Origin: Verrucomicrobiota bacterium
GTDB lineage: Bacteria; Verrucomicrobiota; Verrucomicrobiia; Opitutales; Opitutaceae
DNA length: 64,000 nt
Direction: 5' to 3'
Assembly: GCA_016871755.1 (NCBI GenBank)
Contig: VHCJ01000006.1
Location: 1 to 64,000, forward strand
The notes below the pieces were generated by a model. It had not been told where the DNA came from, did not search any database, and saw only the letters and a list, made by a program, of their open reading frames with translations. The position numbers and the translations under genes were made by a program. Position 1 is the stretch's first letter, and every line of letters begins with the position of its first letter. Below are positions 1 through 64,000 of this stretch, piece after piece.

Positions 1-271
1 CCTGCGTCGTCGCTTGACCGCCGATCCAGTCCGTCTCCTCCGTGAGCAGGACGGTGCGCCCCATCCGCGCGGCGGCGAGCGCCGCGGCGACGCCGCCGAG
101 ACTGGCGGCGACCACCAGCACGTCCGCCCGCAACTCCCGGCCGGTACTCCTGGCCCGGGTCACTGTCGTCGACTGCGCGAAAGATGCAGCCGGGGAGAGC
201 ACGACGGCCGCGCCAGCGGCGCCAGCAGACGAAAGGAAACGGCGCCGGGAAAGACGTGGGGTGGAGCTCAT
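1..271 (-). CDS. FAD-dependent oxidoreductase, N-terminal part (runs off the window)
   Basis: The first 90 codons of a leftward gene are visible; the rest lies before base 1. It opens with a twin-arginine signal ([10 protein letters not shown] then an Ala-rich hydrophobic stretch ending in a SFAQS-like cleavage site), so the product is probably exported folded. The segment [20 protein letters not shown] is a Rossmann dinucleotide fold, although the usual GxGxxG is degenerate (AASLGG). It is followed by [14 protein letters not shown], the FAD contact and GGQ motif of the large exported FAD-dependent oxidoreductase family common in Verrucomicrobia and Planctomycetes. The substrate cannot be told. 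A relative of the same family lies at the other end of the window, also leftward. The ATG at 269-271 is the only sensible start. Confidence 0.8.
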
Positions 272-302
272 GCGGTGTCAGGGTTGGGATTCCAAAGTTC
301 TG

Positions 303-512
303 TCATGGCGCGGGTGCACCTCGCGCGGGAACCGGATGCTCGGGCGTCGCTGGCGTCGCGAACGCCGGCCGCCAGGCACGATGGGCCTCGAGCACCCGAG
401 GATGGTCGATCCTTCCGGCGAGAATCGTCCACACGCGGGGTTCGCCCTGATGGTCATGCCGTTCCTCTCGCCTTCCGCATACCGGATGTAGCGCCACCGA
501 CCACTTCACCCC
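303..512 (-). pseudogene. Decayed sulfatase C-terminal remnant
   Basis: Read leftward from about 512, one frame gives GRWRYIRYAEGE and the next gives EERHDHQGEPRVWTILAG followed by HPRVLEAHRAWRPAFA. Together these mimic the end of type I sulfatases, where a Tyr/Arg-rich strand is followed by ELYDxxxDPxEWxNLA. The match needs one frame change near 470-480, and no catalytic CxPxR domain lies upstream. I therefore call a short broken remnant. It sits just upstream of the FAD oxidoreductase on the same strand; sulfatase plus FAD oxidoreductase also recurs at the far end of the window. Recognition rests on a short motif only. Confidence 0.45.
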
Positions 513-800
513 GCGTGATTGCGCTCAGCCGGAAACCGGCGACGGGTGCCGGGAGCAGCGCGGAGCACAGGCGCGGAAGAGTGGCGGGCGAGTTCATGGC
601 TCGGAGTCGCGACGGAACTGGGAGCCGTTCGCGCACGCGGCTTGGGAACGGGGGGCTCGGACGACTGGACGCTGCACCGGCCGAATCCGGGGCCAAGGTC
701 GTTTGAGTGGTTCCGTCACCGCACCAGTCGATCTCCGGTCCCCGGGTGCGGAGGGCTCGCTCGCGGGACTCCTCTGCGCCTACACAACTGCGGGCGGGAC
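513..800. other. Gap with no recognisable gene
   Basis: About 290 bases between the sulfatase remnant and the next gene. Open frames exist on both strands, but none gives a recognisable domain, a start with a ribosome site or a clean boundary. It is probably eroded DNA from the same decayed locus. Confidence 0.4.
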
Positions 801-1172
801 TCACAGCCCCGAGCCGTCACCGCAGGAGTCCGTATCGCCCCAGTCCTTGATCTGGCGCCGCCACACGTCGTCCCAGCCGTAGCCGCCGGAGAGCAAGACC
901 GCGCCGGCCTCCGCCAGATCGAGGATGAACTCGCGCCGGCAGACATCGCGAAACGTGGACCAGCGAGCCCCCGACCAGCGTTGCGCGCATCCCGCGGGAT
1001 CGTTCATCCACATGAGCACGTCCCGCACCGGATCGCCTACTACCGGCCGGTCAAAGTCCTCCGCCTCCAGCCGCCGACCCTGCAAACCCGCCACGGGTTC
1101 GTTGATCAACGACGGCAGCGCCCGCTGCACGGCCTCACGCGTTCGGGCGTCGAGCGTCAGGTCGAGTCCCAT
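801..1172 (-). CDS. Hypothetical protein of 123 residues, divergent from hipBA
   Basis: I do not recognise this family. The protein starts MGLDLTLDARTREAVQRALP and contains many Trp and charged residues (MWMNDPAG, RWSGARWSTF, CRREFILDLAEAG, GGYGWDDVWRRQ). It has no signal peptide or membrane segment, so it is probably cytosolic. The reading frame continues upstream, but the ATG at 1170-1172 leaves room for a promoter and is preferred. It is transcribed away from hipB, and its upstream region contains one of the two hip operator copies, so it may be co-regulated with the toxin-antitoxin pair. A function in the toxin-antitoxin system is possible but has no direct support. Confidence 0.55.
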   Translation of the reverse strand: MGLDLTLDARTREAVQRALPSLINEPVAGLQGRRLEAEDFDRPVVGDPVRDVLMWMNDPAGCAQRWSGARWSTFRDVCRREFILDLAEAGAVLLSGGYGWDDVWRRQIKDWGDTDSCGDGSGL

Positions 1173-1206
1173 GCCGTGGTCGGAGGTGGATGCGAAGCAG
1201 CGTAGC

Positions 1207-1273
1207 GTATCATATGCGATACATTTTACTTGAAGAATCAGTCTATCGCCTAAAAATGCATCGCATATAATAC
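1207..1273. promoter_or_regulatory. Twin inverted operator copies upstream of hipB
   Basis: The 16-mer gtatcatatgcgatac (1207-1222) is itself a partial palindrome with gtatc/gatac arms. Its reverse complement recurs, with two mismatches, as gcatcgcatataatac (1258-1273), touching the hipB start codon at 1274. The cores atatgcgat (1212-1220) and atcgcatat (1260-1268) are perfect inverted repeats. The gap between them is AT-rich compared with the surroundings and can hold promoters in both directions. Paired palindromic sites bound by the Xre-type antitoxin are the normal arrangement in hip loci, so autoregulation is likely. Confidence 0.7.
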
Positions 1274-1588
1274 ATGGACTTCGCGCAAACAGGCACAATG
1301 ATTCGAGACGCACGAAACCAAGCAGGCCTGACTCAGGCCGAGCTGGCTAGGCGCTTGGGGATGAGCCGTGCAACCATCTCGCAGGTGGAGAACGGAGTCA
1401 TCGGGGATCTCGGCATCCGAAAGCTGGCTCAGATCGGGGACCGTCTGGGTTTGGAAATCGCGATCCGGCCACGTCGACCGCTGACGCTGCACGAGGCCTA
1501 CGCCCGCAATCGCGAAGAGCGGCGGGCGGCCTTCCGCGAGACCGACACCCTTCTCGCCAACCTGAACCCGGGCAAACTCGGTGGCTAA
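1274..1588 (+). CDS. hipB: HipB-like Xre-family antitoxin and repressor
   Basis: A 104-residue protein whose first 70 residues form a Cro/C1 helix-turn-helix: RDARNQAGLTQAELARRLGM, then SRATISQVENG, then a fourth helix RKLAQIGDRLGLEIAIRP. HipB proteins neutralise HipA by complex formation and bind palindromes upstream of their own gene. The C-terminal tail (AYARNREERRAAF) is extended compared with E. coli HipB. The stop overlaps the GTG start of hipA by eight bases (1581-1588), so translation is probably coupled. The operator copy at 1258-1273 abuts the start codon. Confidence 0.85.
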   Translation: MDFAQTGTMIRDARNQAGLTQAELARRLGMSRATISQVENGVIGDLGIRKLAQIGDRLGLEIAIRPRRPLTLHEAYARNREERRAAFRETDTLLANLNPGKLGG

Positions 1589-2810
1589 CGTCTTTGTCAA
1601 CCGGCGCGCCGTTGGCGCACTCACCCGCGAGGACACGGCGAACCGTTTCGTCTACGACGACGGGGTGCCCGAAGGGTTGGCGGTGTCGTTGCTGATGCCG
1701 GTCAACCTCGCCCCGTATCACGCCGAGCGCGCCTCCGTGTTGCATCCGGTGTTTGACATGAGCGTGCCGGAAGGAGCCCTCCGGGAAGCGCTCAACAACA
1801 TGTTCGCAAAGGCGCTGCCGGTTTTCGATGACCTCGCCCTGCTGGAAGTTGTAGGCCGCTCCCTGATCGGGCGGTTGCGGCTCGGACCGTCGCCCGAAGA
1901 ACTCGACCAGGTGCCGGCGCAGAATCTGCGGGAACTCCTCGCGAGCCGTGGGACCGATGGACTGTTTGCGGATCTGCTCCAGCGCTACGCCCAGTATTCC
2001 GGCGTCGCGGGTGTCCAACCCAAGCTGCTGATCCGCGACGACGGCAGTCTGGGGACCAGCAAGTTCAGCCCGGTGCCGGTGGGTGAGCGGGTGATGGCTC
2101 ACGGCACCACCCACATCGTCAAATCCTTCGACGCGGGGAAGTATCCGGGGCTGGCAGCCAACGAATACTTCTGCCTGAAGGCAGCGAAGGGTGCGGGACT
2201 GTCGGTGCCGCCCGTCGAGATCGCGACCGGCGGCCATCTGTTGATTGTGGAGCGCTTCGACCTCAAGGCTGACGGCACCTACCACGCCTTCGAGGACGGC
2301 TGCGCGCTCGACGGCCGGTTGTCGCGGGAGAAATATGAGGGCAGTTACGAGCAATTGGCCGCCACGCTGGCCAGCAGCCTGCGCGGGCCGGAGGGCACGG
2401 CCGCGGAACTGGCCCGCTTCTTCCGCTCGTTCGTCCTTTCTGTCGTGGTGCGCAACGGTGATGCGCACCGCAAAAACTTCGGCGTGGTCTACGACGACTC
2501 GACCGGCACGGTATCACTGGCGCCCGCTTTCGACATCGTCACGACCTCCGTCTATCTGCCCAACGACAGTCTGGCGCTGACGCTGGATGGCACCAAGCGT
2601 TGGCCGGACGCCAAACGGCTGATGCGATTCGGCCGGCAGCGGTGCCAGCTCACGGAAGCCGCAGCGAAGACCATCGTGGCCGAGGTCTCGGACGGAGTCG
2701 CCCAGGTTGCCCGGGAATTGGAAATTTTGCCCGATCTCGACCCGCAGGCAAAAGACACAGCAGACCGCATGCGCAACGCATGGTCCGAAGGGATCGAATC
2801 CCTGAAATAG
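1581..2810 (+). CDS. hipA: HipA-like serine/threonine kinase toxin
   Basis: A 409-residue kinase of the HipA family, which in E. coli phosphorylates glutamyl-tRNA synthetase and causes growth arrest and persistence. The N-terminal couple-HipA domain covers about residues 1-105. The nucleotide loop region is VAGVQPKLL (143-150), the catalytic loop RNGDAHRKNF (291-300), and the metal-binding segment APAFDIV (314-320). The motif set is complete, so the kinase looks active. The position matching the inhibitory autophosphorylated Ser150 of E. coli HipA appears to be Gly141, with Ser140 beside it. Start is GTG at 1581, overlapping hipB. The cellular target is unknown. Confidence 0.88.
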   Translation: MANVFVNRRAVGALTREDTANRFVYDDGVPEGLAVSLLMPVNLAPYHAERASVLHPVFDMSVPEGALREALNNMFAKALPVFDDLALLEVVGRSLIGRLRLGPSPEELDQVPAQNLRELLASRGTDGLFADLLQRYAQYSGVAGVQPKLLIRDDGSLGTSKFSPVPVGERVMAHGTTHIVKSFDAGKYPGLAANEYFCLKAAKGAGLSVPPVEIATGGHLLIVERFDLKADGTYHAFEDGCALDGRLSREKYEGSYEQLAATLASSLRGPEGTAAELARFFRSFVLSVVVRNGDAHRKNFGVVYDDSTGTVSLAPAFDIVTTSVYLPNDSLALTLDGTKRWPDAKRLMRFGRQRCQLTEAAAKTIVAEVSDGVAQVARELEILPDLDPQAKDTADRMRNAWSEGIESLK

Positions 2811-2902
2811 GCCGAAGCTATTCCTAGTTTTAATCAACAGTTTGGTGGGAGGAAACTCGACCAAGCCTCACTTCCACAATCCCGATGCTCTTATTGCAAA
2901 CT

Positions 2903-2994
2903 TGGCGGAGAGAGGGGGATTCGAACCCCCGGTAGGCTTTTACACCTACAACGCTTTAGCAAAGCGCCGCTTTCGACCACTCAGCCATCTCTCC
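2903..2994 (-). tRNA. tRNA-Ser (GCU anticodon)
   Basis: On the minus strand the sequence starts ggagagatggctgagtgg and ends in tctctccgcca. The acceptor stem ggagaga/tctctcc pairs fully, the discriminator is G, and CCA is encoded. The anticodon loop is ttgctaa with anticodon GCT (plus-strand bases 2958-2960). The long variable arm and the 92-base length are those of a serine tRNA. The T-loop ttcgaatc is intact. It reads AGC and AGU codons. Confidence 0.96.
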
Positions 2995-3238
2995 GGAGCA
3001 AGCCCCCACAGAAAGAAGGGCCGGTCCAAAAGCGCAAGGGCATTTCTCGCGGCGAAAGCACGCCGCAAGGGCGCGCCCACCCTTTGTCCACGCCATGGGC
3101 TCATCCGTGGTCCGCGCGGGAGATGCGACCTCGCGCCGCCGGGCCAACGCGGACGCCTTTCCGGCGGTGCAGCGGCCGGCGCGTGTCCTCAATCCGCAAC
3201 CGCCTTCTTGCGCCGTCAGCGCCGGCCGGTGGCTCGGG

Positions 3239-4948
3239 TCACGCCGCGCCGCCCACGGAATGGTAGGTCGCGTTCGCCGGCAGGATCACGCGATCGCACC
3301 AGTCACCGAAGCGCTCACCCGCCCCGCGCTCGCGCGCGTACCGCTCGATCACCGGCGTGAGCATCCTGACAGCGTCGTCGAGCGTGACACTCGGCGCGAA
3401 GAGTCGGTTCAGGCGCGTGCCTTCGTAGCTGGCACCGAGGTAAAGCGCGTACTTCCCCGGAGCCCGCCCGACAAAGCCGATCTCGGCCAGGTAGGGTCGC
3501 GCGCAGCCGTTCGGGCAGCCGGTGATGCGGAGGCTGATCGCGTCCCGGCTCAAACCGACCGCCGCAAACACAGCGTCAAACTTTTCGAGAAACTCCGGCA
3601 ACGCACGCTCGCTCTCCGCCAAGGCCAGGCCGCAGGTCGGCAGGGCCACGCAGGACAGCGCATTCAACCGCAGGCCGGAGCGATCATTCTCGTTCGTCAG
3701 CCCGTGCCGCGCGAGAATCGCCTCGATCACCGGCTTCTGCGCGTCGCTGACCCCGGAAATCGTCAGGTTCTGCGAGGGCGTCAGGCGAAAATCTCCCGCA
3801 TGGATCTCCGCGATCTCACGGAGCGCCGTCTTCATCGACCAGCCGGGGAGGTCGCGGATGCGTCCACTGAGAATGTGGAGGCCGTGGAACCACGTGCCAT
3901 CCGCGCAGCGGTGCCAGCCGTGGGGATCCTCGATGGTCGTGAAAGTGAAGCCACGGGCGGAGCCAAACCGGACGCCGGCCCGCCGCTCCACCTCGGCCTT
4001 GAACCACGCGAGGCCGCGATCCTCGATCGTGTACTTGAGGCGGGCGTGCTTGCGGTTGGTGCGATCGCCGTGATCGCGCTGCGTCGTGAGCACCGCCTCC
4101 CCCACCCGGTTCACGTCCTGGGGTTCGATGAAGCCAAGGACGTCGGCAATCCGCGGGAACGTCTCCTCGTTGCCGTGACTCATCCCGAGTCCGCCACCCA
4201 CGGTCACGTTGTAGCCGACCAGTCGGTCCGCCTCGACGACCGCGATGAAGCCGAGATCCTGCGAGAAGACGTCGACGTCATTCGAGGGCGGCACGGCGAA
4301 TGCCGTCTTGAACTTGCGCGGCAGGTACGTCGCGCCGTACATCGGCTCGACCTCCGGCTCACCCCCGGCCACACGTTCCTCGTCGAGCCAGATCTCATGG
4401 TACGCCCGCGTCTTCGGAAGCGCGAACCCGCTCCACCCCCGCGCGTGCTCGTAAACCTGCTGGAGGATCACACTGCGCTCCGGGTTCGGCGGAGCCATCA
4501 CGTTGCGGTTCACGTCGCCGCACGCCGCGATCGAGTCGAGCAACACCCGGTCAAGCTCCTGAATCAACGGCTTGAGGTTTCCCTTCAGCACGCTGTGAAA
4601 CTGGAAGGTCTGCCGCGTGGTGAGCCGCAGCGACTGGTTCGCCACGCGGTCCGCCAGCGCGTCGAGCACCCGCCATTGCGCCGCCGTGCACCGCCCGCCC
4701 GGCAGACGCACGCGGAGCATGAAGGAGAACGCCTTCTCCTTGCCCGCCTTCTTCAACGCGTTCCGGTGGTCCCGGTCATCCTGGAGGTACAGGCCGTGAA
4801 ACTTGGTCAGTTGCGCGTTGTCATCCGCGATCGCCCCCGTCGTCGCATCCCGCAGATCCTCCGCGATCGTTCCACGCAGGTGCCGCGAGGCGGACTTGAT
4901 CACTTCATTCGCCGCAAGCGGCGTGGGAGCGGAGGCATCGGTGCTCAT
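3239..4948 (-). CDS. cysI: Assimilatory sulfite reductase, siroheme/4Fe-4S subunit
   Basis: A 569-residue protein of the nitrite/sulfite reductase ferredoxin-like family, which reduces sulfite to sulfide with six electrons for cysteine synthesis. Two half-domain repeats are visible. The siroheme-cluster ligands follow the C-x5-C ... C-x3-C pattern: CVALPTC and later GCPNGC. Substrate-binding segments LRLTTRQTFQFHSVLKGN and LTPSQNLTISGV are present. The length suits the hemoprotein subunit alone, with no flavoprotein domain and no cysJ nearby; the electron donor (ferredoxin or a distant CysJ) is unknown. It lies downstream of metK-ahcY on the same strand, a sulfur-metabolism neighbourhood, but a 294-base gap suggests its own promoter. 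Confidence 0.9.
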   Translation of the reverse strand: MSTDASAPTPLAANEVIKSASRHLRGTIAEDLRDATTGAIADDNAQLTKFHGLYLQDDRDHRNALKKAGKEKAFSFMLRVRLPGGRCTAAQWRVLDALADRVANQSLRLTTRQTFQFHSVLKGNLKPLIQELDRVLLDSIAACGDVNRNVMAPPNPERSVILQQVYEHARGWSGFALPKTRAYHEIWLDEERVAGGEPEVEPMYGATYLPRKFKTAFAVPPSNDVDVFSQDLGFIAVVEADRLVGYNVTVGGGLGMSHGNEETFPRIADVLGFIEPQDVNRVGEAVLTTQRDHGDRTNRKHARLKYTIEDRGLAWFKAEVERRAGVRFGSARGFTFTTIEDPHGWHRCADGTWFHGLHILSGRIRDLPGWSMKTALREIAEIHAGDFRLTPSQNLTISGVSDAQKPVIEAILARHGLTNENDRSGLRLNALSCVALPTCGLALAESERALPEFLEKFDAVFAAVGLSRDAISLRITGCPNGCARPYLAEIGFVGRAPGKYALYLGASYEGTRLNRLFAPSVTLDDAVRMLTPVIERYARERGAGERFGDWCDRVILPANATYHSVGGAA

Positions 4949-5242
4949 GACCAGAGGTCAGACGGTAGCGCCGCACGGACGCACGGCAAGTTTATTGGGT
5001 TTGTTGACCTACACACTCAACACTCGCGCAAGCACCTCGGCTGGAGTGGTTACGCTGCCGAACGTCAGCCGCAGGCGCATCCGCACCGTGGGTCCGCGGG
5101 GCCTCGGGAGACTCCTACCGTGACCCAGCTCTGCTTCCTCGCCCACGCCACAGCGTGGACCGGTGCAGAGCGGGGCGACGCGCCAGAACCGATGCGCCCT
5201 CACCCGCTCGAGCGCAGTCACCGCGCAGCGGCGGGCGGCGGG
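4949..5242 (-). other. Long cysI leader with strong hairpins
   Basis: This 294-base stretch between ahcY and cysI has no convincing gene. On the minus strand it can fold: gtgac (5217-5221) pairs with gtcac (5120-5124), and inside lies a perfect 7-bp stem gctctgc/gcagagc (5165-5171 with 5128-5134) capped by a 6-bp hairpin ccacgc-tgtg-gcgtgg (5143-5158). It could be the ahcY transcript end, a structured cysI leader or a small RNA. It does not match the SAM, SAH or cobalamin riboswitch consensus as far as I can judge by eye. Confidence 0.4.
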
Positions 5243-6670
5243 TCAGTAGCGGTAGTGCTCGGGCTTGTACGGCCCCTCCACCGGCACGCCGAGGTAGGCG
5301 GCCTGATCCTTGCTCAGGACCGTGAGCTTCGCCCCGATCTTCTCGAGGTGGAGGCGCGCGACCTCTTCGTCGAGGTGCTTCGGGAGGCGGTACACGCCGA
5401 CCGCGTAGCTGGCGCGGTTCTTCCAGAGGTCAAGCTGGGCGAGCGTCTGATTCGTGAAGGAATTCGACATCACGAACGAAGGATGGCCGGTCGCACAGCC
5501 CAGGTTCACGAGGCGTCCCTCGGCGAGGAGGTACATGCTGCGACCGCTCGGGAAGACGAACTGGTCGTACTGCGGCTTGATGTTAATCCGGGTCACGCCC
5601 GTCGCCTTGTAGAGGCGGTCGACCTGGATCTCGTTGTCGAAGTGGCCGATGTTACACACGATCGCCTGATCCTTCATCTGCCGCATGTGCTCCAGCGTGA
5701 TGATGTCACGATTGCCGGTCGTGGTGACGTAGATGTCGGCGGTGCCGAGCGTACTCTCGATCGTGTTCACCTCGAAACCCTCCATCGCGGCCTGCAGCGC
5801 GTTGATCGGATCGATCTCCGTGACGATCACGCGCGCGCCGAAGCCCCGGAGTGAATGGGCCGAGCCCTTGCCGACATCGCCGTAGCCGCACACGCACGCC
5901 ACCTTGCCCGCGATCATTACGTCGGTCGCGCGCTTGAGGCCGTCGGCCAGCGACTCGCGGCAGCCGTAGAGGTTGTCGAACTTCGACTTCGTGACCGAGT
6001 CGTTGACGTTGATGGCCGGGACGAGGAGCTTGCCCGCCTCGTGCAGCTGATAGAGGCGATGGACGCCCGTGGTGGTCTCCTCGGAGACACCCTTCCAGTC
6101 CTTGACCATCCGCGTGAACACCGTCGCATCCTCGCGGTGGATACGCTTGAGCAGATTCTTGATCACCTGCTCCTCGTGGGAGCCCGAGGCGGAGTCGACC
6201 CACGTCGAGCCGTTCTCCAGCTCGTAACCCTTGTGCAGGAGCAGTGTTACGTCGCCGCCGTCGTCGACGACGAGCTCCGGTCCCTTGCCGCCGGGGTGAC
6301 TGACGGCGTGCCACGTGAGGTCCCAGTATTCCTCGAGCGTCTCCCCCTTCCAGGCGAAGACCGGGACGCCGGCCTGCGCGACGGCGGCGGCGGCGTGATC
6401 CTGCGTGGAGAAGATGTTGCACGAGGCCCACCGCACGGAGGCTCCGAGCTCGGTGAGCGTCTCGATGAGCACCGCGGTCTGGATGGTCATGTGCAGCGAG
6501 CCGGTGATCCGGACGCCGCGCAGCGGCTTGGCCGCGCCGAACTTGCGGCGCAGCGCGGTCAGGCCGGGCATCTCGTGCTCGGCGACGGCGATTTCCTTGC
6601 GACCCCACTCAGCGAGGGAGAGGTCACGGACCTTGAAATCAGAGAACGAGGCGGCAGCTTGGGCGGACAT
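5243..6670 (-). CDS. ahcY: Adenosylhomocysteinase
   Basis: S-adenosylhomocysteine hydrolase, 475 residues, reversibly splitting SAH to adenosine and homocysteine and so relieving methyltransferase inhibition. Signatures include the substrate-binding N-terminal domain ([13 protein letters not shown]), the NAD-binding loop [11 protein letters not shown], and the end YKPEHYRY with the conserved C-terminal Lys and Tyr. The ATG at 6668-6670 ([12 protein letters not shown]) is chosen over an upstream in-frame start because it matches the usual N-terminus. It follows metK by 91 bases on the same strand, so SAM synthesis and SAH recycling are probably co-transcribed. No obvious Shine-Dalgarno precedes the start. 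Confidence 0.95.
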
Positions 6671-6761
6671 GAAAAGAGAGGAGAGGGTGAAAACCGAGGA
6701 CGGGACGCAGGGACGGAACGCGCCTGGCACCGGGGCGCCCGCGCGGAGGGGGGAGGACGGA

Positions 6762-7964
<1,203 letters not shown>

Positions 7965-8188
7965 AAGCCCCCGAGCAAACCGTGCCCAGCACCGGCGGCA
8001 AGCCAATATCAACGTATTCGGATACCTTGATACGTCGGTCCGGTCAGCCCCGGTTGCGCTTAACGCTTTTCTATGAACGTCGCTCATACTCCGACGCAAG
8101 GGCTCGAAAACCGTAACCCCTTCTCAAGGAGGCCCAGCATCGGGCCGTTACCCTAGACGCTCGCCACCTTCCACCTCAGATTTTCCGC

Positions 8189-8542
8189 ATGAGCTCCGAA
8201 TTTCCCGTCATCGACCCAGACGCGATCGCGAACCTGCGGGAGTTGAGCCCGGGCGACGACTCGTTCCTCATCGAGATCATCCAAACCTACTCGGAGGACA
8301 CCCCGAAGCGGATCGAGGAGGCGCGCGCCGCGTTCGCCGCCGGAGACACCGCCACTTTCATCCGGGCGACGCACACGATCAAGGGCAGCTCGAGCAACTT
8401 GGGCGCGGAGCGGCTTCGGCGGACCGCAGAGCGTTTCGAGCACAGCGCCCGCAAGACCGGGCTCGCCGGCATGGCGCAGGCTGCGGCCGAACTGGAAGCC
8501 GAATTCGCCCGGACCCGCGCCGCGCTGCTGGAGCTCATCTGA
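8189..8542 (+). CDS. Hpt (histidine phosphotransfer) domain protein
   Basis: A 117-residue stand-alone Hpt domain of a phosphorelay. The phosphorylated histidine is His62 in THTIKGSSSNLGA, inside the usual four-helix bundle (acidic first helix, then QTYSEDTPKRIEEA, the His helix, then AERFEHSARKTG). It has no signal or membrane segment, so it acts in the cytosol between a hybrid kinase and a response regulator. No kinase or regulator lies nearby, so partners are unknown. It is divergent from metK and convergent with the uracil-DNA glycosylase gene. Confidence 0.88.
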   Translation: MSSEFPVIDPDAIANLRELSPGDDSFLIEIIQTYSEDTPKRIEEARAAFAAGDTATFIRATHTIKGSSSNLGAERLRRTAERFEHSARKTGLAGMAQAAAELEAEFARTRAALLELI

Positions 8543-8582
8543 GCGGGCACCGTCTCGCTCTCCCGGGCCGCCTCGCTCCACC

Positions 8583-9683
8583 CTAGGAGCGATCCAGAAA
8601 GTAGCCGCGCTGGCGCTCGGAAATCGCGAGGCCCGCCCGCTCCATCACGAGCAGAAGGTCCTCCCAGATCGCCCGCTTCGACCGGTTCGAGCCGTTGCGC
8701 AGGATGTAGCTGGGATGGTAGGTCACCATCACCGGCCGACCCGCAAACGCGTGCCATCGGCCGCGAACCTCACCCAAGGCCTTGAAGGATCCGGCCCCGA
8801 GCAGACCCTGCGCCGCCGTCGAGCCGAGCGCGATGATCACATCTGGGGACACGATTTCGATCTGCGCCCGCAGGAACGGCAGGCAGTAAACGAGTTCCGC
8901 AGGGGTCGGCGGCCGATTCCCGATCTGCTCCCGACCTTCCTCGGTCGGAAGATCAGGGCGCCAGTTCATGATGTTGCCGATGTAGACGTCCTCCCGGCGC
9001 ACGCCCATCCCTTGGATCATCCGCGTCAGCAACTGACCCGCCGGTCCGACGAACGGCTCGCCCTGGAGCTCCTCCTCGGCCCCGGGCGCCTCGCCGCAGA
9101 AGAACAGTTTCGCGTCGAGGCTGCCGGTGCCCACCACCAGTTTCTTGCCGGGGCGCAACCGCTCGCGACAGACGGGATCCGCGAATACGCGCTCGCGGAG
9201 CGCCGCCATCCGCTCCAGTTTGGTGCCCGCCGGCAGGTTCACGGGCTGCGGCGTCGGAAACGTCGGCGCAGACGTCGGTGCCGGATCAGCGGACACCAAA
9301 CCGATTCGCGTCTCCGCTCCCGACGCTCCACCCGCGCGGACGGTATCGGTCGACGGGGCCAGCGAAGACGGAGAAACTCGGCCAGAGGGAAAACCGGACC
9401 CACGCGTCTCCACCGCGCCTACGCCCGCGCTCGCGCCCACGCTCGTCGCGACCGATGGCCTCGCCGCCCCGACTGCCGTTTCCGCGCTCGGAGTCGCCGC
9501 CGTGGTCGGCGGCCCTCCAACTGCGGGCCCGGCAGCGGAGCCCGCGCCGCGCGCGGGCCGCGGTGCCTGCTCGGCCAAGCGCCGCAACGCCGCCAGCGCC
9601 TCCGGCGAGATCGGCACGGTCTTGACCCCGGCCGTCTTCAAGCGGCGCAGTTCCGACGCTAGCGCTTCGAGGATCGCATCCAT
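8583..9683 (-). CDS. Uracil-DNA glycosylase superfamily, family 4-like, with incomplete cluster cysteines
   Basis: A 366-residue protein: an N-terminal helix, a long Ala/Pro/Gly-rich linker (about residues 40-150), then the glycosylase domain. Motif A is GEAPGAEEE (about 197-205) and motif B is HPSYILR (about 323-329), as in family 4 enzymes that remove uracil from DNA. Family 4 normally has four cysteines holding a 4Fe-4S cluster. Here the first pair reads DPVC instead of CxxC, the third site reads NIMNWRP where the family has a cysteine before RP, and only the last (ELVYC) is plain. The cluster is probably absent or altered. The ATG at 9681-9683 is preferred; an in-frame GTG nine codons upstream is the alternative. 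Confidence 0.82.
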   Translation of the reverse strand: MDAILEALASELRRLKTAGVKTVPISPEALAALRRLAEQAPRPARGAGSAAGPAVGGPPTTAATPSAETAVGAARPSVATSVGASAGVGAVETRGSGFPSGRVSPSSLAPSTDTVRAGGASGAETRIGLVSADPAPTSAPTFPTPQPVNLPAGTKLERMAALRERVFADPVCRERLRPGKKLVVGTGSLDAKLFFCGEAPGAEEELQGEPFVGPAGQLLTRMIQGMGVRREDVYIGNIMNWRPDLPTEEGREQIGNRPPTPAELVYCLPFLRAQIEIVSPDVIIALGSTAAQGLLGAGSFKALGEVRGRWHAFAGRPVMVTYHPSYILRNGSNRSKRAIWEDLLLVMERAGLAISERQRGYFLDRS

Positions 9684-9767
9684 GGGAGTCAGGCCCCGCC
9701 GGGCGTCCACCGCGCCGCGCCCCGCCTCGCTGCAAAGGGTTGCCCCGCCGTCTTCATGCCCGATCCA

Positions 9768-10382
9768 TCACGGCGCTCCGCCGGGCGCGCCCAGCCTCGC
9801 CTCGAGCATTCGTTCAACGTACTTGCCGAGCACGTCGAACTCGACGTTGACGACGTCGCCGACCCGCCGGGTATGCAGGTTCGTGACGGCGAGGGTGTGC
9901 GGAATCAGCCAGACCACCACCGTGTCGACGCCCACCTCGGCCACCGTCAGGGAGACGCCATCGAGCGCAATGCTCCCCTTGGAGATGAGGTAACGACCGG
10001 ACCCGGCCGGCAGCCGGACGCGCAGGTAATGATCGGTGCCGCGGGGCTCGAACGCCTCGATCGTGCCGACCGCATCGACGTGGCCCGTGACGAAATGGCC
10101 GCCCATGCGTCCGCCGTAGGCGAGGCTGCGCTCGAGGTTGACCTCACTTCCCGGCACCAACGCCGCGAGGCTCGTCACGCGCCGGGTTTCCGCCAGCAGG
10201 TCGAACTGCAGCACGTCACCCTCGCGCGCCGCCACCGTCAGGCAGCACCCATTCACCGCAAGCGAGTCGCCGATCGCGAGGCCCTCGAGCACGCGCCGGG
10301 CGGCGACGCGCAGCACGTGCTGCCCGCAGTAGGCGTAAAGCTCGACCACCCGGCCGGATTCCTCGACGAGTCCCGTGAACAT
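9768..10382 (-). CDS. ribE: Riboflavin synthase, alpha chain
   Basis: A 204-residue lumazine-binding protein that dismutates two 6,7-dimethyl-8-ribityllumazine molecules to riboflavin. It has the two homologous barrels: [10 protein letters not shown] ... VNGCCLTV in the first and [10 protein letters not shown] ... LDGVSLTV in the second. The ATG at 10380-10382 begins exactly at the family N-terminus MFTG. No other riboflavin gene lies nearby. It is divergent from leuS, with a 116-base shared upstream region. Confidence 0.95.
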
Positions 10383-10498
10383 GGAAAGCGACCCCGACGC
10401 TGGCGACTTCGGCCCGATCCGCAAGAGCCGGGTTTGACGGCGACCGCTCTCCCGTTGACGTGCACCCCGAAAGACCCAACCTCGGGGGGAATTTCCAA

Positions 10499-13081
10499 AT
10501 GGCAACGCATTGCAAGGACTACGACTTTCTCCAGATCGAGCCGCACTGGCAGGGCTTCTGGGAGCAGAACCGCACGTTCCGCGCCAGCGAGGACCCGGCG
10601 AAGCCAAAGTACTACGTCCTCGACATGTTCCCCTACCCGTCGGGGTCGGGCCTGCACATCGGTCATCCGGAGGGCTACACCGCCACCGACATCATTGCCC
10701 GCTACAAGCGCGCAAAGGGCTTCTCGGTCCTCCACCCGATCGGCTGGGATGCCTTTGGCCTGCCCGCCGAACAGCATGCGGTGAAGACCGGTACGCATCC
10801 AGCGAGCAACACCCAGAACAACATCACGAACTTCCGCCGGCAGATCAAGGCGCTCGGGTTCAGCTATGACTGGGAGCGAGAGATCGACACCACCGATCCG
10901 CGTTACGTCCGCTGGACGCAGTGGATCTTCCTGCAACTCTTCCGCCGCGGCCTCGCCTACGTTGACGAACGCCCCGTCTGGTGGTGCCCGGAACTGCGCA
11001 CCGTCCTCGCCAACGAGGAAATCGTCGACGGCAAGTCGGAGGTCGGTGGCTTCCCCGTCGAACGCCGGAGCCTGCGCCAGTGGGTCCTCCGCATCACCGC
11101 CTACGCCGAGCGCCTGCTGGCCGACCTGAAGGACGTCGACTGGCCCGACTCCACCAAGCGGATGCAGGAGGCGTGGATCGGCCGCAGCGAGGGCGCTGAA
11201 TTGCTCTTCGCCCTTGAGAACGCCGCCCTGGGCGACCTGAAGGTCTTCACCACCCGGCCCGACACCCTCTTCGGCGCCACCTACATGGTGGTTGCGCCGG
11301 AACACCCGCTGGTCCCCGCCCTCACTCACCCGGCCCGGACCGCGGCCGTCGAGGCGTACCGCCGCCGCGCCGCCGCCAAGAGCGACCTCGAGCGCACCGA
11401 TCTGGCGAAGGACAAGTCGGGGGGTTTCACCGGTTCCTACGCGATCAATCCGATCAACGGGAACCGCATCCCCATCTGGGTCGCGGACTACGTCCTCATG
11501 GGCTACGGCACCGGCGCGATCATGGCCGTGCCGGCGCACGACGAGCGCGACTTCGAGTTCGCGATCCGCTACCGGCTGCCGATCGTTCCGGTGATCGAGC
11601 CCGATGGCGGCGCGGACGCCGAGGGCGCCCTGCCCTACACCGGCTCCGGCAAGCTCGCCGGCTCGGGTGCCTACACGGGCCTGCCGTGGGAGGACGCCAA
11701 GCGCCGCATCACCGCCGACCTGCAGGCTCAGGGCCGCGGACGCGCGACAGTGAACTACAAGCTCCGCGACTGGCTCTTCTCCCGCCAGCGCTACTGGGGC
11801 GAACCGTTTCCCATTCTCTGGGTTTCCGAGGCCGACTACCGCGCCGCCGCCGCGGCCGGCACGGTCCTGCCCGAGCAGCCGGTGACGTATCGGGACAACG
11901 CTGACGGCACGACGTGGTACGCATTGCCCCTCCCGGAGACGGCGCTGCCGCTGACCCTGCCCGAGGTCCAGAGCTACCTCCCGAGCGGCACGGGTGAGAG
12001 TCCGCTGGCGAACGTCACGGACTGGCTGGAAGTGTGGTGCAACCTGCGCACCGGCGAATCCCGGCCGGCAAGCGCCGCGCGTCCGGACGGCGCGGACTGG
12101 ATCCGCGCCCGGCGCGAGACCAACACGATGCCCCAGTGGGCCGGCTCGTGCTGGTACTACCTGCGCTTCCTCGATCCCCGCAACGAGCAGGCGTTCGCCT
12201 CACCCGAGGCGCAGCGCTACTGGGATGTCCCGGACCTCTACGTCGGCGGCGCCGAGCACGCGGTGCTGCACCTCCTTTACGCGCGCTTCTGGCACAAGGT
12301 CCTCTTCGACATCGGCGCGGTGCCGCAGCACGAGCCCTTCCGCAAGCTCTTCCACCAAGGCATCATCCTCGGCGAGGACGGCGAGAAGATGTCCAAGAGC
12401 CGCGGCAACGTGGTCAATCCCGACACCATCATCGCCAGCCACGGCACGGATTCCCTGCGCCTGTACCTGATGTTCCTCGGCCCGCTGGAGGCGATGAAGC
12501 CGTGGAATCCCCGCGGCATCGAGGGCGTGCACCGCTTCCTCCACAAGGCGTGGCGTCTCGCCATCGGCCCCGAGGGCGAACCTTCCGCCCGCCTGAACGA
12601 GGCGGCGGTCGAATCGCCGGAACTGGAAAAGCTTCTCCACGAAACGATCAAGAAGGTCGGCGACGACATCGAGGCGCTGCGCTTCAACACCGCGATCTCG
12701 CAGATGATGGTCTGCCTCAACGCCCTCCAGGAGGCCCCCGCGCTGCGGCCCGCAACGGTGCGGGCCTTCGTTCAGCTGCTCGCCCCGTTCGCGCCCCACC
12801 TCGGCGAGGAACTCTGGGCCCGCCTCGGCGGGACCGGGTCCGTCGGCGCGGCGGCGTGGCCGGCGTTCGACGCCTCCAAGTGTGTGAGTCATGAGCAGCG
12901 CATCGTTGTCCAGGTGAACGGCAAGCACCGGGGCGAGGTCCGCGCGGCGGTCGGCGCCAACCAGGACGCCGTGGTCGCCCTCGCGCGCGAGCAGCCCAAG
13001 GTCGCCGCGTTCCTCGACGGCAAGACCGTGTCGCGCGTCATCTTCGTCCCCGGCAAGATCCTCAACCTGGTGGTCACCTAG
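10499..13081 (+). CDS. leuS: Leucyl-tRNA synthetase
   Basis: Class I synthetase of 860 residues, charging tRNA-Leu. The HIGH-type motif is [16 protein letters not shown] and the KMSKS motif is [12 protein letters not shown]. The CP1 editing domain is present with [15 protein letters not shown] and [14 protein letters not shown], including the conserved Asp of the hydrolytic site. The C-terminal anticodon-binding and appended domains end in [16 protein letters not shown]. The ATG at 10499 matches the family N-terminus ([13 protein letters not shown]); a purine-rich ggggggaat tract lies just upstream. Confidence 0.96.
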
Positions 13082-13106
13082 CGCGCTCCGTTCGCCGCCT
13101 TCGCCA

Positions 13107-13970
13107 ATGCCGGCCTCCGCCTTCCTTCCCGCTGATTTCGATCCCCGCCGCCCGGTGGGCCTCATCGCCGGGCAGGGGCGCTACCCGGCGCTGGTCGCCG
13201 AGCAGATCCGGCGGGCGGGCGGCACCGTGCGGCTGATCTCATTCGCGGAGGAAACCGCACCAGAGCTCGTCGCCACGTTCACCGACGCCGAACGGCGGGA
13301 ACTGCGGGTCGGGCAGCTCGGCCGCATGCTCCGCACTTTGGAGGAGTTCGAAGCCGGCTACGCGCTCATGGCCGGGCAGATCACGCCGCGACGGCTCTTC
13401 CGCGGACTCCACCCCGACCTAAAGGCGGCGCGGCTCCTCTTCTCGCTGAAGGAGCGCAACGCCGAGACCATCTTCGGCGCGATCGCACGCGAGATCGAGG
13501 CTCTCGGCATTCACTTGCTGGATGCCCGGAGCTTCATCGACGACCATCTCGCCACGCCCGGGTGCATGACGGGCGGGCGGTTCCCGATCGAGGAGGACCA
13601 TTTGCGCCACGGCATCCGCATCGCCCGCGAATGCGCCCGGCTCGACATCGGTCAGGGCTGCGTGGTGCGCCGCGGCACCGTCCTCGCCGTCGAGGCCTTC
13701 GAGGGCACCGACGCGATGATCCGCCGCGCCGGGGAATTCCGCTCGGATCACGCGCTCTTCGTCAAGACAGTGAAGCCCGCCCAGGACTACCGCTTCGATG
13801 TCCCGGTCTTTGGCCTCCGCACCATCGAGAGCCTCCGGGACGCCGGCATCCGCGCCGCCGCCCTCGAGGCGGGCAAGGTCATCATCCTCGACAAGCCCGC
13901 CGTCCTCGGGCAGGCACGCGCCGACGGCATCGCCCTCTTCGGCTACACGGGCGACGGCGAAGCGGACTGA
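13107..13970 (+). CDS. lpxI: UDP-2,3-diacylglucosamine diphosphatase LpxI
   Basis: A 287-residue LpxI (DUF1009) enzyme, which cleaves UDP-2,3-diacylglucosamine to lipid X in lipid A synthesis, replacing LpxH. Landmarks are IAGQGRYPALVAEQ near the N-terminus, LMAGQITPRRLF, and the C-terminal catalytic region GTDAMIRRAGEFR plus VKTVKPAQDYRFDVPVFG. It follows leuS by 25 bases and is followed by two further genes on the same strand, so leuS-lpxI-bfn-dus is a likely operon. With lpxD in the same window it supports a lipopolysaccharide outer membrane. Confidence 0.93.
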   Translation: MPASAFLPADFDPRRPVGLIAGQGRYPALVAEQIRRAGGTVRLISFAEETAPELVATFTDAERRELRVGQLGRMLRTLEEFEAGYALMAGQITPRRLFRGLHPDLKAARLLFSLKERNAETIFGAIAREIEALGIHLLDARSFIDDHLATPGCMTGGRFPIEEDHLRHGIRIARECARLDIGQGCVVRRGTVLAVEAFEGTDAMIRRAGEFRSDHALFVKTVKPAQDYRFDVPVFGLRTIESLRDAGIRAAALEAGKVIILDKPAVLGQARADGIALFGYTGDGEAD

Positions 13971-14022
13971 GCCCGCGCGGGCCCCCGCTTGCACCCGACG
14001 CGTTTCCGCGCACCCTTCCCTC

Positions 14023-14562
14023 ATGGCCAACGAAGTCGTCCCCGTCTCCATCAAGGGCGTCGAGCCCACGAGCAGCGGCTGCGCCGTGTTCCTCGGCAAC
14101 GACGCCAAGGTCTTCGTGATCTACGTGGATCACGCCATCGGCGGCGTGCTCCAGTTGTCGCTCAAAGGCGTGCGCCGCGAGCGCCCGCTCACCCATGAGC
14201 TGATCGGCAGCATCCTGCTCGGCCTCGGGGCTTCCCTCGACCATGTCGTGATCAACGATGTCAATGAGGGCACCTTCTTTGCCCGCCTGCTCCTGCGCAT
14301 GGAGAACGAACTCGGCCGCAAGATCATCGAACTCGACGCCCGTCCCAGCGACTCCATGGTCCTCGCCCTGCAAGGCAAGCGGCCCATCCTCGTCGCCAGG
14401 AAGGTCTTCGATGCCGTCGAGGACGCGTCGGAGGTCCTGGAGCGGGTGCTCAAGCGGCGCGCGCAGTTGGAGGCGGAGGAGGAAAACGAGGACGACGAAG
14501 GTCCCGAGATCGACGAGCCGGGCGACGAGGGCGAGGGCTCGGAGGACGACGACTCCAAGTGA
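14023..14562 (+). CDS. Bifunctional nuclease (DUF151) family protein
   Basis: A 179-residue protein with the DUF151/BFN domain over about residues 1-140 (VEPTSSGCAVFLGN, then KIIELDARPSDSMVLALQ) and a very acidic tail rich in Glu, Asp and Gly. Plant and Thermotoga relatives have reported nuclease activity, but the bacterial role is uncertain. The acidic tail is probably disordered. The ATG at 14023 matches the domain start and lies 52 bases after lpxI; dus follows 19 bases on, consistent with one transcript. Confidence 0.88.
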   Translation: MANEVVPVSIKGVEPTSSGCAVFLGNDAKVFVIYVDHAIGGVLQLSLKGVRRERPLTHELIGSILLGLGASLDHVVINDVNEGTFFARLLLRMENELGRKIIELDARPSDSMVLALQGKRPILVARKVFDAVEDASEVLERVLKRRAQLEAEEENEDDEGPEIDEPGDEGEGSEDDDSK

Positions 14563-14581
14563 GTCGCGTGCCCCGCCGCGC

Positions 14582-15682
14582 ATGAGCGCTCCTGCGCACG
14601 TCCCGACGCCGCTGCCCGCCCCCTTGATGCCCGGGCAGCCCTGCACGGCGCTGGCGCCCATGCAGGACGTGACCGATCTCGCGTTCATGGGCGTGATCGC
14701 GTGGTTCGGCGCGCCCGATTACTTCTTCACCGAGTTCTTCCGCGTCCATTCGCAGTCGCGCCCCGAGCGTCACATCCTGCGGTCGATCGACGAGAACGCC
14801 ACCGGCCGTCCGGTGTTCGCGCAGTTGATCGGCGAGGACATCCTCCACCTCGAGCGCACGGTCCGCGACCTGCTCCGTCACCCGGTTGCCGGGATCGACC
14901 TCAATCTCGGCTGCCCCGCCCCCAAGGTCTACAAGAAGAATGTCGGCGGCGGCCTGCTCCGCGATCCCGACCGCATCCACGAGATTCTCGGCGCCCTCCG
15001 CGCCGCCTGCCCGGGGCGGTTCACGGTCAAGATGCGCATCGGATTCGAGGATACGCGCCACTTCGACCGCATCCTCGAATCGGTCAACCACCACCGGGTC
15101 GACCTGCTCACGGTGCACGGCCGCACGGTGCGCGAGATGTACCGCAGCGAGGTGCGCTACCACGAGATCGCCCGCGCGGTGGCGGCGGTCCGCTGTCCGG
15201 TCCTGGCCAACGGCAACGTGACCTCCGCCGCCGCCGCGGTGCGCATCCTCCGCGACACCGGCGCCGCCGGCGTGATGATCGGCCGCCACGCGATCCGCAA
15301 CCCGTGGATCTTCCGGCAATGCCGCGAGGCGTTCGCCGGCCAACCCGTCACGCCGGTCACCCTCGCCGATGTCCATGGGTACATCCAGCTCCTGTACCGC
15401 GCGACCGCCGACGCCGCGTTCCCCGAGCGGGCGCACGTCAACAAGATGAAGAAGTACCTCAACTTCGTGGGTCAGGGCGTCGACCCTGAGGGCGCCTTCC
15501 TCCACGCGATGCGGCGCGTCCAGGGCGAGACGGAGCTCTTCGCCGTGTGCGATGAGCACCTGCTGACCCGACCGGACATCCGGTTCGCCGATGAGCCTTA
15601 CCCGGGGGTGATCGCCCGGCCCAATTGCGAGACGCCCGAGGCCGCCGCCGACGGCTGTTCGCTGGAGACCATCACGGCCTGA
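14582..15682 (+). CDS. dus: tRNA-dihydrouridine synthase
   Basis: A 366-residue flavoenzyme reducing uridine to dihydrouridine in tRNA D-loops using FMN and NADPH. The FMN barrel starts with ALAPMQDVTDLAF, and the catalytic Cys lies in NLGCPAPKVYKKNVGGGLL. Further barrel signatures are VKMRIGFED, LTVHGRTVREMY, VLANGNV and GVMIGRHAIRNPW. The C-terminal helical tRNA-binding domain follows. The ATG at 14582 follows the previous gene by 19 bases. The exact Dus subtype (A, B or C) cannot be fixed by eye. Confidence 0.92.
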   Translation: MSAPAHVPTPLPAPLMPGQPCTALAPMQDVTDLAFMGVIAWFGAPDYFFTEFFRVHSQSRPERHILRSIDENATGRPVFAQLIGEDILHLERTVRDLLRHPVAGIDLNLGCPAPKVYKKNVGGGLLRDPDRIHEILGALRAACPGRFTVKMRIGFEDTRHFDRILESVNHHRVDLLTVHGRTVREMYRSEVRYHEIARAVAAVRCPVLANGNVTSAAAAVRILRDTGAAGVMIGRHAIRNPWIFRQCREAFAGQPVTPVTLADVHGYIQLLYRATADAAFPERAHVNKMKKYLNFVGQGVDPEGAFLHAMRRVQGETELFAVCDEHLLTRPDIRFADEPYPGVIARPNCETPEAAADGCSLETITA

Positions 15683-15697
15683 CCGCGGGCAAAGCCG

Positions 15698-15713
15698 CGC
15701 GTCGATCGACGCG
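15698..15713. terminator. Hairpin between convergent dus and sufT
   Basis: The perfect 16-base palindrome cgcgtcgatcgacgcg lies between the stops of dus and sufT, which face each other. It could end transcription from both sides, but there is no T-tract, so this is a weak call. Confidence 0.35.
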
Positions 15714-15752
15714 GTGAGGTCGGCTCGCCAAGCCCTGCAACGGGTTCGCGAG

Positions 15753-16307
15753 TTACTCGATGCCAAGGGCCTTGCGGCCGGCCGGCGAGATCATCCGCGG
15801 ATTCCAGACCGGATCCCAGACGATGTGGACACGCGCCTCCGCGACGGATGGCAGGGCGGCGATCTTCTTGCGCGCGTCCTCCGCGATCACGGGTCCCATT
15901 CCGCAGCCCTGCGCGGTGAGCGTCATCTTCACCTCGACGAGGTGGTCACCCGCGGGGCCGGGTTCCACCGCGAGGTCATAGACGAGTCCGAGGTCCACGA
16001 TGTTCACCGGGATCTCCGGATCGAAACAACTGCGCAGCGCCTCCCAAACGCGCTCCTCGCTGAACCCATCGGTCGCATCCGCGGCCGTTCCCGGGGTCCC
16101 AGCCGCAACCGGCGAATCCGCCGTATAACCGGCGATCGCCACGGCGTCCTCGGCGGCGATCCGGAAGAGGCCCTGATCCGTGCGCACCGTGACGTTGCCG
16201 CCAAGGGACTGGGTGATGAAGACCGCACTGCCGGCGGGAAGCGTGACAACCGTGCCAACCGGGATCTGGGTCGCCGAGACGTCGGCGGAAAGGGTGTGCT
16301 GCGACAT
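15753..16307 (-). CDS. sufT: SufT-type iron-sulfur cluster assembly protein (MIP18/DUF59)
   Basis: A 184-residue protein with an N-terminal beta-rich segment (QIPVGTVVTLPAGSAVFITQ) and a C-terminal DUF59 domain (PEIPVNIVDLGLVYDLAVE, then TAQGCGMGPVIAEDA, then VWDPVWNPRMIS). This architecture is the SufT form associated with Fe-S cluster maturation under high cluster demand. The conserved Cys in QGCGMG is present. Its ATG lies nine bases after the sppA stop on the same strand, so the two are probably co-transcribed; no other suf genes are in the window. Confidence 0.88.
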   Translation of the reverse strand: MSQHTLSADVSATQIPVGTVVTLPAGSAVFITQSLGGNVTVRTDQGLFRIAAEDAVAIAGYTADSPVAAGTPGTAADATDGFSEERVWEALRSCFDPEIPVNIVDLGLVYDLAVEPGPAGDHLVEVKMTLTAQGCGMGPVIAEDARKKIAALPSVAEARVHIVWDPVWNPRMISPAGRKALGIE

Positions 16308-16315
16308 GGCGGGAA

Positions 16316-18127
16316 TCAGCGAAGGATATACGCCTCCGGTAGCCGCGCATAGGCACCCTTCGGATCATTGAACTGGCCCAGTTGCGCGAATTCCGACTCG
16401 AGGCGGGCGAGCATTCGGCTGAAGGGTCCGCGCTCCAAGACACGGCTTTCGATGCCCTGCAGCGCCTCGGCGAGGGTCTCCGCGAAGGGCTTGGCCGCCG
16501 GCCGCTCACGCACGGTGTAGTTTTCCTCAATGCCGGCCTTCTTTGCCGCGTACCGAATCGCGTCATCCAAGCCGCCCATCTCATCCACGAGGCCGCGCTC
16601 CAGGGCGGCCGCCCCGATCCACACGCGCCCCTCGGCCAGTTCCTTCACCCGCGCGACCTCCAGCTTCCGTCCCTCCGCCACCCGCGCGAGGAATTCGCCG
16701 TAGATCCAATCAACATCGCGCTGCACCAAGGCGAGTTCCGCCGCCGTCTTCGGACGGGAGGGGGTCATCAGATCCGCATAGCGTCCCGTCTTCACGACGT
16801 CGAACGACACCCCTACTTTCTCCGACAGTTCGCCCACGTTGAACAGCAGGCCGAACACCCCGATCGATCCGGTGATCGTCATCGGCTCGGCAAAGATGTG
16901 GTCGGCGAAGCTCGAAATCCAGTAGCCGCCGGAGGCCGCATAACCCCCCATGGACACGACCACTGGCTTCGACTCGCGGGCGAGGCGCAGTTCCCGCAGG
17001 ATGTGCTCGGAGGCGGAGGCGGATCCGCCCGGACTGTTCACGCGCAACACGATCGCGGACACCTTCGGATCGAGGCGAAGGCGGCGCAGTTCGCGGACGA
17101 AGCGCTTGCCGCCCACTTCATCCGTCCGTCCTTCGCCATCGACGATCACCCCTTCCGCATACACGACCGCAATCGTGCCCGCCGCCGCGCCCGCAGCCGG
17201 CTTCGGTGCCGGCGGATGCGCTCGCTTCGCATAGGCGGTCATCGCCACGCGCTGGAAGTTGTCCGCCTCGGGCTTGCTGTCAGTCCGCTTCTTCAGCTCT
17301 TCGGTGACTTCGTCGGCGTACGCCACCCGGGTGACGAGGCCCGCCTTCAGCGCCGCCTCCGCATCGAGGAAGCCATCACTATCGACGACGGCCTGCAGCG
17401 CCTCGGGCGAGAGGCCGCGCGACGAGGCGATCTCCCCGCGCAACGTGGTCCACGCCGAGTCCAGCAGGGCCTGCGTTTGCTCCCGGCTTTCCGGGCTCAT
17501 CTTGCGCGCCGTAAAGGGCTCAATCGCCGACTTGTACCGACCGACCCGCACGGCCTGAGCGCCGATGCCGACCTTCTCCATCGCGCCGGCAAAGTACATG
17601 CCCTCCGAAGCCAGGCCCGGGAGGTTCAGGCCGCCGTAGGGGTCCATCGCAATCTCGTCCGCCACCGAGGCCAGAAAGAGGTCTCGCGTCCCAGCTTGGA
17701 CGAGGTGCGCGTAGACCGGCTTCTTGGACTCCTTGAAGGCCACCAAAGCCCGGCGCACCTCCGTCAGAGCCGCCAAGCTTGAAGCATAGTCCGAGGCATC
17801 GATCGATCCCGTGATCAGCAAGCCCTTGATCCGGTCGTCCTTTGCCGCCGCTCCCAGCGCGCGAGTCAGCGAACGCAGCTGCAGCGACTTGGAACGCTCC
17901 GGATCGTCGATCGATTCCAGCACCGCGAAGGGATCGGGCGCGTGACGCCCATCATGAATATCCGCCGACAGATCGAAGACGAGGTAAGCGCTCTTCGGCA
18001 CCGTCACCGGCTTTTCCCCCAGCGCCGCAAGCGCCCCGATCACGCCGAAGAACAGCAGGACCGCGAGAAACGCGAAGAGGAACATTCCGACCAACGAACC
18101 GAGGAGGGAGGCAAAGAAAGACTTCAT
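16316..18127 (-). CDS. sppA: Signal peptide peptidase SppA, 67K type
   Basis: A 603-residue membrane serine protease with one N-terminal transmembrane helix (about residues 8-36) and two tandem S49 domains. It degrades cleaved signal peptides in the membrane. The catalytic dyad appears as Lys in RVGRYKSAIEPF (about residue 199) and Ser in GGYAASGGYW (about 399). The oxyanion segment NSPGGSASASEH and GSIGVFGLLFN are present. The start MKSFFASLLG at 18127 is preferred; an in-frame ATG six codons upstream is possible. It precedes sufT. Confidence 0.92.
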   Translation of the reverse strand: MKSFFASLLGSLVGMFLFAFLAVLLFFGVIGALAALGEKPVTVPKSAYLVFDLSADIHDGRHAPDPFAVLESIDDPERSKSLQLRSLTRALGAAAKDDRIKGLLITGSIDASDYASSLAALTEVRRALVAFKESKKPVYAHLVQAGTRDLFLASVADEIAMDPYGGLNLPGLASEGMYFAGAMEKVGIGAQAVRVGRYKSAIEPFTARKMSPESREQTQALLDSAWTTLRGEIASSRGLSPEALQAVVDSDGFLDAEAALKAGLVTRVAYADEVTEELKKRTDSKPEADNFQRVAMTAYAKRAHPPAPKPAAGAAAGTIAVVYAEGVIVDGEGRTDEVGGKRFVRELRRLRLDPKVSAIVLRVNSPGGSASASEHILRELRLARESKPVVVSMGGYAASGGYWISSFADHIFAEPMTITGSIGVFGLLFNVGELSEKVGVSFDVVKTGRYADLMTPSRPKTAAELALVQRDVDWIYGEFLARVAEGRKLEVARVKELAEGRVWIGAAALERGLVDEMGGLDDAIRYAAKKAGIEENYTVRERPAAKPFAETLAEALQGIESRVLERGPFSRMLARLESEFAQLGQFNDPKGAYARLPEAYILR

Positions 18128-18412
18128 CACCGCCACCTTATGCATGAGTCGCGTTTTCAGCTAGGCGAAATCCATCCGATTCTGCATCTGCGGCTCCCCC
18201 ACCGCCACCCGGCGTCCGCCTCCCCTCGGGCCTCCTCACGCCACCCCAGCCCCCGCGAGCCCGCCACCGCGGCACCCTCGGCGGCACCCCGTCTTCCTCC
18301 GCACAGCTCCGCCGCCGTTGATGCAAATCACCGTTGCCAAGACTCTCCCGGAGGCCCGTCCGGCGGTTTTCCGCTTTATTCCAGATCGCCCGCGGGACTG
18401 AATCAACACCCC

Positions 18413-19264
18413 ATGCGCTTCGCGAAGTACCACGCCCTCGGCAACGACTACCTCGTCCTCGATCCGGCCGACTACCCGGATTGGACCGCTCCATCCGAGG
18501 CACAGATCCGGGTCATCTGCCACCGCAACTTCGGCGCGGGCTCCGATGGCATCCTTTGGGGGCCGCTGCCTTCCACCGCCTGCGACGTGGGGCTGCGCAT
18601 CTTCAACCCGGACGGCTCGGAGGCCGAGAAGTCCGGCAACGGCCTGCGCATCTTCTCGCGCTACCTGTGGGACCAGAAGCTCGTGCGCGGCGCGACGTTC
18701 ACGGTCGAGACGCCCGGTGGGGCCGTGCGTTCCGAAATCAAGGAGGGAGGCAAGCTCATCACCGTCGACATGGGCCGAGTCAGCTTCACCAGTTCGAAGA
18801 TCCCGGTGACCGGCCCTGATCGCGAGGTGCTCAATGAGCCGCTGCGGATCCAGGATCGGGACTTCGTGATCTGCGCCGCGACCATCGGGAATCCCCACTG
18901 CGTGATCCGTTTGCCCGAGGTGTCCGAGGCGCTCGCCCGGCGCTACGGGCCGGACATCGAGGTGCACCCGCAGTTCCCGAGAAAGACGAACGTCCAATTC
19001 CTCCAGGTCATCGACCGCCGGAACATCCGCATCGAAATCTGGGAGCGCGGTGCCGGCTATACCCTCGCCTCGGGCAGCAGTTCCAGCGCCGCCGCCGCCG
19101 TCGCCCACCGCCTCGGTCTCGTCGATGCCGATGCGACCGTCCACATGCCCGGCGGGCAGATCGGGATCCTGATCGCACCGGACTACGCGATCCGCATGAC
19201 CGGCACGGTGAACAAGGTGGCAGAAGGCGCGCTTCACCCCGAGCTTTTCGAGGTGAAGGTTTAA
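18413..19264 (+). CDS. dapF: DapF-family protein with both catalytic cysteines replaced by serine
   Basis: A 283-residue diaminopimelate epimerase homologue. Canonical DapF converts LL- to meso-diaminopimelate with two cysteines as acid and base (Cys73 and Cys217 in Haemophilus). The fold landmarks are all here: FAKYHALGNDYLVLD, FNPDGSEAEKSGNGLR, TIGNPHCVI and EIWERGAGYTLASG. At the first catalytic site the protein has Ser74 (EAEKSGNG, codon tcc) and at the second Ser220 (TLASGSSSSAA, codon tcg). It may be inactive, slow, or use another chemistry. The gene is intact with no frameshift and lies about 1.6 kb from dapL, whose product needs an epimerase. The ATG at 18413 matches the family start. 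Confidence 0.85.
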   Translation: MRFAKYHALGNDYLVLDPADYPDWTAPSEAQIRVICHRNFGAGSDGILWGPLPSTACDVGLRIFNPDGSEAEKSGNGLRIFSRYLWDQKLVRGATFTVETPGGAVRSEIKEGGKLITVDMGRVSFTSSKIPVTGPDREVLNEPLRIQDRDFVICAATIGNPHCVIRLPEVSEALARRYGPDIEVHPQFPRKTNVQFLQVIDRRNIRIEIWERGAGYTLASGSSSSAAAAVAHRLGLVDADATVHMPGGQIGILIAPDYAIRMTGTVNKVAEGALHPELFEVKV

Positions 19265-19288
19265 GGACGCGCCTCGGCCCAAACAGAC

Positions 19289-19307
19289 GGGCTCAATCGT
19301 CGAGCCC
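19289..19307. terminator. Hairpin between convergent dapF and redoxin genes
   Basis: The inverted repeat gggctc/gagccc with a 7-base loop sits in the 55-base gap between two convergent stops. No T-tract follows on either strand, so an intrinsic terminator is only possible. Confidence 0.35.
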
Positions 19308-19319
19308 GACGCAACCGGC

Positions 19320-19922
19320 TCAGTACTTGATGCTGCAGCCGTAGGCGTTGGTCGACGTCGTGGCCGGGCCCTTGCCGTCGCGGATCGCCGCGAGCGCGCT
19401 CCGCACGTAGTTTTCGGCGGAGCCAATGTCGTCGGCGCGCGAGGACCGGATGCTGTCAATCGCGCCCTGATACACGAGCACCCCTTGCGGATCGATGACC
19501 GCGAGGTGCGGGGTGGCTCGGGCTCCGTACAGCTTGCCCACTTTCCCGTCCTGATCGCGGGCGTAGCCCGCCGGAGCGGCGGCGGTCTTGGCCTTCCAGG
19601 CCTTGGCCTCCGCGGGCCCGTAGTCGCCCTGCGCGCCCGGGCGGGCGGAGTTGACCGAGATCCAGACCACCCCTGCGTCCGTCGCCTCACGTTGGAGCCG
19701 GGGCATATTGCCGCTCTTCTCGTAATGCTTCACCACGAACGGGCACTCGGGATTGACCCACTCGAGCACCACGGTCTTGCCGCGCAACGCGGAAAGCGTG
19801 TGCGTCTTGCCGTCCAAGTCGACGAGCGTGAAGTCCGGCGCCGGTTGCCCCGAACGCGGGGCGGCGAAACCAACAGCAGCGGCCAGGCCGGCCGCGAGGA
19901 GGAAACCAAGGATCGTTTTCAT
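19320..19922 (-). CDS. Exported redoxin (AhpC/TSA-like thioredoxin fold) protein
   Basis: A 200-residue protein with a Sec signal peptide (MKTILGFLLAAGLAAAVGFA, then APRSG). The mature part is a thioredoxin-like redoxin: APDFTLVDLDGKTHTLSALRGK, VVLEWVNPECPFVVKHY with a single Cys at the active loop instead of CxxC, and ATPHLAVIDPQG with the cis-Pro. A second Cys lies five residues from the C-terminus (AYGCSIKY) and might act as the resolving residue. It probably acts in the periplasm; the substrate is unknown. The ATG at 19920-19922 gives a clean signal peptide. It converges with dapF. Confidence 0.85.
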   Translation of the reverse strand: MKTILGFLLAAGLAAAVGFAAPRSGQPAPDFTLVDLDGKTHTLSALRGKTVVLEWVNPECPFVVKHYEKSGNMPRLQREATDAGVVWISVNSARPGAQGDYGPAEAKAWKAKTAAAPAGYARDQDGKVGKLYGARATPHLAVIDPQGVLVYQGAIDSIRSSRADDIGSAENYVRSALAAIRDGKGPATTSTNAYGCSIKY

Positions 19923-20472
19923 GAGGTGGGAGGCAAAAAAGGGGAACGGGCCCGCGGGCTGGCGAAAAGAACACGCTAGCCACGCGCGGCGCTTCGGCCA
20001 GTGGACATTCCGCCGGATTTTCCACCGGCGGATCCCCCCGCCCCGTGACCTCACGCCCGAGACCGAGGGGAGTTGCCGCCGTTGGCCACCCCGCGCCCCG
20101 ATCAGGTCGATCGAAACGCTTGTCACCCCGTCCGCAGCGGCGAGGAGTTCAAGCGCAAAGTCCCGGGGCGAACGCTCCGCCGCCACCGCCCAAACCTCGC
20201 CGAACCAACCCGCCGCCGCGTGGTCCGCACGGACTCCCACGTCACCTTCGCTCCTCTCCCCCGTCGCCCGCGTCGACCCGGACCTCGCGCACCGTCAGCC
20301 CACCGCACCCTCGTCGGTCAGCGGTCTCCTCGTTCAGCGGCATCCCGCGCTCGCGCGGAACGCGGCGCTCGCTTCGGCCGGATTCGTCGGTCACCGGCCT
20401 CCTCGCTCAACGACCGTCTGGGTCGGTCCCGCGCACTCGGTCCTCACCGCCCTCCCGCCCGCTCCACCTTCC
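19923..20472. other. 550-base gap without a recognised gene
   Basis: The stretch between the redoxin gene and a tiny ORF is GC-rich and open in several frames on both strands, but no frame shows a known domain or plausible start. A short imperfect direct repeat is visible: gtcggtcagcggtctcctcg (starting near 20310) resembles gtcggtcaccggcctcctcg (starting near 20387). It may be eroded DNA plus the upstream region of the small ORF. Confidence 0.35.
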
Positions 20473-20565
20473 ATGCTCTTCCACGTCACGCGACAGGAAC
20501 GCCGCATCCTCAGTTGGCTCGCCCTACTCATCGTCCTCGGCATCATCGGCGTCTGGGTGCTGTAA
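20473..20565 (+). CDS. Candidate 30-residue single-span membrane protein
   Basis: A complete ATG-to-TAA ORF gives MLFHVTRQERRILSW followed by LALLIVLGIIGVWVL. A short basic N-terminus precedes one strongly hydrophobic helix ending at the C-terminus, as in many small bacterial membrane proteins. The stretch VTRQERRILSW plus hydrophobic span also resembles the start of some ComEA-like helix-hairpin-helix proteins, but the frame stops straight after the helix. It is flanked by gene-poor DNA and lies 308 bases upstream of dapL. The pattern is better than chance, but expression is unproven. Confidence 0.5.
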   Translation: MLFHVTRQERRILSWLALLIVLGIIGVWVL

Positions 20566-20873
20566 GCCGCTCGCTCCACCCCCTGACGGGCCCGACACCA
20601 CGCCCTGGGACCGGTTCAGTACCGGGTCCGGACCCCGTCGCAGGATGACTCTGCGGTCCATTTCGGGTCGCGCTCGAGTTGACTTGGCCCCGCACCGCGC
20701 CCCGGCCGCGCTCCGCTCCGCGGGCGGACCGTGCCCGGGCCCTTGCCCGACCCTCGGTCGGCGGCGACAGGCGACAACGAAACCTTGAATCCTCGACCGC
20801 GGCCGGGCTAAGTGCTGCGTTTCGCGCCCACGCCCTTTCTCCGCATCCCTTCGCCCGCACCCTTTCCATCCCG
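20566..20873. other. dapL upstream gap
   Basis: These 308 bases hold no gene I can support. An imperfect hairpin, ggaccggt paired with accgggtcc near 20618-20637, might end transcription of the small ORF. The rest should contain the dapL promoter, but no clear -35/-10 pair stands out. Confidence 0.35.
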
Positions 20874-22100
20874 ATGATCCGCATCAACGAGAACTACACC
20901 AAGCTGAAGGCCTCCTACCTCTTCAGCGACATCGCCAAGCGCGTCTCCGCCTACACCCAGGCCAACCCGGACAAGCCGGTCATTCGCCTCGGCATCGGCG
21001 ACGTGACCGAGCCGCTGCCCGCGGTGTGCATCGAGGCGCTGCACCGGGCCACGGACGAGATGGCGGTCCGCTCCTCCTTCAAGGGCTACGGTCCGGAGCA
21101 GGGCTACGCGTTCCTGCGCGAGGCGATCGCCCAGCACGACTACTCGGCGCGCGGCTGCGCGATCGAAGCCGACGAGATCTTCGTCTCCGACGGCTCCAAG
21201 TGCGACTGCGGCAACATCCAGGAGATCTTCGCGACGGAGGGGCTGCGCCTCGCCATCCCCGATCCGGTGTACCCGGTCTACGTCGACACCAACGTCATGG
21301 CCGGACGCACCGGTGCCAACGTCAACGGCCGCTACGAGGGCGTCACATACCTCGAGAGCACGCCCGCGAACGGCTACGTGCCTTCGATCCCGGACGTCGG
21401 CGCGGACCTCATCTACCTCTGCTTCCCGAACAACCCCACCGGCGCGGTCGCCACCCGGGCGCAGTTGGAGGCGTGGGTCGCCTACGCACGGCGCAACCAA
21501 GCCATCATCCTCTTCGACTCCGCCTACGAGGCCTACATCCGCGACCCGCAGATCCCGCACTCGATCTACGAGATCCCGGGAGCCCGGGAGGTCGCGATCG
21601 AATTCCGGAGCTTCTCCAAGACCGCCGGATTCACCGGCACGCGCTGCGCCTACACCGTTGTCCCGAAGTCGCTGCAGGCCTTCGACACCGCGGGCCGTCC
21701 GCATTCCGTCCACGCGCTCTGGAACCGGCGCCACACGACCAAGTTCAACGGCGTCTCCTACCCCGTCCAGAAGGCCGCCGCGGCGATCTTCACGCCGGCC
21801 GGCCAGGAGCAGGTTCGGGCCATGACCGACTTCTACCTCGCGAACGCGGCGCTGATCCGTTCCGCCATGACGAAGCTCGGATTCGGCTGCGTCGGCGGCG
21901 ACAATGCCCCCTACATTTGGATCAACACCGGACGCGACTCCTGGGAATTCTTCGATCAACTCCTGAACCGGGCCCAAGTCGTGTGCACACCGGGCGCCGG
22001 TTTCGGAAAGTGCGGCGAGGGGCACGTGCGCATCAGCGCCTTCAACTCCCGCGCGAACGTCGAGCACGCGCTCGCCCGCATCGCGGGCGCGCTCCAGTAG
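20874..22100 (+). CDS. dapL: LL-diaminopimelate aminotransferase
   Basis: A 408-residue PLP aminotransferase that converts tetrahydrodipicolinate to LL-diaminopimelate in one step, the DapL route known from plants, Chlamydiae and Verrucomicrobia. Family marks are [21 protein letters not shown] at the N-terminus, [33 protein letters not shown], the substrate region [10 protein letters not shown], and the PLP lysine in [15 protein letters not shown]. The C-terminal NAPYIWINT and [17 protein letters not shown] are intact. The ATG at 20874 fits the family start. Its product must be epimerised before use in peptidoglycan and lysine synthesis, which makes the serine-substituted DapF nearby notable. 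Confidence 0.96.
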
Positions 22101-22126
22101 CGCGCCGCGCCGGACCGCACCGGGCG

Positions 22127-22441
22127 TCAGGCGGACTCAACCGTCTGGCGCTCGTGCACCCACACCCGGGCGAGGACCGCATGGCCCTGCCGGAGGTCGT
22201 AACCCCATTCGGTGTCGATGATCTCAAGCGGCGGAGCCGAGGGCTTCGCCAACGCCACCCGCTGCAGTCTTGCCCACTCACGGCCCGCGAACAGCCGCGC
22301 TGAGACGAACGCTTCCTCGACCGTCACGAAGACTCCGCAGGGCCGGGTCCGCTGCAACGACTGTCCGTCCTGATCCTTCTCGAGTGAAAGCTGCATCACC
22401 GCGAAAGTTCCAGAGGTTAAGTTCGGGACCCCGTTCTCCAT
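22127..22441 (-). CDS. Hypothetical protein of 104 residues
   Basis: Not recognised. The sequence is MENGVPNLTSGTFAVMQLSL, then a mixed region with RTRPCGVFVTVEEAFVSAR and LEIIDTEWGYDLRQGHAVLA, ending WVHERQTVESA. No signal, membrane span or known motif is visible; composition and alternating pattern look like a small soluble alpha/beta protein. It converges with dapL. The ATG at 22439-22441 is the natural start. I cannot propose a function. Confidence 0.55.
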   Translation of the reverse strand: MENGVPNLTSGTFAVMQLSLEKDQDGQSLQRTRPCGVFVTVEEAFVSARLFAGREWARLQRVALAKPSAPPLEIIDTEWGYDLRQGHAVLARVWVHERQTVESA

Positions 22442-22709
22442 GACGGGACCATAGCTCGCAGCCGCGACTCTTCTAGGGGAAAAGTGTCCGTACTAACACC
22501 CAGCGGAGTTTCCCGCCCTCCACCCGCGCGAGCACCGCACTCCCGAAGTCGGCACGAGTCACAGCGGCGCGCACCATGACGCCCGTTTCAAGACCCGCCC
22601 GCACCCGCACGTCCACCGCCTCCGTCCTTGGCTGTCCGCCGGCGCAGCGTCCGCCGCAACCGCCTGCACGCCTGGACCGGGGCCCCGCGCCACGGACACC
22701 GTCGGTGAA

Positions 22710-23387
22710 TCACGGCACCGAGCCCATCCGTTCGGCAATCTCCCGTCCCAGTCCCTGCACGGCTTCGCTGAGCAACCGCGCCAGTTCGCCATGATCGCGC
22801 CCCTCCCAGCCGCGCTCCTCAGCGGTGAAGACGCCGGATCCGGAAACCGGCCCCGCCTCCCCCGGGCGCACCCACTCGTAACGCGCTGAAAAGGCCACTC
22901 CCCAACCGCCATCCGGCCGCCGCCGTCCTTCGCAGGACAGGACCTGCACACGCAATTCCCACGGGTTCAGCGCCGTGACCGCCGCCGCCACCGGCGGCTG
23001 CACCACCCGGCTCGCACCCCCTTCCCTTACCAGCGTTTCCCGAAGCACCCGGGCCAGTCCGACGTCAAGGGCCTCGCCCCAGCGGGCACCGTCGACAAAG
23101 GTCACTTCGTTGCCCGCCGAGCGGATCACGAGGTTGCGCGTCGTCCGGAGGTAGCCCGGCACCTCCAGCGAGGCGAGGTTCACGACCGGCGCCGCGGTCG
23201 AACGCGCGGTGGCCGCCGGCGCTTCCGAACTCGACAACACGTAGTAACGGGTGAGATCGGGCAGCGGGGTCGGGATGAGGGAACATCCGCCACCCAGCGC
23301 CACCACGGCCAGGCATGCGGTCGCGGCACCCAGACGGACGCGACGCGGGGGACTCAGGAAAGGGATCGCATTCATGGAAGCCATCAC
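22710..23387 (-). CDS. PqiC-like auxiliary lipoprotein of the Mla-type transporter
   Basis: A 225-residue lipoprotein with a signal sequence and lipobox (LGGGC), after which Cys anchors it, probably in the outer membrane. The mature region (YYVLSSSEAPA, VNLASLEVPGYLRTTRNLVIR, WGEALDVGLARVLRETL) matches the DUF330/PqiC family that partners MCE proteins in lipid traffic. Its ATG overlaps the mlaD stop (ATGA at 23384-23387), so translation is coupled. It is the last gene of the mlaE-mlaF-mlaD-pqiC operon. A start four codons later (MNAIPFLS) is possible. Confidence 0.85.
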   Translation of the reverse strand: MMASMNAIPFLSPPRRVRLGAATACLAVVALGGGCSLIPTPLPDLTRYYVLSSSEAPAATARSTAAPVVNLASLEVPGYLRTTRNLVIRSAGNEVTFVDGARWGEALDVGLARVLRETLVREGGASRVVQPPVAAAVTALNPWELRVQVLSCEGRRRPDGGWGVAFSARYEWVRPGEAGPVSGSGVFTAEERGWEGRDHGELARLLSEAVQGLGREIAERMGSVP

Positions 23388-24400
23388 GGGGCTCGCGCCC
23401 GACCGGAAATCACCGCGCCGGGATTGCGCTCCAGGTAATCCGCGAGCCGTTCGACCGCCGCCGCCGCCTCGCCCAACCGCGCCAGCGCGCGCGCCGCCTC
23501 CTCACTGAGACCGCTCTGGGACTGCACGAACTGCCGCGCCGCCACCGCCGCCTCGTTGAACGACGCCAAGGTCGCCCGGGCCTGCGCCAGCGTCGCCGCC
23601 AACTCCGCCGCCGTCGGCTCAACCTTGCCCTCCAGCCGACCCGAAACAGCCTTCAGCGCCGCCGCCGCCGCCGCCAGTTCGTCGAAGGCCCGCGGAATCG
23701 CCGGCGACGTCACCAGCGCGTCGACCGAACGCGCCGTGCGGGTCCATTCCCGACTCAGCGTCGCGCCGTCAAACGCCCGTAGTTCGCGGCGCGTGTCCAC
23801 GAGAAGTCCCTGCAACTCCCGACCGATCCCCGCAAAATCCACCTGCCGGATCTTGTTGAGGATTTCGGACAAGCTGGCCTGAAACTCGGAAATCGCCGAG
23901 GGCGCCGCCGGAACCACCGCGTACCGGGCATCCTGGGGCCGCGGTGCCAGCACCGGAGGGGGAGCGGCAGGCGCGTCGGGAGCCGCAAAGTCGAGTTCCA
24001 CGTAAAGCATGCCCGTCGCCAGACCCAGCAGCCCCAACTGCGCCTGCAATCCCCGCTCCACGAGGCGCTGCAACTCCGCCCGCTCCGAGACATCAATGAT
24101 CCGACCTTGGTCATCCGTCAGGGTGTTGCGGCTCAGTTCGCACACCACCGCCACCACCGAGGTCCGGCGCTCCGCCGAGTAACGGATGCTGAGGTCGACC
24201 ACTCGACCGATTCTGACGCCCCGCAGCTTGACCGGGGAGCCGAGGTCAAGGCCGTGCACCGACTCGTTGAAGTAGACCACGAATCGCTCCGGCTTGTCGA
24301 AGAGGTTGATGCCGCCAAAGGAGAACAGCGCCATCAGGGCGAGTGTCATCGCCCCAATCACGAACGCACCGATCACCGCTGGTCTCGTCTTGGTCTTCAC
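23384..24400 (-). CDS. mlaD: MCE-family (MlaD-like) substrate-binding protein
   Basis: A 338-residue periplasmic protein anchored by one N-terminal helix (AVIGAFVIGAMTLALMALFS). The MCE domain follows, with VVYFNESVHGLDLGSPVKLRG and VRIGRVVDL, and GLLGLATGMLYVELDF at its end. MCE rings form a hydrophobic tunnel carrying phospholipids between membranes. The C-terminal half is a long Ala-rich helical region (about 165-330) that could form an extended coiled coil, longer than in E. coli MlaD. It lies between the ATPase and the PqiC lipoprotein genes. Confidence 0.9.
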   Translation of the reverse strand: MKTKTRPAVIGAFVIGAMTLALMALFSFGGINLFDKPERFVVYFNESVHGLDLGSPVKLRGVRIGRVVDLSIRYSAERRTSVVAVVCELSRNTLTDDQGRIIDVSERAELQRLVERGLQAQLGLLGLATGMLYVELDFAAPDAPAAPPPVLAPRPQDARYAVVPAAPSAISEFQASLSEILNKIRQVDFAGIGRELQGLLVDTRRELRAFDGATLSREWTRTARSVDALVTSPAIPRAFDELAAAAAALKAVSGRLEGKVEPTAAELAATLAQARATLASFNEAAVAARQFVQSQSGLSEEAARALARLGEAAAAVERLADYLERNPGAVISGRARAP

Positions 24401-24414
24401 GGAACACCCCCACG

Positions 24415-25218
24415 TTACCCGCCCGGACGCGGCTGATGCGAGGCAGAAGACTCGCCGCGCAGCGGCAACTCCCGCCGCAGGAAGGCCCGCACCCGCGGGT
24501 CCTCGCTCGTGTCCCGGAGTTCCGCCGGGACCCCCTCCGCAATGATGCCCGCCTCCGCCTGGTCGAGCATGATCAGCCGGTTCCCCAACCGGAAAATGCT
24601 GTCCAGTTCATGCGACACGACCACGCACGTGGTCCCGAAGTCCTCGCGGATCTGCAGGATCAAGGCGTCGATCTCCCGCGCCGTCACCGGGTCCAACCCA
24701 GCCCCGGGTTCGTCGAAGAAGACGATCGAGGGGTCCATCGCCAGGGCCCGCGCGATCCCCGCCCGTTTCCGCATGCCGCCCGACAATTCCGCCGGGTAAA
24801 ACTCCGCGAACCCGGTCAGCCCCACCTGCGCCAGCTTCAGGGTCACGAGGTCATCAATCTCCCGCGGACCAAGGGGGGTGTGCTCCTGCAGGGGCAGCGC
24901 GACGTTCTCCCGCACCGTCGACGAGGTCCACAGCGCCGCGCTCTGGTAGAGCACGCCGAAGGTCCGCACGATCCGCCGGCGCTCCTCCACGTCCGCCTCC
25001 GTGAAGGGCTGCCCGAAGAAGCGAATCCTCCCCGAGCGCGGGCGGTGCAGGCCGATCAGGTGCCGGAGCAGCGTGCTCTTGCCGCAGCCCGACCCGCCCA
25101 CCACGAAGAAGATCTCCCCCGGCTTCACCGTGAACGAGACGTCGCGCAGGATGATCCGGTCATCATAGCCGCACACGAGGTGCTCCACGGCAATCGCCGT
25201 CACGTCCGGGGTTTCCAT
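24415..25218 (-). CDS. mlaF: Mla-type ABC transporter ATPase
   Basis: A 267-residue ATP-binding subunit. Walker A is GGSGCGKST, the Q-loop region LYQSAALW, the signature LSGGMRKRAGIARAL, Walker B IVFFDEPGAGLDP and the switch His VVVSHEL. It energises lipid movement through the MlaE permease. It starts three bases after the mlaE stop and is followed by mlaD 14 bases on, so the operon is tight. Confidence 0.93.
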   Translation of the reverse strand: METPDVTAIAVEHLVCGYDDRIILRDVSFTVKPGEIFFVVGGSGCGKSTLLRHLIGLHRPRSGRIRFFGQPFTEADVEERRRIVRTFGVLYQSAALWTSSTVRENVALPLQEHTPLGPREIDDLVTLKLAQVGLTGFAEFYPAELSGGMRKRAGIARALAMDPSIVFFDEPGAGLDPVTAREIDALILQIREDFGTTCVVVSHELDSIFRLGNRLIMLDQAEAGIIAEGVPAELRDTSEDPRVRAFLRRELPLRGESSASHQPRPGG

Positions 25219-25221
25219 GGC

Positions 25222-26352
25222 TCAGATCCCCAAGAGGTTGAAGACGACCGCGAAGATCGCGTCCGCCACGATGATCAGCAGGATCGCGGTCACGACCGCC
25301 GAGGTCGCCGCCTTGCCCACGCCCGCCGCGCTGCGATCCGCCTGCAGACCGCGCAGGCAGCCCGAGAGGCCGATGAGCAGGCCGAAGACGACCGACTTGA
25401 TCAACCCGGAGGAGACGTCCGAGAGGTCCACGATGCTCTGCGTCTCGACCCAGTAGGCGGCGGGCGGAATCTCCAGGACCTGCCACGACACGGCCATGCC
25501 ACCGAGGATACCGAGGAGGTTCGCGTAAAGCGCGAGCAGCGGCATCATCAGCCCGAGCGCCAGCAGGCGCGGGAGCACGAGGAAATCCACCGGCCGGAGT
25601 CCGAGGGTCTCCAACGCGTCGATCTCCTCGCCCGCCTTCATGTTGCCCAGGGTCGCGGCGAACGCCGCCCCGGTGCGTCCAGCCATGATCACCGCCGCCA
25701 TCATCGGTCCCATTTCCCGCACGACCGCCAGGCCGACGAGATCCGCCACGTAGATGTCCGCCCCGAACTGCCGCAACTGCACCGCTGCCTGGTAGGCCAT
25801 GATCAGGCCCACGAGCAGGCTGATCAGGGAAACAATCGGCAACGCCATCGCGCCGCAGTTCTGCATCTCGGCGGCGCAGTCCGCCCAGCGGAACTGCCGC
25901 GGGCGTCGGGCGACCCGGATGAGCGCAAGGACGCAGTCGCCGATGAAGGTGACCACATCCCACGACTTGCGCGCCGCGTCGAGCGTTGCCTCCCCCACCC
26001 GCGTGGTCAGGCCGGGACGCTCCGGCGGCGGCGGGGGATGCAGGCCAATCGCCACCACCTGCTCCGCCATGCCGCGCATCGCCGCCGGCAGCGGCGAGAG
26101 GTCCACCGCCACGCCGTTGGCGCGCGCCCACCGCAGCGCTTCGACGAGAAAGAGCGGGAGCGAGGCATCCCACGCCTGCACGCCGTCCGCCGCGAAGACC
26201 AACCGCTGCGGCACGGCGGAGGAGGTCACGAGGTCCTGAAAGGCCGGCCGGGCCTCGAGCAGGCGCCAGCGACCGCGGAGCGCAACCCGGAGGGTGCCGC
26301 CCTCGGTCTCGCAACCCACAAAGTCCCGGAGGTCCGGCGCCGCTGCTGCCAT
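25222..26352 (-). CDS. mlaE: Mla-type ABC transporter permease with N-terminal STAS domain
   Basis: A 376-residue protein. Residues 1-110 form a STAS-like domain (VALRGRWRLLEARPAFQDLV, VFAADGVQAWDASLPLFL), which in E. coli is a separate subunit, MlaB. The remaining part is the MlaE permease with about five to six membrane spans, marked by VGLIMAYQAAVQLRQFGADI, REMGPMMAAVIMAGRTGAAFAA and GNMKAGEEIDALETLG. The fused form is known in several phyla and explains the absence of an mlaB gene. It is the first gene of the operon. Confidence 0.92.
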   Translation of the reverse strand: MAAAAPDLRDFVGCETEGGTLRVALRGRWRLLEARPAFQDLVTSSAVPQRLVFAADGVQAWDASLPLFLVEALRWARANGVAVDLSPLPAAMRGMAEQVVAIGLHPPPPPERPGLTTRVGEATLDAARKSWDVVTFIGDCVLALIRVARRPRQFRWADCAAEMQNCGAMALPIVSLISLLVGLIMAYQAAVQLRQFGADIYVADLVGLAVVREMGPMMAAVIMAGRTGAAFAATLGNMKAGEEIDALETLGLRPVDFLVLPRLLALGLMMPLLALYANLLGILGGMAVSWQVLEIPPAAYWVETQSIVDLSDVSSGLIKSVVFGLLIGLSGCLRGLQADRSAAGVGKAATSAVVTAILLIIVADAIFAVVFNLLGI

Positions 26353-26510
26353 GCCTCACCATCGGCTCCCCTCGCCTCCGCGGCAAAGCCAAAGTGCTCG
26401 GTCTTCGCCGGGCGCGGGTGCTTGATCGACCGCCGCCATCGGCACAGAGCCGGCGCCGCACCCAAAGTGCTTGCTCCTGAAGGGGCTTTCCGGCGCTGCT
26501 GGTACCCTCC

Positions 26511-27158
26511 ATGGCTCCCCGGCTCATCCTCTTCGACCTCGATGGCACGTTGATCGACCACTTCCGCGCCATCCACCGCAGCTACGCCGACACGCTGCCG
26601 CGCCTCGGCCTCCCGGCCCCGTCCTACGACGAGGTCCGCGCCGCCGTTGGAGGCGGCCTCGAACGCGCCATGCTGCGCTTCGTCCCACCGGACCGTCTCA
26701 GGGAGGCCGTCACCCTCTACCGAGCCATCTTCGACGCCACCATGCTTGACGATGTCACGCTGCTTCCAGGCGCGCGGTCGCTGCTCCAGTCCCTGCACGC
26801 CGAGGGCCGGCGCAGCGCTGTGCTCACCAACAAGCGGGGCCCCGCGTCCCGCGCCATCTGCCAGCATCTGGGCCTGAGTCCGTACCTCGCCGGAGTCTAC
26901 GGCGCCGAAGACACTCCCTGGCTCAAGCCCGATCCGCGCTTCGCCGCGCAGGTGCTCACCACGCTCCACGCATCCCCGGAAGAGACCGTGCTGATCGGTG
27001 ACTCGCCGTTCGACGTGGAGACCGGCCGCAACGGCGGTTTCCCTTGCTGGGTCGTCACCACCGGGACACACGACGCCGACGCATTGCGCGCCGCCGGGGC
27101 CGAGCGGGTTTTCGGGGATCTGGCGTCCCTCGGTGCCGACCTGCTCCGGGCGTCCTGA
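26511..27158 (+). CDS. HAD-family phosphatase, phosphoglycolate phosphatase-like
   Basis: A 215-residue haloacid dehalogenase hydrolase. Motif I is LFDLDGTLIDHF with both catalytic Asp, motif II VLTNKR, and motif III with LKPDPRF and LIGDSPFDVETGRNGG. A helical cap lies between motifs I and II. The family dephosphorylates small sugar phosphates such as phosphoglycolate; the real substrate is open. It is divergent from the Mla operon and 77 bases upstream of recD2. Confidence 0.87.
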   Translation: MAPRLILFDLDGTLIDHFRAIHRSYADTLPRLGLPAPSYDEVRAAVGGGLERAMLRFVPPDRLREAVTLYRAIFDATMLDDVTLLPGARSLLQSLHAEGRRSAVLTNKRGPASRAICQHLGLSPYLAGVYGAEDTPWLKPDPRFAAQVLTTLHASPEETVLIGDSPFDVETGRNGGFPCWVVTTGTHDADALRAAGAERVFGDLASLGADLLRAS

Positions 27159-27235
27159 ACCCCGTCCGCGCCGGGTTCGGGACTCGCCCCAGCGGGTCCG
27201 GCCTGCCTTGATGGTCATCCGTCGCCCCGCCCGCC

Positions 27236-29497
27236 GTGTCCCGCCCGTCCTCCGCCCCCTCCGCCTCCGAGAGCCTGACCGGCGTAGTCGAGCGCATCCT
27301 CTTCCTCAACGAGGAGAATCACTACACCATTGCCGAATTCCGTCCGGAGAAGGCGCGCGGTTCCGAGTCGTCCCGCCCCGCGCCCGTCACGCTGGTAGGA
27401 CCGCTGCCCGGCGTGCAGTGCGGCGAGACGCTGCACGTGACCGGGGAGTGGACGCGGCACGCCCAGCACGGGGATCAGTTCCGCGTCGCGTCATTCCGTT
27501 CCGAGTTGCCCGCCAGCGTCTACGGGATCCGCAAGTTCCTCGGCAGCGGACTCGTGCCGGGAATCGGCAAGGTCTACGCGGAGAAGATCGTCGACGCGTT
27601 CGGCACCGAGACGCTCCGGGTCCTGAGCGAGGAGTCCGCCCGACTCCGCTCCGTCGCGGGAATCGGGCCCAAACGGGCCGTCGCGATCAAGGAGGCGTGG
27701 GACAGTCAACGCGCGTTCCGCGAGCTCTACGTCTTTCTCCAAACCTACGGGGTCACGCCGAGCCAGTGCGTCAAGGTGATCAAGGCGTTCGGCAACAGCG
27801 CGCGCAACGTGCTCTCCCATGAGCCGTACCGCATCGCCCGCGAAATCGATGGGATCGGATTCAAGACGGCCGACCGGATCGCGATCAACCTTGGTTTCGC
27901 CAACGACGCCGCACCCCGACTCGACGCCGGGATCATGTTCGCCCTCGAAACGCTCGAGTCCGAGGGACACACCGCGTACGGCGAGTCCGACCTGCGCGAC
28001 TACGCGGCCGCGCTGCTGGAGACGGTTCCCGACCGGATCGGCACGCGGATCGAGCACCTCGTGGGTGCACGCGACCTCGTTCGCCACGAGCGTCCGTCGC
28101 TGGTCGACGACGCGAGCCCTCCTCTGCCGGGTTCGGGACTGATCCAGCTTCCCGTCACCCACCGGTTCGAGCAGCGGATCGCCTCGGCCATTGACCGCCT
28201 CGCCCGGTCGGCCTCCGCCCTTCCGCCGATTCGGATCGAGGCAGCACTGGAATGGGCGCAGGGCCGGGCTGGCTTCGCCTTCGCCGAGCAGCAGGCGGTC
28301 GCGGTCCGCCGCGCCCTCCAGCAGAAGGTCTCCGTGCTCACGGGCGGCCCCGGCACAGGCAAGACGACGATCGTCCGCACGCTGGTCGACATCCTCCGCG
28401 CCAAGAAGGCGCGCATCACCCTCGCCGCCCCCACCGGTCGCGCCGCCCAGCGTCTCGCCGAGACCACCGGGGGCTTCGCCTCCACCATCCACCGACTGCT
28501 CAAGTTCGATCCCGCCTCGGGCAGTTTCCTCGTCAACGACGACCACCCGCTGGCCACCGACTTCCTCGTCGTCGACGAGGCGTCCATGCTGGATGTGCGT
28601 CTCGCCGCCGCCCTCTTCCAGGCCGTACCCACGTCAGCCCACCTGCTCCTCGTCGGCGACACCGATCAGCTCCCAAGCGTGGGCGCCGGCAATGTGCTCA
28701 AGGACCTGATTGGTTCCGAGCGCGCGCACGTCACCCGGCTCGACGTCATTTACCGGCAGAAAAACCAGAGTTCGATCGTCTCCACCGCCCACGCCATCAA
28801 CACCGGCGACGCCAGCCCGCCCCCGGTTGTCCGCGAGGTGGCCAGCATCCCGCCTTGGAGCGACCTGACGTTCATCGCCGCCGACTCCCCCGAGGAAACC
28901 GTCGCCAAGGTGCTCACCCTCTGCCGTTCGTACCTGCCGGAGACCTTCTCCTGGCTCCAGCCGATCAGCGATGTCCAAGTGCTCGCCCCGATGCACAAGG
29001 GCGTCGCCGGCGTCGCCAGCCTGAACCAGCAACTGCAGGCCACCCTCAACCCGCAGACCCAGGCCGTGCGATGGGGAGGCGTCGAGTACCGCGTCGGCGA
29101 CAAGGTCATCCAACTCCGCAACAACTACGACAAGGGCGTGTTCAACGGCGACATCGGCGTCGTCCGGGCAATCGACACCACCGCCGGCTCCCTCGCGATC
29201 GATTTTGACGGCGAGGTCCACGACTACGCCCGCCCGGACTTGAGCGACCTCGGCCTCGGGTATGCGATCAGCATCCACAAGTCCCAAGGCAGCGAGTACC
29301 CCGTGGTCATCATCCCGCTGCTCAAGGGCCACTTCATGATGCTGCAGCGCAATCTGCTCTACACCGGCATCACCCGCGGGCGGAAGCGCGTCTACATCGT
29401 CGGCGAACCCGCCGCCTACTCGATGGCCGTGCGCAACAGCGAGGCCAAGGCCCGCATCACCCACCTCCGCCAGAAACTCGAGGCCGCGAAGTCCTGA
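27236..29497 (+). CDS. recD2: ATP-dependent RecD-like DNA helicase
   Basis: A 753-residue RecD2-type SF1B helicase, acting 5' to 3' and independent of RecBC. The N-terminal half contains the OB-like and helix-hairpin-helix region (VPGIGKVYAEKIV, VAGIGPKRAVAIK, IDGIGFKTADRIA). The motor has Walker A TGGPGTGKTTIV (about residue 370), motif II VVDEASMLD, motif III LVGDTDQLPSVGAG, and the C-terminal YAISIHKSQGSEYP and YTGITRGRKRV. The start is GTG at 27236, which fits the family N-terminus. It probably handles replication-fork or recombination intermediates. Confidence 0.94.
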   Translation: MSRPSSAPSASESLTGVVERILFLNEENHYTIAEFRPEKARGSESSRPAPVTLVGPLPGVQCGETLHVTGEWTRHAQHGDQFRVASFRSELPASVYGIRKFLGSGLVPGIGKVYAEKIVDAFGTETLRVLSEESARLRSVAGIGPKRAVAIKEAWDSQRAFRELYVFLQTYGVTPSQCVKVIKAFGNSARNVLSHEPYRIAREIDGIGFKTADRIAINLGFANDAAPRLDAGIMFALETLESEGHTAYGESDLRDYAAALLETVPDRIGTRIEHLVGARDLVRHERPSLVDDASPPLPGSGLIQLPVTHRFEQRIASAIDRLARSASALPPIRIEAALEWAQGRAGFAFAEQQAVAVRRALQQKVSVLTGGPGTGKTTIVRTLVDILRAKKARITLAAPTGRAAQRLAETTGGFASTIHRLLKFDPASGSFLVNDDHPLATDFLVVDEASMLDVRLAAALFQAVPTSAHLLLVGDTDQLPSVGAGNVLKDLIGSERAHVTRLDVIYRQKNQSSIVSTAHAINTGDASPPPVVREVASIPPWSDLTFIAADSPEETVAKVLTLCRSYLPETFSWLQPISDVQVLAPMHKGVAGVASLNQQLQATLNPQTQAVRWGGVEYRVGDKVIQLRNNYDKGVFNGDIGVVRAIDTTAGSLAIDFDGEVHDYARPDLSDLGLGYAISIHKSQGSEYPVVIIPLLKGHFMMLQRNLLYTGITRGRKRVYIVGEPAAYSMAVRNSEAKARITHLRQKLEAAKS

Positions 29498-29516
29498 GCG
29501 ACCTGCCTCGCCACCC

Positions 29517-29942
29517 TCAGCGGCGTTCCATGGCGGCGACTTCGGGCATCACAAAGTCAAAGGGGAGCCGGACGCGCGCGCCGATCGGCTTGCCCTGCGC
29601 CATCGCCGGACGGAAGGTCCAAGCCCGCGCCGCTTCCAGCGCGCGCTCGCCGAACTCGGGGCGCGTCGCCTTGACCAGTTCGACGCCAATCACGCGGCCG
29701 GTGGAGTCGACGCGGGCATCGACGAGCGCCATGCCCTGCACGCCTTTCGCCCGCAGTTCCTGAGGGTAAACCGGGGCCGCGCGACCGACCACCGCCGGAG
29801 CCGCATCCATGCCGGCGACGTAGGCGACCTTCAACGCGGGTTCGGACGGCTTGACGGCCGGAGTCTCGGCCTGGGCTGAGGCAAGCACGCCGGTCATGCA
29901 GACGGCGGCCGAAAGGACGAAGGAGCGCATCGGGGTAGTCAT
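29517..29942 (-). CDS. Exported TonB C-terminal domain protein
   Basis: A 141-residue protein with a Sec-type signal (MRSFVLSAAVCMTGVLASAQA) followed directly by a TonB C-terminal domain (AAPVYPQELRAKGVQGMALV, VDSTGRVIGVELVKAT, AARAWTFRPAMAQGKPI). A classical TonB has a membrane anchor and a long Pro-rich spacer; both are missing, so this is either a secreted TonB-like domain or a short relative. It lies beside a TonB-dependent receptor on the same strand, separated by 313 bases. The ATG at 29942 or the one four codons later could be used. Confidence 0.8.
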   Translation of the reverse strand: MTTPMRSFVLSAAVCMTGVLASAQAETPAVKPSEPALKVAYVAGMDAAPAVVGRAAPVYPQELRAKGVQGMALVDARVDSTGRVIGVELVKATRPEFGERALEAARAWTFRPAMAQGKPIGARVRLPFDFVMPEVAAMERR

Positions 29943-30255
29943 GGCTTTGTTACGATGGCGTCACGATGTCACCGCATTGTCACCGAGCGCAAGCGGCCTA
30001 ATGTTACATTTTCCGCCTCCGGGGTGCTCGCGTTCGCACGGCAGCGCGCCGAGCCCTTCTCCGCCCACGGAGGCGAGTGCAACGGCATCCCGCGACCGCC
30101 GCGAGCACCGGTCGAAGGCTCGGACGAGACTCCCCCGCGCCTCGCCCCCCAGCGCTGCCTCCCACCCGGAGGCAGCGCCGCCGATGCGCACTCCGCGCAC
30201 GCCGGCGCCGCCCCCGCGCCTTCCGTGGCCCGTCGGCGCTGAGCGGGAGCACGGG
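29943..30255. other. Gap with phosphate-box-like repeats
   Basis: There is no gene in these 313 bases. Close to the tonB-like start, the plus strand reads atgtcac-cgca-ttgtcac (29966-29983): two seven-base direct repeats spaced by four bases, the geometry of PhoB boxes (CTGTCAT-N4-CTGTCAT). A third gtcac lies eight bases before. The short palindrome aatgttacatt follows near 30000. The rest is featureless. Confidence 0.35.
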
Positions 30256-32598
30256 TCAGAAGCGCCGCTTCACGTACGCCTCGAACCGCACCGGGAGTTC
30301 CGCGAACACGAGTTGACTGGCCGTGAAGGCGTCACCGTTGTGAATCCAGTTCCGCTCATCGGTGAGATTGAGAACATCGAGGTGCACCGACCAGCGGCGC
30401 GCCTCGTAGAAAAGGCCTGCATCGACGAGCACCTGATCCCGGATCACCCACTGACGGTCCAGATTCCCCGGCTGCTCGCTCTGCCATTGCAACGAGAGCA
30501 TGCCGCCGAAACCGGAGTCCCACCGGTAGCGCACCTGCCCGTTCAGGATCGTGTCGGAAAACCCCAGCAGGGGCCAGTCGCCCACCGGCACTTGATCCCC
30601 ATAGGGATCGAAGTCACCGACGGCCACTCCCTGGCCGCCAGGGCCGCGCCCGCGCGGGTAGGCGGCGTAGATCGAGCGCCCGCCCATCTGGAAGGGCGCC
30701 GACTGCAGGTAATGCCCGTCTTGAAACGTGGCGTTGGCCGTCACGCTCAGTCGCGGCGAGGGCTGATAGACCGTTTCCAGTTCCAGTCCGCGCACCCGGA
30801 TATTGTTCCTCCGCCCGCGGATCGAGACCCGGGAGCGGTCCTGCTGGAACAGCGCCGCCGACGCATAGAGTTGGTTGTCCAGAGCCGCCACCTTGACCCC
30901 GGCTTCAGCGAGTTCCGAGAGGTTGCGGAAGTCCTCCGGGTTGATCCGACCATCCGGGACGTTCAGGATCACGCCGCCACCCGTCACGTTGCCAAGAATC
31001 GACCGGATGCGGTTATGCGTCGCGTACAGCGAGGCCCGCGGGGTCGCCTGCCACAGCAGGCTGTACGCCTGCGAAAACGCCCCCACCGTCGCGGCGTCCC
31101 GGAACGGCACCCCCGCCTGATCCGCGAGGGGATCCCGCGCCCGCGCCCAGAACCAGTCCTGCCGCAGCCCCACCGTCGCCGTCAGGGTCGGGGCAAGGCG
31201 CACGTCCTGCTGCGCGAACAGCGCGGGATTCCACGTCTCGCTGCGCACGGTCTCCGGACTGTCGTAACTGCCGGGAAAAAACTCGCGACCTCCGGGGCCG
31301 ACGAATCCGGGGTAATAGGACGCCGGGAACTGCTGGCGTTGGTTGAAGACGCGGCGGGGATCCGTGAGGTCGAAATTGTAGAAGTACTCGTTGAAGTAAC
31401 TGGTGAAGCTCTCCCGCCCTTCGTAACGGACCACCGGGCCCGCAATCAGGCGGTGGACCGCACCGAGCGCCTCGACGTCCACCCGCAGTTCGTTGCGCCA
31501 CTCGGCCGTGTCCTGCGTGACGTACTCCGCGTACTCAAACTGGTGGAAGCGGCGGCGATGCACGTGCTCAACGAGCGCGAGCGAGTGCAGCGACACCTGC
31601 GGCGAGAGTTCCCGCGCATAGCGCATCTGGGAGCGGAGGACGTTCGCATTCGAGAAATCACCCCTCGAGAACAGCGTCGCCGTCCGTGGCAGCGTCACGA
31701 CCCCCGTCGCCGGGATGGGTCCGGGGAACGGCGCCGTGTCGGCCGAGGTTCCGGTGTAGTACCGGGCATGGTCGATGAGTTCCTGGGTCGGCCGGTTCAC
31801 GCCGAGGATTTCCGGCGAAGCCTGCCACAGGTACTGCACCACCCAGTCCAGCGCCGCGCCTCCCGGCGGGCGCCACGAGGCGGCCAGGAAGAGGTCCACG
31901 CGGTCGTCGCGCACGTCGTGGTCGCGGAAATAGGTGTCGCCTCCCTTCACCTCCACGCTGGCACGCCACGCGAAGCGATCACTCACCGGCGCGGTGGTGT
32001 CGATCTGCAAGGAGCCGTTCAGGAACGACTGGTCCCCCGGTGCCCACGTGCCGAACCGCGTCGTGACCGTGGTCTCGGGCCCGGAGAAGCGCGGCTGCTT
32101 GGTGACGTAGTTGACATACCCCCCCTGAAAGTGCCCCGCCCCGAAGACGGCCGAGCCCGGACCCCGCACGAGGTCGACCGCCTCGACCCCGTTGAACGAC
32201 GGAAAATACCCGTAGAGGTTGTAGCTCAAGCGCTGGCCGTTGAGGTAGGTCTCGGCCGTGTCGCCACGCAGGTTCGGCACGGTCGCCTTGCCGTAGCTGC
32301 TGCCCGCGTAGGCTCCCGCCGCATGGAGCAGGATTTCCCGCACCCCGTGAATCTGCCGCTCGTTGAAGAGCGCCGTCGTGATCGTGCTCACGCTCCGCGG
32401 CGTCGCAAGCAGCGAGCGCCCGTCGCCGAGCACCGAACCCACCTCGCGGGACAGTGGATTGATCGACTGTTCCGGGGGGAGGCCTTTGACCAGAAACCGT
32501 TCCAAGGAAACCGGTTGTTCCGGGCCAGTTTGGGCGCCCAGCGGCAGGGCCACCAAGGCGAGCAGGAGCAGGAGCCGCGAACGGGAGGGTGAGGTCAT
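30256..32598 (-). CDS. TonB-dependent outer-membrane receptor, TPP-riboswitch controlled
   Basis: A 780-residue receptor with a signal peptide (LLLLLALVALPLGAQ), a plug domain (ATPRSVSTITTALFNERQI, VPNLRGDTAETYLNGQRL, GVEAVDLVRGPGSAVFG) and a 22-strand barrel ending in Phe (FEAYVKRRF), as outer-membrane barrels do. It imports scarce nutrients using TonB energy. The leader contains a TPP riboswitch, so the ligand is most likely thiamin or a precursor. The ATG at 32596-32598 begins a clean signal peptide; the frame is open upstream but runs into the riboswitch. Confidence 0.92.
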   Translation of the reverse strand: MTSPSRSRLLLLLALVALPLGAQTGPEQPVSLERFLVKGLPPEQSINPLSREVGSVLGDGRSLLATPRSVSTITTALFNERQIHGVREILLHAAGAYAGSSYGKATVPNLRGDTAETYLNGQRLSYNLYGYFPSFNGVEAVDLVRGPGSAVFGAGHFQGGYVNYVTKQPRFSGPETTVTTRFGTWAPGDQSFLNGSLQIDTTAPVSDRFAWRASVEVKGGDTYFRDHDVRDDRVDLFLAASWRPPGGAALDWVVQYLWQASPEILGVNRPTQELIDHARYYTGTSADTAPFPGPIPATGVVTLPRTATLFSRGDFSNANVLRSQMRYARELSPQVSLHSLALVEHVHRRRFHQFEYAEYVTQDTAEWRNELRVDVEALGAVHRLIAGPVVRYEGRESFTSYFNEYFYNFDLTDPRRVFNQRQQFPASYYPGFVGPGGREFFPGSYDSPETVRSETWNPALFAQQDVRLAPTLTATVGLRQDWFWARARDPLADQAGVPFRDAATVGAFSQAYSLLWQATPRASLYATHNRIRSILGNVTGGGVILNVPDGRINPEDFRNLSELAEAGVKVAALDNQLYASAALFQQDRSRVSIRGRRNNIRVRGLELETVYQPSPRLSVTANATFQDGHYLQSAPFQMGGRSIYAAYPRGRGPGGQGVAVGDFDPYGDQVPVGDWPLLGFSDTILNGQVRYRWDSGFGGMLSLQWQSEQPGNLDRQWVIRDQVLVDAGLFYEARRWSVHLDVLNLTDERNWIHNGDAFTASQLVFAELPVRFEAYVKRRF

Positions 32599-32601
32599 CG
32601 A

Positions 32602-32664
32602 GGGAGGTGCCCGACCCAATACGCACCTCCCGTGCGGAAGAAGCAGCACCCCGCGGGCGGGTGC
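32602..32664 (-). promoter_or_regulatory. Expression platform of the TPP riboswitch
   Basis: Two stem-loops separate the aptamer from the receptor start. The first is gcaccc/gggtgc (32646-32664). The second is a perfect 9-bp stem gggaggtgc/gcacctccc with a 12-base loop (32602-32631), ending three bases before the ATG. There is no T-tract, so control of translation by hiding the start region is more likely than a terminator. Confidence 0.6.
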
Positions 32665-32670
32665 CGAGCT

Positions 32671-32763
32671 GTTTCCTTCGCCGGTATGATCCGTTTCAGG
32701 TTCAAAGGGTCCAGCGACCGAACGCGTCGCAATCTCAGCCTTCCGCGGAAGACACCCCTACGA
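32671..32763 (-). promoter_or_regulatory. TPP (THI-box) riboswitch aptamer
   Basis: On the minus strand the order is taggggtgtc, a short stem cttccgcggaag, ggctgagatt, a variable stem gcgac...gtcgc, ggaccctttgaacctga, then aacggatcataccggcgaaggaaac. The blocks GGGGTG, GGCTGAGA, ACCCTTTGAACCTGA and the closing ATxxCCGGCGxAGGxAA are the hallmark of thiamin pyrophosphate riboswitches. It directly precedes the receptor gene, so TPP abundance should switch the receptor off. Confidence 0.95.
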
Positions 32764-33325
32764 GCACCCTCCGAGAAATCGAACCGCCGGGTTTCCGCAA
32801 GCACAACCTGCAGAAGCGGGTCCGGAAGCGGCAGGCGCAGGCCAGGGATTCGCTGCGGGGGGCCACGGCGCTCCAACGGCAGCGCCCCCGGCGCATCGGG
32901 GAGGTTGCAGCTGCATCACCGCCACGCAGAAGATCGGGTCGAGGCCGAGAGTGCGATGGCTGCTTGACAAAAACGTTTTTGTCCAGTGTTGAAAGAACTG
33001 CCGCCCCATTCCACCGCCTCTTGCAAAGCACAAGAATCGATCCTGCAGTGGTGCCGTGCGTCCCCTCGGCCCTCTTCCCCACGCGCCGGAAAGTTTTTGA
33101 ATTGGGCACGAGACGTGCAAACCCTCCGTAGTCCAAGCCCTGCTCCCGCGAAACGTCGTTCCCGTGATCGCTCTCCCCAGCACCTGGCTCGCGTCGGGGA
33201 GACCGACCGCGCCGCGCGGTCCCGGCACCAGCGACAGCCCGTCCACCCTTTCCTGTCCTTGGCTCGTCAGTCTCGACCTCAAGATCATCACGTAACGCGA
33301 TAGGAACCACCACTTGACCACCAAA
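32764..33325. other. Divergent regulatory region between two TonB receptors
   Basis: About 560 bases with no gene I support. It should hold the promoter of the riboswitch transcript (leftward) and that of the second receptor (rightward). The striking element is an 18-base palindrome listed separately. Open frames here on both strands look like chance products of high GC. Confidence 0.4.
32966..32983. promoter_or_regulatory. 18-bp perfect palindrome, candidate operator
   Basis: The sequence gacaaaaacgtttttgtc reads the same on both strands, is AT-rich in GC-rich surroundings, and has a central CG as in many LacI-type operators. The flanking base makes ttgaca (32964-32969), a possible -35 box for the rightward receptor. 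It is likely a transcription-factor site for the second receptor or for both genes; the regulator is not in the window. Confidence 0.55.
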
Positions 33326-35794
33326 ATGAACCGCGCCGGCTTGTTGCTGGCGCTCGCCAGCACGCTCCCGGGCGCGCTGTTTGCCCAGAAGGCCCCGCAG
33401 GCGTCCGACAAGTCCGACGACGTTACTGAGTTGGAGAAGTTCATCGTCACCGAGTCTGCCGCGGCGGTCGCCGGCGGCGTGCTCCCGACCTCGCGCAGCA
33501 GCGACTCCGTCTTCGGCTCGGCCAAGTCCGTGCTTGAGATCCCCCGCTCGATCACGGTGCTCACCCCGGACCTCATGCAGAAACTGGCCGTCCGCAGTTT
33601 TGACGACGTCGCCCGGGTGATTCCGGGCGGCGAACGTCCCAACTTCTACGGCGTACCCGGGACTCCCTTCATCCGCGGCGACTTCGCCGGCACGTTCTTC
33701 AACGGCATGCGGCGCGCGTTTCAACGCAATGAAATGCCCACGTCGTTCGGCTCGCTCGAAGGCATGGACATCGTGCGCGGCCCCGCCCCCGGAACCTTCG
33801 GTCCGACCCCGGGCGGCGGATACATCAACTTCCTCCCGAAGTCGCCCTACTACGACAAGTTCCGGGGATCACTCCGCACCACGATCGGCACCTACGACTA
33901 CTTCAACACGCAGCTCGACGTCGGCGGCCCGATTCTCGCCTTCGGCAAGCCCATGGCCTACCGCATCTCGGTAACCAACCAGAACGCCGACTCCTACTAC
34001 GACAACGTCCAGAACAACTACATTTCGATCTACGGTGCCCTCAAGGCCCGGATCACTCCGGACCTCTCCCTGTTCACCGGCGCGGAGTACTACAGCTACC
34101 GATCCAACGAGAACGCGGGTTGGAATCGCGTCACGCAGGACTTGATCAACAAGGGCAATTATCTCGTCGGCGAGGTGGCCGACCGCACGAGCGCAGCGGC
34201 CGGCGGCTACGTCCTTCCCGGAGGGGTGCCGTTCATCGGATTCGGCGCCAGCGCCGCAACCATCGGAGGTTCCCAGTTCGACAACAGCGGGGGCGCGATC
34301 ATCCCGCCCGCCAGCTATGTCGCGACGCTTTCGCCAGCGCTGCAGGCCCTGCTCCACCCGACGACCGGTGCCTACACCGCCGCCTTCTTCAACGCCGGTG
34401 GCAAGGCCCTGACGACGAAGATCAAGGGCAACCAAGTGCTCGCCGACCCGGGCGACTTCGCCAATTCCAAGAACTTGCTCTACTTCGCCGACCTCGTGGC
34501 CACCCGCTCGTCGTCGCTCACGCTGAAGAATCAGTTCATCATCGATTACATCAAGACCGACAAGCTCTCCTCGTACGGATACGCCTTCGCGATGGAGCAA
34601 TTCATCGTCGAGGACAAGGTCACGGTGGAGCAGAAGTTCAACGGCAAGCTCGCGAGCCTCTCCTCCGGCGGATCGGTGCGCTACAGTTGGGCGAAGCAGT
34701 TGCAGGACTTCGCCGCCGAGCCCTTCTCCCGCCGCGACATCAGCAAGAGTCAGATCACCTCCAACTCCGTCGTCCTCGCCGGGCCACAACGTCCGCTGTT
34801 CGGCGATACCCGCAACCTCTGGTCTCAGAGCGGCATGACCGACCTGTACCAGCTCGCCCTCTTCAGCGTTGGCGAACTCAAGTTCTCCGATGCGTTCAGC
34901 ACCTACTTCTCGGCCCGCGTCGAAGGGGCCAGCTTCAAGAACACGATCCCAAGCGCGCACGAGCGCAACGCCCGCCGGGGTCAGCAAGTCGCCAAGGGCG
35001 GCAAGAACTTCTACATGGCCAGCGTGAACCCGGTCTACAAGATTTCGACTTACGTCTCACTCTACGTCTCCGCTCTTTACGGCACGTCGCTGACGCCGTC
35101 GCAGGGCGGCAACGTCGGCTCGGAGGCCAACTTCGGCGAAACCGGTCTGATCGAGGGGGGCATGAAGGTGTCGTTGCTCGACAACACCCTGTTCGCGGCG
35201 CTCTCCGTCTACGAGTCCAAACGCGAGCGGTTCAACAACTTCACCAACAATCAGGATGGCGTGCGTTCCCAGGGCGTGGAGCTTGAGTCCACTTGGGTGG
35301 CCACCGAGAAGCTTTCCTTCATCGCCAATTTCGGCGTGAGGGAGGCTCATTTGGTCCGCGCACCCGGCTACCGCTTCGGCGCCACCCAAGACTACTACAT
35401 GCCTTTGCTCGCAGGCGGTCTCTACGTCGACTTCGGCGACGCCACCGGGCTGGTCAAGAAGAATAACCCGGACGGGATCTTCGGCGGCGCGCCCGAAGGC
35501 TCCGCCAACCTCATCGCCAGCTATGACCTCGGCAACGGCTTCTCCCTCGGCGGCGGTCCCCGCATCCGCTCCAGCTACTACCTCAACCATGAGCGGACGC
35601 TGAGCCTGCCCTCGACGGTCATCTGGAACGGCAACGTGAGCTACAGCCGCGGCGCGATCCAGATGATGCTCGAGCTCTCGAACATCACGAGCGAGGATTT
35701 CTTCATCGGCTCGGACCCGATCTTCGCCGCCAACACAATCATCACCAAGGCTCCACCGATCGAGGCGAAGCTGAACATCACCTACAAGTTCTAG
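33326..35794 (+). CDS. TonB-dependent siderophore-type receptor
   Basis: An 822-residue outer-membrane receptor. The N-terminus is a signal peptide (LLLALASTLPGALFAQ), followed by an acidic segment with VTELEKFIVTES that may serve as the TonB box region. The plug contains VLEIPRSITVLTPDLMQKLA, FIRGDFAGTFFNGMRRA and MDIVRGPAPGTFGPTPGGGYINF, and the barrel ends in YKF. It belongs to the large Opitutaceae receptor group; the ligand is unknown. The ATG at 33326 is preferred over a TTG four codons upstream. It is transcribed away from the TPP-controlled receptor and followed by a strong terminator. Confidence 0.9.
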   Translation: MNRAGLLLALASTLPGALFAQKAPQASDKSDDVTELEKFIVTESAAAVAGGVLPTSRSSDSVFGSAKSVLEIPRSITVLTPDLMQKLAVRSFDDVARVIPGGERPNFYGVPGTPFIRGDFAGTFFNGMRRAFQRNEMPTSFGSLEGMDIVRGPAPGTFGPTPGGGYINFLPKSPYYDKFRGSLRTTIGTYDYFNTQLDVGGPILAFGKPMAYRISVTNQNADSYYDNVQNNYISIYGALKARITPDLSLFTGAEYYSYRSNENAGWNRVTQDLINKGNYLVGEVADRTSAAAGGYVLPGGVPFIGFGASAATIGGSQFDNSGGAIIPPASYVATLSPALQALLHPTTGAYTAAFFNAGGKALTTKIKGNQVLADPGDFANSKNLLYFADLVATRSSSLTLKNQFIIDYIKTDKLSSYGYAFAMEQFIVEDKVTVEQKFNGKLASLSSGGSVRYSWAKQLQDFAAEPFSRRDISKSQITSNSVVLAGPQRPLFGDTRNLWSQSGMTDLYQLALFSVGELKFSDAFSTYFSARVEGASFKNTIPSAHERNARRGQQVAKGGKNFYMASVNPVYKISTYVSLYVSALYGTSLTPSQGGNVGSEANFGETGLIEGGMKVSLLDNTLFAALSVYESKRERFNNFTNNQDGVRSQGVELESTWVATEKLSFIANFGVREAHLVRAPGYRFGATQDYYMPLLAGGLYVDFGDATGLVKKNNPDGIFGGAPEGSANLIASYDLGNGFSLGGGPRIRSSYYLNHERTLSLPSTVIWNGNVSYSRGAIQMMLELSNITSEDFFIGSDPIFAANTIITKAPPIEAKLNITYKF

Positions 35795-35822
35795 ACGGAT
35801 CCACTGCTAATCAGTCCCTCAC

Positions 35823-35852
35823 GGCGGCGGGAGTTCTCCCGCCGCCTTTTTT
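35823..35852 (+). terminator. Rho-independent terminator after the second receptor
   Basis: A perfect 10-bp stem ggcggcggga/tcccgccgcc with loop gttc is followed by six T residues. It lies about 30 bases after the receptor stop on the same strand. Confidence 0.93.
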
Positions 35853-36109
35853 GCGCCCAGTCCCCGCCCTGCGCCGCAGCCACGCGCCCGCCGCCTTCGT
35901 ACCACGGTGCTCCTCGCCCACGCGATCCTCGTCTGCCCGGCACCCGCGCCCCCCCGCAACACAAAGGCCGCTCCCTTTCGGGAGCGGCCCTGTGACCTAA
36001 CACCAAGCAAACCGTTTGACTACAAACCGACTCCGCTCACTCAAGCGAAGCCGTACGCCATCATAGACGCACGTCGCCGCGAAAACATTCAATCGAAGCG
36101 AAAAAAAGT
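35853..36109. other. Intergenic gap between receptor terminator and kamA stop
   Basis: No gene is supported here. The stretch holds the leftward hairpin listed separately. The part near 36040-36110 is AT-rich (aaaacattc, gaaaaaaag) compared with the surroundings but encodes nothing recognisable. Confidence 0.4.
35963..35989 (-). terminator. Terminator for kamA
   Basis: On the minus strand a 10-bp stem ggccgctccc/gggagcggcc with a four-base loop is followed by tttgtgtt. It is 120 bases past the kamA stop and faces the receptor terminator. The T-tract is short. Confidence 0.7.
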
Positions 36110-37345
36110 TCAGTCCCGCAGCGGACTCGGCGCCGCCCGTTCCGGATGCGGCACCGCTGCGTCGGAAAGAGCGGCATCGGGCGACGCGGCCACCGCCTCA
36201 GCCTGGACCGGGGTGGACGTCAGCGGGTACTCGAACCGGCGTCCTTCGTAGTTCCGGAACACCACCGCGTCCTCGCCCATCGTCTCCACGTACTCGGGGT
36301 TCATCGGTACCTTCCCCCCGCCTCCGGGAGCGTCGATCACGTACTGCGGCACGGCGTACCCCGTGGTGTGACCGCGCAGCGAGCGCATGATCTCCAGGCC
36401 TTTGCGCACATCCACCTTGAAGTGCGAGCCGCCCGTGATGAGGTCCATCTGGTACAGATAATACGGCCGCACGCGCATCCGCAGCAGCCGGTGCACCAAC
36501 GCCTTCATCACCTCGGCATCGTCATTCACCCCCTGCAGGAGCACGCTCTGGTTCCCCAGCGGCACACCGGCGAACGAGAGTCGCTCGCAGGCGTCCCGGA
36601 GCTCCGCGGTCGCCTCCTTGGGATGGTTCACGTGGATGCTCATCCAAATCGGCCCGTACTTGCGGAAGATGTCGCACAGCTCCGGCGTGATGCGCTGGGG
36701 TAGGAACACCGGGATCCGGGAGCCAATGCGGATGAACTCAACATGCGGGATCGCCCGGAGCCGACTGAGGAGGTGCTCCAGCTTGCGGTCCGACAGCAGC
36801 AGGGGATCGCCGCCCGAGAGCAGAACGTCCCGCACTTCCGGGTGCGACTCAATGTACCGCAGTCCTTGCTCGTACTCAGGGTGGAAGTTGTAGTCCTGCG
36901 CGTTTGAAACCAGCCGACTGCGGGTGCAATAGCGGCAGTAGGCGGCGCACCGGTCGGTCACGAGGAAAAGCACGCGGTCCGGATACCGGTGCACGAGCCC
37001 GGGCACCGGCGAGTGTTCATCCTCCCCGAGCGAATCCAAGCGTTCCTCCGCCGATACCATCAATTCCCCTTCCCGGGGAATCACCTGCTTGCGGATCGGG
37101 CAGTTCGGGTCCGCCCGGTCAATCAGGTTGAAGAAATAGGGGGTGATCGCCAGCGCCAGCTTCTGACCCGCGAACGCCACTCCCCGGCGCTCCTCCGGGG
37201 TCAGAACCATCAGCTTCTCCAGCTGATCAAGGGTCGTGATCCGGTTCTTCAACTGCCAGGTCCAATCCTGCCAGTCAGAGGCCGGCACGTGCTGCCACAG
37301 TCCCTGCCCCTCGAACCAACTCCCGCGGTCATCGTGGTAAGCCAT
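36110..37345 (-). CDS. kamA: Lysine 2,3-aminomutase family radical SAM enzyme
   Basis: A 411-residue radical SAM/PLP enzyme of the KamA family, which interconverts L-lysine and beta-lysine. The 4Fe-4S motif is CAAYCRYC (Cys133, 137, 140). The GGD region LLSGGDPLLLSD, SRIPVFLPQRIT, and LLQGVNDDAEVMKALVHRLL are typical. The C-terminal half holds the PLP lysine region (PGGGGKVPMNPEYVE). It is longer than EF-P lysine mutases (EpmB), favouring free-lysine metabolism. No acetyltransferase for N-acetyl-beta-lysine is adjacent, so the pathway is open. A perfect palindrome lies 13 bases upstream of the start. Confidence 0.88.
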   Translation of the reverse strand: MAYHDDRGSWFEGQGLWQHVPASDWQDWTWQLKNRITTLDQLEKLMVLTPEERRGVAFAGQKLALAITPYFFNLIDRADPNCPIRKQVIPREGELMVSAEERLDSLGEDEHSPVPGLVHRYPDRVLFLVTDRCAAYCRYCTRSRLVSNAQDYNFHPEYEQGLRYIESHPEVRDVLLSGGDPLLLSDRKLEHLLSRLRAIPHVEFIRIGSRIPVFLPQRITPELCDIFRKYGPIWMSIHVNHPKEATAELRDACERLSFAGVPLGNQSVLLQGVNDDAEVMKALVHRLLRMRVRPYYLYQMDLITGGSHFKVDVRKGLEIMRSLRGHTTGYAVPQYVIDAPGGGGKVPMNPEYVETMGEDAVVFRNYEGRRFEYPLTSTPVQAEAVAASPDAALSDAAVPHPERAAPSPLRD

Positions 37346-37357
37346 GCTGCTGCACCA

Positions 37358-37375
37358 TGATTAGGCGCCTAATCA
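37358..37375. promoter_or_regulatory. 18-bp perfect palindrome upstream of kamA
   Basis: The sequence tgattaggcgcctaatca is self-complementary over all 18 bases. Its core ttaggc/gcctaa resembles sites bound by MarR-type dimers. It ends 13 bases before the kamA ATG and 128 bases before carA, so it most probably controls kamA. Confidence 0.6.
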
Positions 37376-37502
37376 CCTGCTGTCAAACGGGCGTCTCGTC
37401 TTCCGCCATCGCTTCCGGGAAGCCGCGCCCGTCCCAGAAACCCGAAAGCTGCGCAATTAACTCCTTGGCAGCCGCGTCCGGTCCACTTTTCGTTCTGCTT
37501 TA

Positions 37503-38675
37503 ATGTCCTCGCCCAAGCCTGCAGTCCTCGCCCTCGAAGACGGGTCGGTGTTCCGTGGTCGCGCCTTCGGCGCCGATGCCTCCGTCGCCGGCGAGTGCGT
37601 CTTCAACACGTCCATGACGGGCTATCAGGAGATGCTGACCGATCCGTCGTACTTCGGGCAAATCGTCACGTTGACCGCCGTGCAGATCGGCAACTACGGG
37701 ATCGCCGCCGCCGATTCGGAAGCCGCCGCCCCGCGCGCCTCCGGCCTCGTCGTCCGCGAGCTTTCCCCGGTGGTCTCCAACTGGCGCAGCCAAATCGCTC
37801 TGAGCGACTATCTCACCAAGCACGGCATCCCGGGGATCAGCGAGGTCGATACGCGCGCCCTGACCAAGAAGCTGCGGGTCGACGGGGCGATGAAGTGCTG
37901 CCTGAGCACGCTGCCGATCTCCGACGCCGAGGCCGTCAAGCGCGCCCGTGAATGGCGCGACATGGCCGGCGCCGACTACGTGCGCGAGGTCACCACGCCG
38001 AAGCCCTACGTCTGGCGGCTCGACGACTCCGGCAATCACAACACGCCGTACCTGCCCGTCGGGACGTCCTTCAACGCGCCCCCAATTCCGGCCCGTTGTT
38101 TCCAGGTCGCCGCCTTCGATTACGGGGCCAAGTTCTCGATCTTCCGGAAGCTGGTGAATCATGGCTTCGAGGTGCAGGTCTTCCCCGCCGGCGCCGACGC
38201 CGCCATGGTGCGCGAGCATCAGCCGGATGCACTGTTCCTCTCGAACGGCCCCGGCGATCCCGCCGCCCTGCCCTACATCCACAAGACGGTCACCGCCCTG
38301 CTACCCGATTTCCCGACGTTCGGCATCTGTCTGGGTCACCAGATGATCACCCACGCGCTCGGTGGCACGACGTTCAAGCTCAAGTTCGGTCATCGCGGCG
38401 GCAACCAGCCGGTCAAGAATCTGGAAACCGGCCGGGTCTCCATCACTGCCCAGAACCATGGTTTCGCCACCGATCCGAAGAGCATCGAGGCCGGGGGCGC
38501 CAAGGTCACCGAGGTCAATCTCAACGACGGCACCGTCGAGGGGCTCCGCCACCTGAAGCTACCGGTCTTCTCCGTGCAGTATCACCCGGAGGCCGCCCCG
38601 GGACCGAACGACGCCGATCCGTTGTTCAACGATTTCCACCGGATGGTCGCCGCCCGCAAGGACGGAAAAATCTAA
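37503..38675 (+). CDS. carA: Carbamoyl-phosphate synthase small (glutaminase) subunit
   Basis: A 390-residue subunit that hydrolyses glutamine and passes ammonia to CarB for pyrimidine and arginine synthesis. The N-terminal domain has FNTSMTGYQEMLTDPSYFGQ. The class I amidotransferase domain has the nucleophile in FGICLGHQM and the His-Glu pair in VQYHPEAAPGPND. carB is not in the window; pyrE lies about 1 kb downstream. The ATG at 37503 follows aattaactcctt-like sequence without a clear ribosome site. Its stop overlaps the convergent next gene by four bases. Confidence 0.95.
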   Translation: MSSPKPAVLALEDGSVFRGRAFGADASVAGECVFNTSMTGYQEMLTDPSYFGQIVTLTAVQIGNYGIAAADSEAAAPRASGLVVRELSPVVSNWRSQIALSDYLTKHGIPGISEVDTRALTKKLRVDGAMKCCLSTLPISDAEAVKRAREWRDMAGADYVREVTTPKPYVWRLDDSGNHNTPYLPVGTSFNAPPIPARCFQVAAFDYGAKFSIFRKLVNHGFEVQVFPAGADAAMVREHQPDALFLSNGPGDPAALPYIHKTVTALLPDFPTFGICLGHQMITHALGGTTFKLKFGHRGGNQPVKNLETGRVSITAQNHGFATDPKSIEAGGAKVTEVNLNDGTVEGLRHLKLPVFSVQYHPEAAPGPNDADPLFNDFHRMVAARKDGKI

Positions 38676-39538
38676 GCGGCTCCGCCAGCCCCGACCGCGA
38701 GGAAGGGGTTGAAGGCGCGCTCGTTCGCCAGGGTCGTGAGGGGGCCGTGCCCCGGTGCCACCACCGTATCCGGAGGCAGCGAACCAATCAGGCGGTCCAG
38801 GCTCGCCCGGAGTCGGCTCGGGCAGTAAAATCCGCCGCCAATCGACCCGGCAAAGAGCAGGTCCCCGGAAAGGAGCAGCGCCGTCCCCGACGGGGCATGC
38901 GTCGAGCGCACAAGGTAGCTGGAATGGGCCTCCGCATGGCCCGGGGTCGCCAGCACAGTCACCGTGAACCCGGCGAACTCCAACCGCGCTCCGTCACCCG
39001 TCTGCGCGGCGCCTCGGATGCCACTGCCCGCCGGGGCAAAGATCGGCGGATGGCCGTGCGATGTCCGCACGTCCTCCAGGCCGCCAACGTGCTCCGTCTC
39101 CGGGTGGGTGATGAACACCGCCTCGACATGCCGGAGGCGCGCCGGCCAGACCCGACGGAGGGCCACACCCGACGAGCCGGCGTCGAAGAGCAGGCCGCGG
39201 TCCGAGGCGCAGTCCGCCACGAGGTACGCGTTCGCCACGCCAATGCCATGCGGCAGGCGCAGGGGAAAGAGGCAGAAGGGCAGGCCCAGAATCTCCGGCA
39301 GGGGATACTTTCCCGCCGCCAGCAGCCGCAAGCCGTCCCGCCCCAAGCCCAGCACCGCCGCCAGGCGGTCAAGCTCCGCCTCCGTCAGGTCCGAACGGTA
39401 GTCGATCGCATCCCGCAGCCGCGACTCCGCCACGCCCGCGCGCACCGCCACCGCCGCCTCCGGAAGCCCGGCATGGCGGATCGCCTTGTCGAGGACGTCC
39501 CCCAGCTCGTCCTCCAGCGGTGTGCGTTCAATGACCAC
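38672..39538 (-). CDS. HTH-like domain fused to a metallo-beta-lactamase fold hydrolase
   Basis: A 288-residue protein. Residues 10-75 resemble an Xre-like helical domain (AGLPEAAVAVRAGVAESRLRD, LTEAELDRLAAVLGLGRDGL). Residues 85-280 are a metallo-beta-lactamase fold: NAYLVAD, ITHPETEHVGG (144-152), ATPGHAEAHSSYLV, LLSGDLLFAGSIGG and VVAPGHGPLTTL. The metal motif HxHxDH is altered to HPETEH, with Glu at the second His and at the Asp. Other metal ligands look present. The architecture resembles glyoxalase II-like enzymes with a regulatory or dimerisation head. Start is GTG. It converges with carA. Confidence 0.8.
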   Translation of the reverse strand: MVIERTPLEDELGDVLDKAIRHAGLPEAAVAVRAGVAESRLRDAIDYRSDLTEAELDRLAAVLGLGRDGLRLLAAGKYPLPEILGLPFCLFPLRLPHGIGVANAYLVADCASDRGLLFDAGSSGVALRRVWPARLRHVEAVFITHPETEHVGGLEDVRTSHGHPPIFAPAGSGIRGAAQTGDGARLEFAGFTVTVLATPGHAEAHSSYLVRSTHAPSGTALLLSGDLLFAGSIGGGFYCPSRLRASLDRLIGSLPPDTVVAPGHGPLTTLANERAFNPFLAVGAGGAA

Positions 39539-39639
39539 AGTCCGGAAGCGTACGCCTCAGCCGGCCGCGGCGCAAGCCGACCGACCGGGGGCGCGGAAAT
39601 TGGCTTGGGCGCGCCGCCCAAATCCTCACGCTTCCGGCC

Positions 39640-40218
39640 ATGGACGCCCAACAGCAGGAAATCCTCGACATCTTCACCCGCACGAAGGCCCTCCTCCGCG
39701 GCCACTTCGTCCTGCGCTCCGGGCTGCACAGCGGCCACTACTTCCAGTGCGCCCAGGTCTGCCAGCACATGGACGCCGTCACGCGTCTCGCCGAGTTGCT
39801 GCTCGCCAAGCTGCGCGGACTCCCGGGTACCGACTTCACCACCGTGCTCGCCCCCGCCATGGGCGGTCTCGTCATCGGCCAGGAGGTCGCCCGCCAGGCC
39901 GGGGTCCGCTACCTCTTCGCCGAGAAGGAAAACAATGTCCTCGTCCTGCGCCGGGGCTTCCGCTTCGCCCCGGGCGAGCGGGTGCTCATCGTCGAGGACG
40001 TGGTCACCCGCGGCGGGCGCGTGGTCGAATGCATCAACATCGTCCGCAGCCTCGGCGCCGTACCCGTCGCCGTCGCCATGCTCGTCGACCGCAGCGCCGG
40101 TTCGTCCTGGTTCGACATCCCCGCCGTCTCGCTGCTGGAACTGTCGTTCCCGACCTACGCCGCCGATGCCCTTCCGCCCGAACTCGCCCGCCTTCCGGTC
40201 GAGAAACCGGGCAGCTGA
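39640..40218 (+). CDS. pyrE: Orotate phosphoribosyltransferase
   Basis: A 192-residue PRTase making OMP from orotate and PRPP. Key segments are FVLRSGLHSGHYFQCAQV, APAMGGLVIGQEVAR, FAEKE and the PRPP loop VLIVEDVVTRGGRV. The length is that of the short bacterial form. It is divergent from the metallo-beta-lactamase gene, and the window also encodes prs (PRPP supply) and carA (first step of the pathway), though in separate transcription units. Confidence 0.94.
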   Translation: MDAQQQEILDIFTRTKALLRGHFVLRSGLHSGHYFQCAQVCQHMDAVTRLAELLLAKLRGLPGTDFTTVLAPAMGGLVIGQEVARQAGVRYLFAEKENNVLVLRRGFRFAPGERVLIVEDVVTRGGRVVECINIVRSLGAVPVAVAMLVDRSAGSSWFDIPAVSLLELSFPTYAADALPPELARLPVEKPGS

Positions 40219-40242
40219 GGCGGGCGCCGCCTCCGGCGGACG

Positions 40243-41682
40243 TCAGGGCTCGACCGTGATCGGGATATACCGGTACGCGCCGCGGAAGTAGATCAGGAGG
40301 AGGTTCGCGCGGCCCTTGACCAGCGCCGCGCGCGCCGCATTGACCGTCACCGCCGGCACGCGATTCACCTCGATGATCACCATGTTCGGGAACAGGCGTT
40401 CCGCGTAGGGGGAATCAGCGTCCACCTCGGTCACCACGAGGCCGCTGACGCGCTCGTCCAGGTCCAACCGAAGGCGCGACTCGTCATCGAGGCGCTCCAC
40501 TGTCACCCCCTCAAAGAGGCCGCCACCGCGGTTAGCATCCGGCAGGCTGCCGAGCTTAACCTTCGTGGTGCGCTCCTTGCCGTCCCGCACCGACTTCACT
40601 TCGACTTCGGTGCCAGGAGCGAGTTGCGACACAAAAAGCCGCAGGTCCTGCAGCGAGAGGATCGTCTTGTCGTTGATCGAGAGGATGACGTCGCCACGCC
40701 GCAGGCCGGCCTTGTCCGCCGGGCTGTCCGGGGTCACCGTGTTGATCACCACGCCGCGGGCATCCTTCTTCAGGCCGAGCGCCTCGGCGAGGTCCGCACT
40801 CAGGGTCTCGACGCCGACGCCGAGGAAGCCGCGCGCCACCGAACCAGTCTGCACAAGGCTGTTCATCACTGTCGACGCGAGGTTCACCGGAATCGCAAAG
40901 CCAATCCCGATGTTGCCGCGGGTCGTCGAAACGATCGCCGTGTTGATGCCCACGAGGCGGCCGCGGGCGTCGACGAGGGCCCCGCCGGAGTTGCCCATGT
41001 TGATCGCCGCGTCCGTCTGGATGAAATTCTCATAGCCGGCCTGATTCTCCCGGTCGAGCAGGCCAAGGTTGTTGCGCCCCAACGCCGATATGAGGCCCAT
41101 CGTCACCGTCTGACCGATGCCAAGCGGGTTGCCCACCGCGAAGACAATGTCCCCGACGCGCAGTTTGTCGCTGTCCGCCAGCGTCACCACCGGCAGTCCT
41201 TCGGCCTCAATCTTGATCACCGCCACGTCCGTGCTCGGGTCCGAGCCAATCAGCTTGGCCTTGAACTCACGGTCGTCCGGCAGCGAGACGTTCAGTTCGT
41301 CCGCCCCTTCGACGACGTGGTTGTTGGTCAGGATGTAGCCATCGGGCGAGATCAGTACGCCCGAACCCAAGCCCTGCTCCCGGGATTCGCGGGGCGGGGG
41401 CATCTGGTCGCCGAAGAACTGCCGGAACAGGGGGTTCATCTGTCGCCGGGAGGTGACCGTCTTGGTGGAATAGACCGAGACCACCGCACGCTGCACCGGC
41501 TCCAGGACGTCGGCATAGGTCACCGGGGCTCCCCCCCGCGGACCCGCGGTCACCGGCGAGGCGTCCACTTTCAGGGTCGGGGCCTTCGCCGGCGGCGTCT
41601 TCCGGGGCGCCTCCGCGGCACCCGCCACTCCGGCGGCCAGGAGAGCCGCGCACACCGCTAGACGAAGGATCGGGGAGGTCAT
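40243..41682 (-). CDS. degP: Periplasmic serine protease of the HtrA/DegP family
   Basis: A 479-residue protein with a signal peptide (LRLAVCAALLAAGVAGA), a trypsin-like domain and two PDZ domains. The catalytic triad is His122 (LTNNHVVEGAD), Asp152 (STDVAVIKI) and Ser232 (NMGNSGGALV). The first PDZ (GFLGVGVETL, SPADKAGLRRGDVILSIND) is canonical; the second, at the C-terminus, is more degenerate. It degrades or refolds misfolded envelope proteins. It follows prs on the same strand by 72 bases. Confidence 0.92.
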   Translation of the reverse strand: MTSPILRLAVCAALLAAGVAGAAEAPRKTPPAKAPTLKVDASPVTAGPRGGAPVTYADVLEPVQRAVVSVYSTKTVTSRRQMNPLFRQFFGDQMPPPRESREQGLGSGVLISPDGYILTNNHVVEGADELNVSLPDDREFKAKLIGSDPSTDVAVIKIEAEGLPVVTLADSDKLRVGDIVFAVGNPLGIGQTVTMGLISALGRNNLGLLDRENQAGYENFIQTDAAINMGNSGGALVDARGRLVGINTAIVSTTRGNIGIGFAIPVNLASTVMNSLVQTGSVARGFLGVGVETLSADLAEALGLKKDARGVVINTVTPDSPADKAGLRRGDVILSINDKTILSLQDLRLFVSQLAPGTEVEVKSVRDGKERTTKVKLGSLPDANRGGGLFEGVTVERLDDESRLRLDLDERVSGLVVTEVDADSPYAERLFPNMVIIEVNRVPAVTVNAARAALVKGRANLLLIYFRGAYRYIPITVEP

Positions 41683-41754
41683 GAGAGAACCCACGGAGAA
41701 TCCGCCAAAACGCAATCCGGCGCTCGCACCCGCTCAACCGCGCCGGAGACCGCG

Positions 41755-42705
41755 TCAGAAGCCCTTCACCTTGAAGAGGCCGGTGACGCTTTCGTTGTTG
41801 TTGATGCGGAGGATGGCCTCGCCGAGGAGGCTCGCAATGCTGATCACCGTGATCGGCAGGCCCTTCGGGTCGTTGGGAATCGAGTTGGTGATGATCAGTT
41901 CGTCGATCAGGCCGCCCTTCAGACGGTCCCGCGCCAGGTCCGAGAGGATGCAGTGACTGACTGCGGCGCGAACGCTCCGCGCACCGTGCTCGCGGAGGAT
42001 CTTCGCCGCCGCCGTCAGCGTGCCCGCCGTCTCCGTGATGTCATCCACCAGGAGCACGTCACAGCCGTCCACGTCGCCCACGACGTTGATCGCCTCCACG
42101 TTCGTGGCGCTGGTGCGTTTCTTCGCCACTAAACCGAGGCCCGCCCCGAGGACGTCGGCATAGGCCGCCGCCATCTTCATGCCGCCCACGTCCGGCGAAC
42201 ACACCACGAGGTTCTTCGTCGTGATCTGCGTGAGGTACTTGAAGAGCGTGGGCGAGGCGTAGAGGTGGTCGACCGGGATGTCGAAGAAGCCTTGGATCTG
42301 CTGCGAATGCAGGTCCATCGTCAGCACGCGATTCGCCCCCGCCGCCGTCAGGAGGTTGGCCACGAGCTTCGCCGTGATCGGTACGCGGGGCTGATCCTTG
42401 CGGTCCTGCCGGGCGTAGCCATAGAAGGGCAGCACCGCCGTGATGCGGTTGGCCGACGCGCGCCGACACGCATCGATCATGATCAGCAACTCCATCAGGT
42501 GATGGTTGGACGGCGGACAGGTCGACTGCACGAGGTAGACGTCGTGACCGCGGACGTTCTCGTTGATCTTCACGAACGATTCGCCGTCCGGGAAACTCGT
42601 GACCGTCGCCTCCCCCAGCGGAATGCCAATGTGGCGGCAAATCTCCTCGGCAAGAGGACGATTCGAATTCCCGGAGAACACTTTCAGGGCGGGCTTGCTG
42701 TTCAT
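41755..42705 (-). CDS. prs: Ribose-phosphate pyrophosphokinase
   Basis: A 316-residue PRPP synthetase supplying nucleotides, His and Trp synthesis. Signatures are FSGNSNRPLAEEI, the flexible-loop region YARQDRKDQPRVPITAK, and the PRPP-binding loop DVLLVDDITETAGTL. Canonical length and start. It lies 29 bases after lpxD, suggesting co-transcription. The usual prs-rplY-pth order is broken here: rplY and pth sit about 8 kb upstream in the same direction. Confidence 0.95.
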   Translation of the reverse strand: MNSKPALKVFSGNSNRPLAEEICRHIGIPLGEATVTSFPDGESFVKINENVRGHDVYLVQSTCPPSNHHLMELLIMIDACRRASANRITAVLPFYGYARQDRKDQPRVPITAKLVANLLTAAGANRVLTMDLHSQQIQGFFDIPVDHLYASPTLFKYLTQITTKNLVVCSPDVGGMKMAAAYADVLGAGLGLVAKKRTSATNVEAINVVGDVDGCDVLLVDDITETAGTLTAAAKILREHGARSVRAAVSHCILSDLARDRLKGGLIDELIITNSIPNDPKGLPITVISIASLLGEAILRINNNESVTGLFKVKGF

Positions 42706-42734
42706 GTGGCGGCCCGCTCACCTTATCGAAGCGT

Positions 42735-43790
42735 CTAAGCCGAGGAAGACTTTTTTAGCTCAGCCACCGCGACTTCCAACGCGTCAAACCGGCGGAAGAG
42801 TTCCGGGAGGCGCTTGCGGAGGATCGTCAGGCGCTGCTCCAGCATGTGGGGCAGCGCCGGCATCCCGCTCACGAAGGCCCCCGCCTCCACGTCGGTCGTC
42901 AGGCCCGCGCGCCCTCCCGCCTTCACCCCTCGTCCAATCGTCAGGTGCCCGCCCACCCCAGCCTGGCCACCCAGCACCACGTAGTCCCCGAGCGTCGTGC
43001 TCCCAGCAATCCCCACCTGCGCACAAAGGATGCAATGCTTCCCCATGACCACGTTGTGCGCCACCTGCACCAGATTATCGATCTTCGTCCCCTCGCCGAT
43101 CACCGTCTGGCTGAAACGGGCACGGTCAATCGTCGCGTTGGCTCCGATCTCGACGTCCGACTCAACAGTCACGCCTCCGACTTGCGGCACCTTCTCGTGG
43201 CGGCCGCGCACGAATTCGTAGCCGAACCCATCGGAGCCCACCACCACGCCGGGCTGGAGACGGACGCGATCGTGCAGGGTGCACTCCGCCGTCACCTGCA
43301 CCCCAGGCTGCAGCCAGCAGTCGTCGCCGATCCGGGTGCCGCGCCCAACAAAGACCTGCGCCTGCAAATGGGTCCGCTCCCCGATCCGAGCCCCCGACTC
43401 CACGACGCAGAGGGGGCCGATGGTCGCCGTGGGCGCGACCACGGCATCGGTCGCCACGCTCGCCGACGGGTGAATGCCGGGCGACGGCCGCGGCCACAGG
43501 CGCTGCTCAAGGCGCGCACACACCGCCGCGAGGGCCACCGAGGGATTGGCGACGAGAACGAAGGCCTGACCCGCCCTCGGCGTTCCGGCATGGTCGGTGG
43601 GAAGCAGGATCACCGATGCCTGCGATTCCGGGACCTGGGATTTGTAGCGGGGGTTGCCGAGGAAGGAGAGGTCGCCCGTCCGCGCCGTCTCCAGGGAGGC
43701 GAGGCCGGTCACGTCCCCGTCGATCGCCCCGCGCACCTCCGCCGGTCCGACGATGGCGATGAGTTCGGAAAGGGAAAGGGCGACGCGCAT
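42735..43790 (-). CDS. lpxD: UDP-3-O-acylglucosamine N-acyltransferase
   Basis: A 351-residue acyltransferase adding the N-linked acyl chain in lipid A synthesis. The N-terminal uridine-binding domain ([20 protein letters not shown]) precedes a left-handed parallel beta-helix of hexapeptide repeats ([26 protein letters not shown]) with the catalytic His in [13 protein letters not shown]. The C-terminal helix ends ELKKSSSA. The ATG at 43788-43790 fits the family start. A terminator separates it from skp, so it probably has its own promoter. Confidence 0.94.
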
Positions 43791-43924
43791 GCGGGTCCGG
43801 AAGGGCTGGGAAACTCGAACTGCACCAAAGAACCGCGGCGGCGGCAAGGGCGGTCTTGCGGGGGCGTCGCTGAACCGGAGCGCACTGGGAGCCAGATGCA
43901 GGCCGGACCCCGGAGGCAGGACAC

Positions 43925-43954
43925 AAAAAACCCGCCCCCGGCAAAGGGGGCGGG
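43925..43954 (-). terminator. Rho-independent terminator after skp
   Basis: On the minus strand, a 9-bp stem cccgccccc/gggggcggg with loop tttgcc is followed by six T residues, 27 bases past the skp stop. It closes the rplY-to-skp cluster. Confidence 0.92.
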
Positions 43955-43980
43955 TCGAAAGCTGACCACGCTTACCGCGC

Positions 43981-44670
43981 TTAGTTCTTCTTGGCGCCGG
44001 GGAACGTGACCGTCGGGGCCGGCTCGTTCGCCGCCGCCGGGGCAGCCGGGGCGGCCGTCGCCGCCGGAGCCGCCGCCGCGGCGGGGGCCGCCGGACGGTT
44101 CTTGTTCACCTCGGCCAGCACCTCATCCGTGATGTCGTAAGCCGGATCGAGGTAGACGAAGTTCGAAATGCCGATGCCCGTCGGGCCCGCCTTGTCGATC
44201 AGGATCGTGGCTCCCTTGCGCGTGGCGATCTCGGTCGCGGTCTTGGAAATTTCCTCAAGGATCTGCTCGCGGAACGCCCCCATCTGTTGCTGCAGGGCGC
44301 GCTCAACGTTGCCACGGAAGTCTTGGATCTCCTGCTTCTTCCGCTCAATTTCCTCGAGCTTCGCCCGGGCGTCCTGCTCCGCCTTGGCCTTCGCGTCCGC
44401 CGAGGCGAGCGGGTTGTTGTTCGCCTTCTCAACGAGTTCCTTGTACTGCTCGACCAGCCCATTGCCTTCCTTGTTAAGGCGCTCCAACTCGACCTGCGCC
44501 TTCTGCTCATCGGCGCGCAGTTTCGTGATGTGTGCCTCGGTCTTGTAGTGGCTCTCGTAGAGCTTCGCCAAGTCGATGACGAAGACCTTCGGCGCCGGCT
44601 GGGCCTGGACCGAGAGGGAGGCGACGCCCAGAAGGGCGACGGCAAGGAGGGAACGAAGGAGTGATTTCAT
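43981..44670 (-). CDS. skp: Skp/OmpH-type periplasmic chaperone
   Basis: A 229-residue protein with a signal peptide ([20 protein letters not shown]) and a long coiled coil (about residues 45-145, many Glu, Lys and Gln) flanked by the beta core ([18 protein letters not shown] and [20 protein letters not shown]). Skp trimers grip unfolded outer-membrane proteins for BamA. The Ala/Pro-rich tail (about 190-220) is extra compared with E. coli Skp. It follows bamA by 32 bases on the same strand. Confidence 0.92.
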
Positions 44671-44702
44671 GGCGTGTGGGTCAGATCGAAAGGGCAATCC
44701 AA

Positions 44703-47060
44703 TCAGAAACGGGTGCCGAAGGAAAAGTTAAATTGGTTACCGTCGTCGTTGAACTTGTCCGTGGTCAGGGGGATGCCGAAGTCGAGGCTGAGGGGGGCCC
44801 CGGCGACAAAGAGGCGCAGGCCGACACCGAAGTTGTCGTTGTACGAGCCCGGATTGAAGTCGTAGGCATCCTGATTCACGAACCCCGCATCATAGAAGAT
44901 CGCGAAGCGGATCGGGCTGACAATGTCAGCCGAGTACTCGATCGACATGAAGCCGTAGCTCTGTCCACCGATGGGCTCACCGGACACGTTCTTGGGGCCC
45001 ACCGCCCGGTACTCAAAGCCGCGCAGCGTGTAGGGTCCGCCGAGGGTGAAGTACTCAAAACGCGGGCTGCCCTTGGGGTTGTCCCCGAAGGTGTCGAGCA
45101 CGCCCACCCGGCCGATCACCGAGATCACCTGCTCCTGGGCGTCGAAGATCGGGAAGAACTGCGAGCCGCGGAACTCCGCCTTGTAGTAGTTGAAGTCGGA
45201 ACCAAACGCGTCCGATGACACATCGAGATTCAGCTCGGCGCGATTGCCGGCCGTCGTGTTCACGATCTTGTCGCGGGTGTCCCGCAGCAACTGCAGGCCC
45301 ACCGTCGAGAGGAAGCTCTTCCCCGCCGGGAAGAAGAGCGCGATGTTCTCATCAACCTCGCTGATCTCCACCTGCTGCGCGCTGTACGCGAGCTTGCCCT
45401 CGACAAGTTCGAAGAGGCGCTTGCGCACATAGACCTCGCCGCCCGTGCGGACCTCCTTGTAGAACGCACTTTCGTAGTCCGAACTCGTCCGGAAGAGCGT
45501 GAAGCCGAGCGCCAACTCCCGCTCAAAGAGCCAAGGCTCCTCGAACGAGAGCACCACTTCGCTGGACAGCGAGCCCAGTTGCAGGCGGAGACGGAACTTC
45601 TGGCCATCTCCTTGGAAGAAGCTGCGGCGGTTGAAGAGGTCGAAGTTGGACTGGGTCAACTCCGCGAACACCACCGCCCGCTCCAGCGAGCTGAAGCCCG
45701 CGCCGAAGGTGAGGTTGCCGGTGCGCCCTTCCCGCACCGCCACCTTGATGTTGCGGCGCGAGGGAATGTTCGACGTCTCCGGCGTGACGTTCACGTCGTC
45801 GAAGAAGCGCGTGTTCTCAAGGCGGAGCTTGGAAATCTTCATCCGCACCATGTCGAACACTTCACCCGGCCCGAGCGCGAGTTCGCGCAGGATCACGATG
45901 CTCTTGGTCTTCGTGTTGCCCTCGATCTTCACCGACTCGACGAAGAACTTCTCGCTCTCCTGGATGTCGTATTCGACGTCGATGTTGCCCGTGGTGATGT
46001 TCGGCTTGCGGACGAGGCGCACCCGCGTGTCGAGATAGCCGTCGCGGCCGTAGAAGTCCTCCAAGCCCTCCACGTCCTTGTCCAGCTTCGACGGCTGAAA
46101 CACCGAGCCGCTGCGCTGCTTCACCACGAAGCCGAGAATCGCCGACGGAAAAAGTTGGTTGCCCTTGAAGGTGATGTCGCCGACGCGGTACTGCTTTCCC
46201 TCCTCCACCCCGATCACGATCCGCAGCCGGCTCGGATCCGGGTACTCGTAACGGATCTTGTCCGCATCGATCGCCACATCGAGGAAGCCTTCCTCGCGGT
46301 AGTAGTCTCGCACCTTCTCCAGATCGTCCTCAAACTCGTCGTCCTTCAACCGGCCTGAACCCGTCAGCCAGCTGAAGATCCACCACCGCTTCGTCTCCAT
46401 CTCCTTGCGGAGGCGCCGGGGCTTCACGTTCTGATTGCCCTCAAAGTCGATCGAGCTGATCCGCACCTTTTCGCCTTCCCGGATCTTGAACGTCACCGTG
46501 CCGAAGCCAGTCCCGCGGTCACGCTCGATGCTGTACGTGATCTGGGCCTGGTTGAAGCCCGACTTCTGGTAGTACTCACGGATCTTCTCGCCGTCCTCCT
46601 TCACCTGCCGTTCGTCGAGGGCGAGGTTGTCCTTCGTCTTGACCTCCTTCTCGAGGCGGCGGCTCTTGACCCGCTTGTTGCCCTCGAAGCGGACGCTGAG
46701 GACGCGGAATTTCGGGGTCACTTCGATCAGCAGGTTCACCGTGCGGTCCGGACGGGCGTCCCGCTTCACCTCGATGAATTCGAAAAGGCCGGTGCGGTAC
46801 AGGGAGCGGATGTCCTGGTCGATCATCGCATCGTCGATGGCGGCCCCCTCCCGGGCCTGCATGTTGGCCCGGACCACCTGCTCGCTCACATTGGCTGCAC
46901 CAATGAACTTGATCGCGACCGAGCCCACCGTGTACGTCGCCGCCGACGCCGCACCGGGTGCGGGGGCCTGGGCTCCGAGACGCGAAGGGGCCGACAGGAG
47001 CAGGCCCAGGACGGCGAAACAAACCACCCGGAAGAGCGGATTACGGTGTGTAGTTTTCAA
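44703..47060 (-). CDS. bamA: Outer membrane protein assembly factor BamA
   Basis: A 785-residue Omp85 protein with signal peptide (FRVVCFAVLGLLLSAPSRLG), five POTRA domains (about 40-430; for example VLSVRFEGNKRVKSRRLEKE, ISSIDFEGNQNVKPRRLRKE, VESVKIEGNTKTKSIVILRE) and a 16-strand barrel. The lid motif YTLRGFEYRAVGP corresponds to the VRGF/Y loop. It ends in Phe. It inserts beta-barrel proteins such as the two receptors of this window. The start overlaps the dnaB stop by 20 bases. Confidence 0.95.
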   Translation of the reverse strand: MKTTHRNPLFRVVCFAVLGLLLSAPSRLGAQAPAPGAASAATYTVGSVAIKFIGAANVSEQVVRANMQAREGAAIDDAMIDQDIRSLYRTGLFEFIEVKRDARPDRTVNLLIEVTPKFRVLSVRFEGNKRVKSRRLEKEVKTKDNLALDERQVKEDGEKIREYYQKSGFNQAQITYSIERDRGTGFGTVTFKIREGEKVRISSIDFEGNQNVKPRRLRKEMETKRWWIFSWLTGSGRLKDDEFEDDLEKVRDYYREEGFLDVAIDADKIRYEYPDPSRLRIVIGVEEGKQYRVGDITFKGNQLFPSAILGFVVKQRSGSVFQPSKLDKDVEGLEDFYGRDGYLDTRVRLVRKPNITTGNIDVEYDIQESEKFFVESVKIEGNTKTKSIVILRELALGPGEVFDMVRMKISKLRLENTRFFDDVNVTPETSNIPSRRNIKVAVREGRTGNLTFGAGFSSLERAVVFAELTQSNFDLFNRRSFFQGDGQKFRLRLQLGSLSSEVVLSFEEPWLFERELALGFTLFRTSSDYESAFYKEVRTGGEVYVRKRLFELVEGKLAYSAQQVEISEVDENIALFFPAGKSFLSTVGLQLLRDTRDKIVNTTAGNRAELNLDVSSDAFGSDFNYYKAEFRGSQFFPIFDAQEQVISVIGRVGVLDTFGDNPKGSPRFEYFTLGGPYTLRGFEYRAVGPKNVSGEPIGGQSYGFMSIEYSADIVSPIRFAIFYDAGFVNQDAYDFNPGSYNDNFGVGLRLFVAGAPLSLDFGIPLTTDKFNDDGNQFNFSFGTRF

Positions 47061-48444
47061 AGCGGGTGATGTCTCGCAGGAACGTAAGCTTCAACTCTCC
47101 TACCGGCCCGTTTCGTTGCTTGGCAACGATTAACTCGGCCGAGTCGGCCGCCACCTGGAACTTCTCGTCAGCATCCTTCGGCCGCGCCAGCATGAGCACG
47201 ACGTCAGCGTCCTGCTCAATCGATCCGGACTCGCGGAGGTCGGAAAGTTTCGGGGTGCGGTTCTCCTTTTCAGCAGAGCGGTTGAGCTGAGAGAGGACAA
47301 GCACCGGGACGTCGAGTTCCTTCGCCAGGCCCTTCAAGCCGCGCGAAATCTCCGCCACCTGCTGCTCACGCGGGGTCTGCGGGTCCGTTGGGGCAATCAG
47401 CTGCAGGTAATCGACAATAATCATCCCGAGGGGATGCCGGGCGGACAATCGGCGGGCCTTCGCCCGCAACTCCATGATCGTGAGGTGCGAGGAGTCGTCG
47501 ATGAAGATGGGGGCCTTGCTGAACTCGTCCGCCGCCTGCACGAGGTGCTGCTGCTCCGCTCCGTTCTTCGAGAGCAGGCCGTCGCGCAGGAGCTTCATGT
47601 TCACCCGCGCCCGGGCGCAGAGCATGCGCAGGGCCAGTTGCGAGGCTCCCATTTCGAGCGAAAACACGAGGACCGGCACCCCGGTTCCCCGCCGGGGAAG
47701 CGCCGCCGACTCCGCGAAGTTCAGCGCCAGCGAGGTCTTGCCCATCGAGGGCCGCGCCGCCAGCACGATCATCTCCTGACGCTGGAAGCCAAAGGTGAAC
47801 TGGTCGAGGTCCTTGAACCCGGAGGAGACGCCCGTCAGTTCCCCCTTCTTCATCATCATCTTCGTGATGACGTTCATCGCCTCCCGGGTCGGGTCCTTCA
47901 TCGGCCGCGCACTCTCCGACGCCCGGCTCTGCGTCACCGCAAACATCTGCTGCTCAATCGTGTCGACGAACTGCTCGATGCCCCCTGTGAATTCGTAGCA
48001 CTGCTCCACCGTGCCGGTGGCCGTGCGGATCAGCTCCCGCAGGAGCGCCAGTTCCCGCACCTTGCCAATGAAGTAGTTCGCCTGCGCCGTCGTCGGGATC
48101 CGACTCGCGATCTGGGTCAGGAACGCGTACCCGCCGATCTCGTCGAGGGTGCGCGCCGTCTTCAACTCCTCCGCCACCACCGCGAGGTCAATCGGGCTCT
48201 GGCGGTTGTAGAGATCCACCAGCTTCTCAAAGACCGTCCGGTGCGCCGGAAGGTAGAACGAGTTCGCCGAGATGCGCGCCTCCAGGCAGCGCGAGACAAC
48301 GTCCAAGCCGTCGAGGAAACAGCAGGAGAGCAAGTACTCCTCCGCCTCCACCGAATGCGGCAGGGTGCGGCCAACCGGCGGGGCTCCCGCGCCTTCGGCA
48401 CGGGGCCGGCGGGGCGGACGGGGGGCCTGCGGTTCGTCAGACAT
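47041..48444 (-). CDS. dnaB: Replicative DNA helicase DnaB
   Basis: A 467-residue hexameric helicase unwinding DNA at the fork. The N-terminal domain (LPHSVEAEEYLLSCCFLDGL, FYLPAHRTVFEKLVDLYNRQ) and the RecA-like domain with Walker A AARPSMGKTSLAL, VFSLEMGASQLALRML, Walker B MIIVDYLQLI and the DLRESGSIEQDADVV segment are complete. The first 25 residues form a basic Pro-rich extension. No intein. Its stop overlaps bamA. Confidence 0.95.
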   Translation of the reverse strand: MSDEPQAPRPPRRPRAEGAGAPPVGRTLPHSVEAEEYLLSCCFLDGLDVVSRCLEARISANSFYLPAHRTVFEKLVDLYNRQSPIDLAVVAEELKTARTLDEIGGYAFLTQIASRIPTTAQANYFIGKVRELALLRELIRTATGTVEQCYEFTGGIEQFVDTIEQQMFAVTQSRASESARPMKDPTREAMNVITKMMMKKGELTGVSSGFKDLDQFTFGFQRQEMIVLAARPSMGKTSLALNFAESAALPRRGTGVPVLVFSLEMGASQLALRMLCARARVNMKLLRDGLLSKNGAEQQHLVQAADEFSKAPIFIDDSSHLTIMELRAKARRLSARHPLGMIIVDYLQLIAPTDPQTPREQQVAEISRGLKGLAKELDVPVLVLSQLNRSAEKENRTPKLSDLRESGSIEQDADVVLMLARPKDADEKFQVAADSAELIVAKQRNGPVGELKLTFLRDITRFENYTP

Positions 48445-48539
48445 CGGCGGAACGGGTCGGGACGGCGGGCGGGGTGAGAAGACGGGAAGCCGCGACCTGC
48501 GTCGCGGCTTCCAAAATCCAACCGTGGGGCGAATGCCGC

Positions 48540-49070
48540 CTAGGCGTCCTTGCGGGGAGCCTTGCGGTACTCCTTCTTCTCGGCCGCCGGGGCCTCCGTG
48601 GCCACGGGCTCAATCGGGTTCTCCGACACCACGTCGAAGGACAGCTCAACGCTCACGTCAGCGTGGAGCTTGATCTTCACGTCGTGCTTGCCGAGCGTCT
48701 TCACCGGCGTGTGCAGGTGGATGCGCTTGCGGTCGAGGGTGATCCCGGACTCCGCGAGCTTCGCATGGATGTCCGCCGAGGTGATCGCGCCGAAGAGCTT
48801 GCCGCCTTCGCCCGTCTTCACCGCGAAGGCCAGCGAGGTCTTCTCGAGCTTCTTGGCGAGCTCCTGCGCCGCCGAGAGTTCGGAGAGTTCGCGCTCCGCG
48901 CGGCGCTTCTTCAGCGCGTCGACGTGCTTCTTGTTGGCGCGGGTCACCGGCACCGCGATCTTGCGCGGAAGCAGGAAGTTGCGGGCGAAGCCGGCGCGGA
49001 CGCGGACTTGATCGCCCTCGCCGCCGAGTCCTTCGACGGGCTTGAGGAGGAGAATTTCGTTGTGAGCCAT
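48540..49070 (-). CDS. rplI: 50S ribosomal protein bL9
   Basis: A 176-residue L9: N-terminal EILLLKPVEGLGGEGDQVRV and ARNFLLPRKIAVPVT, the long connecting helix rich in Lys, Arg and Glu, and the C-terminal domain with LFGAITSADIHAKL. The tail beyond the family end (about 155-176) is Glu/Lys/Ala-rich. The ATG at 49068-49070 matches the family start. It lies 77 bases after ssb, where rpsR would normally intervene. Confidence 0.95.
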   Translation of the reverse strand: MAHNEILLLKPVEGLGGEGDQVRVRAGFARNFLLPRKIAVPVTRANKKHVDALKKRRAERELSELSAAQELAKKLEKTSLAFAVKTGEGGKLFGAITSADIHAKLAESGITLDRKRIHLHTPVKTLGKHDVKIKLHADVSVELSFDVVSENPIEPVATEAPAAEKKEYRKAPRKDA

Positions 49071-49147
49071 GGTAGGTGCGTTGCTGAAAAGATGAAGGTG
49101 CGTCAGGGTGCGGAAAGCGGCGCCGCGCCACGGCGGCGCCGGAGGGA

Positions 49148-49624
49148 TCAGAAGGGAACGTCCTCGTCGAGGTTCTCCGGGGCTGGCGCGGCTTGGCGGC
49201 GCGCCGGGGGAGCGGGACGCTCGGAATGCGCCGTCTGGTCGACGTCGTCGCCGCCGGACGGAGCCGCGGCACCGCCGCCGCCCGCGCCACGGGGGGCACC
49301 GAGGAACTGGACGTTGTCGAGGACGACCTTGAGGCGGCTGCGCTTCTGGCCGCTCGTCTTGTCCTCCCACTGGTCAAGCTTCAGGCGACCCTCCACCATG
49401 CACTGGGATCCTTTGCCCAGGTACTTGGAGACGAGTTCGCCCTGCTTGCCCCACGCCTCGATGTCGACGAAGGTCGTCTCATCGCGCGTCGCGCCCGAGT
49501 CGTCCTTGTACTGGCGGTTCACCGCGAGGCCGAACTGGCAGATCGAGGTTCCCTTCGGCGTGACCCGGAGTTCCGGATCGCGCGTGAGGTTCCCGATGAG
49601 GAAGACCTTGTTGAGCGAGGCCAT
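49148..49624 (-). CDS. ssb: Single-stranded DNA-binding protein
   Basis: A 158-residue SSB with an OB fold (NKVFLIGNLTRDPELRVTPK, FVDIEAWGKQGELVSKYLGK, VEGRLKLDQWEDKTSG), a Gly/Pro-rich disordered linker, and the acidic tip DEDVPF that recruits repair and replication partners. It is in the rpsF-ssb-rplI context found across bacteria. Confidence 0.96.
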   Translation of the reverse strand: MASLNKVFLIGNLTRDPELRVTPKGTSICQFGLAVNRQYKDDSGATRDETTFVDIEAWGKQGELVSKYLGKGSQCMVEGRLKLDQWEDKTSGQKRSRLKVVLDNVQFLGAPRGAGGGGAAAPSGGDDVDQTAHSERPAPPARRQAAPAPENLDEDVPF

Positions 49625-49655
49625 GGTGGGCGGGGGTCGAGGGGAGACCAGGGCC

Positions 49656-49952
49656 TCAGGCCGACTGCACGAAGGTGCGGTAGACGCTGCCGTTGAGGCG
49701 GAGGCGCTCGCGCAGGGCCGAGGGGCCGGAGGCGGGGGCCGAGAAGGCCACCTGCACGAACGTGCCGGCGGTCATCTTGCGGTCGGTCACGCGCACGAAG
49801 TCGCGGCGACCGAGGTTTTCGACGCCGGTGACTTCACCTTGGACGGCGGTGATTTCCTGCTTCACGCCAGCGATGATCTGATCGATGGAGTCTTCCTTGC
49901 CGCGGTTATCGAGGATGAAGGTCGCGCGGTAGCTGCGTTTGGTCGGGTTCAT
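49656..49952 (-). CDS. rpsF: 30S ribosomal protein bS6
   Basis: A 98-residue S6 homologue: YRATFILDNRGKEDSIDQII, VTGVENLGRRDFVRVTDRKM and VAFSAPASGPSALRERLRLN. The position before ssb confirms the call. The start lies inside the 3' end of pth (47-base overlap), so translation could be coupled. Confidence 0.9.
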   Translation of the reverse strand: MNPTKRSYRATFILDNRGKEDSIDQIIAGVKQEITAVQGEVTGVENLGRRDFVRVTDRKMTAGTFVQVAFSAPASGPSALRERLRLNGSVYRTFVQSA

Positions 49953-50529
49953 GGTGGGCTCTGCGATTGAGTTGGTTCATCGCGCGGTCCGCACCCTCAC
50001 GGATGAGGAGGGTCAGGCCGGCGACGAGGGAGGGGAGGTTATGTTCGAGAAGGGAGGCTTGTTCAGGAGTGAAAGTGCCGAGGACGTAGTCCTTGAGGTC
50101 CATTTCCGGAGGCTGCTTGGGTCCGATGCCGAGGCGGTAGCGGACAAAGGCATCGTCGAGGTGGGCGAGCACGCTGGCGACGCCGTTGTGACCGCCGGCG
50201 CTGCCGTGGACGGACACCTTGCAGCGGCCGACCGGAAGCGTGAGGTCGTCGTAGACGACGGCGATCGCGGAGGCCGGGATCTTGTGGAACCCGGCGACGT
50301 GCTGCAACGGGCGCCCGCTGTCGTTCATGAAGCCTTGCGGCTTCACCAGCAGGACCACCCTCCCCTCAAAATCCCAGCGGGCCATCTCGACGTCGAAGCG
50401 CGACTCGCGCTTCCACGCCAGCCCGTGCTGACGGGCCAGGGCGTCGAGGAGGACCCACCCGAGATTGTGACGGGTGCGCTCGTACTCCCGCCCCGGATTT
50501 CCGAGGCCGGCGACCAGCGAAATGGACAT
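49906..50529 (-). CDS. pth: Peptidyl-tRNA hydrolase
   Basis: A 207-residue enzyme releasing peptides from stalled peptidyl-tRNA. Conserved parts are LVAGLGNPGREYERTRHNLGW with the catalytic His, VKPQGFMNDSGRPL, VYDDLTLPVGR and GSAGGHNGVASVLAHL. The C-terminus is extended by a polar tail (NRRAHHEPDQTQLPRDLHPR) which is encoded in the region overlapping rpsF. It follows rplY. Confidence 0.94.
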   Translation of the reverse strand: MSISLVAGLGNPGREYERTRHNLGWVLLDALARQHGLAWKRESRFDVEMARWDFEGRVVLLVKPQGFMNDSGRPLQHVAGFHKIPASAIAVVYDDLTLPVGRCKVSVHGSAGGHNGVASVLAHLDDAFVRYRLGIGPKQPPEMDLKDYVLGTFTPEQASLLEHNLPSLVAGLTLLIREGADRAMNQLNRRAHHEPDQTQLPRDLHPR

Positions 50530-50589
50530 GACTCAAAGAACGAGCGAGCCCGGGCGCCCGCGGGGGCGGGCAGCCGGCTCGGCGAAAAC

Positions 50590-51390
50590 TTACTTCTTGG
50601 CCGGAGCCGCCGGCTTCGCGCCGGCCGCCGGGGCCTTGGCACCCGCCGCGGCACCCGCTGCGGGAGCCTTGGCACCCGCCGCCGCGCCCGCTGCGGGAGC
50701 CTTGGCACCCGCCGCCGCGGGGGTCGCAGCCGCACCCGCCGCCGGAGTGGCGGCGGCACCGGCCGCCGGAGCGGCAGCACCGGCCGCGGCCTCGGGAGCC
50801 GCGGTCTCGGCGGCGACGATCTCGGCGACCGGCTCGACGCAGGCGACGATCGGCTGACCCTTAGAATCAAGGAATTCGACGCCGGGGACGGCCTTCAGCT
50901 CACCGACCTTGATCGTCTCACCGACCTTCAGCTCGGTGACGTCGACCAAGATGGCCTCGGGCAAATCCTTCGGCAGGCAGCGGATGCGCACCTGCGGGGT
51001 CACGACCTCGAGCACGCCGCTCTGGTTCTTGACGCCAAACGCCTCGCCCTGCGGTTGGACCGCGACGCGGATCTCAAACTTTTCGTTCGCCTTCACCTCC
51101 TGCAGGTCGAGGTGCAGGTACTTGTCGGTGATCGGGTCACGCTGGACTTCCTGGAGGAAGGAGAGCGCCTTCTCGCCCTTGTCGGAACGCGCGAGCTCGA
51201 TGATGAGCGCGCGGCCGGCAATCGCCTTGAGCAGCCGGGTGAACTCCGGGCCGTCGACGGCGAGCTTCTCGGGGCTGGTGTGCTTCCCGTAGAGAATCGC
51301 GGGGACGCGATTGACCTTGCGGAGGCGGCGGGACGCGCTACGGCCCGTCTGGGCTCGCGGCGCAACGTTGAGGACGAGGGCTTGTTTCAT
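50590..51390 (-). CDS. rplY: 50S ribosomal protein bL25 (CTC form)
   Basis: A 266-residue bL25 of the long general-stress CTC type that binds 5S rRNA. The N-terminal L25 domain (GRSASRRLRKVNRVPAILYG, VDGPEFTRLL) is followed by the TL5 beta domain (PQVRIRCLPKDLPEAILVDV, GETIKVGEL). From about residue 200 on the tail is almost only Ala, Pro, Gly and Lys, made of 11-residue repeats like GAKAPAAGAAA. The ATG at 51388-51390 gives the family N-terminus; an upstream in-frame start is less likely. It heads the leftward cluster. Confidence 0.93.
   Translation of the reverse strand: MKQALVLNVAPRAQTGRSASRRLRKVNRVPAILYGKHTSPEKLAVDGPEFTRLLKAIAGRALIIELARSDKGEKALSFLQEVQRDPITDKYLHLDLQEVKANEKFEIRVAVQPQGEAFGVKNQSGVLEVVTPQVRIRCLPKDLPEAILVDVTELKVGETIKVGELKAVPGVEFLDSKGQPIVACVEPVAEIVAAETAAPEAAAGAAAPAAGAAATPAAGAAATPAAAGAKAPAAGAAAGAKAPAAGAAAGAKAPAAGAKPAAPAKK
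50633..50723. repeat. 33-bp tandem repeat inside rplY
   Basis: Units begin at 50633, 50666 and 50699, each opening gccttggcacccgccgc; the first two differ by only two bases and the third is partial. The unit length is a multiple of three and encodes 11 Ala/Lys/Pro/Gly residues, so copy number can vary without breaking the gene. Confidence 0.9.
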
Positions 51391-51567
51391 GGTTTTCGTT
51401 CCCCCTGTCACCCCGATCATCGGAGGCAGGCGTAGTGGAAAAGCGGGAAACCCAATCGGTTGCCCGCGGGGAAATCAACCAAAACTTTACCCACCCCGAA
51501 GAAACCGAAAATGGAGCGTTGACACCGCCTGCCCCGCCGCCTGTCTTCCCGACTCTTCCGCACACGT

Positions 51568-51642
51568 TGCCCGGTAGCTCAGTGGCAGAGCAGGTGACTG
51601 TTAATCACTTGGTCGTAGGTTCGATCCCTACCCGGGCAGCCA
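51568..51642 (+). tRNA. tRNA-Asn (GUU anticodon)
   Basis: The cloverleaf is complete: acceptor tgcccgg/ccgggca, D-arm gctcagtggcagagc, anticodon stem ggtga/tcact with loop ctgttaa (anticodon GTT at 51600-51602), T-arm gtagg-ttcgatc-cctac, discriminator G and an encoded CCA. Length is 75 bases. Confidence 0.97.
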
Positions 51643-51904
51643 ACTGGAGGTGAAGGACTTAGGTCATGGAACCGCCAATGCGTTGGTCTCCGTCAGCCCC
51701 CCGCTCAGGCGACGGTCCGCCCTGTCTGACCGGCCAGACGGCCGGTCGAACCCTCCGCGATGTCGGACCTTGGCCACGACTCATCCCCCCTACCGCCCAG
51801 TTTAGGGCTCACCGCCCATCGACCCTCCGCGGCGGCGAGTGCAGGCCCGCATCCATCCACCCCCGAAACGTCACGGAGCGGCGGGGCCGTCTCGCAATCG
51901 CCTT

Positions 51905-53536
51905 ATGATGCAACCCGCTCGACTCACCATCGCTGGTCCGCTCCGTATGCACCTGCCGTTCATCAGGATACTGCTCATCTGCCTCAGCGCGCTCGCGGCG
52001 CCTTCATCCGCGCTCGCGGTGCTTCCCCGCGCACCGGCCAGTTCGCCTGCGCCGACCACCGAGGTGAAGCCGCCGGAGCGGAATCAAGAAACTCCCCGCA
52101 ACGCCGCCTACAGCTTCATCGTCTTGGGGCGCGAGGGAAAGTGGAGGGAGGCTTCGGCCTTCCTGCTCGAGCCTTCGGACGGCTGGCCGGCGGGCGCGTC
52201 ACCCGAGCGTCTCGCTCGCGCCCTGAAGAGCGTGCTGGATGAGCGTCTCTGGCTCGACTTCGACCAGATCCCGGGCCTCCGGGCGCCAGACGTTCCGAAC
52301 GCGGAGACAGAGGGCGTGAGCATCGGAAATGTCACTTACGGTGACCAGACGATGCCGGTGGTCCTCGTCGCCCGGGGCTCGCAGTGGTTCTTCGCACCCG
52401 GGACCGTCGTCTCGACTCCGGCCGCCTCCCGCGCCCTCGGCAACTGGTGGGTTTCGGGCCTTCCTGCGGTGTTCGTCGACGTACGCCTCGCCGAGCTCGC
52501 GCTCTGGCAATGGATCGGTCTCATGGGAATCGTCCTTGCGGGCGTTCTCGCCGGCGTGTTGGTCGCCCGGATTTTGAGACGCGGCGCGGATTTCGGTGCG
52601 GACCGGGGCCTCGGCGCCGTGGCCGTCTCGATCGCGGCCATCGCGCCCCCGGTGAGCGTACTCCTGTCGCTCGTGGCCGTGCAGATCGCGGAGCAGTTCC
52701 TCGGCCTGAGCGCGCCCGCCCGCGCGAATCTGGCACTCGGCTCGCGCGCCGTCACTGCGCTGGTCATCGCCTGGGCCGCAGTTCGTTGGATCCGCGCCAT
52801 GACCGCCATCCTGGAGCGCCAACTCGCGGAACGCGGGGTCGCGGAGGCCGTCGGCATCGTGCGCATCGCGCGCGTGATCGCGACTCTCCTCATCTATCTT
52901 CTGGGAGTCTCGGCGGCCCTGCAGATCTTCGGTCTCGATCTCTCCGCCGTGATCGCCGGTCTCGGCATCGGAACCGCCGCGCTGGCGCTGGCGTCACAGC
53001 AGACGCTCGGCAATCTCTTCGGCGGGGCGTCCGTGCTCGCCGACCGCGCGCTCGCCCCGGGCGACACCGTAAGCCTCGGCGGCACCATCGCCACGGTCGA
53101 GCGGATCGGCATCCGCTCCACGCAACTCCGCACCCTCGACCGCACCCTCCTCATCGTCGCCAACGGCGACCTCGCACAGTCGCGCATCGAGAAGTTCAGC
53201 GCCCGGGATGGCTTTCGCCTGAATGTGACGCTCGGCCTGCGCTATGAGACTTCCTCCGCCCAGATGCAGGCCGTGATCGGGGCGATCCGCGAGCGGCTCC
53301 GCGCGGAGGAGTTAATCGATGGGTCTTCCATCCTCGTGCACTTCCTAGCTTTCAACAACAGCTCGATGGACATCGATATCAAGGCACGGATCACCACCCT
53401 CGACGCCGCAACCTACCGCTCGACGGTCGAGCGGCTGAACCTTGCCTTCATGAAGATCGTCGAAGACGCCGGTACCGGCTTCGCCTTCCCGTCGCAGACA
53501 GTCTATCTCACCCGGGACGCAGCCCCACGGCGCTGA
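51905..53536 (+). CDS. MscS-family mechanosensitive channel
   Basis: A protein of 543 residues from ATG 51905 (529 from the ATG at 51947, which starts a clean signal sequence FIRILLICLSALAAPSSALA). A periplasmic domain of about 170 residues precedes four to five membrane spans. The pore helix and beta domain follow: AVIAGLGIGTAALALASQQT, LGNLFGGASVLADRALAPGD, VERIGIRSTQLRTLD. The C-terminal alpha/beta domain contains HFLAFNNSSMDIDI. It releases solutes on hypo-osmotic shock, though large MscS relatives can have other roles. It lies downstream of tRNA-Asn and converges with cstA. Confidence 0.9.
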   Translation: MMQPARLTIAGPLRMHLPFIRILLICLSALAAPSSALAVLPRAPASSPAPTTEVKPPERNQETPRNAAYSFIVLGREGKWREASAFLLEPSDGWPAGASPERLARALKSVLDERLWLDFDQIPGLRAPDVPNAETEGVSIGNVTYGDQTMPVVLVARGSQWFFAPGTVVSTPAASRALGNWWVSGLPAVFVDVRLAELALWQWIGLMGIVLAGVLAGVLVARILRRGADFGADRGLGAVAVSIAAIAPPVSVLLSLVAVQIAEQFLGLSAPARANLALGSRAVTALVIAWAAVRWIRAMTAILERQLAERGVAEAVGIVRIARVIATLLIYLLGVSAALQIFGLDLSAVIAGLGIGTAALALASQQTLGNLFGGASVLADRALAPGDTVSLGGTIATVERIGIRSTQLRTLDRTLLIVANGDLAQSRIEKFSARDGFRLNVTLGLRYETSSAQMQAVIGAIRERLRAEELIDGSSILVHFLAFNNSSMDIDIKARITTLDAATYRSTVERLNLAFMKIVEDAGTGFAFPSQTVYLTRDAAPRR

Positions 53537-53547
53537 TTCGACCCGCC

Positions 53548-55290
53548 CTACGCCGCGCTGGGCTGCGGGACCAGCGGACCCGGGGGCGTGCGGTTGCGGG
53601 CGAGCAGGATCGCTTCCACCACCAGCCAGACCGCCATCGCGAAGAGCACGAGCACCACCGCGAACTCCACGTGGTGCACCGCCGCCGCCGTGTGGCTGCG
53701 CAGTCGGCCCAAGTGCACCTGCACCGCCAGCCAGAGGCTCCACATGGTCATGAAGAGCATGAAGATCGTCGGCCCGAGCGTGATCCACACCGAGCGTCCG
53801 CGCTGGAGCAGCCACACCGTCACGCCCAGCAGCGCCAGCGCCGCCAGCAGTTGGTTCGAGGTGCCAAAGAGGTTCCAGAACGCGCGCCAGAGGGGAATCG
53901 CTTGTCCGCTCACGACCGCCGGCGGCAACGCCACCACCACCGCCGGCAGCGCCAGGGTCAGCGCCGTCGCCCCCACCATCCCGGCGCGGCCTTTCCAGCC
54001 GGTCAACTCCATGAACACATAGCGCGCCAGGCGGGTGCAGGCATCCAGGGTGTCGAACACGAAGGTCGCAAAGCAGAGGAGGCCGAACTGCCGCGCGATG
54101 TCGATCGGGATGAGGCCGAAGGTCGCCTGGTTCATGAACACCGCCACCCCGTCCGCGTAGGTGAGGTCAGGCCGCCCAGTGGGCTTCGCCAGGATCATCA
54201 CCGTCGCGAGGCTGAGGCAGGCAAGGAACGACTCCAGCAGCATGCCGCCGTAGGCCACGGGTTTCGCGTCCGTCTCACGGTCGAGTTGCTTCGAGGTCGT
54301 GCCGCTGGCCACGATCGAGTGGAAGCCGGAGCACGCGCCGCACGCGATCGTGATGAAGAGGACCGGCAGCAGGGGCGGCGTCGCCCCGTTGAAATCAAAG
54401 AGCTTCGCATCCGAAATCGCCGGCGCCGCAATCGTAAGGTCGCCGCGCAGGCCGCCGACCACCACACCCACCACACCGACCACCACAATGACGTACAGAA
54501 AGTACCCGCCGAGCGCACCGCGGGGCTGCATCAGGAGCCACACCGGGGAAAGCGCCGCAAAGAAACAGTAGGCCAGGAGCACATGATCCCACAGGACCTG
54601 CGGCCGGGCACTGCCCGTCAGGGCGCCGAGGTCAAAGGGAAGATAGGGTCCGATCGCGATCGCCCCCACCACCAGCGGGAGGAAGATCAGCTGCGCCTTC
54701 CCTTCCCCAAGCTTGAACTTCCGCATGCACAGGCCCATCGCGATCGCCAAGCCAAGGTAGATGATCGACGAGGTCGCCACCGCCGGGCCAGGCGCATCAC
54801 CGTCCGCCACCGAGGCTTTCTGCACGAAGGTGCCCGCCGTGACGTCCGCAAAGGCAATGATCACGTAAACGAGCGAAATCCAGATGAAGGCGAGGAACAG
54901 GAGATACGACCTGCGGTTCATGTACCGCCGCACCACCTCCGCAATCGACTTCGCTCCGTGCCGGACCGAGGCCACCAGGGTCATCAGGTCGTGCACGCCG
55001 CCAATGAGGATCGCGCCAAAGATGATCCACAGCCACGCGGGCAGCCAGCCGAAGTACGTCGCCGCCAGGATCGGCCCCACCACCGGCCCGGCCGCCGCAA
55101 TCGCCGAAAAGTGCTGGGGCAGGAGCCAGTTCCGGCTCGCCGGTTCGTAATCAATGCCGTCGCGCTTCTCATGCGCAGGCGTCTTCGCCTTGGGATCCAG
55201 CTGCAGGTAGCGCGCCAGCATGCGACCGTACCAGCGGTAGGCGCACGCGAGGAGAATCCCGGACACGGCAAGAAAGGCGATGAGCGACAT
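53548..55290 (-). CDS. cstA: CstA-type peptide/pyruvate transporter
   Basis: A 580-residue inner-membrane protein with about 15-16 spans. Family markers are the N-terminal YRWYGRMLARYLQLDPKAKT, PAHEKRDGIDYEPASRNWLL, HFSAIAAAGPVVGPILAATY, and GACSGFHSIVASGTTSKQLD. CstA proteins import peptides or pyruvate under carbon starvation. A strong intrinsic-terminator hairpin lies 85 bases upstream of the ATG on the same strand, which suggests leader control. It converges with the MscS gene. Confidence 0.93.
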   Translation of the reverse strand: MSLIAFLAVSGILLACAYRWYGRMLARYLQLDPKAKTPAHEKRDGIDYEPASRNWLLPQHFSAIAAAGPVVGPILAATYFGWLPAWLWIIFGAILIGGVHDLMTLVASVRHGAKSIAEVVRRYMNRRSYLLFLAFIWISLVYVIIAFADVTAGTFVQKASVADGDAPGPAVATSSIIYLGLAIAMGLCMRKFKLGEGKAQLIFLPLVVGAIAIGPYLPFDLGALTGSARPQVLWDHVLLAYCFFAALSPVWLLMQPRGALGGYFLYVIVVVGVVGVVVGGLRGDLTIAAPAISDAKLFDFNGATPPLLPVLFITIACGACSGFHSIVASGTTSKQLDRETDAKPVAYGGMLLESFLACLSLATVMILAKPTGRPDLTYADGVAVFMNQATFGLIPIDIARQFGLLCFATFVFDTLDACTRLARYVFMELTGWKGRAGMVGATALTLALPAVVVALPPAVVSGQAIPLWRAFWNLFGTSNQLLAALALLGVTVWLLQRGRSVWITLGPTIFMLFMTMWSLWLAVQVHLGRLRSHTAAAVHHVEFAVVLVLFAMAVWLVVEAILLARNRTPPGPLVPQPSAA

Positions 55291-55374
55291 GGGGATGGGG
55301 AAGAGCCCGCGCCAGCCGGAAATCCGGAGCGCGGGGATTCGCGCACTCTACCGCCGCCCGGGTCGCTGGCTAAC

Positions 55375-55407
55375 AAAAAAAGGGGCGCGCCGCGAATCGG
55401 GGCGCCC
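55375..55407 (-). terminator. Terminator-like hairpin in the cstA leader
   Basis: On the minus strand, stem gggcgc-c-ccg with loop attcg pairs with cgg-c-gcgccc (six plus three base pairs around one mismatch) and is followed by one C and seven T residues (55375-55381). It is oriented to stop transcripts heading into cstA, so it is either an attenuator of cstA or stops RNA antisense to the DUF885 start. Confidence 0.7.
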
Positions 55408-55528
55408 GCCCGCGCACTTCGGGGCGCGAGCCGCCGCGCACCTCCTCCACGCTCCACCGCTCCCAGCTCCACGACCGGGGCCCCGGCTTGCGTCCGCCGC
55501 CCCGCCTCGTCATCAACGGGGATACCCC

Positions 55529-57349
55529 ATGAAGAAAATCCTCAAGGTCGTCGGCGCACTCGCCGGCCTCGTCATCCTCGCCGTCGCCGTCTTCGCCGTC
55601 AACGCCGTCTGGTTCCGGCCGTGGAGCCTGCGGGTGTTCTACGAGAAGGTCTTCATCACCTACGCACTCGAGAACCCGGAGCTGCTCACCTCCGTCGGCA
55701 TCGCCGAAAAGTTCGGGTACCGCGCCCATAACGCCCGCCTCGCCGACGCCTCGGTGGAAAACGCCCTCGCGGATCTCGCCCGCACGCGGCGCGACCTCGC
55801 GGACTTGCGCGCCTACGATTTCTCCCGGCAGACGCCGTCCGAGCAGCTCTCCACCCGCGTGCTCGCCTGGTACCTCGAGAACTCCGTCGCCGGGGAACGC
55901 TTCGCCTTCCACAATTACCCCGTCAATCAGTTGTTCGGGATCCAGAGCAGTCTGCCGACGTTCATGGTCACTCAACACCGGGTGCAGGACGTCACGGGCG
56001 CCGAGCACTACCTCGCCCGGCTCGGGGCCTGGGGCCGGAAGTTCGACCAGGTAATCGCCGGACTGAGGTACCGCGAGGAACGGGGCATCACGCCGCCGCG
56101 CTTCGTCGTGCAGCGGGTCCTCACCGAGATGCGCGGCTTCATCGCCGCCCCCGCCCGCGAAAACCTGCTCTGCACGCGCTTCGCCGCCAAGGTGGACGCG
56201 CTGCCGGGCGTGCCCGACGCCGCCAAGGCCGACTTGAAGGCCCGCGCCGAGGCCGCCGTCTCCGCCGAGGTCATCCCCGCCTACCAGCGTCTCATCGCCT
56301 ATTTCGAGGGCCTCGAGCCACGGACGTCCACCGACGACGGGGTGTGGAAGCTGCCGGACGGCGACGCGTTCTACGCGCACCTGCTGCGTTCCTACACCAC
56401 GACCAACCTGAGCCCATCCGAAATCCACGATCTCGGGATCCGCGAGGTCGCCCGCATCGAGCGCGAAATGCGCGCAATCCTCGGCTCCCAAGGCCTCACC
56501 GGCGGAACGCCCGCCGAACATCTCGCGCGCCTTACCCGCGAGCCGCGCTTCCTCTACCCCAACGACGACTCCGGCCGCGCCGCCGCCCTGGCCGACTACC
56601 AGCGGATCATCGATGAGTGCCTGAAGCTGTCCCCGCGCTACTTCGGCCGGCAACCGAAGGCCCCGATGGAGGTGCAGCGGATCCCGTCGTTCAAGGAGGC
56701 GACCTCCCCTGCGGCCTACTACCAGCCGCCCGCACTGGACGGCTCCCGGCCCGGGGTGTTCTACGCCAACCTCCGCGACATGTCCGAGGTGCCGCGCTTC
56801 AGCATGAAGACGCTCGCCTACCACGAGGGAGTGCCGGGACACCACTTCCAGATCGCCATCGCGCAGGAGTTGAAGGGGCTCCCCACCTTCCGGAAACTCC
56901 TTCCGTTCACCGCCTACGCCGAGGGCTGGGCGCTGTACATCGAGTGGTTCGCTCACGAGATGGGTCTGTATCAGGATGATCCTTACGGCGACCTGGGACG
57001 GCTCCAGGGGGAGATTTTCCGCGCCGTGCGGCTCGTGGTCGACACGGGGATTCACTTCAAGCGCTGGACCCGGGAGCAGGCCATCGACTACATGGTCGCC
57101 CACACCGGCCGCAACCGCAGCGAGGTCGTCTCCGAGATCGAACGCTACATCGTCATGCCGGGCCAGGCCTGCGCCTACAAGGTGGGCATGATCCGGTTCC
57201 AGGAACTCCGCGAGCGCGCGCGCACGCGGCTCGGCGCGACGTTCACCGAACGCGGCTTCCACGATGTCCTTCTCGGCGGCGGCTCCCTGCCGCTCGACAT
57301 CCTCGATGAGCAGGTCGAGGCATGGATCGCCGCCACCGCCCGCAACTGA
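55529..57349 (+). CDS. DUF885 family metallopeptidase
   Basis: A 606-residue protein with an N-terminal signal anchor (VVGALAGLVILAVAVFAVNA) and the DUF885 fold, related to carboxypeptidase Taq-like zinc peptidases. The zinc motif is YHEGVPGHHFQ (about residue 430), with the downstream Glu region in TAYAEGWALYIEWFAHEMG. The C-terminal GQACAYKVGMIRFQELRERA is typical. It probably degrades peptides in the periplasm; divergent cstA may import the products. The ATG at 55529 is the only one before the anchor helix. Confidence 0.88.
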   Translation: MKKILKVVGALAGLVILAVAVFAVNAVWFRPWSLRVFYEKVFITYALENPELLTSVGIAEKFGYRAHNARLADASVENALADLARTRRDLADLRAYDFSRQTPSEQLSTRVLAWYLENSVAGERFAFHNYPVNQLFGIQSSLPTFMVTQHRVQDVTGAEHYLARLGAWGRKFDQVIAGLRYREERGITPPRFVVQRVLTEMRGFIAAPARENLLCTRFAAKVDALPGVPDAAKADLKARAEAAVSAEVIPAYQRLIAYFEGLEPRTSTDDGVWKLPDGDAFYAHLLRSYTTTNLSPSEIHDLGIREVARIEREMRAILGSQGLTGGTPAEHLARLTREPRFLYPNDDSGRAAALADYQRIIDECLKLSPRYFGRQPKAPMEVQRIPSFKEATSPAAYYQPPALDGSRPGVFYANLRDMSEVPRFSMKTLAYHEGVPGHHFQIAIAQELKGLPTFRKLLPFTAYAEGWALYIEWFAHEMGLYQDDPYGDLGRLQGEIFRAVRLVVDTGIHFKRWTREQAIDYMVAHTGRNRSEVVSEIERYIVMPGQACAYKVGMIRFQELRERARTRLGATFTERGFHDVLLGGGSLPLDILDEQVEAWIAATARN

Positions 57350-57640
57350 CCCCACGCCGCCGCCTGCCGGGTCCCCGACGCATCCACGCGACCCTCGAGC
57401 GTGCAGTCGCCCGGAACGGACCGTCACGCCGCGGGGGGCTGGACTCCGGGCCCACGTCCGCCGATCCTCACCGGGGTGCCAGCCGTCGCAGTGAGCGAAG
57501 CAGCGGCGTGCTGGACTCCGCGCTCAAGTCCGCCCATCTTCACCGCACCCTCGAAGCCGCCGACGGACCCCTCGGCCCGCCCTCCTGACCCGCTCTCCAC
57601 CGAGGGCTATTCCGCTGCCTAAACCGCCTCCCGACTCCCC
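57350..57640. repeat. Gap with an imperfect 35-bp direct repeat
   Basis: The gap contains ctggactccg...cttcaccg-type copies at 57439-57473 and 57511-57545 that agree at 30 of 35 positions. Between them lies gcagtgagcgaagcagcgg. No gene is supported. The repeat may be a remnant of duplicated coding DNA or of a mobile element; it directly precedes the rearranged region. Confidence 0.5.
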
Positions 57641-58610
57641 GTGACCCTCCTTCCCCGCCTTCGTCTCCTGGTCGTCTTGGGCAGCGCGGCGGCCGCGGCC
57701 GCAGTGGCGCACGCCGCGGATTCGGCGCACGCGGCGGACGCGGTCACGTTCAACGAGCACATCCGCCCCATCCTCGCCGAGAACTGCTTCGCCTGCCACG
57801 GCTCCGACGCCGCCCACCGCAAGGCGAATCTCCGGCTCGACCAAGGGGTCGACGCCACCGCCCTGCGCGACGGCATCCGCGCCTTCGCCCCCGGCAGCCT
57901 CGACAACTCCGAGGCGTGGCAACGCATCCTCAGCACGGAGCCCGACGAGGTGATGCCGCCGCCGGAGTCGCACAAATCCCCCCTCAAGCCGGAACAGCGC
58001 GCGCTCCTCCAGCGCTGGATCGAGCAGGGCGCCGTCTACCAGAATCACTGGGCCTACGAACCAGTCTCCCGCCCCGCCCTGCCCGCCGCCGCCGGCGGTG
58101 CGAAGGCCGCGGACGGTCCCATCGATCGCTTCATCGGCGCGAAGCTCGCCGCCAAGGGCCTCGCGTTCGCCCCCGAAGCCTCCCGCGAGGTGCTGCTGCG
58201 TCGGCTCACGCTTGATCTCACCGGGCTTCCGCCGACGCCCGCGGAACTCGATGCGTTCCTCGCCGACCGCTCGCCCGGCGCCTACGATCGCGCGGTGACG
58301 CGGCTGCTGGCTTCGCCGCGTTACGGTGAGCACTTCGCCCGCTACTGGCTCGACGCGGTGCGCTACGCCGACACGCACGGGCTACACCTCGACAACCTCC
58401 GGACGCTCTGGCCCTACCGCGACTGGGTCGTGCGCGCCTTCAACGCGAATCTGCCATTCGATCAATTCACGATCGATCAGATCGCCGGTGATCAGCTTCC
58501 TGCCCCGACCCTCGATCAACTCATCGCCACCGGCTACACCCGTTCACACCTCACGACCGCCGAGGCCGGCGCCATCGAGGCCGAGATGGAGGCGCGCAGC
58601 ACCGCCGATC
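57641..58610 (+). pseudogene. Truncated PSCyt1-DUF1549 gene
   Basis: About 320 residues of a large exported protein: a signal peptide (GTG start), a PSCyt1 cytochrome-like domain with heme motif CFACH (about residues 49-53), ANLRLDQ and MPPPESHKSPL, then the first part of DUF1549 (RRLTLDLTGLPPTPAELDAF, FARYWLDAVRYADTHG, LPFDQFTIDQIAGDQLP). The family continues for another 500-700 residues, ending in DUF1553. Here similarity stops after EARSTADR, at about 58610, where an unrelated AraC segment begins in another frame. These proteins are typical of Planctomycetes and Verrucomicrobia; the function is unknown. Confidence 0.8.
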
Positions 58611-59281
58611 GCAGAGGGGCTTTCGATCCTGTGGGAACTTCCGAGTGGCCACGGGATCTGGGAGTCGAGGGAGATGCGCTCCCTGCACGACTTGGCCGAA
58701 CGCGCTCTTCGGGGACTGGGCATCGGGGGACAATCCGGTCAGCGCGTCTGCGTGCACTTGCAGGAGCTCACCCACATGATCGGCCTGCAACGACTGGGGG
58801 GCTCTTTCAAGTCCTGCACGAAGCACTGCATGCCGACGAGCGCGACACGTCCCTCGTCGCGAGCGAACCCTTCACGTTCAGCGGAGCCGACGAACGCGAG
58901 GAAGCCATCAAGCGCGCGCTGAGTTACATCCACGCGAACTACCGTGAACCGATCGTGCTCGCCGATCTCCTCAGCGTCACAAGCATGAGCCGATCCACCT
59001 TCACACGGCAGTTCCACGTCACGGCGCAGACGTGCTACACCGACTACCTCAACCGGGTCAGGCTCAAGGCGGTGTGCCAGGAACTGGCAAGCGGCCAGGC
59101 GCCGATCGGAACCATCGCGTTGAACAACGGGTTCACCCAGATCTCGTTCTTCAATCGTCTCTTTCGACGGGAGATGGGCGAGTCGCTCAGCAGCTATCGA
59201 GCCAAACTGCGGGCCGACTCGACACCGCTGATGCGGCGATCTAGGACCGACCCGCCGGCCTCCGCAAGTTGCTCCGCCTAG
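58611..59281 (+). pseudogene. 5'-truncated and frameshifted AraC-family regulator
   Basis: From about 58611 one frame reads AEGLSILWELPSG and REMRSLHDLAERALRGLGIG, the linker of an AraC regulator. At a run of six G (58796-58801) the frame changes to GLFQVLHEAL, and the rest follows intact: ASEPFTFSG, YIHANYREPIVLADLLSVTS, MSRSTFTRQFHV and ALNNGFTQISFFNRLFRREM, the two helix-turn-helix units. The N-terminal sensor domain is missing. A single-base loss in the G-run would explain the shift. The DNA-binding half could still be made as a fusion with the upstream fragment in the 57641 frame, but this is unlikely to be functional. Confidence 0.78.
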
Positions 59282-59609
59282 GCACCCAACCATGCATCGG
59301 CAACCTGCCCCGGGGGAATCCTCCGCGTGCGCAGGGCGAACTCCGCCGCGATCCCCCGCCCCGCCCCCGGACGCGACGACATTCCCCAAACGGGGCGACC
59401 CGGCGCGAACGAGACACTGCGGTGGGACGCATAACACCCCTCCACCGGTGACGGCGCCAGAGCGTAAGCCGGTGAGCGTGGTCGGACGGGCTAAAGGCGG
59501 ACCGTAGGAACGGCGGCGCCGCGTCGTCGCGTTGGTATAACCGCACGCCTCGACCTCGTTTCCCCGGGCTTGTCCAGCGGGTGAGGGCAGGCTACCGTCC
59601 GCCAGTCCC
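59282..59609. other. Gap between the AraC remnant and the sulfatase
   Basis: About 330 bases without a supported gene. One plus-strand frame reads NTPPPVTAPERKPVSVVGRA before a stop; it looks like a coding remnant but I cannot name the family. The rest should include the sulfatase promoter. Confidence 0.35.
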
Positions 59610-61622
59610 ATGGCTCCCCTCGCCGCTTTCCGGTTCCACCTGCTGGTTGGTCACATTGGGGCGGTGGCTGAACCGGCCCGCTGTTCGCGGCGCGCGGTCC
59701 TCCGCATCCTCGCGGGCACGATCGGCCTGCTCTTCGTTGCGCCCGGGCTGCTCCGCGCCGCCGCGGGGAGCGGCTTGGCGGCGGCCCCGGGGGCACCGCA
59801 GCGGCCGAACATCCTGTGGCTCACCAGCGAGGACCACGGACAGCAGATGGGCTGCTACGGCGACTCCCTCGCACGTACGCCGACTGTCGATGGGCTCGCC
59901 CGCGTCGGAATCCGTTTCAACCACGTCTGGTCCAACCACCCGGTCTGCGCCCCCGCGCGCACGGCGCTCATCACCGGCGTCCACGCCACCAGTCTCGGGG
60001 CCGTCCACATGCGTTCAATGGTGGCCGCCCCGGCGGGTATGCGCCTCTTCCCCGCGCTGCTGCGCGAGGCCGGCTACTACTGCAGCAATCGCAGCAAGGA
60101 GGACTACAACGTCCCGACCCCGGCGGATGCGTGGGACGACTCGTCCGCGCGCGGGCACTGGCGCCAGCGGCGCCCCGGGCAGCCGTTCTTCGCCGTGTTC
60201 AACTCCAACCGCTCCCACGAAGGTCAGCTCCGCACGCGCGACCCGGAGCGCGTCACCGACCCCGCCCGCGTCCGCGTACCCGCCTACCACCCCGACACCC
60301 CGGAGGTGCGGCGCGACTGGGCGCGCTACTACGACATGGTGAGCGAAGCCGACCGCGAGGCCGGCGAACGGCTCCGGGAATTGGCGGCGGACGGCCTGGC
60401 CGACGACACCATTGTCTTCTACTTCGGCGACCACGGCAGCGGGATGCCGAGGAGCAAGCGCTGGCCGTCCGATTCCGGCCTGCGCGTCCCCCTCGTCGTG
60501 TATTTCCCGCCGAAGTGGCATCACCTCGCCCCAGCCGGCACCAGCCCCGGCGGCCCGTCGGATCGGCTCGTCAGCTTCGTCGACTTCGCTCCGACCGTGC
60601 TCAGCCTCGCGGACCTGCCCGCGCCGGCTTGGATGGAGGGACGCGCGTTCGCCGGCACGCGCCCGCAGCCGGCTCCGGCCTTTCTCTTCGGCGCCCGGGG
60701 CCGCATGGACGAGCGCACCGATCTCGTCCGCAGCGTCACCGACGGCCGCTTCGTGTACGTGCGCAACTTCCTGCCGCTGGTCTCGCAGGGGCAGCACGTC
60801 GCCTATCAGTTCGGAACCGCAACGACGCGCGTCTGGCGCGAGCGCTTCGACCGCGGGGAGCTGAACGAAGCGCAGTCGCTCTTCTGGCGCACGCCGAAGC
60901 CGACCGAGGAGTTCTACGATCTCGCGACCGATCCGGACGAGGTGCGCAACCTCGCCGCCGACCCGGCGCAACACGCGCGCCTCGCCGCCTTCCGCGCCGC
61001 GCTCGACGATCATCTGCGGTGGACGCGCGACATCGGCTTCCTCTCCGAGGCGGAGCAACACGCCCGCGCCGCCGGCCTCCCGCCGCACACGCTGGCCCAC
61101 GACGACGTCCGCTACCCGTTCGAACGCATCCTTGCCGCGGGCCACCGCGCCGCACCGCGCGTCGGCGCGGACGCGGAGACATCGGAGACCTTGGGTGGCC
61201 TACTCACCGACCCGGACGCTGCGGTCCGCTTCTGGGGCGTGCAAGCGGTGCGCGTGCGCGGTGCCGCGCAGCTTGCCGGCTGCACGCCGCGCCTGCGCGC
61301 GCTGCTGACGGACCCGTCGGCCTCCGTTTGCATCGCGGCGGCGCGCGCGCTGGCTGACTCCCCACTCGCCGACGATCGATCCACCGCGCTCGCAACGCTG
61401 GCGCGTCACGCTGACCCGAAGGAGTCCGGGTACTTCGCGAGCCTCGCCGCGCTGGAGGCGATCGATGCACTCGGAGAGCCCGCCAAGCCGCTGCACGCGA
61501 CCCTCGCCGCGCTCTCCTGGAAGGGCTCCGCGCCCCATGCCCGCTACCAGAGCTACCCCGCGCGTCTCGTCGCCTCGATCACCGGTATCGCCGCCCCGAC
61601 CGAGCCGGCGGAGCGGAACTGA
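59610..61622 (+). CDS. Tat-exported type I sulfatase with C-terminal HEAT-like repeats
   Basis: A 670-residue sulfatase. A twin-arginine type signal (SRRAVLRILAGTIGLL) suggests export. The metal site opens with NILWLTSEDHGQQMG, and the formylglycine motif CxPxR is CAPAR (Cys113), so it needs an activating enzyme not seen here. Downstream are YFGDHGSGMPRSKRWPSDSG and EFYDLATDPDEVRNLAADP. From about residue 520 to the end, Ala/Leu-rich helical pairs (LLTDPDAAVRFWGVQAVRV, LLTDPSASVCIAAARALADS) look like HEAT repeats. It probably removes sulfate esters from polysaccharides. It may be linked with the FAD oxidoreductases seen at both window ends. Confidence 0.9.
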   Translation: MAPLAAFRFHLLVGHIGAVAEPARCSRRAVLRILAGTIGLLFVAPGLLRAAAGSGLAAAPGAPQRPNILWLTSEDHGQQMGCYGDSLARTPTVDGLARVGIRFNHVWSNHPVCAPARTALITGVHATSLGAVHMRSMVAAPAGMRLFPALLREAGYYCSNRSKEDYNVPTPADAWDDSSARGHWRQRRPGQPFFAVFNSNRSHEGQLRTRDPERVTDPARVRVPAYHPDTPEVRRDWARYYDMVSEADREAGERLRELAADGLADDTIVFYFGDHGSGMPRSKRWPSDSGLRVPLVVYFPPKWHHLAPAGTSPGGPSDRLVSFVDFAPTVLSLADLPAPAWMEGRAFAGTRPQPAPAFLFGARGRMDERTDLVRSVTDGRFVYVRNFLPLVSQGQHVAYQFGTATTRVWRERFDRGELNEAQSLFWRTPKPTEEFYDLATDPDEVRNLAADPAQHARLAAFRAALDDHLRWTRDIGFLSEAEQHARAAGLPPHTLAHDDVRYPFERILAAGHRAAPRVGADAETSETLGGLLTDPDAAVRFWGVQAVRVRGAAQLAGCTPRLRALLTDPSASVCIAAARALADSPLADDRSTALATLARHADPKESGYFASLAALEAIDALGEPAKPLHATLAALSWKGSAPHARYQSYPARLVASITGIAAPTEPAERN

Positions 61623-61696
61623 GCGGTGCTCGCTGGGGCGTCACGCACGCGCCTGCGCCCGTCACCCAACTCCGACAGACCGCCACACCGAGAGTC

Positions 61697-61728
61697 TTGA
61701 CGGCGACTATGGTATCAGAATGATACCA
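61697..61728 (+). promoter_or_regulatory. Promoter and operator of the hicAB locus
   Basis: ttgacg (61697-61702) and tgatac (61721-61726), 18 bases apart, form a fair sigma-70 promoter. The palindrome tggtatcagaatgatacca (61710-61728, eight-base arms, three-base spacer) overlaps the -10 box, ideal for repression by the ribbon-helix-helix tail of HicB. Confidence 0.65.
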
Positions 61729-61925
61729 GAAGGCCCCGCAAGATTCGCAGTCTGATCGCTGATCTCGAGCGATTGGGATTCGTCAACCGCGGCGGCAAGG
61801 GAAGCCATCGCAACTATCTTCATCCTCAAGGGCTGCGGATCACGCTCTCCGGCAAGGCCGGAGCGGACGCACGTCCTTATCAAGCACGTCTGATAACCCA
61901 AGCCATCGAGGCTCTCACCCAATGA
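61720..61925 (+). pseudogene. hicA: HicA-like mRNA interferase toxin, apparently frameshifted at its N-terminus
   Basis: The body of HicA is clear: RKIRSLIADLERLGFVNRGG, KGSHRNYLHPQGLRITLSG with the catalytic His in GSHRNY, then a short tail stopping at 61923-61925 inside the hicB start (ATGA). No ATG, GTG or TTG lies in frame near the expected N-terminus. The ATG at 61720 reads MIPEGP in a different frame; adding one base in the ggcccc run (61732-61737) would join both parts. Either the toxin is broken, it uses a rare start (ATT 61743 or CTG 61752), or a base is missing from the sequence. Confidence 0.72.
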
Positions 61926-62275
61926 AACCCACGCGCCAACAGATCCGCGAGCATTCCCGACGCTACCTGAAAGTCGTGGAATGGAGCACGGAGGACAACG
62001 CCTTCGTCGGCAGCGCGCCCCCGATCATCGGGCAGTGTTGCCACGGTGAAACCGAGGCCGCGGTCGTCCGAAAGCTGACGCCCATCGTTGAGGCGTGGGT
62101 CGAGATCTTCCTGCGGGATGACCGTCCCCTTCCGAAACCCTCCGCCGGGAGAACCTTCAGCGGAAAGTTTCTCGTCCGGGTTCCACCTGAAGTCCATCGC
62201 AGGGCCGCTCTCAAGGCGATGGCGCGGGGCGAGAGCCTCAACCAATTCGTGGCTGAGGCGATCGCCAACGCCTGA
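61922..62275 (+). CDS. hicB: HicB antitoxin
   Basis: A 117-residue antitoxin. The partial RNase H-like fold (YLKVVEWSTEDNAFVGSAPP, CCHGETEAAVVRKLTPIVE) neutralises HicA. The C-terminal ribbon-helix-helix (FSGKFLVRVPPEVHRRAALK, ESLNQFVAEAI) binds DNA. The ATG overlaps the hicA stop by four bases. With the toxin possibly dead, HicB may persist as an orphan repressor of its palindrome upstream. Confidence 0.88.
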   Translation: MKPTRQQIREHSRRYLKVVEWSTEDNAFVGSAPPIIGQCCHGETEAAVVRKLTPIVEAWVEIFLRDDRPLPKPSAGRTFSGKFLVRVPPEVHRRAALKAMARGESLNQFVAEAIANA

Positions 62276-62457
62276 CGGCTTCCGCCGCTCGGGCGGTAGG
62301 AGGCGCATTCCGGTTGAGGCCCGCGCCCGGACCGGACAATGGCTCCGGGGGTTGACCAACCGCGCCACCGCCGCGGGGCCGCCGCGGCGCGCCGCCCCCG
62401 CACCCGCCTCCGCCCCCGCACCCGCCGCCCCCCCCCCCCCCCCCCCGCCCACCCGAC
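62276..62457. repeat. GC-rich gap with a 19-base C homopolymer
   Basis: Between hicB and the oxidoreductase stop the strand becomes almost pure C and G, with ccgccgcgg-type and cgcccccgcacccgcct-type simple repeats leading into 19 consecutive C (62428-62446). No gene. It may be a slippage hotspot or a place where assembly is unreliable. Confidence 0.85.
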
Positions 62458-64000
62458 TCACCGGTAGGCGCGCAGTTCGAGGATGCGGGCGTGGTCGAGG
62501 CCGTGGGTGGCATCCACGCGCACGCGGAGCGCGGTGACCATCCGAACACTCGAAAGGGCATGCACGCGGCGGCGCTGATAGTTGCCGCGCTCGCACACGA
62601 CTTCGCTCCACGCACCGTCCGTCTCCACCTCGATGGCGTAGTCGCTCACCGTCTCGGCCTGCGGGCGGCCCCACTGCATCCTCTTCGTGTAGCCGTCGGC
62701 CTGCGAAAGCGTGAGGTGTCGGTGTTGGCCGGTGTCGAAGATCAACTGGACTTCACCGATCTGCACCAGTGAGGCCCAGCGGACCTCGATCCACGCCGGC
62801 AGTCCCGCTGCCGGGTCACTCATCCACCGATGCAGACCGGGCCGCGCGCGGTCGGGGGGCGCACAGGTCACGGCGGCGGGCGCCGCTGCGGCCGGGTCTG
62901 AGGCCGGCTCTGAGGCCGGGGCCGCGCTGGGCGCCCCCGGAACACCGCTCCCCTTCGGTGGCGGCGGGGCGGCAGCGGCACGGCGGAGCACGTCCTCCCA
63001 GAGATTATGCGCCACCCGTCCGCCCGGACGCCCATGGATGGCGCGGGTCTGACCGCTCCGGATCCACTCCGGTTCACCGCCGGGTTGGTGACTGGACGCT
63101 GTGACGGTGGACGCAGCGCGCACAAGATCGTCCACATCCTCGTTCGCGACGCCGATCAGGTAGCAATCGTCGCGGAGCAGGCGCTGCTGCACGCGGCGCA
63201 GGAAGGCGGGATCCGTCGCGGCCTCGGCGAGAGCCGCGCCCTCGCGCAGCGCCAGAGCGGCGGCGGTGCCGAGCCCCTGACCGACCGCGGCGCAGGTCGC
63301 CATCACGCGGGTCGACGCGAACGCGATGTGCGTGGCGGAGAGGTTACGGCCCGCAAAAACGAGGTTGCGCACGCCCGCCGAAAGACACGAGCGCAGCGGA
63401 ATGTCGTAGAGAAACGGAAGATAATGCTGCTCGCACGGCGGCAGGGCGGGCGCGTCGACGCCCTCCGGCGGATGCGTATCAATCGGCCAGCCGCCATACG
63501 CGATGGCATCGGCGAACGGCCGCGACGCAACGAGATCATCCTCAGTCAGCACATGACGCCCCACGAAGCGCCGGCTCTCGCGCTTGCCAGGCAGGAACCC
63601 AAACCACTCCAGCGCCCAGTGGCTCGCATCGACCTCCGAGCGGTTCTTTACATGATCCCAGATGCCAAGGACGATCGCGAGGAGTTCGTCGCGGATGCGC
63701 TCATTGTCCTTGATCGTGTCGAGGCAGCCACCCCACTCCGCCCACCAGTAGCCGTACTCGAGGCCCAGATCGGAACCCGCCCGACCGAACGGCCGCAGAC
63801 GGAAATCGTCGTCCTTGAACCGCCTCACCCACGGCGGCGCGACGAAAGGCATCGGCTGGGCGTGGCGGCGCGCCAGAAAGAGGATCGTTGACCCGAGCGT
63901 CCGCTGGTCCGCCACCGGCGCCGCCAAGGACTCCCCGAATTCGTCGCGCCCTTCGCGTCCGTGCCGGAACGGGGCGCCCGCTTCGACGCCGAGACGACCA
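62458..64000 (-). CDS. FAD-dependent oxidoreductase, C-terminal part, with discoidin-like end domain (5' end beyond window)
   Basis: At least 513 residues are visible; the frame stays open to base 64000, so the N-terminal Rossmann domain lies outside. The visible part begins GRDEFGESLAAPVADQRTLG and contains TILFLARRHAQPMPFVAPPW, the RRFVGRHVLTEDDLVASRPF block, and the FAD-proximal end PLRSCLSAGVRNLVFAGRNL, SATHIAFASTRVMATCAAVG, QGLGTAAALA. After an Ala/Pro-rich linker a jelly-roll, discoidin-like domain (WIEVRWASLVQIGEVQLIFD, VRMVTALRVRVDATHG) ends the protein and may bind sugars. It is the same family as the gene at bases 1-271. Confidence 0.87.
   Translation of the reverse strand, partial: GRLGVEAGAPFRHGREGRDEFGESLAAPVADQRTLGSTILFLARRHAQPMPFVAPPWVRRFKDDDFRLRPFGRAGSDLGLEYGYWWAEWGGCLDTIKDNERIRDELLAIVLGIWDHVKNRSEVDASHWALEWFGFLPGKRESRRFVGRHVLTEDDLVASRPFADAIAYGGWPIDTHPPEGVDAPALPPCEQHYLPFLYDIPLRSCLSAGVRNLVFAGRNLSATHIAFASTRVMATCAAVGQGLGTAAALALREGAALAEAATDPAFLRRVQQRLLRDDCYLIGVANEDVDDLVRAASTVTASSHQPGGEPEWIRSGQTRAIHGRPGGRVAHNLWEDVLRRAAAAPPPPKGSGVPGAPSAAPASEPASDPAAAAPAAVTCAPPDRARPGLHRWMSDPAAGLPAWIEVRWASLVQIGEVQLIFDTGQHRHLTLSQADGYTKRMQWGRPQAETVSDYAIEVETDGAWSEVVCERGNYQRRRVHALSSVRMVTALRVRVDATHGLDHARILELRAYR

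Follow-up and report, generated by a model that had tools for sequence, protein, structure and literature searches.

A diaminopimelate epimerase homologue with serine at both catalytic cysteine positions in Opitutaceae and related bacteria

DapF and related two-base enzymes

Diaminopimelate epimerase (DapF) is a textbook two-cysteine enzyme and an antibacterial target. In canonical DapF, two thiols, each located at the N-terminus of a helix, exchange the alpha proton of the substrate. The residues in contact with diaminopimelate (DAP) are Asn11, Asn64, the Gly-Asn pair that follows the first Cys, Asn190, Glu208 and Arg209 in H. influenzae numbering. The enzyme is a model for the removal, without a cofactor, of an unactivated alpha proton with a pKa near 29 (PMC8142540).

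Several described enzymes share the fold or the two-base chemistry of DapF. The histidine racemases HisR and CntK and O-ureidoserine racemase (PDB 9cr6, 6jiw, 7vdy) have a DapF-like fold and natural cysteines; their serine versions are laboratory mutants, and in HisR the single changes C67S and C209S each remove most of the activity (PMC11602996). Natural replacement of a catalytic Cys by a hydroxyl residue is found in the aspartate/glutamate racemases Ecl-DER and MMP0739 and in human trans-3-hydroxyproline dehydratase, which belong with the cofactor-independent two-base racemases and epimerases. In these enzymes one base is changed, from Cys to Thr, and the result is a one-way racemase or a dehydratase (PMC8142540). 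The DapF of Chlamydia trachomatis (NF038284) is, like the present one, a DapF of the PVC group in genomes that often have no glutamate racemase (MurI), but it retains and needs both cysteines, C72 and C207 (PMC5885031).

The protein described here differs from all of these in that serine replaces both bases, in a DapF. It is encoded in a stretch of 64,000 nucleotides, referred to as the window, from a Verrucomicrobiota bacterium (contig VHCJ01000006.1), and it represents a class that we call S-type. Full-text literature searches, with few subscription journals covered, gave no earlier report of a natural DapF with both cysteines replaced.

The S-type protein and its active site

S-type dapF occupies positions 18,413–19,264 of the (+) strand, stop codon included, in an intact frame of 283 codons that gives a full-length product of 283 residues. 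The genome is a draft of 144 contigs, 97.4% complete, whose nearest relatives are labelled Opitutaceae. The protein is a DapF by every profile tried: it matches TIGR00652, the DapF equivalog, with 229.1 bits (cut-off 114.65) over model positions 1–268 of 270, and PF01678 with 184 bits. NCBI’s model names it DapF, and DAP epimerases, at about 33–37% identity, are its best relatives among solved structures. NF038284, the model for bifunctional DapF and glutamate racemase, has a cut-off of 350, and the protein scores 64.6 bits on it.

The protein shares its fold, its length, its substrate-binding residues and its place in the pathway with DapF (TIGR00652/PF01678; PDB 9mro, 1gqz, 3ejx), while the two catalytic motifs, EMCGNG and GETLACGTGAC in DapF, read EKSGNG and GYTLASGSSSS in the S-type. 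Ser74 (codon TCC, 18,632–18,634, in EAEKSGNG) and Ser220 (codon TCG, 19,070–19,072, in TLASGSSSS), both on the (+) strand, align with the first and second catalytic cysteines of the solved DapF structures. The codons and this alignment bear out the initial annotation, which had placed serines at both acid/base positions. It was also right about the frame, but it went too far in calling all other family motifs intact. Among substrate residues, N11, N65, G75, N76, H162, N193, E211, R212 and G221 are indeed kept, and N11, N65, G75, N76, N193, E211 and R212 are common to S-type and canonical sequences. The surroundings of the serines, however, are changed: Met to Lys73, Ala or Gly to Ser44, Glu to Tyr216, the GTGA loop to GSSS, Arg to Glu208 and Glu to Gln195.

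Both the serines and these changes are characteristic of the class. Serine stands at both positions in all 109 S-type sequences of a first set of relatives and in all 143 distinct sequences of a larger set; the 28 canonical sequences compared, taken from the same phylum and from solved structures, all have Cys at both. Lys73 (18,629–18,631, (+)), which adjoins Ser74, is present in 142 of the 143 and is Met, Thr or Gln in canonical DapF. Ser44 (18,542–18,544, (+)), in the GxGSDG loop, is present in 141, and all canonical sequences but one have Ala, Gly, Phe or Cys there. Tyr216 (19,058–19,060, (+)), in ERGAGYT, is present in 140, where canonical sequences have Glu, Val, Ile or Ala. Ser223 (19,079–19,081, (+)) is invariant in the S-type (143/143) and stands at the Gly of the canonical GTG, which is itself invariant (28/28). 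Gln195 (143/143), Ile80 (142/143) and Glu208 (141/143) are also fixed or nearly so. The exceptions include three members with His or Asn in place of Tyr216 and one with Ile in place of Lys73.

Compared with two sister species, the gene has dN 0.034 and dS 0.97 in one case and dN 0.042 and dS 0.96 in the other, giving dN/dS of 0.036–0.043; judged from these rates and from the alignment, S-type dapF is under strong selection. Over 79 genes, the codon for Ser74 is TCN in 68 and AGY in 11, and that for Ser220 is TCN in 77 and AGC in two. Cys or Thr, the intermediates of single-base moves between TCN and AGY, was seen in no S-type member. In an IQ-TREE analysis the S-type sequences group as a single, moderately supported clade (UFBoot 71); in FastTree, support for the corresponding node is low after rerooting.

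The AlphaFold2 model of the protein, built with 29 aligned orthologues, has a pLDDT of 94.8, and the predicted structure has the two-domain pseudosymmetric fold of DapF, probably in its closed form. The closest solved structure is 9mro, a cyanobacterial DAP epimerase (Z 39.4, rmsd 1.7 over 272 residues), which comes from an inhibitor-bound entry with D,L-aziDAP or alpha-methyl-DAP; H. influenzae 1gqz is more distant (Z 34.2, rmsd 2.6). In the model, Ser74 and Ser220 each lie at the N-terminus of a helix (residues 75–87 and 221–233).

The explanation that we favour, at a probability of roughly 0.6, is that this gene encodes the diaminopimelate epimerase of the organism, with Ser74 and Ser220 as the acid–base pair in a retuned site. 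The S-type enzyme would use the fold and the substrate contacts of DapF, and the two serines would take over from the cysteines the 1,1-proton transfer at the alpha carbon. The helix dipoles and the type-specific neighbours, Lys73 and Ser44 near Ser74 and Tyr216 and Ser223 near Ser220, may lower the effective pKa of the serine hydroxyls. Since the single HisR mutants are crippled and the natural Cys-to-Thr variants are altered in their reaction, an enzyme with a bare double Cys-to-Ser swap would be expected to work poorly. That both serines have a private set of neighbours suggests compensation. We infer from these observations that S-type DapF has activity, with the serines themselves as acid and base, and that the neighbours have the roles given here.

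The main rival to serine bases gives the part of a base to Lys73 or Tyr216. In this broader alternative, the protein is a DAP epimerase in vivo, but the proton transfer is carried by one of these residues or by a bound cofactor such as pyridoxal phosphate (PLP). Lys73 and Tyr216 mark the S-type almost as strictly as the serines do, Lys, Tyr and Ser act as bases in PLP racemases (PMC8142540), and the Chlamydia DapF is reported to be PLP-dependent for glutamate (PMC5885031). Even so, the serines stand exactly where DapF has its cysteines and do not vary at all, while Tyr216 and Lys73 have the exceptions noted above, and DapF is otherwise PLP-independent. We regard this alternative as rather unlikely.

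If the serine pair does act as proposed, the two-thiol mechanism is not obligatory in the DapF superfamily, and the S-type enzyme should withstand both oxidation and DapF inhibitors directed at thiols. A strict Ser/Ser clade from which the reaction has apparently not been lost would show that the chemistry is feasible with much weaker acids, and confirmed activity would mean that nature has a cysteine-free version of a core enzyme mechanism. The existence of two DapF types makes the question testable by swaps of residue sets.

Distribution and the alternatives to DapF

A phylum-wide draw of 289 genomes was counted by type from the score table, with S-type defined as a match at E < 1e-60 (at least 50% identity) and the remaining matches at 5e-54 or weaker. 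By this count the S-type is present in 58 of the 289. It fills nearly the whole order of the window’s organism and is also present in five further families, f34, f44, f50, f60 and f65. At about 60% identity it also appears in metagenome-assembled genomes (MAGs) labelled Sedimentisphaerales, Planctomycetota, KSB1 and Deltaproteobacteria, labels that may reflect misbinning; one of those labelled Sedimentisphaerales (G321) has two PF01678 genes.

The window’s genome has this PF01678 gene only, and the complete genome of the isolate IMCC26134 (G327) likewise has one only. In none of the 58 S-type genomes was a Cys-type DapF with the ERG motif found beside the S-type. The initial annotation had left open a second true epimerase in another part of the genome; none was found there among PF01678 genes, nor as the meso-DAP dehydrogenase Ddh. 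The combination that it had named as refuting, a canonical dapF at another place and lost conservation of this gene, was checked and does not hold.

Four S-type genomes (G145, G190, G217, G253) do have a divergent PF01678 gene in addition. In the three that were read (G190, G253 and G217), this paralogue has Cys at both sites, and FEFGVE(D/S)ETLACGTG replaces the ERG motif; since the Arg for the distal carboxylate is missing, its substrate may not be DAP.

The two types can occur in close relatives. Within genus g81, G058 has the S-type and G125 a canonical Cys DapF, as read from its sequence, and the match in G218 falls in the score range of the Cys-type. Four other genomes of the same family or order (G016, G021, G255, G031) have a Cys DapF only. 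An exchange of types at one locus was looked for in the 16–17 kb around dapF in G058 and G125, and no common genes were found at the threshold used; the surroundings of dapF in G021 and G013, and in G255 and G012, are likewise without common genes at that threshold.

Ddh makes meso-DAP directly and bypasses the epimerase. In G180 and G207, small genomes of the same order as the window’s organism, DapF is absent and Ddh is present at more than 440 bits; in G207, Ddh (C18:64647-65633) adjoins MurI (63727-64485). Ddh was found neither in the window’s genome, where a bypass of this kind is rejected, nor in most S-type genomes tested, although two S-type genomes, G011 and G053, carry it. Neither DapF nor Ddh was seen in G001, G008 (89% complete) and G315, where assembly gaps are possible.

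Orthology, fold, conservation, sole copy, mutual exclusion with the Cys-type and pathway context are established for S-type DapF. Because the serines are strictly conserved, the two types exclude each other and DapF-less relatives have the Ddh bypass, a cysteine-free epimerase is the best supported of the three readings first proposed, although the comparison is one of genomes. The S-type protein is a DapF descendant that most likely works as one, even though it has neither of the two cysteines by which DapF is recognised.

The third of those readings, a change of reaction, is the next to be weighed. The protein might catalyse an elimination, a dehydration or the racemisation of another amino acid, with meso-DAP supplied by an unrecognised enzyme. 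Precedent exists in the hydroxyproline branch of the same fold, where a Cys-to-Thr change turned an epimerase into a dehydratase (PMC8142540). A role in D-glutamate supply is conceivable, given that MurI is missing from most S-type genomes, but it is missing from most Cys-type genomes too and so gives no pointer to the S-type. The mutual exclusion of the two types, the presence of Ddh where DapF is missing and the retained DAP contacts all speak against a changed reaction, which would in addition leave DapL and LysA unlinked in S-type genomes. We consider it unlikely, and prefer the serine-based DAP epimerase.

Absence of MurI has been reported for PVC bacteria (PMC5885031). In the present sample there is no match in 187 of the 289 genomes, whatever their DapF type, single-contig genomes such as G053 among them; a hand count gives a strong match in nine of the 58 S-type genomes. 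A link between the S-type and the loss of MurI is rejected on account of the Cys-type genomes that lack it. A rough Fisher test on hand-entered tallies is given no weight, since genomes that are related do not count as independent.

Pathway context and cell-wall genes

DapL, the LL-diaminopimelate aminotransferase, yields LL-DAP, and LysA decarboxylates the D-centre of meso-DAP and hence needs that isomer. S-type DapF would convert the LL-DAP from DapL into meso-DAP for LysA, and thus for lysine, and also for MurE, and thus for peptidoglycan, in relatives with working Mur ligases. In the window, dapL lies at 20,874–22,100 (+), with an approximate start (TIGR03542, 560 bits, cut-off 364.7). Across genomes, DapL is above cut-off in 22 of 38 tested. 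LysA has matches in 30 of 30 and is above cut-off in the window’s genome and in the S-type Opitutaceae relatives. MurE has the DNPR motif, typical of meso-DAP ligases, in nearly all relatives read.

The initial annotation had drawn on the position of dapF near dapL. The two genes are near each other in the window, but a redoxin/AhpC-like gene (PF08534; 19,323–20,240, (−)) lies between them, and the neighbourhood is common only to two sister species and one KSB1-labelled MAG (51% identity). Since it is so limited, the proximity carries little evidence, and a dapF–dapL operon is rejected.

Chemical data exist for the same family in the available text of Rast and co-workers (PMC5303756). DAP was found by GC/MS in three Lacunisphaera strains and in Opitutus terrae, in low amount, with ornithine also present and the DAP stereoisomers unresolved; thin-layer chromatography on these Opitutaceae saw no DL-DAP. 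The list of pathway genes for Lacunisphaera in that text includes DapF and does not mention the missing cysteines; the orthologue of the window protein in Lacunisphaera limnophila is WP_069963382.1. Taken with the gene content, meso-DAP is likely to be present in Opitutaceae. The odds lean slightly towards the wider proposal that the whole order makes meso-DAP by a cofactor-free, thiol-free epimerase with two serine bases tuned by Lys73, Ser44, Tyr216 and Ser223.

The scarcity of DAP and the presence of ornithine in that text (PMC5303756), together with the loss of both canonical catalytic residues, could instead point to an inactive pseudoenzyme with a structural or regulatory role, in cells that use LL-DAP or another diamino acid. 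Such a protein is hard to reconcile with strong purifying selection on the neighbours of the active site and on the substrate contacts, or with LysA, which requires the D-centre of meso-DAP and has matches in all genomes tested, and we hold it to be improbable. A sequencing or binning artefact, which a draft in 144 contigs might lead one to suspect, is refuted for the clade, as is the decay of a paralogue next to a true dapF: identical residues are seen in 143 distinct sequences, among them those of isolates and of a complete genome, dN/dS is about 0.04, both codon groups are kept at Ser74, and the genome has no second DapF.

Apart from dapF, the cell-wall genes of the window’s species are unusual. 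In its genome (G000) and in the sister species G003 and G005, the ligases for the first three residues of the stem peptide are lost or changed; the dcw cluster loci concerned are G000:C1 (L278:9226-18668), G005:C12 (L279) and G003:C215 (L294). A full read of MurE in G000 finds that the P-loop GTNGKT, the NLxxDHLDYH stretch and other motifs are lost and that DNPR is kept; MurE in G005 scores 390 bits, against about 440–530 in most other relatives. MurD is a conserved remnant of 282 residues in all three genomes. In G000 only MurB is recognised, and the MurC part of the MurC–MurB fusion, which is 796–803 residues long in relatives as assigned without a family test, is apparently gone.

Mpl attaches a preformed tripeptide to UDP-MurNAc, a route that avoids precisely the steps of MurC, MurD and MurE. 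It occurs twice in G000 (TIGR01081, 394 and 385 bits, cut-off 388.7), at G000:C89 (L281:2477-4087) and G000:C3 (L282:1325-2779), with one copy each examined in G005 and G007. This suggests a wall made from salvaged tripeptide, or Mpl in place of the lost ligases. Since the Mur ligases are lost or degenerate, DapF in the window’s species may serve lysine synthesis above all. MurF, MurB, Ddl, MraY, MurG, FtsW, FtsA and FtsZ have counterparts in the Mur-degenerate species, and the Mur remnants themselves are under purifying selection, with dN/dS of about 0.08–0.19.
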